Shown here piece by piece: positions 1-35,631 of a stretch of DNA of 35,631 nucleotides. This stretch comes from a virus. Every line of letters starts with the position of its first letter. Within the stretch, counting starts at the first letter, position 1. The notes below the pieces were generated by a model. That model made no database searches and was not told where the DNA came from. It saw nothing but the letters and a program-made list of their open reading frames with translations. Where the stretch lies: IMG/VR virus record IMGVR_UViG_3300021478_000081, positions 1 to 35,631 of that record. One strand, given 5' to 3'. A program made the translations under genes and the position numbers.

Positions 1-127
1 GTGTTTCTTTTCAATCTTCCTCATACGCTCCTTGGCCTTCATTTCTTTCATGTCCTTCTTCGCTTCCTTCTCTTTTCTCACGTCCTTCTCCCTTTTCTAG
101 TTTCTCAAGTCGTTCGTTCATTTCTAT
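1..127. repeat. Left copy of 127-bp terminal direct repeat
   Basis: This stretch is identical to 35505-35631. A perfect repeat of exactly 127 bases at both ends is what a de Bruijn assembler leaves when a contig closes on itself, so I read it as a circularity signature and not as a biological terminal repeat. It lies inside the 3' part of the small terminase gene. Confidence 0.9.
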
Positions 128-463
128 GATTGCCGCTTGTTGGCTAAAGTATCTTGAGCGCCTTCTTTCAAGCTTCCAGGCCGCTGCTGACCAGGTTCCA
201 TCGTCCATGGCGTCGTCTATTACTTGCAACCATCGCATAGAAGTTTGACCTTCTGCTTCTTTTAGGTCCTCGAAAAATTCCATGTATTCTGGTAGTTTTT
301 CTTCTTCCGCTTTTGCTCGCCAATTCAAAAATGTTTGATAATGGATGCGTGCATAATTACAAGCAATCTCATAGGGCGCGCCTTTAGTGATCGCATAAAT
401 CATCTTTTTCTTGTATTCAGGCGTAAACTTCGTGGGCTGCCCTCTTCCTCTTTTCTGTACCAC
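11..463 (-). CDS. Terminase small subunit (TerS)
   Basis: This is the DNA-recognition subunit of the packaging motor, which selects pac-type DNA and hands it to TerL. The N-terminal part (RGRGQPTKFTPEYKKK, then a helix-turn-helix-like stretch with AC.YARIHYQTFLNWRAK) is typical of phage TerS proteins. The C-terminus is a charged Glu/Lys/Arg-rich helix. The frame opens at TTG 475, but GAGG at 470-473 lies 6 nt upstream of GTG 463, so I use GTG (150 aa). It overlaps the end of the holin-like gene. The gene spans the circle junction region, and its last 117 nt are repeated at the right end of the window. In the circular genome the next genes are the Lys-rich small frame at 35457 and the genes leading to TerL. 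The position just after lysis genes matches P22 (13-19-15-3-2). Confidence 0.8.
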   Translation of the reverse strand: MVQKRGRGQPTKFTPEYKKKMIYAITKGAPYEIACNYARIHYQTFLNWRAKAEEEKLPEYMEFFEDLKEAEGQTSMRWLQVIDDAMDDGTWSAAAWKLERRRSRYFSQQAAIIEMNERLEKLEKGEGREKREGSEEGHERNEGQGAYEED

Positions 464-471
464 AGCACACC

Positions 472-696
472 TCAATATTTGCGCCTATTTTTGTTAATAG
501 TAAGCATTACAAAAAACAGTATCACGGACTCAAACCCATCAAAGCTAGAAAGGAGACTATTAATTGTACTACTGTCAAAAACACCAGTCCTAAAGATGCC
601 ATACAGACTAGATATAAACTGGATAAAACACATAATTGCAGAAACAGATAAAGCCACATTAACGCCGTCTGTAAAATGCTTTTTGATAAAGTACAT
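472..696 (-). CDS. Holin-like two-helix membrane protein
   Basis: The protein has 74 aa and two hydrophobic segments (about residues 12-36, VNVALSVSAIMCFIQFISS, and 53-66, FESVILFFVMLTI). It ends in a basic tail, NKNRRKY. This layout suits a class II-like holin that permeabilises the inner membrane and releases the endolysin. GAGG lies upstream of ATG 696. It sits immediately after the endolysin and its stop overlaps the start region of TerS. No sequence family was recognised, so the role rests on topology, size and neighbours. Confidence 0.6.
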   Translation of the reverse strand: MYFIKKHFTDGVNVALSVSAIMCFIQFISSLYGIFRTGVFDSSTINSLLSSFDGFESVILFFVMLTINKNRRKY

Positions 697-703
697 AGTC
701 GCC

Positions 704-1111
704 TCATATTAGTTCAAAATGCACCAGGTCACGGAACTTATCGTCGTCTATATTCTCGTCTTCGTTCCAGTCACCGCCAAACCGCACAGAGTGTGTCATC
801 TTTCCATCGTCTTTAAGCTTTTGCGCTATACCCATGACGTAACCGGCAAACCAGTAAAAGCGCTTTATGTTGTCCCAGGCTATAGGATAGGGAGCCACGT
901 CAACTGCCATAGAGGGTTGCTTGTTGTGTTTGCCGTTTGGCCATTGAAGTTGTGTGTGGCCTTCCTGAAAGTCCTTATCCTGCTGCTCTTGGGTTCTAAA
1001 ACCTTCGAGTACCTCGCAGTCAAAGTTCTTGACGACCTCATAGAAGAGAGCCTGCAAATCAGGATGGCATGTTGATAGCTTGGAGAATGATTCTTGACTA
1101 AAGCGTGGCAT
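704..1111 (-). CDS. M15-family peptidase endolysin
   Basis: This is a D-Ala-D-Ala/L-Ala-D-Glu carboxypeptidase-type endolysin of the VanY/M15 zinc-peptidase fold, 135 aa, close to other phage M15 lysins. Visible motifs are the early GFRT.QEQ stretch (residues 37-44), H62 and D71 in H..QPSMAVDV (the HxxxxxxAxD zinc site), GGDW (112-115) and DLVHFE (128-133) with the last zinc ligand H131. There is no signal peptide, so it should need the holin encoded next. It is the first gene after the minus-strand promoter at 1142-1170. Confidence 0.85.
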   Translation of the reverse strand: MPRFSQESFSKLSTCHPDLQALFYEVVKNFDCEVLEGFRTQEQQDKDFQEGHTQLQWPNGKHNKQPSMAVDVAPYPIAWDNIKRFYWFAGYVMGIAQKLKDDGKMTHSVRFGGDWNEDENIDDDKFRDLVHFELI

Positions 1112-1141
1112 GTCCTATGTCCAAAAGCTTTAAAAGATTAA

Positions 1142-1170
1142 TTAATACTAACACATTTGCGAACTGTCAA
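1142..1170 (-). promoter_or_regulatory. Sigma70-type promoter of the late (lysis-packaging-head) operon
   Basis: Read on the minus strand, TTGACA (1165-1170) is followed after exactly 17 bases by TATTAA (1142-1147). The start point would be near 1135, just upstream of the endolysin at 1111. No other strong promoter precedes the long minus-strand run. Confidence 0.6.
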
Positions 1171-1339
1171 CAAAATATTTATGACCATTTCGCGCATAAG
1201 CTCGGTATGCTCTAGTGATAGCTGCGTAAAGTTATTACGAAAATACGCAAAAAACTTACAAAAATACCGAATTTTGCGAAACCATTATGAAATATTCGCT
1301 ACTAAAGGCAATTATTTTTGCACTATTGATAAAAAAGTG

Positions 1340-1367
1340 TTGACATACATTTGTATAAATGTATAAT
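1340..1367 (+). promoter_or_regulatory. Promoter with overlapping TGTAT/ATACA operator
   Basis: TTGACA (1340-1345), 16-base spacer, TATAAT (1362-1367). The spacer and -10 carry an inverted repeat, ATACATTT-N4-AAATGTAT, and a second imperfect palindrome, TGTATAATTGTACA. The -10 side is almost identical to the promoter at 5796-5823, which suggests co-regulation, most simply by the ribbon-helix-helix protein at 5644-5799. Confidence 0.7.
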
Positions 1368-1448
1368 TGTACATATTAGGAGATTGGCTTGACACGGATA
1401 GCAATTAAAATTTAAACTTGATCGCTAATTAATTAACTGGATGATATT

Positions 1449-1658
1449 ATGAACAAAGAGATAATAGAAAAATTAAGAGCAAAATTTCAAGCAGAAAAGA
1501 TTCTGCAACAAGAGAAATGGAAAAAATTCAATGAGAGCCCAGAAGGAATTAAATTAGACAAAGAAATCAAAGAAGAAATGAGAAGAGCAAAAGAATTGGA
1601 TGAAGGATTCAATAAAAGAAATGACGCTATGAAAGTATATGGATTTGAATTCGACTGA
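1449..1658 (+). CDS. Small charged helical protein, unknown function
   Basis: The protein has 69 aa and is rich in Lys and Glu. It looks like one continuous helix or coiled coil (EKLRAKFQAEKILQQEKWKK, then EIKEEMRRAKELDEGF). GGATG lies a few bases upstream of the ATG. It is the first gene after the 1340-1367 promoter and leads a five-gene plus-strand set (1449-2506). No family was recognised. Confidence 0.6.
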   Translation: MNKEIIEKLRAKFQAEKILQQEKWKKFNESPEGIKLDKEIKEEMRRAKELDEGFNKRNDAMKVYGFEFD

Positions 1659-1702
1659 TTTGCATAAAGCATATTGAAGCGATTAACTAACCGGAGATAA
1701 AG

Positions 1703-1981
1703 ATGAGAAATATAAAGTTTAGAAAACATTTTGTAACTGATGGCAATATTAAGGCACGGATTCTATACCATCTTGATTGTAGGGTTGACGGTAGAAAATG
1801 CGTAACCCTATACGCCAAGGATTGGACTAGAGATTTAGGAAAGATATTTTCTAGTAATTATAAAAATGAAACCGATTCAATGACTGATTATTTTGATCAA
1901 GGACATGTTTGTTTTTTTGAAGACCATGATCTACATGCTGACGCTAGAAAGGCAGCAGAATCATATTTAAAGGCGCCCTAA
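1703..1981 (+). CDS. Small hypothetical phage protein (92 aa)
   Basis: The start has a good GGAG ribosome site (AACCGGAGATAAAG-ATG). The sequence is mixed alpha/beta with many aromatic and acidic residues (TDYFDQGHVCFFEDHDLHADARKAA) and no transmembrane segment. I do not recognise it. It is co-directional with its neighbours, probably transcribed from 1340-1367, and by position an early gene. Confidence 0.6.
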   Translation: MRNIKFRKHFVTDGNIKARILYHLDCRVDGRKCVTLYAKDWTRDLGKIFSSNYKNETDSMTDYFDQGHVCFFEDHDLHADARKAAESYLKAP

Positions 1982-2010
1982 AGGGTCGCTTTACCAAAGA
2001 GGAGATAACA

Positions 2011-2253
2011 ATGATTAACCACCCAGAAACAAGAAAAGAAGAAGTATTCGTAGGCAACTTAAAAACTCATAGTAACAGCGAACAAGAGTTTATCAGGCAA
2101 GGAATAAAATATCGCCTAGGGAATATTTCATATTTTATTGATGGCAAGGAAATGAAGGATACAAACTACTACAAACCTTTGTTCATCATTAAAGAAAGTT
2201 TTAATGCTTATGACAAGCTTCAAAATGAAAAGTTAAAAAAAATTAGGGGATAA
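2011..2253 (+). CDS. Small hypothetical phage protein (80 aa)
   Basis: GAGGAG lies 7-8 nt upstream of the ATG. The protein is soluble and basic at its C-terminus (NEKLKKIRG), and no family was recognised. It belongs to the early plus-strand operon 1449-2506. Confidence 0.6.
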   Translation: MINHPETRKEEVFVGNLKTHSNSEQEFIRQGIKYRLGNISYFIDGKEMKDTNYYKPLFIIKESFNAYDKLQNEKLKKIRG

Positions 2254-2255
2254 TA

Positions 2256-2324
2256 ATGGCAACAGTAGCAGAAATTAACATGGTTTACGGATTTGTATGC
2301 AGCCATAAGAGGTTATTAAGATGA
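2256..2324 (+). CDS. 22-residue micro-ORF coupled to next gene
   Basis: ATG at 2256 follows the stop of the previous gene by two bases, and AGGGGA is 5-10 nt upstream. The frame ends in an ATGA overlap with the gene starting at 2321. The peptide begins MATVAEINMVYGFVC. The overlaps suggest it is translated, at least as a coupling device for 2321-2506. Its function is unknown. Confidence 0.4.
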   Translation: MATVAEINMVYGFVCSHKRLLR

Positions 2325-2506
2325 AGTACAGAGTAGATGTTTTTAAACAGGAAGGAACAGCAAAAGGCGAATATATGTGGGGTTGGTCAATCTTCGATGA
2401 GTACGGAGACGAAGTAGCATCCCAACAAAAGATGTTTGAGGATGAGCAAGAATGCCGTAAGGAAGCAAGATGGGCTTTAAGTGACTGGAGGAACTTTGAC
2501 GTATAA
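2321..2506 (+). CDS. Small hypothetical protein (61 aa)
   Basis: The protein is acidic and Trp-rich (MWGWSIFDEYGDE, RWALSDWRNFDV). It is predicted to be a beta hairpin followed by a helix carrying EDEQECRKEA. It starts within an ATGA overlap with the micro-ORF before it. It is the last gene of the early operon and converges with the nuclease gene at 2594. I do not recognise the family. Confidence 0.6.
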   Translation: MKYRVDVFKQEGTAKGEYMWGWSIFDEYGDEVASQQKMFEDEQECRKEARWALSDWRNFDV

Positions 2507-2518
2507 TTTAATCTCCAC

Positions 2519-2539
2519 GCCCCGGGATGCGCGGGGCAC
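2519..2539. terminator. GC-rich hairpin between convergent genes
   Basis: GCCCCG and CGGGGC form a 6-bp stem, GCCCCGGGATGCGCGGGGC, in the gap between the plus-strand operon ending at 2506 and the minus-strand nuclease gene ending at 2594. Neither side has a clear U-run, so termination is suggested only by position and stem strength. Confidence 0.35.
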
Positions 2540-2593
2540 AGAGAACAGCTAAATCGAGCGATATCTAACACAACATAAGGAAATGAATAAAAA

Positions 2594-3016
2594 TTACTGA
2601 AGGAGATAGGCATTAATAATTTTTATAGCATCCTCACAACCATAACAGAAATGCGCCGAAAAGCCAAGCTTTTTTACAGTATCGACGAAATTTTCTTGCG
2701 CAACCCAAGTTCGCGTACGTTTTTCGGAGGGAGTGTAATTCCTGTTCTGCTTCATCTCAAGCCATAGGCCGTGTAAGCCCTGAAATGGGTAGAAAATGAA
2801 GAGATCGGAAACTCCCGGCCTCAACCCAAGGAGCTTTAGGTTTCTCCCCTCTAACGGACTTCTTTTTCCTTCGTTGTGCATCTTGCAATAATGGTTTTTC
2901 AGTATAGGGTGATAATCTAGCCAGCGTACCAATGCCATTTGCTCGTCTCTTTCAGAGGCTACTATTTTGTTTTTCGTGGATAAAACCCTACTTGCCCTAA
3001 CATTTCTTCGTAGCAT
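2594..3016 (-). CDS. VRR-NUC domain nuclease
   Basis: A PD-(D/E)XK-type nuclease of the VRR-NUC family, 140 aa, which in phages processes branched DNA or takes the place of a Holliday-junction nuclease. The expected pattern is present: HNEGKR (E49), LKLLGLRPGVSDL (D71), WLEMK (E87, K89) and a following helix. The first ~24 residues may not be native, because conserved homology should begin near SERDEQMALVRWL. A frame-disrupted small frame lies just upstream. It follows the replication initiator on the same strand, as expected for a replication/recombination nuclease. Confidence 0.75.
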   Translation of the reverse strand: MLRRNVRASRVLSTKNKIVASERDEQMALVRWLDYHPILKNHYCKMHNEGKRSPLEGRNLKLLGLRPGVSDLFIFYPFQGLHGLWLEMKQNRNYTPSEKRTRTWVAQENFVDTVKKLGFSAHFCYGCEDAIKIINAYLLQ

Positions 3017-3172
3017 GCAATTGCCTCTTCTATGTGCTCATCGGGATGTTTATCTAAAACCTCCAAAATGTGCCCTTTTATCCATTCTTCTTCGTCACCG
3101 CCAACCCATTGACACCTTCCTGATCGTGCAAATTAGGTGGTTTTTTCGGGCAATCCATAGCCCTTTGTTCAT
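2962..3172 (-). pseudogene. Frame-disrupted small ORF between initiator and nuclease
   Basis: ATG 3172 overlaps the initiator stop (ATGA), but that frame ends after 25 codons. A second frame, MDCPKKPPNLHDQEG from 3158, ends after 26 codons. In the third frame, protein-like text (QWVGGDEEEWIKGHILEVL, then EEAIACYEEMLGQVGFY) runs without a usable start down to TAG 2962-2964, inside the nuclease gene. Together they read like one ~65-residue gene broken by an indel. A sequencing error, a true frameshift or recoding could all explain it. The A-run at about 3140-3146 is a candidate error or slippage site. Confidence 0.4.
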
Positions 3173-4386
3173 TTAGCCGTGGATTGCAATCTAGACATCA
3201 AGTGCCTATGGTATTCAAATCCGCTCATACCAAGGGATTTTCTCTCTGCTTCTTGCTCAATTTCAATTTTATTTAAGTCAATGCTTATGGGTCTAGCTTG
3301 TGCCAAGAGGGATGCAATGCTTTTTGCACTGTCTATTTCTTTTCTCTTTTCTTCCTCTGCCTTTATCTCACGCTCACGTATCTTTTGCTCATTAGCTGCA
3401 CGTTCTTCTGGAGTTGGGTATTTTTTCTTGTTCATCTCTTGTGTCTTTGTGAACCTTTCCTCCCTGGATAACCAAGACTGAAACCTTTGGGGGCTGACAA
3501 GTTGAGGTTCGAGTTGTGTGGCGTAGTGAGATATGCATTCGTCTAGCATCTCGATATAGGTCTTATCTGTCTTCAGTGATGCGTGCTTTGCTTGAGATTT
3601 TTCGTCACTTAAGCACATACCTCTAAATGCCATAGCTTTACGCTGTTGTTCTGAATCCAGGTAAAGGGTCTTTTCTAAAAAAAACTTATCCCCTTCCGCC
3701 TTGTGTGTGAGAGGTAAAGAATTACTAGTGGTATTTATATTATTTATATGGGGGTTCATTTCACCGGTAGGCGGTTTTTTGATACTGCGGTTGGACACCG
3801 CGGTATCATTTTTGATACTGCGGTTAAAACCCTCTGGTGATGCGGGGTTTACCGCGGTATCATTTTTGATACTGCGGTTGCCCTCCTCAAAGTTATCCAC
3901 AGGCTCATTCGTTGCGTCAAAAATGATACCGCGGTATTTGTCTGCTGTAGCATTAAACTTTGTGCCGTTTAAAACAACAATTCTTGTAGCTCCGACAGTA
4001 CCATCATCATTTCTTTGCTGATGGTACTCAATTAGATTGCATGCACTTAAATATCTCATATGGCGTTTATAGGTAGCCTCGCTTATGTCAAACCTTTTCA
4101 TGATTTCCCATTTGCAAGGTATCCAAGTTTCAGGTTTTGCTTGAAGGTATGCCCATATAAATCCAGCAAAAGGATTCGTGCATTCTTCCAAGACCTTAGT
4201 GCATATATTTGCGTATGGGATTCTTTCTTTTTCAAATTCAGTGAAATTGTATTTGTGGATATTTATGTCGACTACTTTCTTGGTTTTCTTAGATTTTGTT
4301 GATGAATTTTTATTGTTAGTGTTGTCATTGCTGTAAGTCATGTCTATAATTGCCTCTGAAGGTGATGAAAAGTCATAGTAAGTCAT
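3169..4386 (-). CDS. Phage replication initiator (lambda O-like, winged helix)
   Basis: This is the likely origin-binding initiator, 405 aa from ATG 4386. Residues 73-125 (AGFIWAYLQAKPETWIPCKW, then MKRFDISEATYKRHMRYLSA, CNLIEY) form a winged helix-turn-helix like the N-terminal DNA-binding domain of phage O/RepA-type initiators. The middle is low-complexity and encodes a repeated NRSIKNDTAV segment. At the DNA level this is an iteron array with a DnaA box (3780-3937), so the gene carries its own origin as lambda O does. The C-terminus is a charged helix. The open frame extends to 4563, but that extension crosses a 12-bp hairpin and looks non-coding. AAGGC before 4386 and GAGGC before ATG 4341 are duplicate start signals 45 bp apart. 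No helicase or helicase-loader gene is visible, so host proteins must be recruited. Confidence 0.7.
   Translation of the reverse strand: MTYYDFSSPSEAIIDMTYSNDNTNNKNSSTKSKKTKKVVDINIHKYNFTEFEKERIPYANICTKVLEECTNPFAGFIWAYLQAKPETWIPCKWEIMKRFDISEATYKRHMRYLSACNLIEYHQQRNDDGTVGATRIVVLNGTKFNATADKYRGIIFDATNEPVDNFEEGNRSIKNDTAVNPASPEGFNRSIKNDTAVSNRSIKKPPTGEMNPHINNINTTSNSLPLTHKAEGDKFFLEKTLYLDSEQQRKAMAFRGMCLSDEKSQAKHASLKTDKTYIEMLDECISHYATQLEPQLVSPQRFQSWLSREERFTKTQEMNKKKYPTPEERAANEQKIREREIKAEEEKRKEIDSAKSIASLLAQARPISIDLNKIEIEQEAERKSLGMSGFEYHRHLMSRLQSTAK
3700..3760. other. AT-rich stretch beside the iterons (candidate unwinding element)
   Basis: The bases around 3716-3752 (GTATTTATATTATTTATATG and flanks) are strongly AT-rich and lie directly beside the iteron array, as DNA unwinding elements do in iteron origins. 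The assignment comes from composition and position only. Confidence 0.35.
3780..3937. repeat. Iteron array: putative replication origin inside the initiator gene
   Basis: Two identical 29-bp units (3797-3825 and 3851-3879, 54 bp apart) are each an inverted repeat: ACCGCGGTATCA, 4 T, TGATACTGCGGT. A lone half-site TGATACTGCGGTT lies at 3780-3792, and an inverted copy (TCAAAAATGATACCGCGGTA) lies at 3917-3936. This makes about six half-sites of ACCGC(G/A)GTATCA. A DnaA box sits between the second unit and the inverted copy. The repeats fall inside the linker of the winged-helix initiator, matching the lambda ori arrangement. Confidence 0.75.
3893..3901 (+). promoter_or_regulatory. Perfect DnaA box TTATCCACA
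   Basis: TTATCCACA is the consensus high-affinity DnaA box. It lies between iteron units in the initiator gene, so host DnaA probably helps open this origin. Confidence 0.7.
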
Positions 4387-4400
4387 GTTTATAATTGCCT
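4333..4400. repeat. 45-bp-spaced duplication of the initiator start region
   Basis: GTAAGTCATG(T)(C/T)TATAATTGCCT occurs at 4333-4355 and again at 4378-4400. On the minus strand each copy is a ribosome site plus ATGACTTAC. The duplication is in frame, so it creates two alternative starts (4386 and 4341) for the initiator. Confidence 0.7.
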
Positions 4401-4406
4401 TCGTGT

Positions 4407-4445
4407 AGACACCCATTTGTATAACGCACCAAGAAATGGGTGTCT
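4407..4445. promoter_or_regulatory. 12-bp perfect hairpin in the initiator 5' leader
   Basis: AGACACCCATTT (4407-4418) and AAATGGGTGTCT (4434-4445) form a perfect stem with a 15-base loop, 20 bases upstream of ATG 4386 on the minus strand. It has no U-tract, so an operator or translational control of the initiator is more likely than termination. Confidence 0.55.
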
Positions 4446-4579
4446 GTATGTGTAAAATCCTTTTGATGCTACTTTGGCGAGTGCACATCAAAGGTACTTC
4501 AAATCCATTTGTAGAGGCAGGAAGCCTCGCAATTCCTTCATCGAATGGATACCAGAAAAACATCCCAACCGATGACCTT

Positions 4580-4609
4580 ACTATAACTCCAACTCTATAA
4601 TCTTATCAA
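4580..4609 (-). promoter_or_regulatory. Probable promoter of the replication genes
   Basis: On the minus strand, TTGATA (4604-4609) and TATAGT (4580-4585) are separated by 18 bases. It lies upstream of the initiator leader. CATTTCGC and ATTTTCGC motifs just upstream (4614-4642) resemble motifs in the 1112-1448 control region and may be operators. Confidence 0.4.
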
Positions 4610-4696
4610 CGATCATTTCGCCTCACATTTTCGCAAGCTTTCATAAGTGTATAGAAACGAAACAAATAATATGGAAAACGAAGTATGGCGCGTACC

Positions 4697-4888
4697 CTAT
4701 TTTTTAGGTGCAGTGTGAGTTTCATCCGCCTTAAACCTTCTATTTGTTTTATTTTCTATGACACACTGCATGCGATAAGGAATGAACCCTTTTCTTTTCC
4801 AATTGGAATATGTGGTGTATCCAAGACCAAGTTCTCTCGACATATCTGAATAGGAACCAAAATATTCGTACAGCTCATCTAAATACAT
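4697..4888 (-). CDS. Cro-like helix-turn-helix repressor
   Basis: A 63-aa DNA-binding protein. Residues 1-50 (MYLDELYEYFGSYSDMSREL, GLGYTTYSNWKRKGFIPYRM) follow the Cro/YdaS pattern of a helix, 'FGS...ARELG', recognition helix 'TYSNWKRKG.IP' and dimer helix. The longer frame would start at 4903, but that ATG overlaps the GGAGG that serves ATG 4888, so I take 4888. It faces the plus-strand gene 5142-5573 across an AT-rich region with ATTAAT palindromes, its likely operators. It could act as Cro or as the sole repressor, because no LexA/CI-type protein is visible. Confidence 0.75.
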   Translation of the reverse strand: MYLDELYEYFGSYSDMSRELGLGYTTYSNWKRKGFIPYRMQCVIENKTNRRFKADETHTAPKK

Positions 4889-4924
4889 AATAAAATCCTC
4901 CATTGTTTTTTGGTTTTAAATAAT

Positions 4925-4947
4925 ATATTAATACAACTGATTAATAT
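4925..4947. promoter_or_regulatory. Candidate operator of the Cro-like protein
   Basis: ATATTAAT (4925-4932) and ATTAATAT (4940-4947) are perfect inverted arms with a 7-base centre. Another ATTAAT copy lies at about 4965-4972. They lie directly upstream of the Cro-like gene in the divergent gap. Confidence 0.5.
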
Positions 4948-5040
4948 TAAAAATTTATAACCTGAATTAATAATATGCATCAAGAAGCTCATTAAATCAA
5001 GGGTTTAAATCAATAATTTTAAGGAGGATAAAGAAATTTT

Positions 5041-5115
5041 ATGCGATCAAAAATTTTTAAGTTTCGCCTGATTGTACGCGGAGTACGTAATAAAAATTTC
5101 ACGCCATTTGTCTAA
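5041..5115 (+). CDS. 24-residue basic leader ORF
   Basis: AAGGAGG (5021-5027) lies 13 bases before ATG 5041. The peptide is basic (MRSKIFKFRLIVRGVR...) and its stop overlaps ATG 5115 as TAATG. It may be a coupling leader for the HTH gene that follows, or chance. No family was recognised. Confidence 0.35.
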   Translation: MRSKIFKFRLIVRGVRNKNFTPFV

Positions 5116-5141
5116 TGCACAACAATGAAAGGGAGCGCAAA

Positions 5142-5573
5142 ATGAGAGACTCAAGTACAAGACTTACCCCGAAAGAGGCTGCAGGGATAGTAGGATGTTC
5201 CACAAGACTTATACAAAAGTATATCGTCGATGGAAAGCTCTGTGCATCTAGAGAAGATGGCAAATATTACATAGAGAGATCGGAATTTTTTAGAGTATTT
5301 CCCAAAGCGCACAAAAAAGAACAAGACTCCAATGTTGCGTTCATACAAGCCGAAAGAGAAAGACTTGAAAACGAAAACTATACACTCAAAGAAATTGCAT
5401 CAAAAAAAGATCTCGAAATCCAATTCTTAAGACAACAAATGGAAATGGTGTCCGTCGAAAAGACAAAAATGCTCGATACAATAATTAGTTACACAAAACT
5501 CCTTGAACACAAACAAGCAGAATCAAACCGTGAAAGATGGACGTGGAGCGGAATATTTAGGCGTCAAAGATAA
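5142..5573 (+). CDS. MerR/excisionase-like HTH protein with coiled coil
   Basis: The protein has 143 aa. Residues 7-48 (RLTPKEAAGIVGCSTRLIQK, YIVDGKL, YYIERSEF) form a MerR/excisionase-type winged helix. Residues ~65-125 (ERERLENENYTLKEIASKKD, LEIQFLRQQMEM) form a long coiled coil, probably for dimerisation. The end is basic (WTWSGIFRRQR). AGGGAG precedes ATG 5142; an upstream ATG 5115 in frame is coupled to the 24-codon leader. Transcribed divergently from the Cro-like gene, it is a candidate early or lysogeny regulator. Proteins of this build also occur on plasmids, and a replication or partition accessory role is possible. Confidence 0.6.
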   Translation: MRDSSTRLTPKEAAGIVGCSTRLIQKYIVDGKLCASREDGKYYIERSEFFRVFPKAHKKEQDSNVAFIQAERERLENENYTLKEIASKKDLEIQFLRQQMEMVSVEKTKMLDTIISYTKLLEHKQAESNRERWTWSGIFRRQR

Positions 5574-5589
5574 TATATAAATGTATTTT

Positions 5590-5622
5590 TGTATATTTGC
5601 ATAAAATAATGTATCATACATG
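5590..5622 (+). promoter_or_regulatory. Promoter/operator of the RHH gene
   Basis: TTGTAT, 17-base spacer, TATCAT with an upstream TG, overlapped by the perfect palindrome ATGTAT-C-ATACAT. The TGTAT/ATACA half-sites match those in the promoters at 1340 and 5796, which suggests autoregulation by the protein encoded at 5644. Confidence 0.5.
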
Positions 5623-5643
5623 CAACCATAACCGGAAAATAAC

Positions 5644-5799
5644 ATGATAAAAGACCAAGAAATGAAATCGTTTAACCTTAGACTTCCTAAAGACATTTGG
5701 CTTTATTTGAAAAAAGAATCCATAGACAAAGAAACATCTATGACAGATATAATTTTACACTGCATAGAAAAACACAAAAAAACACAAAAAAGTTGTTGA
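5644..5799 (+). CDS. Ribbon-helix-helix (Arc/MetJ-type) repressor, 51 aa
   Basis: The short protein contains MKSFNLRLPKDIWLYLKKES (beta strand SFNLRL, then helix A), a turn, and DKETSMTDIILHCIEKHKK (helix B). This is the RHH pattern, with strand residues N11 and R13 pointing to the DNA major groove. AACCGGAAAATAAC precedes the ATG. The stop codon overlaps the -35 box of the next promoter (5796). Operator-like TGTAT/ATACA palindromes lie before it (5611-5623), after it (5807-5832) and at 1346-1374, so a small regulon is likely. P22 carries two RHH proteins, Arc and Mnt, as known relatives of this fold. Confidence 0.75.
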   Translation: MIKDQEMKSFNLRLPKDIWLYLKKESIDKETSMTDIILHCIEKHKKTQKSC

Positions 5800-5823
5800 C
5801 ATTGCGATATACAAATGTATAAT
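5796..5823 (+). promoter_or_regulatory. Consensus promoter of the recombination operon with RHH-type operator
   Basis: TTGACA (5796-5801), 16 bases, TATAAT (5818-5823) with TG before the -10. ATACA-AA-TGTAT and TGTATAATTGTACA palindromes overlap the -10. About 18 bases on the -10 side are identical to the promoter at 1340-1367. It should drive 5902-8086. Confidence 0.75.
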
Positions 5824-5838
5824 TGTACATGAAAGGTT

Positions 5839-5866
5839 GAGTTAGCTGTCTGGAAACAACTAACTC
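5839..5866 (+). promoter_or_regulatory. Leader hairpin at the start of the recombination operon mRNA
   Basis: GAGTTAGCTGT and ACAACTAACTC pair (10 of 11) around a CTGGAA loop, starting about 10 bases after the expected transcript start. It is followed by GGGGATT, so it is not a terminator. It may be an RNA-stability or antitermination element. Confidence 0.45.
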
Positions 5867-5901
5867 GGGGATTCACTATAAACTCTGCTGAGGAATTTAA
5901 C

Positions 5902-6426
5902 ATGAACAAGAGAAGTTTACAGCATAACAATTTAAAAAATCAAGGCGCGTCATGGAATGACGATCCTTTCGATCTGCCATGGCAACCACAGGGAGTGAGT
6001 AAATTGAGCCATGAGGACAATCTAAATAATTATCTTTATGAACTAGTCGATATGTACGCGGTTTTTGACGGAGAATGCTACAATGTTGCATTTTCTAAAC
6101 TATCAGACTGTGAACAAAATGAGCTTGCGCGCCTATACCTTGAGTATGCAGACAGAGATACTTCAGAATGCATTTATGGAAATGAATTTTCTATAAACAA
6201 TGATTTCGTATGCTCACTCTTAGCGATGCTTAAAGAAGACAATATCCAGTCAAGAGTAAGATTCGCCGAAACTACCCGTCTAAATATCATAAAGCATCAT
6301 CAACCTGATATGCAAAAACTCCTTGATCGCAAGTGCGATGAATACTTATTGAATAACATGGAAGAAGCGGGCTTTTATGCAAGACAAATACAAGATGACT
6401 GCGGCATTGTTTGGACAAAGAGATAA
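5902..6426 (+). CDS. Hypothetical early protein (174 aa)
   Basis: It starts with GAGG about 7 nt upstream of the ATG. After a polar N-terminus (NKRSLQHNNLKNQGASWNDD) the rest looks all-helical and acidic (FSKLSDCEQNELARLYLEYA, SRVRFAETTRLNIIKHHQPD). It has no transmembrane segment and was not recognised. It is the first gene of the operon with the Sak4-like and SSB-like proteins, so a role in DNA metabolism or its control is possible but unproven. Confidence 0.55.
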   Translation: MNKRSLQHNNLKNQGASWNDDPFDLPWQPQGVSKLSHEDNLNNYLYELVDMYAVFDGECYNVAFSKLSDCEQNELARLYLEYADRDTSECIYGNEFSINNDFVCSLLAMLKEDNIQSRVRFAETTRLNIIKHHQPDMQKLLDRKCDEYLLNNMEEAGFYARQIQDDCGIVWTKR

Positions 6427-6437
6427 GGAAAACTTAA

Positions 6438-6656
6438 ATGAATATAGAGCTTAAAGAAAAGATTGCGCGCCTTGCAGAATGTTTAAATAGCACTGTGCAT
6501 TACGAAATAAATTATACATGCGACAGCCATGATCAATTCGCAAGCTACAGAGAATCCCACAGGATATTCGCTGAAGGATTTCAAACAGTATATCGCCCCA
6601 CTTCGGGGCAAGTTATGAACTTGTCTGTTGAGGATTTTGTTAGGGGAGAAAAGTAA
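6438..6656 (+). CDS. Small hypothetical protein (72 aa)
   Basis: It has 72 aa with the pattern IELKEKIARLAECLNS (helix) and beta-rich YEINYTCDSHDQFASYRESH. It ends in VEDFVRGEK. AAGGAA lies upstream. Its stop overlaps the start of the 19-residue membrane peptide (TAATG). No family was recognised. Confidence 0.55.
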   Translation: MNIELKEKIARLAECLNSTVHYEINYTCDSHDQFASYRESHRIFAEGFQTVYRPTSGQVMNLSVEDFVRGEK

Positions 6657-6715
6657 TGATCTTTGTTTTTCTTATATACATTTCCATGATTGTCACAGCA
6701 ATTTATTTTAATTAA
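6656..6715 (+). CDS. 19-residue hydrophobic micropeptide
   Basis: TAATG overlap with the previous gene and AGGGGAG 8 nt upstream argue that this tiny frame is translated. The peptide (MIFVFLIYISMIVTAIYFN) is one membrane helix. It lies directly before the Sak4-like gene. Function unknown. Confidence 0.4.
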   Translation: MIFVFLIYISMIVTAIYFN

Positions 6716-6728
6716 AGAGGTATTAAAA

Positions 6729-7577
6729 ATGGCTTTAAAAGCGAAAAAACCATCAATGATAGAGCAGCGTCTTAAATGCTTTTTCTATGGTGCAGCCGGT
6801 GTTGGAAAAACAATAGCGGCAATACAATTTCCTAAACCGTACATTATTGACACTGAAGGATCTACAAATAAACCCCAATATGTCAAGCAGATTGAAAAGG
6901 CTGACGGCGCCGTATTGATGACAGTAGACTTTGAAGAGATGATAGCCGAAATAAAAGAGCTTCTTACTACAAAACATGAGTATAAGACCCTTGTGATTGA
7001 CTCTCTTACACTGCTATATAATGACCTGCTTGAGAAAGCAGAGCGAAAAGTAGGAAGCGAATTTGGCCGTCATTACGGAGAAGCCAACAAGAGAATGAAG
7101 CAGCTTTTGAACTTACTCTTTAGGTTAGATATGAATGTTATTATCACGGCTCATTCCAAAAATGAATACGGGCAAAATCTTGCTATCCTTGGCCAGACAT
7201 TTGATTGCTATAAAAAGCTAGATTATCTTTTCGACCTGGTTTTTGAGATTCAAAAACGAGGAAAAGAAAGAGTCGGACTTGTTAAAAAGTCTCGTATTGA
7301 AGGGTTCCCAGACATGGACACATTTACCTTCAGCTATGAGGAAATTGCTAGCAGATATGGTCGTGAAGTGCTAGAACGTGATGCTATTGCTCAAGAGATA
7401 TCAACCCCTGAACAAGTAAAAGAGATACTTAGACTAATTGACCTTATTAAGGTTCCAGAGGAGATATATCAAAAATGGCTAGACAAGGGAAGCTCTGAAA
7501 GATGGGAAGAAATGCCACGTGATGCTATACAAAAGTGTATCGATCACTTGAAATCAAAAATAAAGGGAGATGAATAA
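6729..7577 (+). CDS. Sak4-like recombination ATPase (RecA-fold, AAA_24)
   Basis: A single-strand annealing/strand-exchange ATPase of the phage Sak4 type, 282 aa. The Walker A motif GAAGVGKT is at 21-28, an IDTEGS motif follows at about 40-45, and Walker B TLVIDSL is at 87-93. A sensor-like NVIITAHSK lies near 140. AAAGAGG is 8 nt before ATG 6729; an in-frame upstream ATG (6690) has no ribosome site. The next gene, an SSB-like protein, starts at the TAATG overlap. Sak4 enzymes are known to act with a phage SSB, so the two should form the phage recombination module. Confidence 0.75.
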   Translation: MALKAKKPSMIEQRLKCFFYGAAGVGKTIAAIQFPKPYIIDTEGSTNKPQYVKQIEKADGAVLMTVDFEEMIAEIKELLTTKHEYKTLVIDSLTLLYNDLLEKAERKVGSEFGRHYGEANKRMKQLLNLLFRLDMNVIITAHSKNEYGQNLAILGQTFDCYKKLDYLFDLVFEIQKRGKERVGLVKKSRIEGFPDMDTFTFSYEEIASRYGREVLERDAIAQEISTPEQVKEILRLIDLIKVPEEIYQKWLDKGSSERWEEMPRDAIQKCIDHLKSKIKGDE

Positions 7578-8086
7578 TGTTGCAATATCAAGTCATGGAT
7601 GAGGAAGAGGCAATGCAAGAGCGTTATCAGTTACTTGCCAAGGGAGAATATGATGCCGTAATTGAAAAGTCTCAAGATAGGGTTTCCAGTAACAGTGGAA
7701 ACCCTATGATGGATATGACATTATCAGTTTTCGACGAACAGGGACGTTCGCATTCTGTTAGAGATTTTTTAGTATTCACGAAAAGCATGATGTGGAAGGT
7801 AATACATTGCGCGGATTCTGCTGGCATAATAGACAAATACAAGTCTGGTAAGCTTTGCTCAGATTTAATGCAAGGAAAGCGCGTAAGAGTAAAGATAGGT
7901 ATTGAGGAAGGAAAGATTATACCTGAAGAAAAGCTACAAGATAAATCTCCAGGATCCAAATATCCCGACAAAAACAAGGTTGAAGATTATCTTAAAGTTG
8001 GCGTAAGCTCTCTTCCTAGAAAAGAAAACAATTATAACACTGCGGCAACTTCTAAGTTAGATGATGAAGACAACATCCCTTTTTAA
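7577..8086 (+). CDS. SSB-like single-strand DNA-binding protein (DUF669-like)
   Basis: 169 aa, coupled (TAATG) to the Sak4-like gene. The body has beta-rich stretches typical of phage ssDNA-binding proteins (MMDMTLSVFDEQGRSHSVRD, GKRVRVKIGIEEGK), followed by a disordered linker. It ends in DDEDNIPF, the acidic hydrophobic tip by which SSBs bind partner proteins. It probably coats ssDNA for the Sak4-like ATPase and for replication. Confidence 0.7.
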   Translation: MLQYQVMDEEEAMQERYQLLAKGEYDAVIEKSQDRVSSNSGNPMMDMTLSVFDEQGRSHSVRDFLVFTKSMMWKVIHCADSAGIIDKYKSGKLCSDLMQGKRVRVKIGIEEGKIIPEEKLQDKSPGSKYPDKNKVEDYLKVGVSSLPRKENNYNTAATSKLDDEDNIPF

Positions 8087-8249
8087 AAACTATAATTGTT
8101 TTGACAGAGCTCGAAAATCCTAAGAGAGAAGAGCGCCTTATATTGCCATTGGCGACACCGTGTGGCTTAAATGATGCCATTGAATGGTTTAGTACCAGCG
8201 GGGAACGAGGTAGGTGCAGGTGAAAGCCCTGCTGTCATTTTAACAACTA
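8087..8249. other. Gap with a possible TTG-started remnant frame
   Basis: No firm gene. In frame from TTG 8101 to TGA 8223, 40 codons give protein-like text (LTELENPKREERLILPLATP, CGLNDAIEWF...) but with no ribosome site, so it may be a gene remnant. The TTGACA at 8101 has no matching -10. GCAGG/CCTGC at about 8216-8233 makes a small stem beside the esterase stop. Confidence 0.3.
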
Positions 8250-8927
8250 TCAACTACTAAGTGGTTGTGAAAGCGCTTTAACAATAAGACTAGTCAAGAG
8301 CTCATATCCTTCTTCAGTTGGATGTATTCCGTCCCAGTATAATCTCTCCCAACCAGGCGTTGCATAAAATAATCCACCAACATCAAGAACGTAGCAGTTT
8401 TCACACAGCTTCTTTTGCTTACTATTTAACAAGAGCAACTGGTTCACAAGCTGATTCCTTTCGTTGCGATATGAATATACACCTGTTGTTGGTAGTAGGG
8501 TACTTATGAATATGGGCGCGCTATTGTTTCTGGTGTTTAAGGCCTTTCCAATCTGCAATAAGTTTTGTACTGTTTGCTGTGGTGTAAGGCCGGTATCATT
8601 AGTGCCCAAAAGTAAAAAGTAGGCATCTGCGTAGAAAATCTTTTCAATCCTGTTAAGCACATCTACGCTTGTGTCACCACCTTCGCCGTCATGCATAAAT
8701 CCAAAGCCATCTTGATGGAGTCCTACAAAGTCAAAGAAAAGTCCCTTGTCTCTCAGAAGACATCGCATGTACTTTCCTTGGGCCATCCAAGTAATGCTGT
8801 CGCCTATGGTATCCATGGTCTTACCATAGATAAACTTTGACTTAGGATCGGAGTACACACAAGATGATGTGGCGTGTATAATAGGGGATAGGATAATATA
8901 CAAAACTAGGGTAAGTGTTTTTAGCAT
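8250..8927 (-). CDS. Secreted SGNH/GDSL-family esterase
   Basis: A hydrolase of the SGNH fold, 225 aa from ATG 8927, which has AAGGAAG 6 nt upstream (an upstream in-frame ATG at 8957 is less likely). Residues 1-20 are a signal peptide (MLKTLTLVLYIILSPIIHAT), so the enzyme acts outside the cytoplasm. Catalytic blocks are visible: block I TIGDSITW (S44), a Gly-rich block GEGGDTS (81-87), block III LLGTND (N110) and block V DGIHPTEEGY (D199, H202). Substrates could be O-acetyl groups on surface glycans or phospholipids; sequence alone does not decide. It is the only minus-strand gene in a plus-strand region and has its own TATAAT at 8970-8975, as expected of a moron that alters the infected host. 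Confidence 0.8.
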   Translation of the reverse strand: MLKTLTLVLYIILSPIIHATSSCVYSDPKSKFIYGKTMDTIGDSITWMAQGKYMRCLLRDKGLFFDFVGLHQDGFGFMHDGEGGDTSVDVLNRIEKIFYADAYFLLLGTNDTGLTPQQTVQNLLQIGKALNTRNNSAPIFISTLLPTTGVYSYRNERNQLVNQLLLLNSKQKKLCENCYVLDVGGLFYATPGWERLYWDGIHPTEEGYELLTSLIVKALSQPLSS

Positions 8928-8976
8928 GATGATCTTCCTTGATGTATTGTTTCGCAAAATACCTCTAGTATTATAC

Positions 8977-9083
8977 AGTACTCAATCAACCTCGGATAGT
9001 GGTTGAGAGCCCTCACAACCTCGGCATATTTGGTTGTCTCTTAGGTCGGGAGTACTAGGGATCCGAGAGGGTGAAATGCCCTC
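8977..9083 (+). ncRNA. Strongly structured leader / candidate RNA element
   Basis: AGTACTC (8977-8983) pairs with GAGTACT (9050-9056) and encloses two similar hairpins: TCAACC...GGTTGA (8986-9006) and ACAACC...GGTTGT (9015-9037). Both loops begin TCGG. Downstream, GAGGG...CCCTC (9067-9083) forms another stem with a TGAAATG loop. CTCGGAT in the first hairpin could instead pair with ATCCGAG (9061-9067), giving an alternative fold. It lies 28 bases before the small gene at 9111. It is not a tRNA, because it lacks a T arm. Confidence 0.4.
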
Positions 9084-9110
9084 GCTTGTTGCTATTAGGA
9101 GAGATAAACA

Positions 9111-9257
9111 ATGAAGTTAATAGCTAGAAAAATTGTATGCTTTCTATTAGGGCATAGATTTGGCGGATATGTATGTAAAAACATTCAGGCTTTGCCAGAT
9201 GAGTACAACTGTAAAAGATGCCAGGCTATTGTTAAATGCAAAGACTATTGGTGTTAA
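9111..9257 (+). CDS. Cys-rich small protein (48 aa)
   Basis: AGGAGAG lies about 8 nt upstream. The peptide has an N-terminal basic/hydrophobic stretch (MKLIARKIVCFLLGHRFGGY) and Cys at 10, 22, 34, 37, 43 and 48, with the CKRC pair likely part of a zinc-binding knuckle. Short phage proteins of this 'LLGH...CxxC' type are common and uncharacterised. It is preceded by a structured leader (8977-9083). Confidence 0.55.
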   Translation: MKLIARKIVCFLLGHRFGGYVCKNIQALPDEYNCKRCQAIVKCKDYWC

Positions 9258-9335
9258 TTAATGAAAACCAGATGATCCATTATTTATCTGTATAGAAGTA
9301 GCGTTTTTGTTAATTGTTTAAGAGGATGCTGTTAA

Positions 9336-9557
9336 ATGAAGTGGTATAGCATTAAGAAGTTCTCACCACCAATAAGCACGTATTGCTTGATTTTCACAGA
9401 GAATAAATATTCCTATGTTGCTCGATTAGAGAGCTCAGACTTAACCACATGGATTCATGATTATCATTGTGAAGATTGCGAAAATTCAAATTGGGAAAAA
9501 ATATACGGTGTAACTCATTTCTGCATCATAGAACCAATTGAACTAGATGCGCTCTAA
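9336..9557 (+). CDS. DUF551-like small protein
   Basis: 73 aa. The frame KWYSIKKFSPPISTYCLIFT ... YGVTHFCIIEPIEL resembles the DUF551 pattern (WI.VKE.LP...V.....; ...VTHWMPLPEP), found in many phages with unknown role. AGAGG lies 10 nt upstream. Two Cys in YHCEDCEN may bind metal. Confidence 0.5.
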   Translation: MKWYSIKKFSPPISTYCLIFTENKYSYVARLESSDLTTWIHDYHCEDCENSNWEKIYGVTHFCIIEPIELDAL

Positions 9558-9596
9558 GACGCACCCGAATACTCCTTCACCGACATGGAAGATGAG

Positions 9597-9794
9597 CTAA
9601 AGTATTTTACCGCACTTATGGCAAACATTGTTCTTTCCACCGCTGATAAAATATTCATGATCACAATAATTATCAATCATTGACTTTAACTTCTCATAAA
9701 TTCTATAGGCTATATCTGGTTGCTGATGTTCTTCAAGCCCATATCCAATATCTTCATAAAGCCATATTAGCTCTTCTTTCGTGAAATCATTCAT
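9597..9794 (-). CDS. NDFTKEE-family small zinc-binding-like protein, copy 1
   Basis: 65 aa. It begins MNDFTKEELIWLYEDIG, has KLKSMIDNYCDHEYF in the middle and ends in CHKCGKIL. The CDH...CHKC residues could form a zinc ribbon. Three paralogs lie on the plus strand (10831, 12129, 12335), and this is the only inverted copy. Its start overlaps the stop of the small gene at 9791-9895. Function unknown. Confidence 0.65.
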   Translation of the reverse strand: MNDFTKEELIWLYEDIGYGLEEHQQPDIAYRIYEKLKSMIDNYCDHEYFISGGKNNVCHKCGKIL

Positions 9795-9895
9795 ACTTCA
9801 ATCTCAAATGTATCTGGATTCATTCCGCATTTCTTGCAAAGCTCAATCCATTTTAACCTATCGATCCATTCTGTGACTTTTTTGGTTGTGATCAT
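9791..9895 (-). CDS. 34-residue CxxC micro-ORF
   Basis: ATG 9895, with GGGAT upstream. The peptide begins MITTKKVTEWIDRLKWIELC and has a CKKC pair. It ends in an ATGA overlap with the NDFTKEE-family copy at 9794. Coupling suggests it is real; no family was recognised. Confidence 0.4.
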   Translation of the reverse strand: MITTKKVTEWIDRLKWIELCKKCGMNPDTFEIEV

Positions 9896-9917
9896 GTTTT
9901 ATCCCAAAATATATCAG

Positions 9918-9951
9918 TGTACCATTTCGTTGATGCCAACGAAATGGTACA
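9918..9951. promoter_or_regulatory. Perfect 15-bp inverted repeat in a divergent gap
   Basis: TGTACCATTTCGTTG (9918-9932) and CAACGAAATGGTACA (9937-9951) are perfect arms around ATGC. No U-run follows on either strand, so it is unlikely to be a terminator. It lies between divergent genes at 9895 (minus) and 9983 (plus), which fits an operator or a recombinase/resolution site. Confidence 0.5.
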
Positions 9952-9982
9952 TACAAATACTAAAAATGATTAGGAAATTAAT

Positions 9983-10429
9983 ATGAAAAAAAATAAATAC
10001 GTAAAGCTTTCGCACTATGAAGAGCATAAAGACCTGATTGTAGATGCTGCAGCAAAAGACAAAATCCAAGCATTTTTCAAGCATCAGCCAACAGGAGCGC
10101 TAGTTCCTGTATGTCCAAAAATAATTCAAAGAATGAAAAATGGGGAAACATTTACATTTGATGAAGCAGAAAAAACTACAGACAGATATTATTTTAAATT
10201 ACCTGATATCGCAAAAAGATGGGGAATGGAGCAAAAAGAATGTCTAGGAAAGTTGATGGAACTTGAAGTTCCATGTTTTTTCATTCCTAATGATGTGCAT
10301 ATTGAATTAGACACAGCAAAAGTTTGTCAGGATGATGTTTGCGTATTTAAAGAATACATTGATGCCGTAGAAAAGAAGAAAGTAAAAAAGAAAATTGATA
10401 CCAAACCAGAATTCATTGCGGTTAATTAA
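9983..10429 (+). CDS. Hypothetical protein with HTH-like segment (148 aa)
   Basis: AGGAAAT lies upstream. Residues ~72-105 (FKLPDIAKRWGMEQKECLGK, LMELEVPCFFIP) look like a MerR/excisionase-style 'domain of tool-box' HTH. The C-terminus is Lys-rich (VEKKKVKKKIDTK). No family was assigned. A strong inverted repeat lies just upstream (9918-9951), possibly its operator. Confidence 0.55.
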   Translation: MKKNKYVKLSHYEEHKDLIVDAAAKDKIQAFFKHQPTGALVPVCPKIIQRMKNGETFTFDEAEKTTDRYYFKLPDIAKRWGMEQKECLGKLMELEVPCFFIPNDVHIELDTAKVCQDDVCVFKEYIDAVEKKKVKKKIDTKPEFIAVN

Positions 10430-10430
10430 A

Positions 10431-10587
10431 GTGAAATGTATTTTTTGCGATAAAGAAGCAGCCTAGACTTAAACTTTGTATCTATTCCAACAAGCAATGC
10501 ATACAAAGTCCGTTCTCTTGACAAACACAAGGGTCAGAAATTCATTATAACCATCCAGAGGACTATCTCGCAATAGCATGTAACTAA
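10431..10587 (+). pseudogene. Decayed small zinc-finger gene
   Basis: Starting from GTG 10431, one base after the previous stop, the frame reads VKCIFCDKEAA and then stops (TAG 10464-10466). Protein-like text resumes in other frames: KVRSLDKHKGQKFII (about 10506-10551), then after another shift NHPEDYLAIACN up to TAA 10585-10587. At least two frame changes and a stop are needed, so this looks like a broken CxxC small protein. The remaining gap to 10657 holds nothing I can identify. Confidence 0.5.
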
Positions 10588-10657
10588 GGTATACTTCTTC
10601 ACAAAAGAGTTTTCTATGCCCTTAAGAACATTTATTAATCAAGTCACACCACAATTA

Positions 10658-10685
10658 TTGACAATGTGTAAAAAGGTGATATAAT
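10658..10685 (+). promoter_or_regulatory. Consensus promoter before a structured RNA
   Basis: TTGACA (10658-10663), 16-base spacer, TATAAT (10680-10685). The start point should fall at about 10691-10693, exactly where the long-range pairing stem begins. Confidence 0.7.
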
Positions 10686-10691
10686 GCTTTG

Positions 10692-10809
10692 GTGCATTAG
10701 CGGTGTGGACGTGACACACAATGGACGGTCGCAGAGGGTTGCCCGGTTCCTTTATGCATAAATCAGCTCCGTTATTCGGGATAGAAGGTTTAATTCCTTT
10801 TTAATGCAC
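10692..10809 (+). ncRNA. Candidate structured small RNA (118 nt)
   Basis: GTGCATTAG (10692-10700) pairs with TTAATGCAC (10801-10809), 8 Watson-Crick pairs plus one GU, closing the transcript expected from the promoter at 10658. Inside are GTGTG/CACAC (10703-10719, 7-base loop), GGG/CCC, CCG/CGG and GAAGG/CCTTT (a 7-base TTTAATT loop next to the closing stem). The T-arm-like end and acceptor-like stem recall a tRNA, but the length and missing consensus bases argue against a normal tRNA. No ORF of note lies within. The role may be a regulatory RNA, or a leader of 10831-11618. Confidence 0.45.
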
Positions 10810-10830
10810 TCATTAATTTTGGATATATGA

Positions 10831-11037
10831 ATGAATGATTTCACGAAAGAAGAGTTAGAACAGATATATTACCACTTGGAAAATGAGCCTGTTGAATTAA
10901 GTAAAAAAATCCAATCCATGATCGATAACTATTGTGATCATGAGTGTACTCACGAATTCGAAAGACAAACTCTTTTGATAGATTTTTGCGATAAGTGCAA
11001 AAACTTTAAATTTGTATTTGAAGGTCAAAAAGAATGA
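10831..11037 (+). CDS. NDFTKEE-family small zinc-binding-like protein, copy 2
   Basis: 68 aa: MNDFTKEELEQIYYHLENEP, KKIQSMIDNYCDHECTHEF, and a CDKC pair near the end. It shares a 20-base identical start segment (AATGATTTCACGAAAGAAGA, 10834-10853) and the SMIDNYCDH core with copies at 9597, 12129 and 12335. The end overlaps the recombinase start (ATGA). Confidence 0.65.
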   Translation: MNDFTKEELEQIYYHLENEPVELSKKIQSMIDNYCDHECTHEFERQTLLIDFCDKCKNFKFVFEGQKE

Positions 11038-11618
11038 CCCATCAAGTTGTAGGATATATCCGAGTTTCATCAACCAGCCAAAATACAGCAAGGCAATTGC
11101 AAGGAATAAAACTAGACAAGGAGTTTGTCGATATCATGAGTGGGAACACAACAGACAGGAAGGGCCTTAATGATTGCATAGAGTATGTGCGCCAAGGCGA
11201 TCAGCTTGTAGTTGACAGCATTGACAGGTTGGCAAGAAATTTGCGTGACCTTCAAGAATTGGTGGAAAAGATCATATCCAAAGGCGTTTCAGTTAAGTTT
11301 ATCAAGGAAAACCTCACTTTTAATTCAAACAAAGACCCCATGGCAAACCTTACCCTTCAAATGATGGGTGCTTTTGCTGAGTTTGAACGCTCCATGATAA
11401 GGGCTCGTCAACGGGAAGGAATTGAGGCTGCTCGTGCTGCTGGACGTCCCATGGGAAGGCCATGTAAGACAACCCCTGAGCTGGTAGAGAAGGCCAGGAA
11501 ATATATAGAAAAAGGTGAGAGCATCAAGCGTACTGCATGTCTTCTCAATGTCTCTCGCAAGACAATTTATAACGTTCTAGGAGAGCATGCTAAAAAGCCA
11601 AAATGGGAATTTAGTTGA
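11034..11618 (+). CDS. Small serine recombinase (resolvase/invertase)
   Basis: 194 aa. The N-terminal catalytic domain carries VGYIRVSSTSQN with nucleophile Ser near residue 12 and DSIDRLARNLRDL (61-73) with the active-site Arg. A linker helix contains FAEFERSMIRARQREGIEAA. A C-terminal Hin-like HTH follows GRP (SIKRTACLLNVSRKTIYNVL). The size fits Tn3-type resolvases and DNA invertases, not large integrases. It could resolve genome multimers, recombine the direct repeats of neighbouring paralogs, or invert a segment; no clear inversion sites were found. ATGA coupling to the preceding gene. Confidence 0.85.
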   Translation: MTHQVVGYIRVSSTSQNTARQLQGIKLDKEFVDIMSGNTTDRKGLNDCIEYVRQGDQLVVDSIDRLARNLRDLQELVEKIISKGVSVKFIKENLTFNSNKDPMANLTLQMMGAFAEFERSMIRARQREGIEAARAAGRPMGRPCKTTPELVEKARKYIEKGESIKRTACLLNVSRKTIYNVLGEHAKKPKWEFS

Positions 11619-11651
11619 TATAATTAGTATAATGAATATTGGAGATGACGT

Positions 11652-11888
11652 ATGGCCGAAGTAAATTACTCGTACGAAGTGGTAAAGCAAAGTAATGGAG
11701 TCTATATAGCGCTTATGAAGGCTAATAGCGATACGATACATTCTTCCATTGGATTTGCTACGGAAGAATCGGCCAATGGATATGCGGAGGGGTACTATAA
11801 AGGATTTGCTCATGGAATGGTTTATGGCGCAATAAATGGGTGGGAAAGCAGTGGCCTTGTTGGAGATAAAAATGAAGAAAAAGCATGA
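11652..11888 (+). CDS. Small hypothetical protein (78 aa)
   Basis: It has GGAGATG upstream. The sequence NYSYEVVKQSNGVYIALMKA (beta-rich) is followed by a Gly/Tyr/Ala-rich helix (SANGYAEGYYKGFAHGMVYG, AINGWE). No family was recognised. It overlaps the start of the next gene by 17 bases. Confidence 0.55.
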   Translation: MAEVNYSYEVVKQSNGVYIALMKANSDTIHSSIGFATEESANGYAEGYYKGFAHGMVYGAINGWESSGLVGDKNEEKA

Positions 11889-12126
11889 ACAAAATATTGA
11901 GCAATATCCGGTACACATTGAAACCAAAGTTGCATTGCTTGAGCAATCGCTATCCTATATGCAGAATTCTTTAGAGGTGATAGCCAAGAATGTCGACAAG
12001 GCTAACGATAAGATAGACAAGGTTGATCATAAGGTTGATTCTAGGTTTTTGTGGTTGCTATCTTTTATTATCGCCGGATTTTCTGGTCTTGGTGCGATCA
12101 TGGCCCATGGATTTCATTGGTTTTGA
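11872..12126 (+). CDS. XhlA-like coiled-coil membrane protein
   Basis: 84 aa from ATG 11872 with GGAGAT upstream. Residues 16-52 form a heptad-rich coil (ETKVALLEQSLSYMQNSLEV, NDKIDKVDHKVDSR), followed by one transmembrane helix (FLWLLSFIIAGFSGLGAIMA). This layout resembles haemolysin XhlA / holin-accessory proteins of phages. It could assist lysis or act as a membrane-bound exclusion factor. It lies far from the lysis pair at 472-1111 and on the other strand. Confidence 0.55.
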   Translation: MKKKHEQNIEQYPVHIETKVALLEQSLSYMQNSLEVIAKNVDKANDKIDKVDHKVDSRFLWLLSFIIAGFSGLGAIMAHGFHWF

Positions 12127-12128
12127 TT

Positions 12129-12338
12129 ATGAATGATTTCACGAAAGAAGAATTAGAAGCAACATTGAATGGATTAGAACAGTGGGTTCATCCAGAATGT
12201 GATTATACAATTTATTGTCATTTAAGAGCCAAAATACAATCCATGCTTGATAACTATTGTGAGCATGAAACAGATCAAGGAGGTTGTGGTGGTGATTTTA
12301 GGTATCTATGCAAAAAGTGCGGAGAGTTTTACAGGTGA
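12129..12338 (+). CDS. NDFTKEE-family small zinc-binding-like protein, copy 3
   Basis: 69 aa from ATG 12129; a longer in-frame start lies inside the preceding gene and is rejected. MNDFTKEELEATLNGLEQW, AKIQSMLDNYCEHETDQGG, then LCKKCGEFYR. The Cys/His pattern fits a small zinc ribbon. The first 20 bases of the shared segment (12132-12151) are identical to the other copies, while the middle has diverged. Confidence 0.65.
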   Translation: MNDFTKEELEATLNGLEQWVHPECDYTIYCHLRAKIQSMLDNYCEHETDQGGCGGDFRYLCKKCGEFYR

Positions 12339-12559
12339 ATGATTTCACGAAAGAAGATCTAGAAATAATAATTTACTTAATTGATGCCTATTGTGAGGGT
12401 GATGATTTAACAAAACTTTCATATAATCCATTTCGCAAGAAAGTTGAATCCATGATTGATAACTATTGTGATCACAGTTGGTTTTTTTATTTAAGAAACG
12501 GATCAAGTGTATTAAGGTGCCATAAGTGTGACAAGGAACTTCCTGATGATAATCAGTGA
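12335..12559 (+). CDS. NDFTKEE-family small zinc-binding-like protein, copy 4 (GTG start)
   Basis: 74 aa beginning VNDFTKEDLEIIIYLIDAYC. The start is GTG 12335, which overlaps the TGA of copy 3 (GTGA). The core KKVESMIDNYCDHSWF and CHKCDKELPDDNQ are present. The tandem arrangement with copy 3 points to local duplication. Confidence 0.65.
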   Translation: MNDFTKEDLEIIIYLIDAYCEGDDLTKLSYNPFRKKVESMIDNYCDHSWFFYLRNGSSVLRCHKCDKELPDDNQ

Positions 12560-12716
12560 AAAACAGATTTTACAGCTAATCACTTTAGTTTCCGAATACT
12601 CCGAACGGTTACGACACATGCCATATGAGGAGCCAAAGAGTTATTCCGTATGGATTGATAAATTTTTAGGAGAAATTTCAAAACAACAATCCGAAGAACT
12701 AAAGGTGATTGAATAA
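12546..12716 (+). CDS. Small helical protein (56 aa)
   Basis: I use ATG 12546, which has AAGGA 8 nt upstream, and not the upstream in-frame start at 12528. MIISEKQILQLITLVSEYSE, RLRHMPYEEPKSYSVWIDKF and so on: helical, no family recognised. Its end overlaps the next start (TAATG). Confidence 0.5.
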   Translation: MIISEKQILQLITLVSEYSERLRHMPYEEPKSYSVWIDKFLGEISKQQSEELKVIE

Positions 12717-12928
12717 TGACCCAAATATATTATTCCATATGCGATGAATGCAATAATAAAATACAAGAAAAGAATGAGGAATGGATTCCTAAAGTTCTGC
12801 AAAAATGGACAGTTGATTATGAATCTGTAGGAAGCCCCTCTCTAAACAATACTATGCATTTTTGCTCATTCGAACATATGTTAGAATATCTAAATAAAGC
12901 ACATGAGAAAATAAAAAAAATAGAATGA
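12716..12928 (+). CDS. Small Cys-containing protein (70 aa)
   Basis: TAATG-coupled to the preceding gene. It contains SICDECNNKIQ near the N-terminus and HFCSFEHMLEYLNKAHE near the C-terminus, so C-x2-C and C-x3-H could bind zinc. Function unknown. Confidence 0.5.
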   Translation: MTQIYYSICDECNNKIQEKNEEWIPKVLQKWTVDYESVGSPSLNNTMHFCSFEHMLEYLNKAHEKIKKIE

Positions 12929-13176
12929 ACAACCTAAATCACATGCGCCTTGGAGTACTGCGTGAACTTAAAAACGTACATAAATTCTTAGACAATATGG
13001 AGCGTAGCGTAAAGTCGCGAAATCCCATTGCAATACAAAAAGCCTATATGTTCTTGGTGCATTTGGTTCACGAAATGGATGATGGCCTTTTAACTCCTAA
13101 CAACATAGCCCTAGATGTTGAGCTAGCAATTGCATTGCAAGAACAAAACTCAGAGTTGCGCAAAGAACCCCAATAA
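12925..13176 (+). CDS. Small helical hypothetical protein (83 aa)
   Basis: ATGA-coupled start. Helical: MRLGVLRELKNVHKFLDNME, AIQKAYMFLVHLVHEMDDGL, then ELAIALQEQNSELRKE. Not recognised. Confidence 0.5.
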   Translation: MNNLNHMRLGVLRELKNVHKFLDNMERSVKSRNPIAIQKAYMFLVHLVHEMDDGLLTPNNIALDVELAIALQEQNSELRKEPQ

Positions 13177-13213
13177 GATATTATCCGCGTCTTTTATGCC
13201 ATCAGGTGTATAT

Positions 13214-13411
13214 ATGCGTTTTTATAATGTTGATGGTATTGAGATGGATGTTCAAGACCCTAAATTCTTCATTGACGAAGAAAAGTACAAAATACAAATT
13301 ATCTCCCTTGAGGAGATGCTATCTTATTCTTCTAGCACCGATGTAACCGTAGGCACTGAGAGTACTAACGGAAAAATCTGCGATTACAGAAAGATACACG
13401 GTGGTTGGTGA
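13214..13411 (+). CDS. Small ORF overlapping the 3' end of a fibre gene antisense
   Basis: AGGTG lies 6 nt before ATG 13214 (an upstream ATG 13196 has no ribosome site). MRFYNVDGIEMDVQDPKFFI, KYKIQIISLEEMLSYSS looks protein-like for about 40 residues. The remaining 93 bases are antisense to the conserved C-terminus of the fibre gene ending at 13319. The gene may have lost its original end when the fibre cassette was joined here. It is the last plus-strand gene. Confidence 0.4.
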   Translation: MRFYNVDGIEMDVQDPKFFIDEEKYKIQIISLEEMLSYSSSTDVTVGTESTNGKICDYRKIHGGW

Positions 13412-14023
13412 GGACAAAGATAATCTTTTTTGCCCAATAGATACACCTTGGGCTTGTCCTGCTGCTGTGTTTGCGGCACTATATGAAAATGCACCACCGT
13501 TAGGGGCTGCTGGTGATGTAGCACTTGTAGTATTTATCCATCCTGCAAATGCTGTGGTCAAGGTTCCACCTGCTGGGTTATTCCAAATATTTCCCCATAC
13601 CTGCCAGTCACCCGCTGTTAAAGAAATACTTGTTATGTCAGCGTTGGTGTGATTTGTTAAAGGTACAGCCGATCCCACCAAAACCGTAGACTCAATAATT
13701 TCACCAACATAGCCTGCGGCTGCATTATTATTTGTTGTTGTACCCACGATTCCTTTTGTTGTGGGACTGAATGTTACGCTGCCAAAAGTAACATCACTAG
13801 TGGTTGCAATGGATTGTGGCAGACTAAGGGTAATGGCACCTGTCGGAGATGACGCTATGACTTGATTTGGCGTTCCTGTTATGGTTGTTACGGAAACAGT
13901 ACCTATAAGTGTGCTTAATTGTGTAACAGTCTCTTTGTAGGTAACACCGTTTTGTACTATTGGAAAAACATCAGTTAATGCGGGTACGGCAACCGATGGC
14001 AAAGCACTTATTTTAACGCCCAT
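13319..14023 (-). CDS. Tail fibre protein, short paralog A
   Basis: 234 aa. The N-terminal ~40 residues (KISALPSVAVPALTDVFPIV, then VTYKETVTQLSTLI) match the N-terminus of the fibre at 14814 and should be the virion-attachment segment. A TSDVTFGSVTFSP linker follows. From about residue 90, GIVGTTTNNNAAAGYVGEII, DITSISLTAGDWQVWGNIWN and a final STLSAYGYIGARRIR match the next gene upstream (14065), so the two carry the same beta-rich C-terminal head. It is the last gene of the late operon and a likely receptor-binding tip. Confidence 0.65.
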   Translation of the reverse strand: MGVKISALPSVAVPALTDVFPIVQNGVTYKETVTQLSTLIGTVSVTTITGTPNQVIASSPTGAITLSLPQSIATTSDVTFGSVTFSPTTKGIVGTTTNNNAAAGYVGEIIESTVLVGSAVPLTNHTNADITSISLTAGDWQVWGNIWNNPAGGTLTTAFAGWINTTSATSPAAPNGGAFSYSAANTAAGQAQGVSIGQKRLSLSSPTTVYLSVIADFSVSTLSAYGYIGARRIR

Positions 14024-14064
14024 GACTCTTCCTTTTTTATTTGTGTTTACTTATTTATTGGCCC

Positions 14065-14805
14065 TTATCTCCTGCGTCTAGCACAAATATAACCATATGC
14101 AGACATTGTGCTGACGGCAAACTGTATGGTGGCGCTTAAATATACTGTGGTGTTTCCTGATAGGCTAAGCCTTCTTTGGCCCACAAACAAACCCATTGCT
14201 GCACCTGCTACTGAGGTAAATTGATAAGAGTTAAATGCTCCAGATCCCGGAGCTGTTGGCTGCGTTGCAGAAGACGTATTTATCCATCCTGCTAATATTG
14301 ATGTGGTGGTGCTTCCTGCTGGGTTTGTCCAAATATTTCCCCAAGTATCCCAGTCGCCTGCCGTCAAACTAATAGACGTTATATCTTTGGCTATCGTACT
14401 GCTCATGGACACAGCACTACCAATTAATACTGTGGACTCAATAATTTCTCCCACGTCCCCAGCGGTAGTATTATCATTGGTTGTTGTACCCACAATGCCG
14501 CCTGTTGTAGGGCTAAAAGTCAAACTAGTTGCTGTTGCAGCACCCAGGGTTGGCGTTACGAATGAGGGACTTGTAGTAAGTGAAATTGCACCGCTTCCAT
14601 TAACATTCGCGGCTAATGCCGTAGCAACACCAGTACCAAAACCCGATATGCCTGTGCTAACTGGAAGCCCTGTACAGTTTGTTAAAGTTCCAGATGTCGG
14701 GGTCCCGAGAACTGGAGTTGTAAAGCTAGGGCTTGTAGTCCCTGCAAAACTACCTGTTCCTGATGATCCTGAAAGTCCAACGTTTACTTGGTTATTTGTG
14801 GCCAT
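14065..14805 (-). CDS. Tail fibre protein, short paralog B
   Basis: 246 aa. The N-terminal repeat-like part (TTSPSFTTPVLGTPTSGTLT, NCTGLPVSTGISGFGTGVAT) is of a type common in phage fibres. From about residue 100 (LTFSPTTGGIVGTTTNDNTT) to the end (VSTMSAYGYICARRRR) it is a close paralog of 13319-14023. It has lost or swapped the ALP...TDVFP anchor that paralog A carries. The duplicate heads probably arose by gene duplication and may give alternative receptor specificity. Confidence 0.65.
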   Translation of the reverse strand: MATNNQVNVGLSGSSGTGSFAGTTSPSFTTPVLGTPTSGTLTNCTGLPVSTGISGFGTGVATALAANVNGSGAISLTTSPSFVTPTLGAATATSLTFSPTTGGIVGTTTNDNTTAGDVGEIIESTVLIGSAVSMSSTIAKDITSISLTAGDWDTWGNIWTNPAGSTTTSILAGWINTSSATQPTAPGSGAFNSYQFTSVAGAAMGLFVGQRRLSLSGNTTVYLSATIQFAVSTMSAYGYICARRRR

Positions 14806-14813
14806 TTTTCTCC

Positions 14814-16535
14814 CTAAGCTACTGTAAGTCCTGCTGAAAATGCGTAGTCAACAGACCAGGTTGTGTTTGCCACAAGTCCGGTCACTTTTACGGTGTCATA
14901 TTGGTTTGCAGACGTTAGGGACCCCGCAGAGCTCGTTACCGAACTGCCAAGTCTAATAGTTGTTGCTGTGCCTGCTGCCAACACCCAGCCACCTGCGCCA
15001 AGCCCTTTGACCTCAACGGAATCTCCTACGGCGAACGTGGTCGGGAGCGTGATCGTAACCGCCCCGGCATTGTTTGAGATGTATCCGTTGTTTACTGAAG
15101 CAGATTGACTAGTTCCTGAAACAGTTGTCCAAGTCATTCCCGATGTTGTTGAGGCAATAGTAATGCTTCCAGCACCATTTGTTATGCTAATACCAGAGCC
15201 CGCGGTCAATGTGGCAGCTGTTGGTGTTGCACTCGTAGAGCCTATAATTACTTGTCCGTTGGTCATTGTGCCGGATAATGCAGGTACGCCAGTGCTATTA
15301 GTCACTAAAACTGCACTGTTTGCAGTGGCCAAAGCTGACATAACATTCGCACTTGATGCATAAAGAAGCGTATTAATTGCATTTGTAGCTGGATAGGTTG
15401 TTGTTGACCAAGCGGGAGTAGTACTAGCCCCGGATTGCAACATTTGCCCCGCTGTTGCCGTGCCTGACAAAATAGCCAATGTAGATGCATTACTATAAAC
15501 AATGCCACCATTGCTAGCAGTCAAGCTTGCAGCCGTACCACCACGGGTAAGCCCTAATGTTCCTGTCCAACCAGCGGTGACACTAGCAGCGCGCAGCAGT
15601 GATGTGGCAGGGGTCCCGCCCAATGTCAATGTCACATTTGTATCTGAACCTACCGTAAGTGCTGCACCCGTAATGTCTGTGCCAGCAATAGTTGCCCATG
15701 CAGGAGCAGCACTTGCCGCGCCACTACCAGTTTGTGATAAGTATTGCTTAGTTGTTGTGATGTTTCCTGCGAGCTTAGACAGCGTGTTTGCCGCACTCGC
15801 ATATAAGGTGTCGCCAGTTGTATAGCTGGACTGGTTTGTTCCGCCATGTGTTTCTGTGATAGTGGTTGCGTTCCATGTACCTGTTGTAACAGTTCCTAAG
15901 GTAGTAATTGACGCTTGTCCTACATAAGCGGTATCAATGTCAATTACAGGGGTTGTTCCTCCAGTAGATGTAATCCTATTGGCTGTTCCTGAAACGCTAG
16001 TTACCCCTGTGCCTGCAGGAACAGCCCAAGTGCCATCTCCACGCCAAAAGGTAGTTGCTCCTGCAGATGTGCCACTGTTTAAGTTTGTGACAGGTAGATT
16101 TCCTGTAACACCATTGGCGAGGTTTACTTGCGCCCAAGCAGGATTGTTGCTTGTTCCTGTATTAGAAAGATAGCGTGTTGCATTCGTATCTTTGGCAAGT
16201 GCTGATAAGGTATTTGCAGCAGAAGCGTATATAGTGTCGCCCTGATTAAATGTGCTTAATCCTGTGCCGCCACGGGAAACCGCTAATGTTCCTGCCCATC
16301 CAAGTGTCATGGATGTTGCGTTTAACAATGCTATTGTTGGATTTCCACCCAATACCATAGTGACATTTGTGTCATTTACGGCGCTTAGTGCTTGACCATT
16401 GGCTTGAAAAAGGCTCAAAAGCTGTGCATTAGACTCTTGCTTGGTAACTGGTCCCGGCAATTGGTCAACTGGAAAAACATCTGTTAACTGGGCTGTTACA
16501 ACCGCTGGCAATGCATTAATAAACGTACCTGCCAT
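14814..16535 (-). CDS. Long repetitive tail fibre protein
   Basis: 573 aa, rich in Thr, Ser, Ala and Gly. The N-terminus [20 protein letters not shown] resembles paralog A's anchor. Repeats of about 100 residues follow, containing [20 protein letters not shown] or TLSKLAG..., [13 protein letters not shown] / [12 protein letters not shown] and DGTWAVP-like units, typical of fibre shafts. The C-terminal ~95 residues ([40 protein letters not shown]) form a beta-rich head found widely in phage and viral fibres. Probable host-recognition fibre. Confidence 0.7.
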
Positions 16536-16543
16536 AAAATTCC

Positions 16544-16684
16544 TTATTTATGTATCAAAATTCGTTGTGACAAGTGCGTCATAATGTCAAGGTTGGTATG
16601 TGTAATAAGAAAGAACTGCTCAGGGGCAGAACTCCCACCAGCATAATCAATGACTATAATTAGACCACCATACGCACCTTGCAT
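16544..16684 (-). CDS. Small ORF between fibre genes (46 aa)
   Basis: AGGGA lies upstream of ATG 16684. [40 protein letters not shown]: compact and probably soluble. It follows a strong terminator (16696-16729), so it may have lower expression or need readthrough. Not recognised. Confidence 0.4.
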
Positions 16685-16695
16685 TTTTAATTCCC

Positions 16696-16729
16696 TATAA
16701 AATAGGTAGGTGCTGTAAGCACCTACCTA
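16696..16729 (-). terminator. Rho-independent terminator inside the fibre cassette
   Basis: A perfect 12-bp stem, TAGGTAGGTGCT / AGCACCTACCTA (16703-16714 and 16718-16729), with a 3-base loop. On the minus strand it is followed by TTTTATAG. It lies just after the stop of the fibre gene 16738-17985 and before the last three fibre genes, which would reduce their expression. Confidence 0.75.
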
Positions 16730-16737
16730 GAGTTCTA

Positions 16738-17985
16738 TTAACCATAACTTCCGGCACTTAATTGGGCTGAAATCTTAATTCCTTCATTTAACACCAATAC
16801 GAGATATGATGTTTGCTTTCCGGTATCAAGAAGGCTAAGAACGCATCCTCCTGTAGCACTAGATACTGCGCTTATTTGTGTGGTCACAGCAGTACCATTT
16901 GCTAGACTTAAGCCACCACTAGCGACTGAGTATCCGGTAGATGCAGCACTTTGAAGCGTCAATCCATTTGATGCTGAAGACGAATAGACCCTAAATGGCA
17001 CGGTGCGTGCTATGTTATTACCTGCACCATCCTTAAGTTGAACTGTGATTGTGCATGTATTAGCTGCACCAGCGACACCAGATATAGTGCAGCTACCTGG
17101 ATCTACCAAGGGAACGGGTGTTGCACCAGTACTTATCTTAGTGATTGTTGCAGTGGCACCTGTGCCTGTGTCTAAAAGGAAGTTTGCAGTAGAGGCACCT
17201 GAGTCTGGAATTGAAATTACTTGTGCTTGCGCTTGTGTGGTTGCATTGCTTATTGTAGTGCCAAAGTTACCGCCGCCATTAACTGCACCTTGAAGAGCAA
17301 TAAATCCGCTTGTGGCTGTAGTTGGAAATGCCTTAACTAGCCCTACGAAGCCGCCCGCTGATGCGCCACTAGTCACGGCACCTGCTGTTGCCGTAAGGGT
17401 TGTACCTGCAGTCACAGAGGTTGTTGAAGATAAGGCACCAGTTACGGCCAATGGTTGCCCGAGAGTTGTATTTGTGCTTGCGGCCTTTATATTTCCTGCT
17501 GTGTCACTAAATACAGTTAATGCGTTGGCCGTAGATGCAGGCCCAGAAAAGCTTACAGTGCCAGAGGAGGGATCGGCACTAAAAGTAATCGCATCAACAC
17601 CGATATTATTTGGCAGTGGTTCAATAAGAGTATAGAAATTACCACCATGAATGGAACCTGCGCCTGCTACCGTATAAAGACCTGCCTTCATCTGTTCAAC
17701 AGATTGCATGTCCTCTGCACGTGTTAGGACAACGGTTGATGCGATACTGCTTACAACATAGATGCCGTTTTGATAGCTTGTTGATTGAGACTGAAGCAAT
17801 ATTCTGTCGCCAACGTTGGCAACTACGCTATCAACGGTTAGTGATGATGCAGCCACCGTAAGTGTTGCACCTACGCCATTATTGTTTGGGCCATTGGAAT
17901 ATGTTCCTGAAACGTTAGAGCTTGCAATCAACCTCACAGGGGTTAGCCATGGGGAGAGTACAGTTTGTGAAAAAGTTGTGGTCAT
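16738..17985 (-). CDS. Tail fibre / tail structural protein
   Basis: 415 aa, AAGGA before the ATG. The N-terminal module (LTPVRLIASSNVSGTYSNGP, GVGATLTVAASSLTVDSVVA, VGDRILLQSQSTSYQNGIYV) is widespread in phage tail fibres. The middle is Thr/Ala/Gly-rich. The C-terminus (CTITVQLKDGAGNNIARTVP, FRVYSSSASNGLTL) resembles an Ig-like domain. Probably a surface-exposed fibre. Confidence 0.65.
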   Translation of the reverse strand: MTTTFSQTVLSPWLTPVRLIASSNVSGTYSNGPNNNGVGATLTVAASSLTVDSVVANVGDRILLQSQSTSYQNGIYVVSSIASTVVLTRAEDMQSVEQMKAGLYTVAGAGSIHGGNFYTLIEPLPNNIGVDAITFSADPSSGTVSFSGPASTANALTVFSDTAGNIKAASTNTTLGQPLAVTGALSSTTSVTAGTTLTATAGAVTSGASAGGFVGLVKAFPTTATSGFIALQGAVNGGGNFGTTISNATTQAQAQVISIPDSGASTANFLLDTGTGATATITKISTGATPVPLVDPGSCTISGVAGAANTCTITVQLKDGAGNNIARTVPFRVYSSSASNGLTLQSAASTGYSVASGGLSLANGTAVTTQISAVSSATGGCVLSLLDTGKQTSYLVLVLNEGIKISAQLSAGSYG

Positions 17986-18022
17986 TTTAAAGTCCTTTTT
18001 TTATTGTTGATATTTGAAGTTT

Positions 18023-18325
18023 TTAACTTCCCCATACTATGCTTGTTGCTGTTGTTCCAGAGCTATTGACCTGGATTGAATACACCGGGTGCCAAACACC
18101 AGCAGCAAGTCCTATTAGAGCCTGTGTTGTGCCATCCCATTTCATGTATGTGACATTCCCTGTCACGCCTACATAAAGCCATCTCGCAAATTCAACACTG
18201 CCATTTGCGCCATATAAAGTATCAAGTGTTACGCTTCCTGAGCGCGCAACGCCTGCCATTACACGAGTAGGACCCGTATAGGAATTTGGGTCTAATGCTG
18301 GAACACTTATTAGTTGTACTGCCAT
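18023..18325 (-). CDS. Small beta-rich spike-base-like protein (100 aa)
   Basis: The ATG has AGGAGC upstream. FARWLYVGVTGNVTYMKWDG, GLAAGVWHPVYSIQVNSSGT, TATSIVW follows the pattern of small spike-base proteins (similar in layout to Rcc01079 of the Rhodobacter gene transfer agent): 'YVG.TGNV....G......PAG...P......TGTTAT.I'. It probably sits at the base of the fibres. Confidence 0.5.
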   Translation of the reverse strand: MAVQLISVPALDPNSYTGPTRVMAGVARSGSVTLDTLYGANGSVEFARWLYVGVTGNVTYMKWDGTTQALIGLAAGVWHPVYSIQVNSSGTTATSIVWGS

Positions 18326-18334
18326 AATTGGCTC

Positions 18335-19960
18335 CTATAATTTAATAAATACGTTAAAGTAAGTTGTAGGTTGAATAATGCTAAATGGAGTGCTAGAACC
18401 ATTTGTGTAAATCTGGGCCACATTAGCAGGTACGTTAAATCCTGACCCTGCTGAAACAGGAGTGCTACCTGATGTGCCGCTTGTGTTAAATGGAGTACCT
18501 GCAGGAAGGTTGGCACCTAACAATGTGGTGTTTTCTGTACCTTGCCATTCACCTAATGTTGTGGCAGTTAACCCAGACCCATTTCCGGCACCTGCCAAAG
18601 CTCGGCCTAGCGATCTAGGTAGAACCAATCTTTTATTGGCAATAAAATCTGCTAATGCCGTAGCTCCTCTGGCGGTAGGGGTTCCAGTACTATCTTGAGT
18701 AGGAGCATAGGTATTTGAAACACCGTCCCATATAGTCTTAAATAACTGGAAAGTATCAGCATTATTGCGTGTTGTAGCATTTGAGCTTACATTGCCGATT
18801 GAGCCATCATTCATTGCCACCCAACCAGAAGGCGCAGAAGAGCCCAAACTTGTTCTGACATCACCACACCTAGGGGTTGAATTGATTGAGTTTATCTCGT
18901 CGTAATCTTCAAATTCTGAAGTTTGGCTTAATGTTCCAAGGTAAAGCTTTGGTTTTGTAAAGAGAACGTCACAAAGAGAATTTAATGGCATATCAAGCTG
19001 CAGATATACAGCATCATCATCGGTTTGCGCACCTGGTGTCCCAAGGCTATTACCGGTAACGTCTGGCATCGTGAAGTTAATAAAGTACTGCGTCCATGTT
19101 GTGCTAAGTGTAATTGGCGCACCTTGAGCAACACGTGTTGATACGCTCTCAGCAGTTGCAGATGGTGAAGAGCCATAATATTGGCGGCTATAAAGTTGAA
19201 TGTTAACAGGCGTTGCCGTCACTGCTGCCCATACCGCAAAGGTCATTGCTTGATTAGATAGGTTTTTTACTTTCTGAGTAATAGGAAACTGAAAAGACTT
19301 AAACTGTTCTCCGACGGCCGCGCCTGTACATTGGTATCTTATGTACTGTACAGGAGTGACGTCTGTGGGGGCCATGGGGGCCGCATTTAGGGCAAATGTC
19401 ACAAAGCTTATTTGGTCTGTTGGAGGTGTACCCGCGGTGTTGGTCACAAAGCGAATATCAGGTCCAACAGCTCCATAAGTACCGATTATAGGGTTTAGTG
19501 ATGCCGGTGTGAAACCTTGATGGTTGCTTGGCGCTAGCAATAAGTTTGTATTTGCTATTGGGCTTGCGGTATTGCCTGTATTGTCGATGAATTGATTGTT
19601 TGCAATATAGTTCTTTAGGGGTAGATAGGTTGTGGTGTTTCCGCCACCGCCTGAGCCTCCTGGGAAGAAATTTGTGGCTTGCCAGAGAAGATTGTCTTGG
19701 GCATCGGTAACAAAAATATAGTAAGTATCGTTAGGAAATGATGGATCGAACTTCCAATATATTGGGGCGTTTGTTCCGTTTAGGTCGAAAATTATAGGAT
19801 TTGGCCATGCTTCAGCACCAGCAGGATCTCTGTATGCGGGCTTATTAACCGTAGGGTTTATGTTGCTTCGCGTATAAAGCTTCGCTCCACCCGCTGCGGT
19901 TCCTTGCAGGTTAACGATGAACCATACCGGTTCTGGTGCCAAACTATAAGATGCTACCAT
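18335..19960 (-). CDS. Tail fibre/spike with tail-collar C-terminal domain
   Basis: 541 aa. ATG 19960 has AAGGA 8 nt upstream; the in-frame GTG 19966 is rejected. The N-terminus (VWFIVNLQGTAAGGAKLYTR, NPIIFDLNGTNAPIYWKFDP, YYIFVTDAQDNLLWQATNFF) resembles head-binding domains of P22-type tailspikes. The middle is a beta-rich carbohydrate-binding-like domain. The end (CGDVRTSLGSSAPSGWVAMN, LVLPRSLGRALAGAGNGSGL, IIQPTTYFNVFIKL) is a phage tail-collar domain. It takes the position of P22 gene 9. The ribosome site lies in the loop of a TTCACAA-GGA-TTGTGAA hairpin. Confidence 0.7.
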   Translation of the reverse strand: MVASYSLAPEPVWFIVNLQGTAAGGAKLYTRSNINPTVNKPAYRDPAGAEAWPNPIIFDLNGTNAPIYWKFDPSFPNDTYYIFVTDAQDNLLWQATNFFPGGSGGGGNTTTYLPLKNYIANNQFIDNTGNTASPIANTNLLLAPSNHQGFTPASLNPIIGTYGAVGPDIRFVTNTAGTPPTDQISFVTFALNAAPMAPTDVTPVQYIRYQCTGAAVGEQFKSFQFPITQKVKNLSNQAMTFAVWAAVTATPVNIQLYSRQYYGSSPSATAESVSTRVAQGAPITLSTTWTQYFINFTMPDVTGNSLGTPGAQTDDDAVYLQLDMPLNSLCDVLFTKPKLYLGTLSQTSEFEDYDEINSINSTPRCGDVRTSLGSSAPSGWVAMNDGSIGNVSSNATTRNNADTFQLFKTIWDGVSNTYAPTQDSTGTPTARGATALADFIANKRLVLPRSLGRALAGAGNGSGLTATTLGEWQGTENTTLLGANLPAGTPFNTSGTSGSTPVSAGSGFNVPANVAQIYTNGSSTPFSIIQPTTYFNVFIKL

Positions 19961-20047
19961 GTTCACAATCCTTGTGAAGTTTAATCAATTTTACACTAAT
20001 TTCGTCTATATTTCTTTATCATTAGCGCATGATTTCGTTTTTGTTCG

Positions 20048-20076
20048 TTGACAAACATTAAACACTAAGTTATATT
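20048..20076 (+). promoter_or_regulatory. Plus-strand promoter inside the minus-strand structural region
   Basis: TTGACA (20048-20053), 17-base spacer, TATATT (20071-20076). It lies in the gap between the last ejection-like protein and the spike, facing against the late operon. It drives the micro-ORF at 20106. Confidence 0.55.
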
Positions 20077-20105
20077 TTGTTCAATTTTATAACTTGGAGC
20101 TTTCC

Positions 20106-20186
20106 ATGCTTTTAACATTTCTTTTTATTTATGTTATTTACAAACTATTAAAGCTATATTCAGATTCCGCTACAGATACACCGTAG
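20106..20186 (+). CDS. 26-residue membrane micropeptide, plus strand
   Basis: GGAG lies 7 nt before ATG 20106, and a promoter lies at 20048-20076. The peptide (MLLTFLFIYVIYKLLKLYSD...) is one hydrophobic helix with a polar tail. It has no partner on its strand. In P22 the same gap (between genes 16 and 9) carries the immI/sieA superinfection region, so a prophage-expressed exclusion peptide is one possibility; this is inference from position only. Confidence 0.45.
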   Translation: MLLTFLFIYVIYKLLKLYSDSATDTP

Positions 20187-20191
20187 AAAAA

Positions 20192-21601
20192 TCATTCAAA
20201 TTTACGTAATACAAAATTTTTTGCGGTTTCTGCAATCTTGCTTTTAGGAATCATTAAATAAGCGGCTAGGCCTAAAAGTGCATTTCTATATGGCTTGAAT
20301 TTCATATATCTTCTGTAGTCATTTCTGCCTTGTCTTAATAATTCAGATTGTTCAAGCATTCCTTTTTTGATCATGTCTTTATGCATATCATCCAAAAGAG
20401 CATTGGCAGCATTAACACCAGCGCGCCCTTTTTCTCGTTGTGCAGACATAAAATCTCTTTGTCTTTTTCTTGATATTTTTCCTAAATCAGATTGGAGCTT
20501 AAAAAGCTTGCTGTAGTCTCCTGTGTGTGCTGCGTCTACCAAATCACGATAAGCTGTATCATCAGGAAAGTATTTTCGCGTATCTTCTATCAATTGCGGA
20601 TTCACATCTAATGCTGCTGGTATCTTCATCTTTTCTGTAACATTATGGGGTTCATTTATCAAATCTAAATCATGATAACCAACCTTACTTATATATTTTG
20701 GCGGTATAGGCTGTTTAGTTCCAAATATCTGCGCGCTTTCATGGCCGCGAGGAGCAATAAAATTGCCTGTATTTTGCGGATGTAGATAATTATTAATCTC
20801 ACTTCTTGGCATAGTTATACGGAGCAGGTCTGGTTCTTCTGAAACTCTTGCACCATATTCCAGTCCTGCGGGAGCAGAATTTGTTAAAGTAGCGTAATCC
20901 TGGGCATGGCGTTTTGGGGTAAGCCCATTTTCTAATATTTTATTGGCGAAATCTTCAGAAGTACCATGATATAAATTTACATTTTCATTGCCCTCTAAAT
21001 CCTTTAAGGCGTTCATCTGGTTTTCTAATATATTTAATTTCTTTGCACCACCTTTTCTTGTAAAATGAGGTATCCTGTTTAATAAAGAAGTCAGAGTCAT
21101 TAAGTTTAGAACATTTCCCCCAATGCCCCTTCCCAAAGCCTCTCCAGGATATTGTGGTTCACCAAATGTATTTTGAATAGCGGGCGTAATATCATGACCA
21201 ACAGGGAACTTGCCGGCCCATTCTTCTGGGAGCAAATGCAATCTATTTACAGCATAGTCAACAATGTTCCTGGGCAACCTATTGATAGCTTGACCGCCCT
21301 CCAAAGCTCCTGCCAGAACTTGGCCGGCTCTATGTAAGGGATGTCTTACAACTTCCATGGGGTTTAAGAACGCAGGAACTTCGGTTTTTGCGGACTGATA
21401 AGCAGCGGGCAATGTTTTAGTTACAAAGTTATAACCACTTTTGGCCAAGTCGGTTGCAATCCTAGGGGAAGCGTAAAATGCAGAGGTTATTAGGCTTTCA
21501 GGTGATTCTTCTTCAAGAAAATCTATAGGATCTCTTTTAGTGGTATTTTGTGTTTTAAATTGATCAGCCAGAAAGTCAATGGGCTCTCTTTTAGCCTTCA
21601 T
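20192..21601 (-). CDS. Ejection-like protein (gp16 position) with ART-like segment
   Basis: 469 aa, in the position of P22 gp16 and probably injected with DNA. The N-terminus carries a duplicated KR(E/D)PIDFL motif (residues 4-12 and 22-30). Residues ~90-185 are helical and partly hydrophobic. Residues 209-312 (NLYHGTSEDFANKILENGL, SAPAGLEYGARVSEEPDLLR, then PIPPKYISKVG) resemble an ADP-ribosyltransferase fold: YHGTS with H212, and a terminal (E/Q)...PIPPxYI segment. The catalytic third residue is uncertain (E288 or Q291). The C-terminal part is helical and basic. It could modify a host protein on entry, or the fold may be inactive. It overlaps the upstream gene by 11 bp. Confidence 0.55.
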   Translation of the reverse strand: MKAKREPIDFLADQFKTQNTTKRDPIDFLEEESPESLITSAFYASPRIATDLAKSGYNFVTKTLPAAYQSAKTEVPAFLNPMEVVRHPLHRAGQVLAGALEGGQAINRLPRNIVDYAVNRLHLLPEEWAGKFPVGHDITPAIQNTFGEPQYPGEALGRGIGGNVLNLMTLTSLLNRIPHFTRKGGAKKLNILENQMNALKDLEGNENVNLYHGTSEDFANKILENGLTPKRHAQDYATLTNSAPAGLEYGARVSEEPDLLRITMPRSEINNYLHPQNTGNFIAPRGHESAQIFGTKQPIPPKYISKVGYHDLDLINEPHNVTEKMKIPAALDVNPQLIEDTRKYFPDDTAYRDLVDAAHTGDYSKLFKLQSDLGKISRKRQRDFMSAQREKGRAGVNAANALLDDMHKDMIKKGMLEQSELLRQGRNDYRRYMKFKPYRNALLGLAAYLMIPKSKIAETAKNFVLRKFE

Positions 21602-22919
21602 ATTTGATCCCCTTGGCTTTCAGGAGCTCTTTAATTTCTTCCGGTGACTTATTGTGCTTCTTTGCCATATGCTTAATGTCATCTATGGTCGCTATTTTTT
21701 GAGGATGCACTAATCTATTTACTTCTTTTTCTATCTTGGATACATCAACTCTTTTATTTGCTTCTTCCACAGCATCGGTCAAGCTCATAGGGTTTTTATT
21801 TCTCGTGTCCATTAACTTGGTGATAATCTGGTTCTTTTGATAGGCAATTTTATTTAGTTCTTTAAGAGAGCGTGCCTTTCCTCGTAAGGCCTCAATAGTG
21901 TCATTTTCAGATGGCTTTAATCCTGAAGCAAAATTGAACTCACGTCCTGTTGCGGGCCCTCTAAAAGAATTTACAGTTGCCTGTGCATATTGCCTTATAT
22001 CACCTATAAACTTTTCAATTTTTTCTTTTTCTTCTGCTGTACCTAGGACTTTTAAAGCACTAAGTTGTTTGCTTTGAAATGCTGGTATCTTAGCTCTCAT
22101 GCTCTCAAAAATAGGATCGTTAAAGTCCTTAATGATGGCATCAAGGTTTGTTGAAGCAGCATTCAAGGCTAAATTCTGTTTTCCAATGTCAGTAACAACA
22201 TGGGCGTTAAGCTTACCTGTCTCTTTTCCTTGAGCTACACCCTGTTCATAGCCTGCTTCATTTTGCTGATAAGAGCGGGGCGTTTCTGCTCTATTAAGTG
22301 CCTCTAAGGATGCTGCCTGTTGTGGCGTAACAGGAGTCATAGAATCACCATTTTCATCCACTATGGTCCCATTTTCGTCAACGGCCGCACCTTTAGGGAG
22401 CTCGTTTGTCTGTGGTTGATTAGTAGGTTGTGGTTGTGTCGACGGTTGATTAAATACATTTCCGCCTTGTTGTGGCATAGACTGCTGTCCGGCATTGGCT
22501 AACGGGTTATTATTTTGTTCTGGATGCACCATGCTTTTAAATTTGTCAAAGAGCCATGCCAATGGGTTTTGATGTTGTTGCCCTTGGCTCCCATATCTTT
22601 CTAACATTCTTTGGTTCAATGTGTTTATTAAGGGATTGCCATTCAATCCCGCATTCTGTACGCGTTCAACAAGAGACTTTAGCACTGGATCGGATGTATT
22701 CCCCTTGAATCCCGCATCCTGCAATATCTTGGCTATATATTGTGGGCCAACATTGTTTGCGTAAGCCGCTTGTGATGCAGCTTGTGCTAGCAGTGATTCT
22801 GGCGCATATTCTGCCTTTGCTTCATTGTAGCGGCGTTGTGCCATAAGGTTTTTAAGTGCGTTCCCTCGGCTAGCACCGCTTACAAAATCTTCAAATTCAC
22901 TTGGTAATGGTAATGGCAT
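21591..22919 (-). CDS. Putative DNA ejection protein (gp20 position)
   Basis: 442 aa. It has a helical N-terminus, a long Gln/Asn/Pro-rich linker (residues ~115-220), then helices (DAIIKDFNDPIFESMRAKIP, REFNFASGLKPSENDTIEAL) and a basic C-terminus. This helix-linker-helix architecture and its place between the two other ejection-like genes match P22 gp20. No enzymatic motif was seen. It would form part of the trans-envelope conduit. Confidence 0.55.
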   Translation of the reverse strand: MPLPLPSEFEDFVSGASRGNALKNLMAQRRYNEAKAEYAPESLLAQAASQAAYANNVGPQYIAKILQDAGFKGNTSDPVLKSLVERVQNAGLNGNPLINTLNQRMLERYGSQGQQHQNPLAWLFDKFKSMVHPEQNNNPLANAGQQSMPQQGGNVFNQPSTQPQPTNQPQTNELPKGAAVDENGTIVDENGDSMTPVTPQQAASLEALNRAETPRSYQQNEAGYEQGVAQGKETGKLNAHVVTDIGKQNLALNAASTNLDAIIKDFNDPIFESMRAKIPAFQSKQLSALKVLGTAEEKEKIEKFIGDIRQYAQATVNSFRGPATGREFNFASGLKPSENDTIEALRGKARSLKELNKIAYQKNQIITKLMDTRNKNPMSLTDAVEEANKRVDVSKIEKEVNRLVHPQKIATIDDIKHMAKKHNKSPEEIKELLKAKGIKYEG

Positions 22920-22928
22920 TTTAGTCCC

Positions 22929-23525
22929 TTAAAAAAACATGTTAAAAAGGCCGCCCCACAAATTGCTTTGATCGTGCTGGCGCCCTTTTTCAGCACCAAA
23001 GGCCGCATTGCCCATATTGTTGCCATTGTTGCTGTATAGATTGGTAAGAGAGTTGGCGGAATTCTGACCAGTATTAATAAGGTTTTGGAGGCCTTGCCCA
23101 TATTGAGTGTTTATGCCAAGCACATTTTGCAGCCAAGTGTTCATATCGCCAGATGATATGTTGTTGGCGTTTTGCTGCAACTGCTGGGCCATTGCCGAAC
23201 TTCCTGAGAGTCCATTTGCTGAGGCAAAATTGTTTCCTGCATTTATATTTTGTGTTTGAAGGTTATGCGCATATGGACTTTCGTTATATTGTCCCATTAA
23301 GTCATTGATAAACTTTGTGGGATCTTGTTGTCCAGTAAGCCAATTCTGATAACCTGGTATAGCTCCTGCTCCTGCATTGAAAAAAGGGGCGTTTACTTGT
23401 GCGCCTTTGTTTGTCCAATCCTGATACTGCTGTGCAGCTTTATCATAAGGCTTACCAGAATTGCCAAATAGGCCATTTAAAAACTGGCCAGCACCACCCC
23501 AAAAACCACCACCATTAAAATCCAT
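22929..23525 (-). CDS. Putative DNA ejection protein (gp7 position)
   Basis: 198 aa, very rich in Asn, Gln and Gly. It begins MDFNGGGFWGGAGQFLNGLF and contains DKAAQQYQDWTNKGAQVNAP, which resembles small phage injection proteins. It lies first in the ejection set after the gp10-like gene. The ribosome site AAGGA lies in the loop of an ATCAC/GTGAT hairpin (23523-23540). Confidence 0.55.
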   Translation of the reverse strand: MDFNGGGFWGGAGQFLNGLFGNSGKPYDKAAQQYQDWTNKGAQVNAPFFNAGAGAIPGYQNWLTGQQDPTKFINDLMGQYNESPYAHNLQTQNINAGNNFASANGLSGSSAMAQQLQQNANNISSGDMNTWLQNVLGINTQYGQGLQNLINTGQNSANSLTNLYSNNGNNMGNAAFGAEKGRQHDQSNLWGGLFNMFF

Positions 23526-23551
23526 ATCACGGTTCCTTGTGATTGTTTAAA

Positions 23552-23851
23552 TCAAATAATCAAGTTCCACTGTCCAACGCCTGCCGTTACCTTCCAAATC
23601 TGTAGTTGCGCCGTACGCGGCATTCCTGGAAGGCTCGTATTAAACACATAAATCATTTGCCCTTCCACAGGGTTTTGTATTGCATCTTGCTGAGCTTGAG
23701 TTAGCACAGGCACAAACATCCCACTTTGGGACAAATAACCCTGTAATGTTTCAACAAACGTGGCCATAAAATCAGCCCACATACTGCTTAGGTAAATTTC
23801 ATCCCTTATTACTGGGTCATACGTTGGGAAGTTATCAAAGTCTCTAGCCAT
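23552..23851 (-). CDS. Small virion protein after gp10-like plug (99 aa)
   Basis: 99 aa: a helical N-terminus (VIRDEIYLSSMWADFMATFV), then beta-rich NPVEGQMIYVFNTSLPGM and a WKVTAGVGQWNLII end, a pattern common in phage tail/fibre small proteins. It occupies the P22 gene 26 (needle) position but lacks the long coiled coil, so it is not clearly a needle. Confidence 0.5.
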   Translation of the reverse strand: MARDFDNFPTYDPVIRDEIYLSSMWADFMATFVETLQGYLSQSGMFVPVLTQAQQDAIQNPVEGQMIYVFNTSLPGMPRTAQLQIWKVTAGVGQWNLII

Positions 23852-23853
23852 GA

Positions 23854-25722
23854 TTACTCCGGCAACATTTCAAAGGCCCATGCAGCTCCAAGTACTACAA
23901 ACTGAATCGTATTAAAAAATTCAATCTTTGGCGTATATCCTTGGCCACGTGGGGTTGTTCCTAACTTTCTCCAAACGGTACGAAAAGTTAGCTCACCTAA
24001 TTTACCCATATTTCCTTGTAGTCGGTTTCCATAGGTTTGTCCGCCATCTTTTGAAATGGATAGAAAAACAACGGGTTGCCCTCCTCCTATGACCTGTCCT
24101 TGGTCTAATATAATGTCTATGCTTGATTCTGTAGTAATTGTTACACCTGTTTCGGCTAATAAATCCACATCAATTATTGTTTCTATGTCTTCTTGGCCTT
24201 GTACGAGATCTAACTGAAACCTATCTACTCGAAGTCTGTTATATCCATCTGGCGTCATTTGTTTACCAATACGCATACGCTTTATTGCTTCGCCGTTGTT
24301 CGTAGACACGCTACTATCAACCATATAAAAAAGAGTCTGTTTGTAGTCAGCGTAATAGTTTACCCCGTCAAAATAGGCATGCGATTGTGCGGGGTGCCTA
24401 TCGCCGCTTAATACCTCTTCTTCATGCCATAAAACGTCTTGTGGTGTGCTCATTGTCACATTTAGCACATAGGTATGGTTTGCAAGGGTAAAGTTTAATC
24501 TATAGAAAATAAGCCCATTTTCCTTGATTAATACACCTCTTGCATCTGCCACTCCTGTTAAGGGATCGGCAGCATATTGCGCCAACTGGAAGTCAAGCGC
24601 ACGGTTACTTACTAGCAGTGATTCAGTACCTCGAACCTCCATGACACCTGCTAAGCCGTCACGGTCTTGCGCTAAGAAGAACATCCGGTCAAACCCAACC
24701 TGCACGCTTCCTAATGCGGGCGTCCCAACCTCCATAAGTAATGAATTGTTGCGCCTTATGGGCAGGTTTGTGCCAATTCCTGCGTTTTCCCACACTTCCG
24801 TAAAGTTCGCAGAAAAAAAGAATATTCTGCGGTGTAATGTTCGGCATGCCACGATATTACCTGGATGGCTTGTAATCGTGCCTAATTGTAACTGCCCATT
24901 ATTCGTGACAAATATGGGCGCGGTCCCGGTGGTTGCAAACGTTATTGCCGTTCCACCAGGAGTTGTGGATATTGTAAACGTTGTGCTATTTACAACGCTT
25001 TTAACATAATAGGTTACGCCCTTTGATATTGCGGGTGTGCCTACGGGCAATGTCCCACTTCCATTAAATTGTATGGGCGTTCCAACCTGATAATTAAGTG
25101 TTGTTCCTGTACTTAATACCAAGTTAGGCGATGCCCCGCTTGTAGCCACAAACGCGTTTCCGGTACCACTTGTAAAGTCAGGCCCCCAAACAAGCCCCTG
25201 GTTAAACATAGACATTTGAAACTGATTTGTGCCGCCGTGGGCTACTATAAAAAAACCGTCTATGTAGCAAACATCTATTGGGTTTGCAGGAAAGCTCGTG
25301 TCTGTTATTGGTTCAAAAAGGCTCGTCTGGGTGTCATAAATCCAACCTTGCGTGCCATCTACAAAAATTACCTGGAAGGTATTCGCATCAATTCCAACAT
25401 AGCTTGATGCCCCTACTCCTGGGTTAATTGTTCCGATTTTAGTCGTCATCAAAAACCCGGTTGTTCCTGTAATTCTAAATACTGATGTTCCAAATACCTG
25501 ATAAATACTATCCCCAAATGTGAAGGTATTGCGCGACCCGCCTGTCTCCGTGCCGAAGTCCAAATCTACATCCACAATGCCTGCGGTTGACAGTAACACC
25601 TTTGGCTTCTTAGCCTCTGGATCGATATATTCAAACAAGTTTACGGTGCGCTCAGCAGATATTTCGCTTACTCTTTGGTTGTTGTAGCTCCCTACTATTT
25701 GATAGTCTTCTGCTTTCGTCAT
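23854..25722 (-). CDS. Packaged-DNA stabilisation protein (P22 gp10-like)
   Basis: 622 aa. It begins DYQIVGSYNNQRVSEISAER, TVNLFEYIDPEAKKPKVLLS, the opening typical of gp10/Phage_stabilise hub proteins. Later repeats (FDRMFFLAQDRDGLAGVMEV) and a C-terminal beta domain fit the beta-propeller hub. It is about 150 residues longer than P22 gp10 (472). Part of the excess is an inserted Ig-like segment at about residues 180-290 (LNYQVGTPIQFNGSGTLPVG, VTYYVKSVVNSTTFTISTTP). Placed after gp4, it seals the portal vertex. Confidence 0.75.
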   Translation of the reverse strand: MTKAEDYQIVGSYNNQRVSEISAERTVNLFEYIDPEAKKPKVLLSTAGIVDVDLDFGTETGGSRNTFTFGDSIYQVFGTSVFRITGTTGFLMTTKIGTINPGVGASSYVGIDANTFQVIFVDGTQGWIYDTQTSLFEPITDTSFPANPIDVCYIDGFFIVAHGGTNQFQMSMFNQGLVWGPDFTSGTGNAFVATSGASPNLVLSTGTTLNYQVGTPIQFNGSGTLPVGTPAISKGVTYYVKSVVNSTTFTISTTPGGTAITFATTGTAPIFVTNNGQLQLGTITSHPGNIVACRTLHRRIFFFSANFTEVWENAGIGTNLPIRRNNSLLMEVGTPALGSVQVGFDRMFFLAQDRDGLAGVMEVRGTESLLVSNRALDFQLAQYAADPLTGVADARGVLIKENGLIFYRLNFTLANHTYVLNVTMSTPQDVLWHEEEVLSGDRHPAQSHAYFDGVNYYADYKQTLFYMVDSSVSTNNGEAIKRMRIGKQMTPDGYNRLRVDRFQLDLVQGQEDIETIIDVDLLAETGVTITTESSIDIILDQGQVIGGGQPVVFLSISKDGGQTYGNRLQGNMGKLGELTFRTVWRKLGTTPRGQGYTPKIEFFNTIQFVVLGAAWAFEMLPE

Positions 25723-25723
25723 A

Positions 25724-26458
25724 TTAGTAAGCCAATATATTTTGCCAGTAGAAAGGCTCTGGCCTGCTTAAAATAGCGCTCTCACGAATAGTTATATCTG
25801 TTTCATTCGCGTTCTTAATCACGTTGTAATAATCGTTATATTCTTCCTCTGATGTTTCAGGCCAATTTCCAGAGGGATAATAGGACAGAAACTTTCGTGC
25901 TAGGGCATACTTTAAAAATCCATAATAAAATGGTGGAAGCGCTGATAAACTTTGATTTTCAACTAAAGTATCTATCATGCATTTAACACCCAATAGACAA
26001 GGATAAGGCTGATCGGGTGCGGGATATGTAGTCACAAAGCTTTCTAGTGCTTGCTTGTCTAAGAAGATAAATCCGGGGCGTGTGTTAAGGGGTAAAAGGC
26101 GTGTAACGCCGAAATATTGCGCCTTATTAATTATCTTCATAGGATAGATAATGCCCTGGCCTGTACCCGGGACTGTATAATTTGCAAAGCTCAAATCCAG
26201 CACTCGGTCTGCAACTATATCTGCTGGCGTTATATCACTTATAGAATAGGTTGCCTGTCCTGGCACAAAGGTAAAAGATATTTCGGTCAAAAATGGCACA
26301 TAAATACTATCACTTGAAAACTTAGTCAAAAGTTCATTAGTTAGCTCTAGTCCAGACGAAAGCATAAACGCATCTGGTGTTTCACCAACGCCTAATTCAC
26401 CTATGAGGTAGAGGGAGTTTATGATTAAGTCATTTACTGTTTTAGTAAGTTGGGCCAT
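25724..26458 (-). CDS. Head-completion/tail accessory factor (P22 gp4-like)
   Basis: 244 aa. It begins AQLTKTVNDLIINSLYLIGE, LGVGETPDAFMLSSGLELTN, a helical pattern typical of gp4 proteins, and contains FLTEISFTFVPGQATYSIS. It lies directly before the gp10-like gene (ACTAATATG spacing), as in P22. It binds below the portal and is needed for tail assembly. Confidence 0.7.
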   Translation of the reverse strand: MAQLTKTVNDLIINSLYLIGELGVGETPDAFMLSSGLELTNELLTKFSSDSIYVPFLTEISFTFVPGQATYSISDITPADIVADRVLDLSFANYTVPGTGQGIIYPMKIINKAQYFGVTRLLPLNTRPGFIFLDKQALESFVTTYPAPDQPYPCLLGVKCMIDTLVENQSLSALPPFYYGFLKYALARKFLSYYPSGNWPETSEEEYNDYYNVIKNANETDITIRESAILSRPEPFYWQNILAY

Positions 26459-26473
26459 TAGACGTCCTTGTGT

Positions 26474-26519
26474 CGAAAAAAATACGAAACGTGTACATGT
26501 TTTTGAGACGTGTACACGT
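26474..26519 (-). terminator. Terminator-like attenuator downstream of the coat gene block
   Basis: On the minus strand ACGTGTACACGT / ACATGTACACGT (26508-26519 and 26489-26500) form a stem with about 11 of 12 pairs and a CTCAAAA loop, followed by TTCGTATTTTTTTC. The stem also contains the perfect palindrome GACGTGTACACGTC (26507-26520). It lies between the coat plus two small genes and the gp4-like gene, so it should set a high coat to low connector ratio. Confidence 0.65.
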
Positions 26520-26526
26520 CATCGAC

Positions 26527-26730
26527 TTATTTCACCGGGAAGCAGTCATCAATGCCTTTTGTGAGATCGCGGGCAAACTCTTGTGCATTCGCACCATCAT
26601 TACTCATGTAGGCGCAGAAATCTTTCATTTCTGCTGGCACCTTTGGGCGACCACCCATCATTGTGCGCATTCTCATTTGTTCGCGCTTAACAAAAGCGTT
26701 ATTGCTTTCTACCATTTTGTCTTCTTTCAT
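26527..26730 (-). CDS. Small late protein (67 aa)
   Basis: Met/Lys-rich N-terminus (ESNNAFVKREQMRMRTMMGG), then VPAEMKDFCAYMSNDGANAQ. ATGA overlap with the preceding gene. It sits between coat and gp4 on the late strand. No family was recognised. Confidence 0.55.
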   Translation of the reverse strand: MKEDKMVESNNAFVKREQMRMRTMMGGRPKVPAEMKDFCAYMSNDGANAQEFARDLTKGIDDCFPVK

Positions 26731-26921
26731 TTTGTTCCCCTTTGTTTTTGGGTGCGTACAACTGGTTTTTGGTCGTGCTCTATTTCCTCTGCTACTTTTT
26801 CGCGATACTCGCGTGCCTTTTTAGGGCAATCAAACCAAGCACCAGTCGCTTTTAATCTAGTTGCTTCGTCATCCTCAACGACGCGCATTTTGTCGAGAGG
26901 ATGATATACACATGTAAGCAT
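26727..26921 (-). CDS. Small late protein (64 aa)
   Basis: MLTCVYHPLDKMRVVEDDEA, TGAWFDCPKKAREYREKVAE. The CxxH and DCP pattern could bind zinc. Ten bases after the coat stop, with AAGGAG upstream; likely co-expressed with coat. No function known. Confidence 0.55.
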   Translation of the reverse strand: MLTCVYHPLDKMRVVEDDEATRLKATGAWFDCPKKAREYREKVAEEIEHDQKPVVRTQKQRGTK

Positions 26922-26930
26922 GCTTGCTCC

Positions 26931-28142
26931 TTAAGACAACACTCTAACGGCGTATTGTGGATGCCAGCTAAAGCCACACAAAAGGTCAATACGCATATAG
27001 TTTTGATACCCTAAGATGTCACCTGTTTGGGTAACAGCCAAAGACAGGCCTGTTTCAGGATCGATTGCCACTGAGGCATAAGGTACTTGCAGTTTGTACA
27101 ATGGAGGACAAACAATATCGATGCCTCTGGATGGATAGGCCACATTTACGTTATGGCTTCCGACCATGGTGACCGCTGCATCATCAGGCACGGCATTGCT
27201 AACGTTACGGTTAGGGTTTGTGGTGTCTGATATGATGCTAGGACTTACAGTAACGGTTATATTTCCGCCGCCGTCAGAGCTTGCGGGCGCTGTAATTACC
27301 CATTGCATGTTCTGGCCTGTATCACCACGTCCCACTGGGTTTACAGAGTCAACACCAGCAATAGAAATCACGTCCCCTGGAAGGAAGTAATTAGTAATAC
27401 CTGTTGTTGCGCCATCCATAACAATCGTGCTGCCTGAACTTACGGCACCATTTACAAGGAGTGCATCTGAAGAATGTAGTGTGGGTCCTGCTCCTGCGAC
27501 ATGGTGTTTAATGTTCTGTGACTGGAAAATGTCAAAATAGGACAAGTGTCCAATGGCAGAAGATCGCACGATGTCTTCGTTAAATACAGGGGTAAAGTTA
27601 TTTAACAGAGCGCCTTTTAAACTTGAGCCATCGCGAACAGTCATGGCTAAATAGGCATCAGATGCAATGTTAACGCCTTGCTCTAGGAGCTTGGCACCCG
27701 CGGTATCAACTGTTGTAAATGAGTTAATACTAACGCCTGCGGTCCCTGTAAAGAAGTTAAGAGAAAGTTCTGCGGCTCCTCCTATGTCCTTTTCCATCTG
27801 GGTAATAATTTCCTGGATGGCAGGAGCAATAAAAAGGCGTGAGAAGTCTTCTATACGTAGAGACAAGTCTTGAATTGTATAGGCGATAAGTGCGTGATAT
27901 TGGTGTGCTATTACAATTGTTTCAACTGTCTCTATGATTGATTGAGGAGTCGCAACAGAACCGTCACCTACAATAAAGTGGTTTTGGCGTCTTACTTGCA
28001 GTGTGTCGCCTATTTTATAGCCTGATGACACAAAGTCATCTTGATAAATTCGGCTTGCAGTCATTACAAAGGGCGCATTATTCGCGAACATAGCGAGTGC
28101 GGTATTACTGACTAGGTCAGTAGTAATAAATTGGTTTGTCAT
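26931..28142 (-). CDS. Major capsid protein (P22 coat-like)
   Basis: 403 aa (P22 gp5 has 430). The N-terminal arm and spine (DLVSNTALAMFANNAPFVMT, then IVIAHQYHALIAYTIQDLSL) fit the P22 coat family. The middle beta-rich insertion (SGSTIVMDGATTGITNYFLP, QNMQWVITAPASSDGGGNIT) fits the telokin-like I-domain. It follows scaffold, as in P22. Confidence 0.8.
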   Translation of the reverse strand: MTNQFITTDLVSNTALAMFANNAPFVMTASRIYQDDFVSSGYKIGDTLQVRRQNHFIVGDGSVATPQSIIETVETIVIAHQYHALIAYTIQDLSLRIEDFSRLFIAPAIQEIITQMEKDIGGAAELSLNFFTGTAGVSINSFTTVDTAGAKLLEQGVNIASDAYLAMTVRDGSSLKGALLNNFTPVFNEDIVRSSAIGHLSYFDIFQSQNIKHHVAGAGPTLHSSDALLVNGAVSSGSTIVMDGATTGITNYFLPGDVISIAGVDSVNPVGRGDTGQNMQWVITAPASSDGGGNITVTVSPSIISDTTNPNRNVSNAVPDDAAVTMVGSHNVNVAYPSRGIDIVCPPLYKLQVPYASVAIDPETGLSLAVTQTGDILGYQNYMRIDLLCGFSWHPQYAVRVLS

Positions 28143-28214
28143 TGGTCAGGTCTCCATTAGTCCTTTAATGGCACCTGGTTGTTTAGGGCTATAGAGTTTT
28201 ATCCTTAAAACCCG

Positions 28215-29030
28215 TTACTTCCATGTGCCAGCTTTCATCCTTGCCCTAATAACGCTGGGAGGAGTCTTGTCTGTAATGGCACCGTGTGAAGAGGCGGGCG
28301 TTGCTTTGATTTGGCCTATTGGATTTGATCTCGAAGCCTGTGATGACGGTTTCCCGTTTCCACCCATCAAAGAAAACGACAGCTTGTTCACTTCGCGTGC
28401 CTGGTCTAGGGGATGGAGTTTTGAGATCCGTTCAAGCTCTGAGCGGTTTTTACCGAGTTTGTAAGCAACATCAGCAGGATTTTCAACAAGGAGAAGCGCG
28501 TCTCGAATATGGGGCGTAAAAGGCACGTCCTGTCCTCGTACTACTTCGTCAAAGTCATCAAATCTCTCGCCTGCATGGTCAAACTCATCGTTTAAGCGTT
28601 GATATTGCTTATGAACGTGTGCTTGGCGTTCAAGTTCTTTAGCTTGACGCTCTTCGTGCTCTTTGGCACCCAATGCAAAGCGTACTGCATGTTGTATTTT
28701 CTCCTCTTCGCTCATGCTAGGCGGCGATGGCTGCCCAGGTGAGGGATAGGGAGGTGGTGCATAAGGCGTACCCATTGGGTTTGTGGAGTCGCTACTTGCC
28801 ATCATTGAGTGCATTTGCGCCATATTTTCGCGCAACTCTCTCATTTCTCGGCTGTGCTTTCTCGCCTGTGCGTGTAGACGCTTTTGCATCGATTTGGACA
28901 TGTCCTCATCATGCTCTTGACCTGATTCCTCTGCTTCCTGCTCGGATTCAAATCCGGGGTCTACCGCCCCACTGCGTTCGTTCTCATTGTCACCGCTTAA
29001 TTCTTCGGCTAGCTGGTTTTCATCAACCAT
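28215..29030 (-). CDS. Scaffolding protein
   Basis: 271 aa. Acidic N-terminus, long charged helices with MSKSMQKRLHAQARKHSREM and EEEKIQHAVRFALGAKEHEE, and a Pro-rich spacer. The C-terminus has a basic helix (PPSVIRARMKAG) that could bind coat. Its location between portal and coat is diagnostic, as P22 gp8 (303 aa). No protease gene was seen, so the scaffold probably exits intact. Confidence 0.7.
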   Translation of the reverse strand: MVDENQLAEELSGDNENERSGAVDPGFESEQEAEESGQEHDEDMSKSMQKRLHAQARKHSREMRELRENMAQMHSMMASSDSTNPMGTPYAPPPYPSPGQPSPPSMSEEEKIQHAVRFALGAKEHEERQAKELERQAHVHKQYQRLNDEFDHAGERFDDFDEVVRGQDVPFTPHIRDALLLVENPADVAYKLGKNRSELERISKLHPLDQAREVNKLSFSLMGGNGKPSSQASRSNPIGQIKATPASSHGAITDKTPPSVIRARMKAGTWK

Positions 29031-29039
29031 AATCTCAAC

Positions 29040-29188
29040 TACTCCATGTCAATATCTTTCGATATCTAGCCATTCGGTTGGCGTATACCCTAGGCCATAA
29101 GGCGGCCTGAAACCCTAGGGGATTCCTTCCCCTGATAGGGATATTATGACGGAGTTTTATGTTGAAAATTACCCCACATATACGACCT
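29040..29188 (-). other. Structured gap between portal and scaffold genes
   Basis: Read on the minus strand, the gap has CCCTA/TAGGG enclosing AGGGG/CCCCT, then AGGCC/GGCCT, then a GAAA-tetraloop hairpin ATATC-GAAA-GATAT at about 29053-29066. None has a U-tract. Could be an RNA processing or translation-control element separating portal from scaffold synthesis. No coding frame is visible. Confidence 0.4.
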
Positions 29189-31369
29189 TTATGATTGTTT
29201 ATGCGGGTTCTGGTGTTTATGTATGTCGCTTATAACTTTCGCCAAAGAGGATGAAAAGTCGTTTTCTGCCTTAGATGCATCTAATGCTAAGCGTCCTCTT
29301 TCAAGACCTGCTTTTTCTTTCATTTCTTGGGCTTTTAGAATCATCTCGGCTTGTTCAAGCATGTGCTTTTCCTTGCGAATACGCAGCTCTTCGGCGCGTT
29401 CGGCAATCTGTTGCTCTTCTATTTGCATCTTTTGCGCATTTATGGCAAGTGCTTGCTGTTGCTGTTGCATCTGCATTTGCATCATTTGTTCTTGAGGTGA
29501 GGGGGGTTTAGGAGGCAATTGCTTACCTTCTTCTTGTGCTAGGATTTCAGGGGGAACCAAGGTCTTGAATCTATCTGATATTTGCTGCCTAAACTGTACA
29601 TCTAAGTTCTTGGCCCAAAGATCGGCAATTAATGGAAATGTTTGTGGGGCCACTGCCACGGTATTTTGTAAAAACTCTAATGCAACGTCCTGCTGCACAG
29701 CAAAAGACGGTCCTGCATCAAGCTCGATATCGTAGTCTTCCATGTCAAGTTCGTTCTCTCGAACATGCTCACCATCTTCAGTTTGTCCTACAATTTTATT
29801 TAGCGTGATAGATTCAGTGCGTCCATCCTTTTTAGATAAAATCATATGCCTTTCATTTTCGCCTGCAATCACAGGCAATAAATCTAGAACAATTCTTCCT
29901 CCTTGCTCTAAAGACTGGTTTAAATTGCTTCGCCAAACAGCAACCGACATCGATCCTTCTAGCTTTCTTTCTCGCCTTGCTTTGCCGCTCATATCATGGC
30001 CTTGCAGGGCTTCGTTTTCGCTAAACCCCAAAATCTCCCTAATATCTTGGGAGCCTCTCTGATATTGCTGTAATAATGCAGATGACAAGTCCCATGGCGG
30101 CATCTTTTGTGGCATAGCTCCTGTTTTTGGATCTGGACGTGCTGTCAGCATTCCCATTTGAAGCTCAGGATTTCGCCACATTTGCTCATAGCCTATAATA
30201 TTGTCAGGTGTGCCAATCCATTGCTCACGACGCCTATTCTTAATTTCTGCCGCAATTTCAGAACCCACGTAGTTTATGAACTTCTGGGCGTCCTTTGCCT
30301 CATGAATGAAAGAGCGAGTATATTGCTGCCCATTAACATAATTTGAATCGCCATCTACAAAAACCATAGGCAGATATTTAGAAGGCCAGTCAGTAAATTT
30401 TATTATCTGGTTTTGGGTCAAAATATATTGTCGAATCTTATAGTTTTTGCTCATTCGTTCGCCGTGTACTTCAGGAATTTGTCGTCTTATCAGACCTCCA
30501 ACAACCTGACTGCTATCAGCGAGCTTCTTCTGCATCTCAATGGCCTTTTGCATCTCTTCCCATTCATCTTCCGTAACTGAAGTCCCATCAGTGAGAAGTA
30601 GGACTTTGAAAGGGAACCATTCCTTTCTCGTATATTTACAGACGACGATACCATCACGCGTTTCCCATTGGAAATCCAATAAACTCCTGGGATCGGCGTA
30701 TGACACTGGATTAAGTATGTTGGGGTATGTTGCATAAAATTCGTCCTTTGTATAAAGGTATTGGCGTGCGCAGAAATTACCATCACCCTTATGTGGTTTC
30801 AATGCAGCAGGATCGAATGATGTACGAATCACATCTGGGATTGATTCATAGCGAATCACCTGGTTAAATGAGGTTGGTGATTCATAATCAAGGACGATCT
30901 CAAAAGCACCAAACCCCATCATGAGAGCCTGCTTAAATGCTGTTTGATATACGATATCGTTCTGGGATTGATAGCTTATTGTTCGCACAAGATCGGCGCG
31001 CAGGTCTATTTGCTTTTGTTCTGACTTACCAGTCAATGAACGAACCATCAAATCTGGTTTGTTTTCTCGTTGTTCACCTAAAACTTTCTTAATGGGATCA
31101 TAAAGCTTATTAAACTGCATGGCAGGCTTAAATAAGCGGCTGAACTCCGAGCGCTCAACGGCAGACCATTGATCGCGTATTACAAAGTTCATATCGTCTT
31201 TGCCACGAACTAGGTTTTCGCCAAAATAACCGTCCCATAGAACACAATCATCATGTGCTTTCTTTAATACCTCAGCTTCATCAATGCCTTCGTCTTCAAG
31301 TTGGCCTCGAAGCTCTTCATTGACCGCGTCAATGTCTTCTGGCTTTAATTGCTCCGCAATTATTTCCAT
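29189..31369 (-). CDS. Portal protein (P22 gp1-like)
   Basis: 726 aa, almost the length of P22 gp1 (725). The core contains RDQWSAVERSEFSRLFKPAM, QFNKLYDPIKKVLGEQRENK, PDLMVRSLTG and a long body. The C-terminal ~110 residues are Gln- and charge-rich helix (MQMQQQQQALAINAQKMQIE, RKEKHMLEQAEMILKAQEMK), consistent with the P22 barrel that extends into the capsid. Ring at the packaging vertex; it binds TerL and later the gp4-like protein. Confidence 0.85.
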   Translation of the reverse strand: MEIIAEQLKPEDIDAVNEELRGQLEDEGIDEAEVLKKAHDDCVLWDGYFGENLVRGKDDMNFVIRDQWSAVERSEFSRLFKPAMQFNKLYDPIKKVLGEQRENKPDLMVRSLTGKSEQKQIDLRADLVRTISYQSQNDIVYQTAFKQALMMGFGAFEIVLDYESPTSFNQVIRYESIPDVIRTSFDPAALKPHKGDGNFCARQYLYTKDEFYATYPNILNPVSYADPRSLLDFQWETRDGIVVCKYTRKEWFPFKVLLLTDGTSVTEDEWEEMQKAIEMQKKLADSSQVVGGLIRRQIPEVHGERMSKNYKIRQYILTQNQIIKFTDWPSKYLPMVFVDGDSNYVNGQQYTRSFIHEAKDAQKFINYVGSEIAAEIKNRRREQWIGTPDNIIGYEQMWRNPELQMGMLTARPDPKTGAMPQKMPPWDLSSALLQQYQRGSQDIREILGFSENEALQGHDMSGKARRERKLEGSMSVAVWRSNLNQSLEQGGRIVLDLLPVIAGENERHMILSKKDGRTESITLNKIVGQTEDGEHVRENELDMEDYDIELDAGPSFAVQQDVALEFLQNTVAVAPQTFPLIADLWAKNLDVQFRQQISDRFKTLVPPEILAQEEGKQLPPKPPSPQEQMMQMQMQQQQQALAINAQKMQIEEQQIAERAEELRIRKEKHMLEQAEMILKAQEMKEKAGLERGRLALDASKAENDFSSSLAKVISDIHKHQNPHKQS

Positions 31370-31467
31370 TTCAAACTCCCATCCATTGGGGGTACATATC
31401 CATTAATAAAACGCGATTTTTGCGCAAGAAGTGCGAAATCGCGTTTATTTTCTTTTATTTCCTAAAA

Positions 31468-31719
31468 TCAGGCTGCTGCATCTTCAATCTCAACATCAAT
31501 AACACTAGGTCTTGCCACTGAAAAAAGTTCCCAGTCGTTAGCTGTTAAATCCTCCATGCTGAATATGTAGTTTCCGGCATTGGGCTGTGGATTTAATACT
31601 ATCTTCCATACGTGGCTCATTCCAGGCATAAGGACGATATAGCCGTCTTGTGGGTTCCATCCTGTGCGATGAAGTTGTGCTCCTGATTGTAATTGTCCAA
31701 TTGCATCTGTTAACTGCAT
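31468..31719 (-). CDS. Tad2/DUF2829-like protein (candidate anti-Thoeris)
   Basis: 83 aa. The pattern MQLTDAIGQLQSGAQLHRTG, WNPQDGYIVLMPG, then MEDLTANDWELF follows DUF2829, whose characterised members (Tad2) sequester the signal nucleotide of Thoeris defence. Diagnostic points are the helix DAI..L..G, the hRtgWN motif (R18, W21, N22) and the terminal DL.A.DWE. Family assignment is by pattern only. AAGGAG precedes ATG 31719. It lies between TerL and portal, not in the usual early accessory zone, so it would be made late or be carried with the structural operon. Confidence 0.55.
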   Translation of the reverse strand: MQLTDAIGQLQSGAQLHRTGWNPQDGYIVLMPGMSHVWKIVLNPQPNAGNYIFSMEDLTANDWELFSVARPSVIDVEIEDAAA

Positions 31720-31737
31720 GTATTGCTCCTTGTTAGT

Positions 31738-31941
31738 TTATAGTTCCCTTAAAGCTTCAATAATTTCTTCGTAAAAATCATCGGCTGCTTGCTTTGTTTC
31801 ACAGTCCATAAGATGTGTTATGCCGCCTGTGCCAATTTTTATTAAGTACATTCCCCCTGCTGCCTCTACCATGTTTACCCAATCAATGCTGTGTACAGGT
31901 ATTGCAAATTTAGGGTCTTTTTTGCACCTTATGAGCCTCAT
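31738..31941 (-). CDS. Small hypothetical protein (67 aa)
   Basis: MRLIRCKKDPKFAIPVHSID, WVNMVEAAGGMYLIKIGTGG, then HLMDCETKQAADDFYEEIIE: a beta-rich start with a C-terminal helix, typical of small phage proteins with unknown function. Abuts the following gene at 31942. Confidence 0.5.
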   Translation of the reverse strand: MRLIRCKKDPKFAIPVHSIDWVNMVEAAGGMYLIKIGTGGITHLMDCETKQAADDFYEEIIEALREL

Positions 31942-32199
31942 TTATGGCAGCACTGTCAACTGGCAAGAGCCATTAGTAAAGACGGGCTTGTACCATTGTG
32001 TGCCATTAGAGCCCACAGCTCCGATAATGTCAGTTGGTAGTACGCTCACGTTTTGGGTCTTGATAAAGTTATCGAGGAATCCGGCGGCTGCAATCTCTGT
32101 AAGTGTATTGCTGGGGCAATAGAGATGTCCAAAACGCGGGATGATATTGTTCTGGCCTGGGAAGTTTAGTGTTAACTGGCTAATCTTTGGTGCTGTCAT
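31942..32199 (-). CDS. Small virion-associated-like protein (85 aa)
   Basis: The repeatable unit LTEIAAAGFLDNFIKTQNVS, LPTDIIGAVGSNGTQWYKPV, ending GSCQLTVLP, resembles a beta module of phage head/tail-associated proteins. It lies just after TerL. The role could be a decoration or head protein; evidence is weak. Confidence 0.45.
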   Translation of the reverse strand: MTAPKISQLTLNFPGQNNIIPRFGHLYCPSNTLTEIAAAGFLDNFIKTQNVSVLPTDIIGAVGSNGTQWYKPVFTNGSCQLTVLP

Positions 32200-32215
32200 G
32201 GTGTTCTCCGTTTAA

Positions 32216-33769
32216 TTAAAATATCCTCATTACCGGGTTGTACATATTCACAGGCTGCTTATCAGCTACCTTGTCTTGCATGATTCTATCGCTAGCAATT
32301 TCAAGGCACCCGTACCCAAGGGCGTCCATTGGATGGCTAGCCATGTTCTTATTGGGCTTGTCCTTATAGCGCTCTTCACCCGATACAGCAATGCGCGCAT
32401 AAACATAGTCCTTAACAAAACCTTTAAACAACGTTGGACAATTGCGTCTATCAAGAACAAACCCTGGCTTGCCATCCACCATTTTATTTAAGAAATACCT
32501 TACCGATCCTAGGCGCGGATCGATATCATTTGTTCTTGCTCCACGGGTTGGCACACCAAGAGACGAAAGCTCCCCTATGCAGGACATCTCTTCAATTATT
32601 TCGCTCCTGTTATTCCCAGCAGGATCGGCTATTGACATGCCTATCTTGCAATAGGGAAAGTCTTTGGCAATATTTGGAATTACAATAGATTCCGCAAAGC
32701 TCCTAATCCCCATACCGTCTGCTACATATTCTTTAAGAACAAGCAATTGTCCCCGTGGAGACAATTGCATTACCACGCATGCTGGCGTTAGGCCGAAGTC
32801 CCATCCAATAATAAGCGTCTCTCCCTGAATTGCCGTTAGTGAATCAACAGCATGGAAGTCCGGATTAAATTCAGGATAAACGCGCTTACCAAAACCAACA
32901 GAACCATATTCTCCCAAGCAAAATACTTTGATGAACTCTTGAGATTGTCCTTCCGCAAGCATCTCATAGTAATTTTCGGGCAAATGAGAAGCATTATCAG
33001 CCCCAGGATTACGAACCCATCTGTTGTCTTGTCTAATAAGGCCAGGTGGCTGCTTAAATAATTTATGATGTTCAAATTCTTGTTCCTCAAAATCCTTATA
33101 AATCCAGTGATCATCTTCTGGAGGGTTAGTGTCCGCTATAATCCCTGACCAATAAGGCTCCTTACAAAAGGCCTTTGAGGGATAGCGATTAACCCGTCCC
33201 TTCATATGCGCCAAGGCTGCCTTCGGCACCTCGGAGAGCTCATTTATATAGCAGCCCGTAAGCTCTAGGGACTTTATCTTTCTAACGTCCTCTGGCCTAT
33301 CTAGAGCTATGAATAATAGCTCAAGCTCTACCACCCCATGCTCATCACTAAAGACATGCTCATAGGTCATTATGGGCTTCTGGCGTTTTCTTACGTCGCC
33401 TAACTCTTCAAACCATGCAAGCCATGTGGCAAGCGTTGTTGTGGTCAGCTCACCACTTGTGTTTCGCACAATTCCCCAGCGGCTACGACGTCGTCCTGAA
33501 TGCCAGCAAGGGACGCTACAAGCTCTCCGTATGATTTCTGTAGCTGCCCATGTAGACTTGCCACTTCCGTAAGGGCCCATAATGACACGCACAAAGCTAT
33601 CATCGCCATGAGCAATGGCGCCCGTTTTAGTAGGAATGTACACCTTGTCTCTTTCTTGTCCATATATAACCATCCTTTGGTTGTCAATCGTCAAATGCCT
33701 GTACGATCCTTTGCGCCTAGCCTCTTCTATGCTTTCAATCCTTTTGGCAATGGCGGATGCTGTTAACAT
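32216..33769 (-). CDS. Terminase large subunit (TerL)
   Basis: 517 aa. The N-terminal ATPase has Walker A GPYGSGKST (65-73) and a Walker B-like stretch near LTGCYINELSEVP. The C-terminal RNase H-like nuclease shows IIGWDFGLTPA, SIADPAGNNRSE and HPMDALGYG, with the acidic catalytic residues in order. It should cut and pump DNA with TerS by a P22-like headful mechanism, consistent with the circular assembly. Confidence 0.9.
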   Translation of the reverse strand: MLTASAIAKRIESIEEARRKGSYRHLTIDNQRMVIYGQERDKVYIPTKTGAIAHGDDSFVRVIMGPYGSGKSTWAATEIIRRACSVPCWHSGRRRSRWGIVRNTSGELTTTTLATWLAWFEELGDVRKRQKPIMTYEHVFSDEHGVVELELLFIALDRPEDVRKIKSLELTGCYINELSEVPKAALAHMKGRVNRYPSKAFCKEPYWSGIIADTNPPEDDHWIYKDFEEQEFEHHKLFKQPPGLIRQDNRWVRNPGADNASHLPENYYEMLAEGQSQEFIKVFCLGEYGSVGFGKRVYPEFNPDFHAVDSLTAIQGETLIIGWDFGLTPACVVMQLSPRGQLLVLKEYVADGMGIRSFAESIVIPNIAKDFPYCKIGMSIADPAGNNRSEIIEEMSCIGELSSLGVPTRGARTNDIDPRLGSVRYFLNKMVDGKPGFVLDRRNCPTLFKGFVKDYVYARIAVSGEERYKDKPNKNMASHPMDALGYGCLEIASDRIMQDKVADKQPVNMYNPVMRIF

Positions 33770-33936
33770 TCTTTTATCTCTTCAGCATCTTCAGCTAGCT
33801 CGGCGTTAACAAAGCGGCATGCCTCACAAATAATAAGCGTTCCCAGGAGCTTATCCTTTACAACAAAAAAAGTTTTTCCATCGCAATTCCCGCAACCTAA
33901 TACATCTGCATAGCCATAAGGATTAGAATTATTCAT
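33763..33936 (-). CDS. Small zinc-ribbon protein (57 aa)
   Basis: ATG 33936 overlaps the stop of the NrdR-like gene (ATGA), and its stop overlaps the TerL start. Two pairs, LGCGNCDGKT and ICEACRF, make a C-x2-C ... C-x2-C zinc ribbon. Function unknown; it is tightly packed in the terminase operon. Confidence 0.55.
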   Translation of the reverse strand: MNNSNPYGYADVLGCGNCDGKTFFVVKDKLLGTLIICEACRFVNAELAEDAEEIKEC

Positions 33937-34127
33937 TTTTCTAATATGCTCCTAGGCGGCGTGGTCTTATATGGTGCGTTCTTATAGTCATCTCGTAGAT
34001 GTTCACGGGTTGTGAAACGCACGCCACATTTGACGCACTCTCTGCGCCTATATACTTGGTCTGTCTTGTCATCGCGTGTAGTTTCTACAATGCGCGAATC
34101 TGGATAATTACACGCCCTGCAATGCAT
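33933..34127 (-). CDS. NrdR-like zinc ribbon without ATP-cone
   Basis: 64 aa. MHCRACNYPDSRIVETTRDD, then YRRRECVKCGVRFTTREHLR is nearly the canonical zinc ribbon of NrdR, the repressor of ribonucleotide reductase genes (C3, C6, C31, C34). NrdR proteins are about 150 aa with an ATP-cone; this copy stops after the ribbon. It might compete at host NrdR boxes to raise dNTP supply, or have another DNA role. It overlaps the next gene (ATGA). Confidence 0.65.
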   Translation of the reverse strand: MHCRACNYPDSRIVETTRDDKTDQVYRRRECVKCGVRFTTREHLRDDYKNAPYKTTPPRSILEK

Positions 34128-34313
34128 TTATTTCCTTATTCCCCTGAGGGTCTTTACTAATGTTTGTCGTGCTGCAAATGAGAATCTTTTCATTCGCTTG
34201 TCTGAGTCCATTTCTTTTTGTGCTTTTGGATCGGATTTGTACGCGGGCGCTGTCTCTTTTTCTTTTTTCACCCGGACCTTCTCAATCCATTTATTTGGGA
34301 TAGCCTGCATCAT
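34128..34313 (-). CDS. Small basic protein (61 aa)
   Basis: Lys/Arg-rich: NKWIEKVRVKKEKETAPAYK, SDKRMKRFSFAARQTLVKTL. Starts in an ATGA overlap with the preceding gene. Possibly nucleic-acid binding. No family was recognised. Confidence 0.5.
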   Translation of the reverse strand: MMQAIPNKWIEKVRVKKEKETAPAYKSDPKAQKEMDSDKRMKRFSFAARQTLVKTLRGIRK

Positions 34314-34519
34314 TTCTTTTTACCTAATACTCGGTTTGCTTTGGAATCTATCTTTTCCTTTGAGCTTTCTGACAGCTTCCCTTTATTGACCATCTGGGAA
34401 GCTCTAGCCTTGGCGTTTCTGGCGTGCGCTTTATCCTCCATTGGATATTTCTTTTCACCTGGGAGGCCAAATTCTGATTTAGGTATTTTCTTGCGTTTTG
34501 CCGTTGTTAGCTTAGACAC
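34310..34519 (-). CDS. DUF6582-like Lys-rich phage protein (GTG start)
   Basis: 69 aa. GTG 34519 has GGGAGA about 8 nt upstream and overlaps the preceding stop; the longer in-frame ATG 34555 lies inside that gene. SEFGLPGEKKYPMEDKAHAR, NAKARASQMV..GKLS is the hallmark of a family found in many phages with unknown role. Highly basic. Confidence 0.65.
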   Translation of the reverse strand: MSKLTTAKRKKIPKSEFGLPGEKKYPMEDKAHARNAKARASQMVNKGKLSESSKEKIDSKANRVLGKKK

Positions 34520-34658
34520 GATGCTTTCTCCCTTTTCTGCTCTCAGCATAAGCAATGGCTACAGCTTGCTTTCTAGGTTTCTTTCCGATCTTGATTTCAG
34601 TCTCTATGTTCTGCTTGAACTTCGGTGTCCCTGGCTTCGCGCCCTTGAATAGTGGCAT
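34512..34658 (-). CDS. DUF6496-like Lys-rich small protein (48 aa)
   Basis: MPLFKGAKPGTPKFKQNIET, EIKIGKKPRKQAVAIAYAES fits small phage proteins with the 'GKPRKQAVAIAYAE' motif (DUF6496 type). It overlaps the start of the next gene by 8 bases. Role unknown. Confidence 0.6.
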   Translation of the reverse strand: MPLFKGAKPGTPKFKQNIETEIKIGKKPRKQAVAIAYAESRKGRKHRV

Positions 34659-34691
34659 TTTGTTTATCCTTAAACAGTTTGTCCAATTGTT

Positions 34692-34859
34692 TTACTTTGT
34701 CTTTGAGTTAAGCCATAGCAATAAGTTATCAGAGAGCTTTTTTACATCTGCCATTAATTCACTTTGAATCTCTGGCTCAACCTTTATAAACTCAGACTCA
34801 AGAATTGGCAGAATGTAATTAGCCATGCCGTGGAGTAGCATTCTTTCGATGCTCATCAT
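34692..34859 (-). CDS. Small helical protein (55 aa)
   Basis: Starts in an ATGATG overlap with the preceding stop. MMSIERMLLHGMANYILPIL, ESEFIKVEPEIQSELMADVK: helical and amphipathic. Not recognised. Confidence 0.5.
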   Translation of the reverse strand: MMSIERMLLHGMANYILPILESEFIKVEPEIQSELMADVKKLSDNLLLWLNSKTK

Positions 34860-35005
34860 GAGCGCCTCCTATCATTTGTGACTTTTTCTATTATCTTCTT
34901 AGCGAGTCTAAGAAGTTGTATCCTTATCTCGGTGTCGCTGCCATCTATCTTAAGGACCTCTTCCTCGACGTTTTCCAGGAATACTATTAGCTCTTCATGG
35001 CTCAT
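34856..35005 (-). CDS. Small helical protein (49 aa)
   Basis: ATGA overlaps at both ends. MSHEELIVFLENVEEEVLKI, IRIQLLRLAKKIIEKV: acidic then basic helices. Not recognised. Confidence 0.5.
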   Translation of the reverse strand: MSHEELIVFLENVEEEVLKIDGSDTEIRIQLLRLAKKIIEKVTNDRRRS

Positions 35006-35175
35006 TTAAACGCCTTAAGCTCATAGTTTTCCTTTGTTTGTTCAGGTAAGTTGCGACATGCTCCTTGGAGCTCAAAAGCCATTTGCTTTTGCTTTACTTG
35101 CCTGTCTCTATAAATATTGTTTCTAATGGCCATATAGCCGTCAGGTTTGTTTGATACGTATTTTGCGCCACTCAT
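35002..35175 (-). CDS. Small basic protein (57 aa)
   Basis: MSGAKYVSNKPDGYMAIRNN, IYRDRQVKQKQMAFELQGAC. ATGA overlaps on both sides show tight coupling. No family was recognised. Confidence 0.5.
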   Translation of the reverse strand: MSGAKYVSNKPDGYMAIRNNIYRDRQVKQKQMAFELQGACRNLPEQTKENYELKAFK

Positions 35176-35456
35176 AATCGCTGCTCCAATGTATTAAGAT
35201 AAGATTGCATGGTTTCAACGGCCTTTTCTTTTGATTCGAAAAAATAGTCTTGATGGAACACATATCCAAATCGGACAATCTCTGAGTCTCCAGGAACATA
35301 TACATGAACCTGGTCTTTATTTGCATCAACATGCACTATTCGTCCTTTCCTTATTTCAATTTCAGACGGATAAATAATGGTTGCTTCGCTCCAGTCGTCC
35401 CGTCCTGAGTGTGTGTAAAAAAACCATACCCAATCATCTATTTTAAAAGTGTTCAT
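35172..35456 (-). CDS. Small hypothetical protein (94 aa)
   Basis: KIDDWVWFFYTHSGRDDWSE, then VHVYVPGDSEIVRFGYVFHQ: beta-rich, SH3-like in pattern, with a C-terminal helix (KEKAVETMQSYLNTLEQ). Its ATG follows the stop of the Lys-rich frame directly (TAAATG). Unknown role in the terminase operon. Confidence 0.55.
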   Translation of the reverse strand: MNTFKIDDWVWFFYTHSGRDDWSEATIIYPSEIEIRKGRIVHVDANKDQVHVYVPGDSEIVRFGYVFHQDYFFESKEKAVETMQSYLNTLEQRL

Positions 35457-35555
35457 TTAATAAGGGTCTTTCTTTTTCTTGTCCAGTTTGTGCTCTTTTT
35501 TCTCGTGTTTCTTTTCAATCTTCCTCATACGCTCCTTGGCCTTCATTTCTTTCAT
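35457..35555 (-). CDS. Lys-rich ORF overlapping the TerS 3' end
   Basis: 32 aa (MKEMKAKERMRKIEKKHEKK...). It starts in another frame inside the TerS gene copy at the right end and stops just before ATG 35456. GAAGG lies upstream; an alternative GTG start exists further upstream. The composition follows the purine-rich TerS tail, so coding is uncertain. It becomes continuous only when the genome is circularised. Confidence 0.35.
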   Translation of the reverse strand: MKEMKAKERMRKIEKKHEKKEHKLDKKKKDPY

Positions 35556-35631
35556 GTCCTTCTTCGCTTCCTTCTCTTTTCTCACGTCCTTCTCCCTTTT
35601 CTAGTTTCTCAAGTCGTTCGTTCATTTCTAT
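35505..35631. repeat. Right copy of 127-bp terminal direct repeat
   Basis: Identical to 1-127. The copy also holds the last 117 bases of the TerS gene (from 35515, minus strand), so TerS appears once whole and once as a partial duplicate. Trimming one copy gives a 35,504-bp circle. Confidence 0.9.

Follow-up and report, generated by a model that had tools for sequence, protein, structure and literature searches.

A very likely lambda-O-like replication origin of dyad iterons within the initiator gene of an uncultured P22-like phage

Intragenic origins and related systems

In phage lambda, the O gene contains four iterons to which the O protein binds, and unwinding takes place in the AT-rich tract next to them (PMC7466680). 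In pSK41 (RepA_N), the winged-helix N-terminal domain of the initiator binds four Rep boxes in the middle of rep, and the DNA of the origin codes for a linker (PMC5703833). RepA of PLE, the satellites of Vibrio cholerae, is associated with three ~30-bp semi-palindromic iterons, and its DNA-binding domain and origin are swapped as a module; the PLE origin lies in non-coding DNA, unlike the intragenic array that is described here (PMC8263062). A phage origin within a gene is a known kind of element. The iterons of the present array are new, being absent from the open literature searched, where the core dyad sequence led to one unrelated paper only; the preliminary description of the locus had already called them unfamiliar.

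The phage genome

The whole stretch of DNA analysed, referred to below as the window, is IMGVR_UViG_3300021478_000081 (35,631 nt), a P22-like podovirus as judged by matches of its portal, coat protein and terminase. A 127-bp direct repeat is present at both ends (1-127 and 35505-35631), which suggests that the genome is complete and circularly mapped with a length of 35,504 bp. Among the 20 phage proteins compared with PHROGs, no P or DnaC loader and no helicase was recognised. We also note a serine recombinase gene (11034-11618) surrounded by small paralogous genes (9597-9794, 10831-11037, 12051-12338 and 12308-12559) that start with NDFTKEEL or NDFTKEDL and contain Cys/His residues, and two neighbouring paralogous fibre-like genes (13319-14805) that have their C-terminal halves in common.

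The initiator gene and its product

The array is contained in the following gene, listed with its recognised domain and, for context only, an upstream regulator.

3169-4386, minus strand: replication initiator gene, 405 aa (ORF, phrog_4221 and phrog_270 matches, domain model)
3907-4266, minus strand: winged-helix DNA-binding domain, residues 41-160 (model pLDDT 69.5, pTM 0.64)
4697-4903, minus strand: small Cro-like regulator (phrog_409, E 6e-10)

The protein consists of a winged-helix N-terminal domain, a linker encoded by the repeat array, and a C-terminal part. In a PHROG profile search, residues ~64-188 match phrog_4221 (E 8.9e-6), a replication initiation family, and a weaker match is obtained to phrog_270 (E 0.007), also replication initiation; the profile matches cover the winged-helix region. 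The initiator of a related virus, L003, matches the same two families with E values of 2e-6 and 4.5e-6, respectively. The model of residues 41-160 displays helices followed by a two-strand wing, and Foldseek returned weak matches for it (E 0.06-0.09), among them 4pt7 'initiator', 5kbj Rep-DNA and the DnaD N-terminal domain 2v79. The predicted structure of the whole initiator was poor (pLDDT 45) and too low for use. No relatives of the whole initiator were found among annotated phage and plasmid proteins, and a protein-based scan of bacterial genomes gave no initiator relative, the more distant ones having come from the DNA-dyad scan described below.

Neither the Pfam N-terminal model Phage_rep_O (PF04492; E up to 5) nor RepA_N (PF06970) matches the window initiator, and its likeness to RepA_N initiators consists of weak fold matches only. 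Judged by these profiles, the N-terminal domain is nearer to the phrog_4221/phrog_270 phage initiators than to lambda O, and "lambda-type" is the right term for the layout. The C-terminal part matches no family in a profile search that included PHROGs.

The repeat array, DnaA box and AT-rich flank

Repeat and half-site searches delimit an array that lies directly 3' of the winged-helix-coding region within the gene, with the following elements.

3852-3877: dyad (iteron) A, CCGCGGTATCA-TTTT-TGATACTGCGG
3798-3823: dyad (iteron) B, identical to A, with an A-B centre distance of 54 bp
3780-3790, plus strand: lone half-site TGATACTGCGG, spaced 33 bp from the corresponding half of dyad B
3924-3934, plus strand: half-site TGATACCGCGG in inverted orientation, encoding YRGIIFD (L003 counterpart CGATACCGCGG, one base different)
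3893-3901, plus strand: DnaA box TTATCCACA
3707-3766: AT-rich stretch, candidate unwinding region (68-75% AT in 40-bp windows), containing CCCATATAAATA, which is shared with L003

The preliminary description had counted about six half-sites, a lone one and an inverted copy included, and the array (3780-3934) indeed holds exactly six perfect 11-bp half-sites, TGATACYGCGG, at 3780, 3813, 3867 and 3924 on the plus strand and at 3798 and 3852 on the minus strand. Four of them make up the two identical dyads, and the lone and the inverted half-site complete the set. A single further perfect copy occurs outside the array in 35.6 kb (27698, minus strand). The two 29-bp inverted-repeat units reported earlier (3797-3825 and 3851-3879) are 100% identical to each other, and a 20-nt inverted copy is located at 3917-3936. 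As the same description had it, the repeats encode the peptide NRSIKNDTAV in the linker of a winged-helix initiator; the inverted half-site encodes YRGIIFD instead. When the synonymous codons of the gene were permuted, at most three of the six half-sites arose in 20,000 trials, and 92% of the trials produced none.

The perfect DnaA box and the AT-rich DNA that had been noticed beside the array were likewise recovered. The box is the sole match to TTATNCACA in the window and falls inside the array. Since ~2 matches of this kind would arise by chance over the full length, the box is informative through its location more than through its mere occurrence. The AT-rich tract directly adjoins the iterons, and the repeated initiator-type sites are situated in the linker of the initiator gene, behind the DNA-binding domain. 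The proposed resemblance to lambda O holds for this layout, in which mid-gene dyad iterons around an A-tract are followed by an AT-rich (in lambda, AT/purine-rich) tract (PMC7466680). In contrast to lambda, the window has another iteron sequence and number (two full dyads and two half-sites versus four iterons), a consensus DnaA box within the array, and no significant match to Phage_rep_O; none of the proteins scanned was recognised as a P-like loader.

Nucleotide skew agrees only weakly with the expected change near 3.8 kb. When raw GC skew is accumulated around the circular map, the minimum lies near 0.9 kb, ~3 kb away from the array, and the maximum near 19.9 kb. A third-position skew fit that takes gene strand into account favours an origin/terminus axis at ~3.8/21.6 kb, with other axes nearly equal. 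In the L003 phage, the skew minimum lies at ~14-15 kb and the array at ~16.2 kb. The skew signal is weak; it is mildly supportive of an origin at the array and agrees with one without proving it.

Conservation of the array as DNA

The L003 initiator, of which L002 is a near copy, is 56% identical overall to that of the window, and over residues 91-120 the identity is 100%. In L003 the 54-bp and 33-bp spacings are retained, a DnaA box occupies the same position and the flank is again AT-rich; the spacing of the inverted half-site is altered by 21 bp, which corresponds to about two helical turns. The half-sites themselves read TGATACYGTGG in L003 instead of TGATACYGCGG. This C-to-T change is found in both arms of both dyads as well as in the lone half-site. 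In the right arm it converts GCG to GTG and alanine to valine, and in the left arm CGC becomes CAC and arginine becomes histidine. Since the change is nonsynonymous on both arms, the dyad symmetry has been kept by altering the protein. Synonymous changes are present in none of the 11 I/K/N/D core repeat codons, compared with 39% of identical residues elsewhere (p ~0.004-0.012).

The preliminary description had considered that homologues might preserve the repeats as protein sequence alone, with shuffled codons; the opposite is seen, in that the dyads, their spacing and the DnaA box persist in L003 and it is the peptide that changes. The iterons, as in the lambda O layout, are conserved as DNA and not as protein. 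The covariation is a single comparison with one related lineage (L002/L003), and the DNA-versus-protein test rests on that one comparison because no further close relative was found, nor was any closer relative with the same peptide and recoded DNA. Among 2.9 million viral contigs, the extended dyad occurs in two others only (L002 and L003), in both cases in the same initiator gene.

Directly behind the putative origin the two proteins diverge. Over residues 226-315 the window and L003 initiators are only 0-33% identical, and at 316-345 they are again 73-93% identical. The C-terminal part of the L003 initiator matches phrog_678 and the O-like initiators of Pseudomonas phages PAJU2 and Ab31 (E 1e-12), and from these alignments the C-terminal host-interaction part seems to have been exchanged. 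The linker of PAJU2 O contains GTGCCGAAAACGGCAC dyads, as in the window layout, with different iteron arms, and PAJU2 possesses a P-like loader gene.

Occurrence of the core dyad in other viruses

Viral contigs were scanned, on DNA only and without protein input, for two close copies of TATCAAAANTGATA. This pairing was found in 18 contigs, in 16 of which it lies inside an initiator-type gene, that is, one resembling winged-helix, O-like or DnaD-like initiators. The scanned representatives match PHROG replication-initiation or helicase-loader families, with the exception of L025, which matches a family of unknown function only; four near-duplicates and L030 were classed by similarity to the scanned representatives. 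A scrambled control dyad of the same composition matched 15 contigs, of which one (L039) was initiator-type and most others were intergenic, and another scrambled dyad of the same composition matched no contig. A DNA-dyad scan of genome assemblies revealed more elements in Ruminococcus, Clostridiales and Spirochaetes. With these elements included, and after masking of the repeat peptides, single-linkage clustering yields ~7 groups, the control L039 being counted with L037.

In eight initiators (L010, L014, L027, L029, L030, L033, L036 and L037), the same dyad is translated in two different frames within a single gene, giving IKNDT-like and VSKMI-like peptides. In the Clostridiales contig L015, a 108-residue winged-helix-like ORF is directly followed by an array of TGTATCAAAANTGATACA dyads (~160-320, minus strand) in non-coding DNA, interleaved with three DnaA-type boxes at 44 bp spacing; the arrangement is probably a split version of the same origin. 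The scans, the two-frame initiators and the non-coding array are strong arguments for a function of the dyads at the DNA level. The two-frame cases furnish clean evidence of DNA function overriding protein sequence in a coding region.

In blastn searches of phage and plasmid sequences, the array had weak scattered matches only. Four contigs with a single-dyad pattern (L004-L007) appear to be chance matches, as none of them has an array; the L005 match lies in a tape-measure-like gene encoding IKNDTG, and L004, L006 and L007 have identical flanking bases.

Proposed mode of action and alternative explanations

The array is very likely a phage replication origin with a lambda-O-like layout, lying where the initiator gene of the same phage codes for the linker. 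In the mode of action that we infer, which comprises binding, melting, helicase recruitment, use of DnaA and origin activity of the array, the N-terminal winged-helix domain would bind the TGATACYGCGG half-sites, probably as one dimer per dyad. The bound initiators would assemble a nucleoprotein complex, perhaps with host DnaA at the single DnaA box, and this complex would melt the AT-rich stretch at 3707-3766. Binding through the N-terminal domain and opening of the AT-rich DNA are predicted by analogy with lambda (PMC7466680) and pSK41 (PMC5703833). The C-terminal part of the initiator would then recruit the host helicase machinery, and the host's own helicase loader may serve, because none was recognised among the scanned phage proteins.

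Dyads are typical of repressor sites, and a Cro-like gene lies upstream of the initiator gene, so the array could be conceived as an intragenic operator for autoregulation by the initiator or by the Cro-like protein rather than as an origin. We regard this as unlikely, since the array is placed mid-gene, ~450-600 bp downstream of the start codon, together with an AT-rich tract and a DnaA box; promoter-like sites do not clearly exceed chance expectation (10 found versus 6.6 expected, sd 2.6), and many initiator-type genes carry similar arrays at the same place. It is hardly credible that the repeats have been conserved as an IKNDT-type linker motif of the protein, with the DNA symmetry as a by-product. 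IKNDT is identical in the window and L003, as such a motif would be, but the core codons lack synonymous change, nonsynonymous changes compensate each other on both dyad arms, other initiators read the dyad in two frames, and the L015 array is non-coding, after its short winged-helix-like ORF.

The identity of the two 29-bp units and their common reading frame would also suit an inserted palindromic mobile element, like the Rickettsia palindromic elements, or a recent tandem duplication. The inter-unit sequences differ, however, the spacing is the same in a relative of 56% identity despite a different unit sequence, and the extended dyad is confined to the same gene in the two other contigs that have it, which leaves this origin of the repeats very improbable. 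The preferred reading, an origin within the initiator gene, provides an uncultured P22-like phage with a candidate origin and a predicted binding site.

A possible common origin code

Paired TATCAAAANTGATA dyads are suggested as a simple DNA signature for origins inside the initiator genes of diverse phages, and the recurrence of this A-tract dyad across unrelated initiators is a more interesting lead than a single origin. Initiators from phages and elements that are unrelated, with hosts as distant as Clostridia and Spirochaetes, may share one origin code, in which TATC-AAAA-NTGATA-type dyads stand right after the winged-helix domain, usually in the gene, with host-interaction domains swapped behind them; we put this forward tentatively, at somewhat less than an even chance. 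If such a code is real, the origins of many uncharacterised phages could be found from DNA alone.

As a separate observation, the control contig L039 has GTACTAAAAATAGTAC dyads in the linker of its initiator-type gene (1651-1700, minus strand), alike in layout and different in the arms. The GTACTAAAAATAGTAC dyad pair, 46 bp in all, recurs outside long ORFs in many phages (L038, L040, L041, L043, L045 and similar), where it is perhaps an operator.
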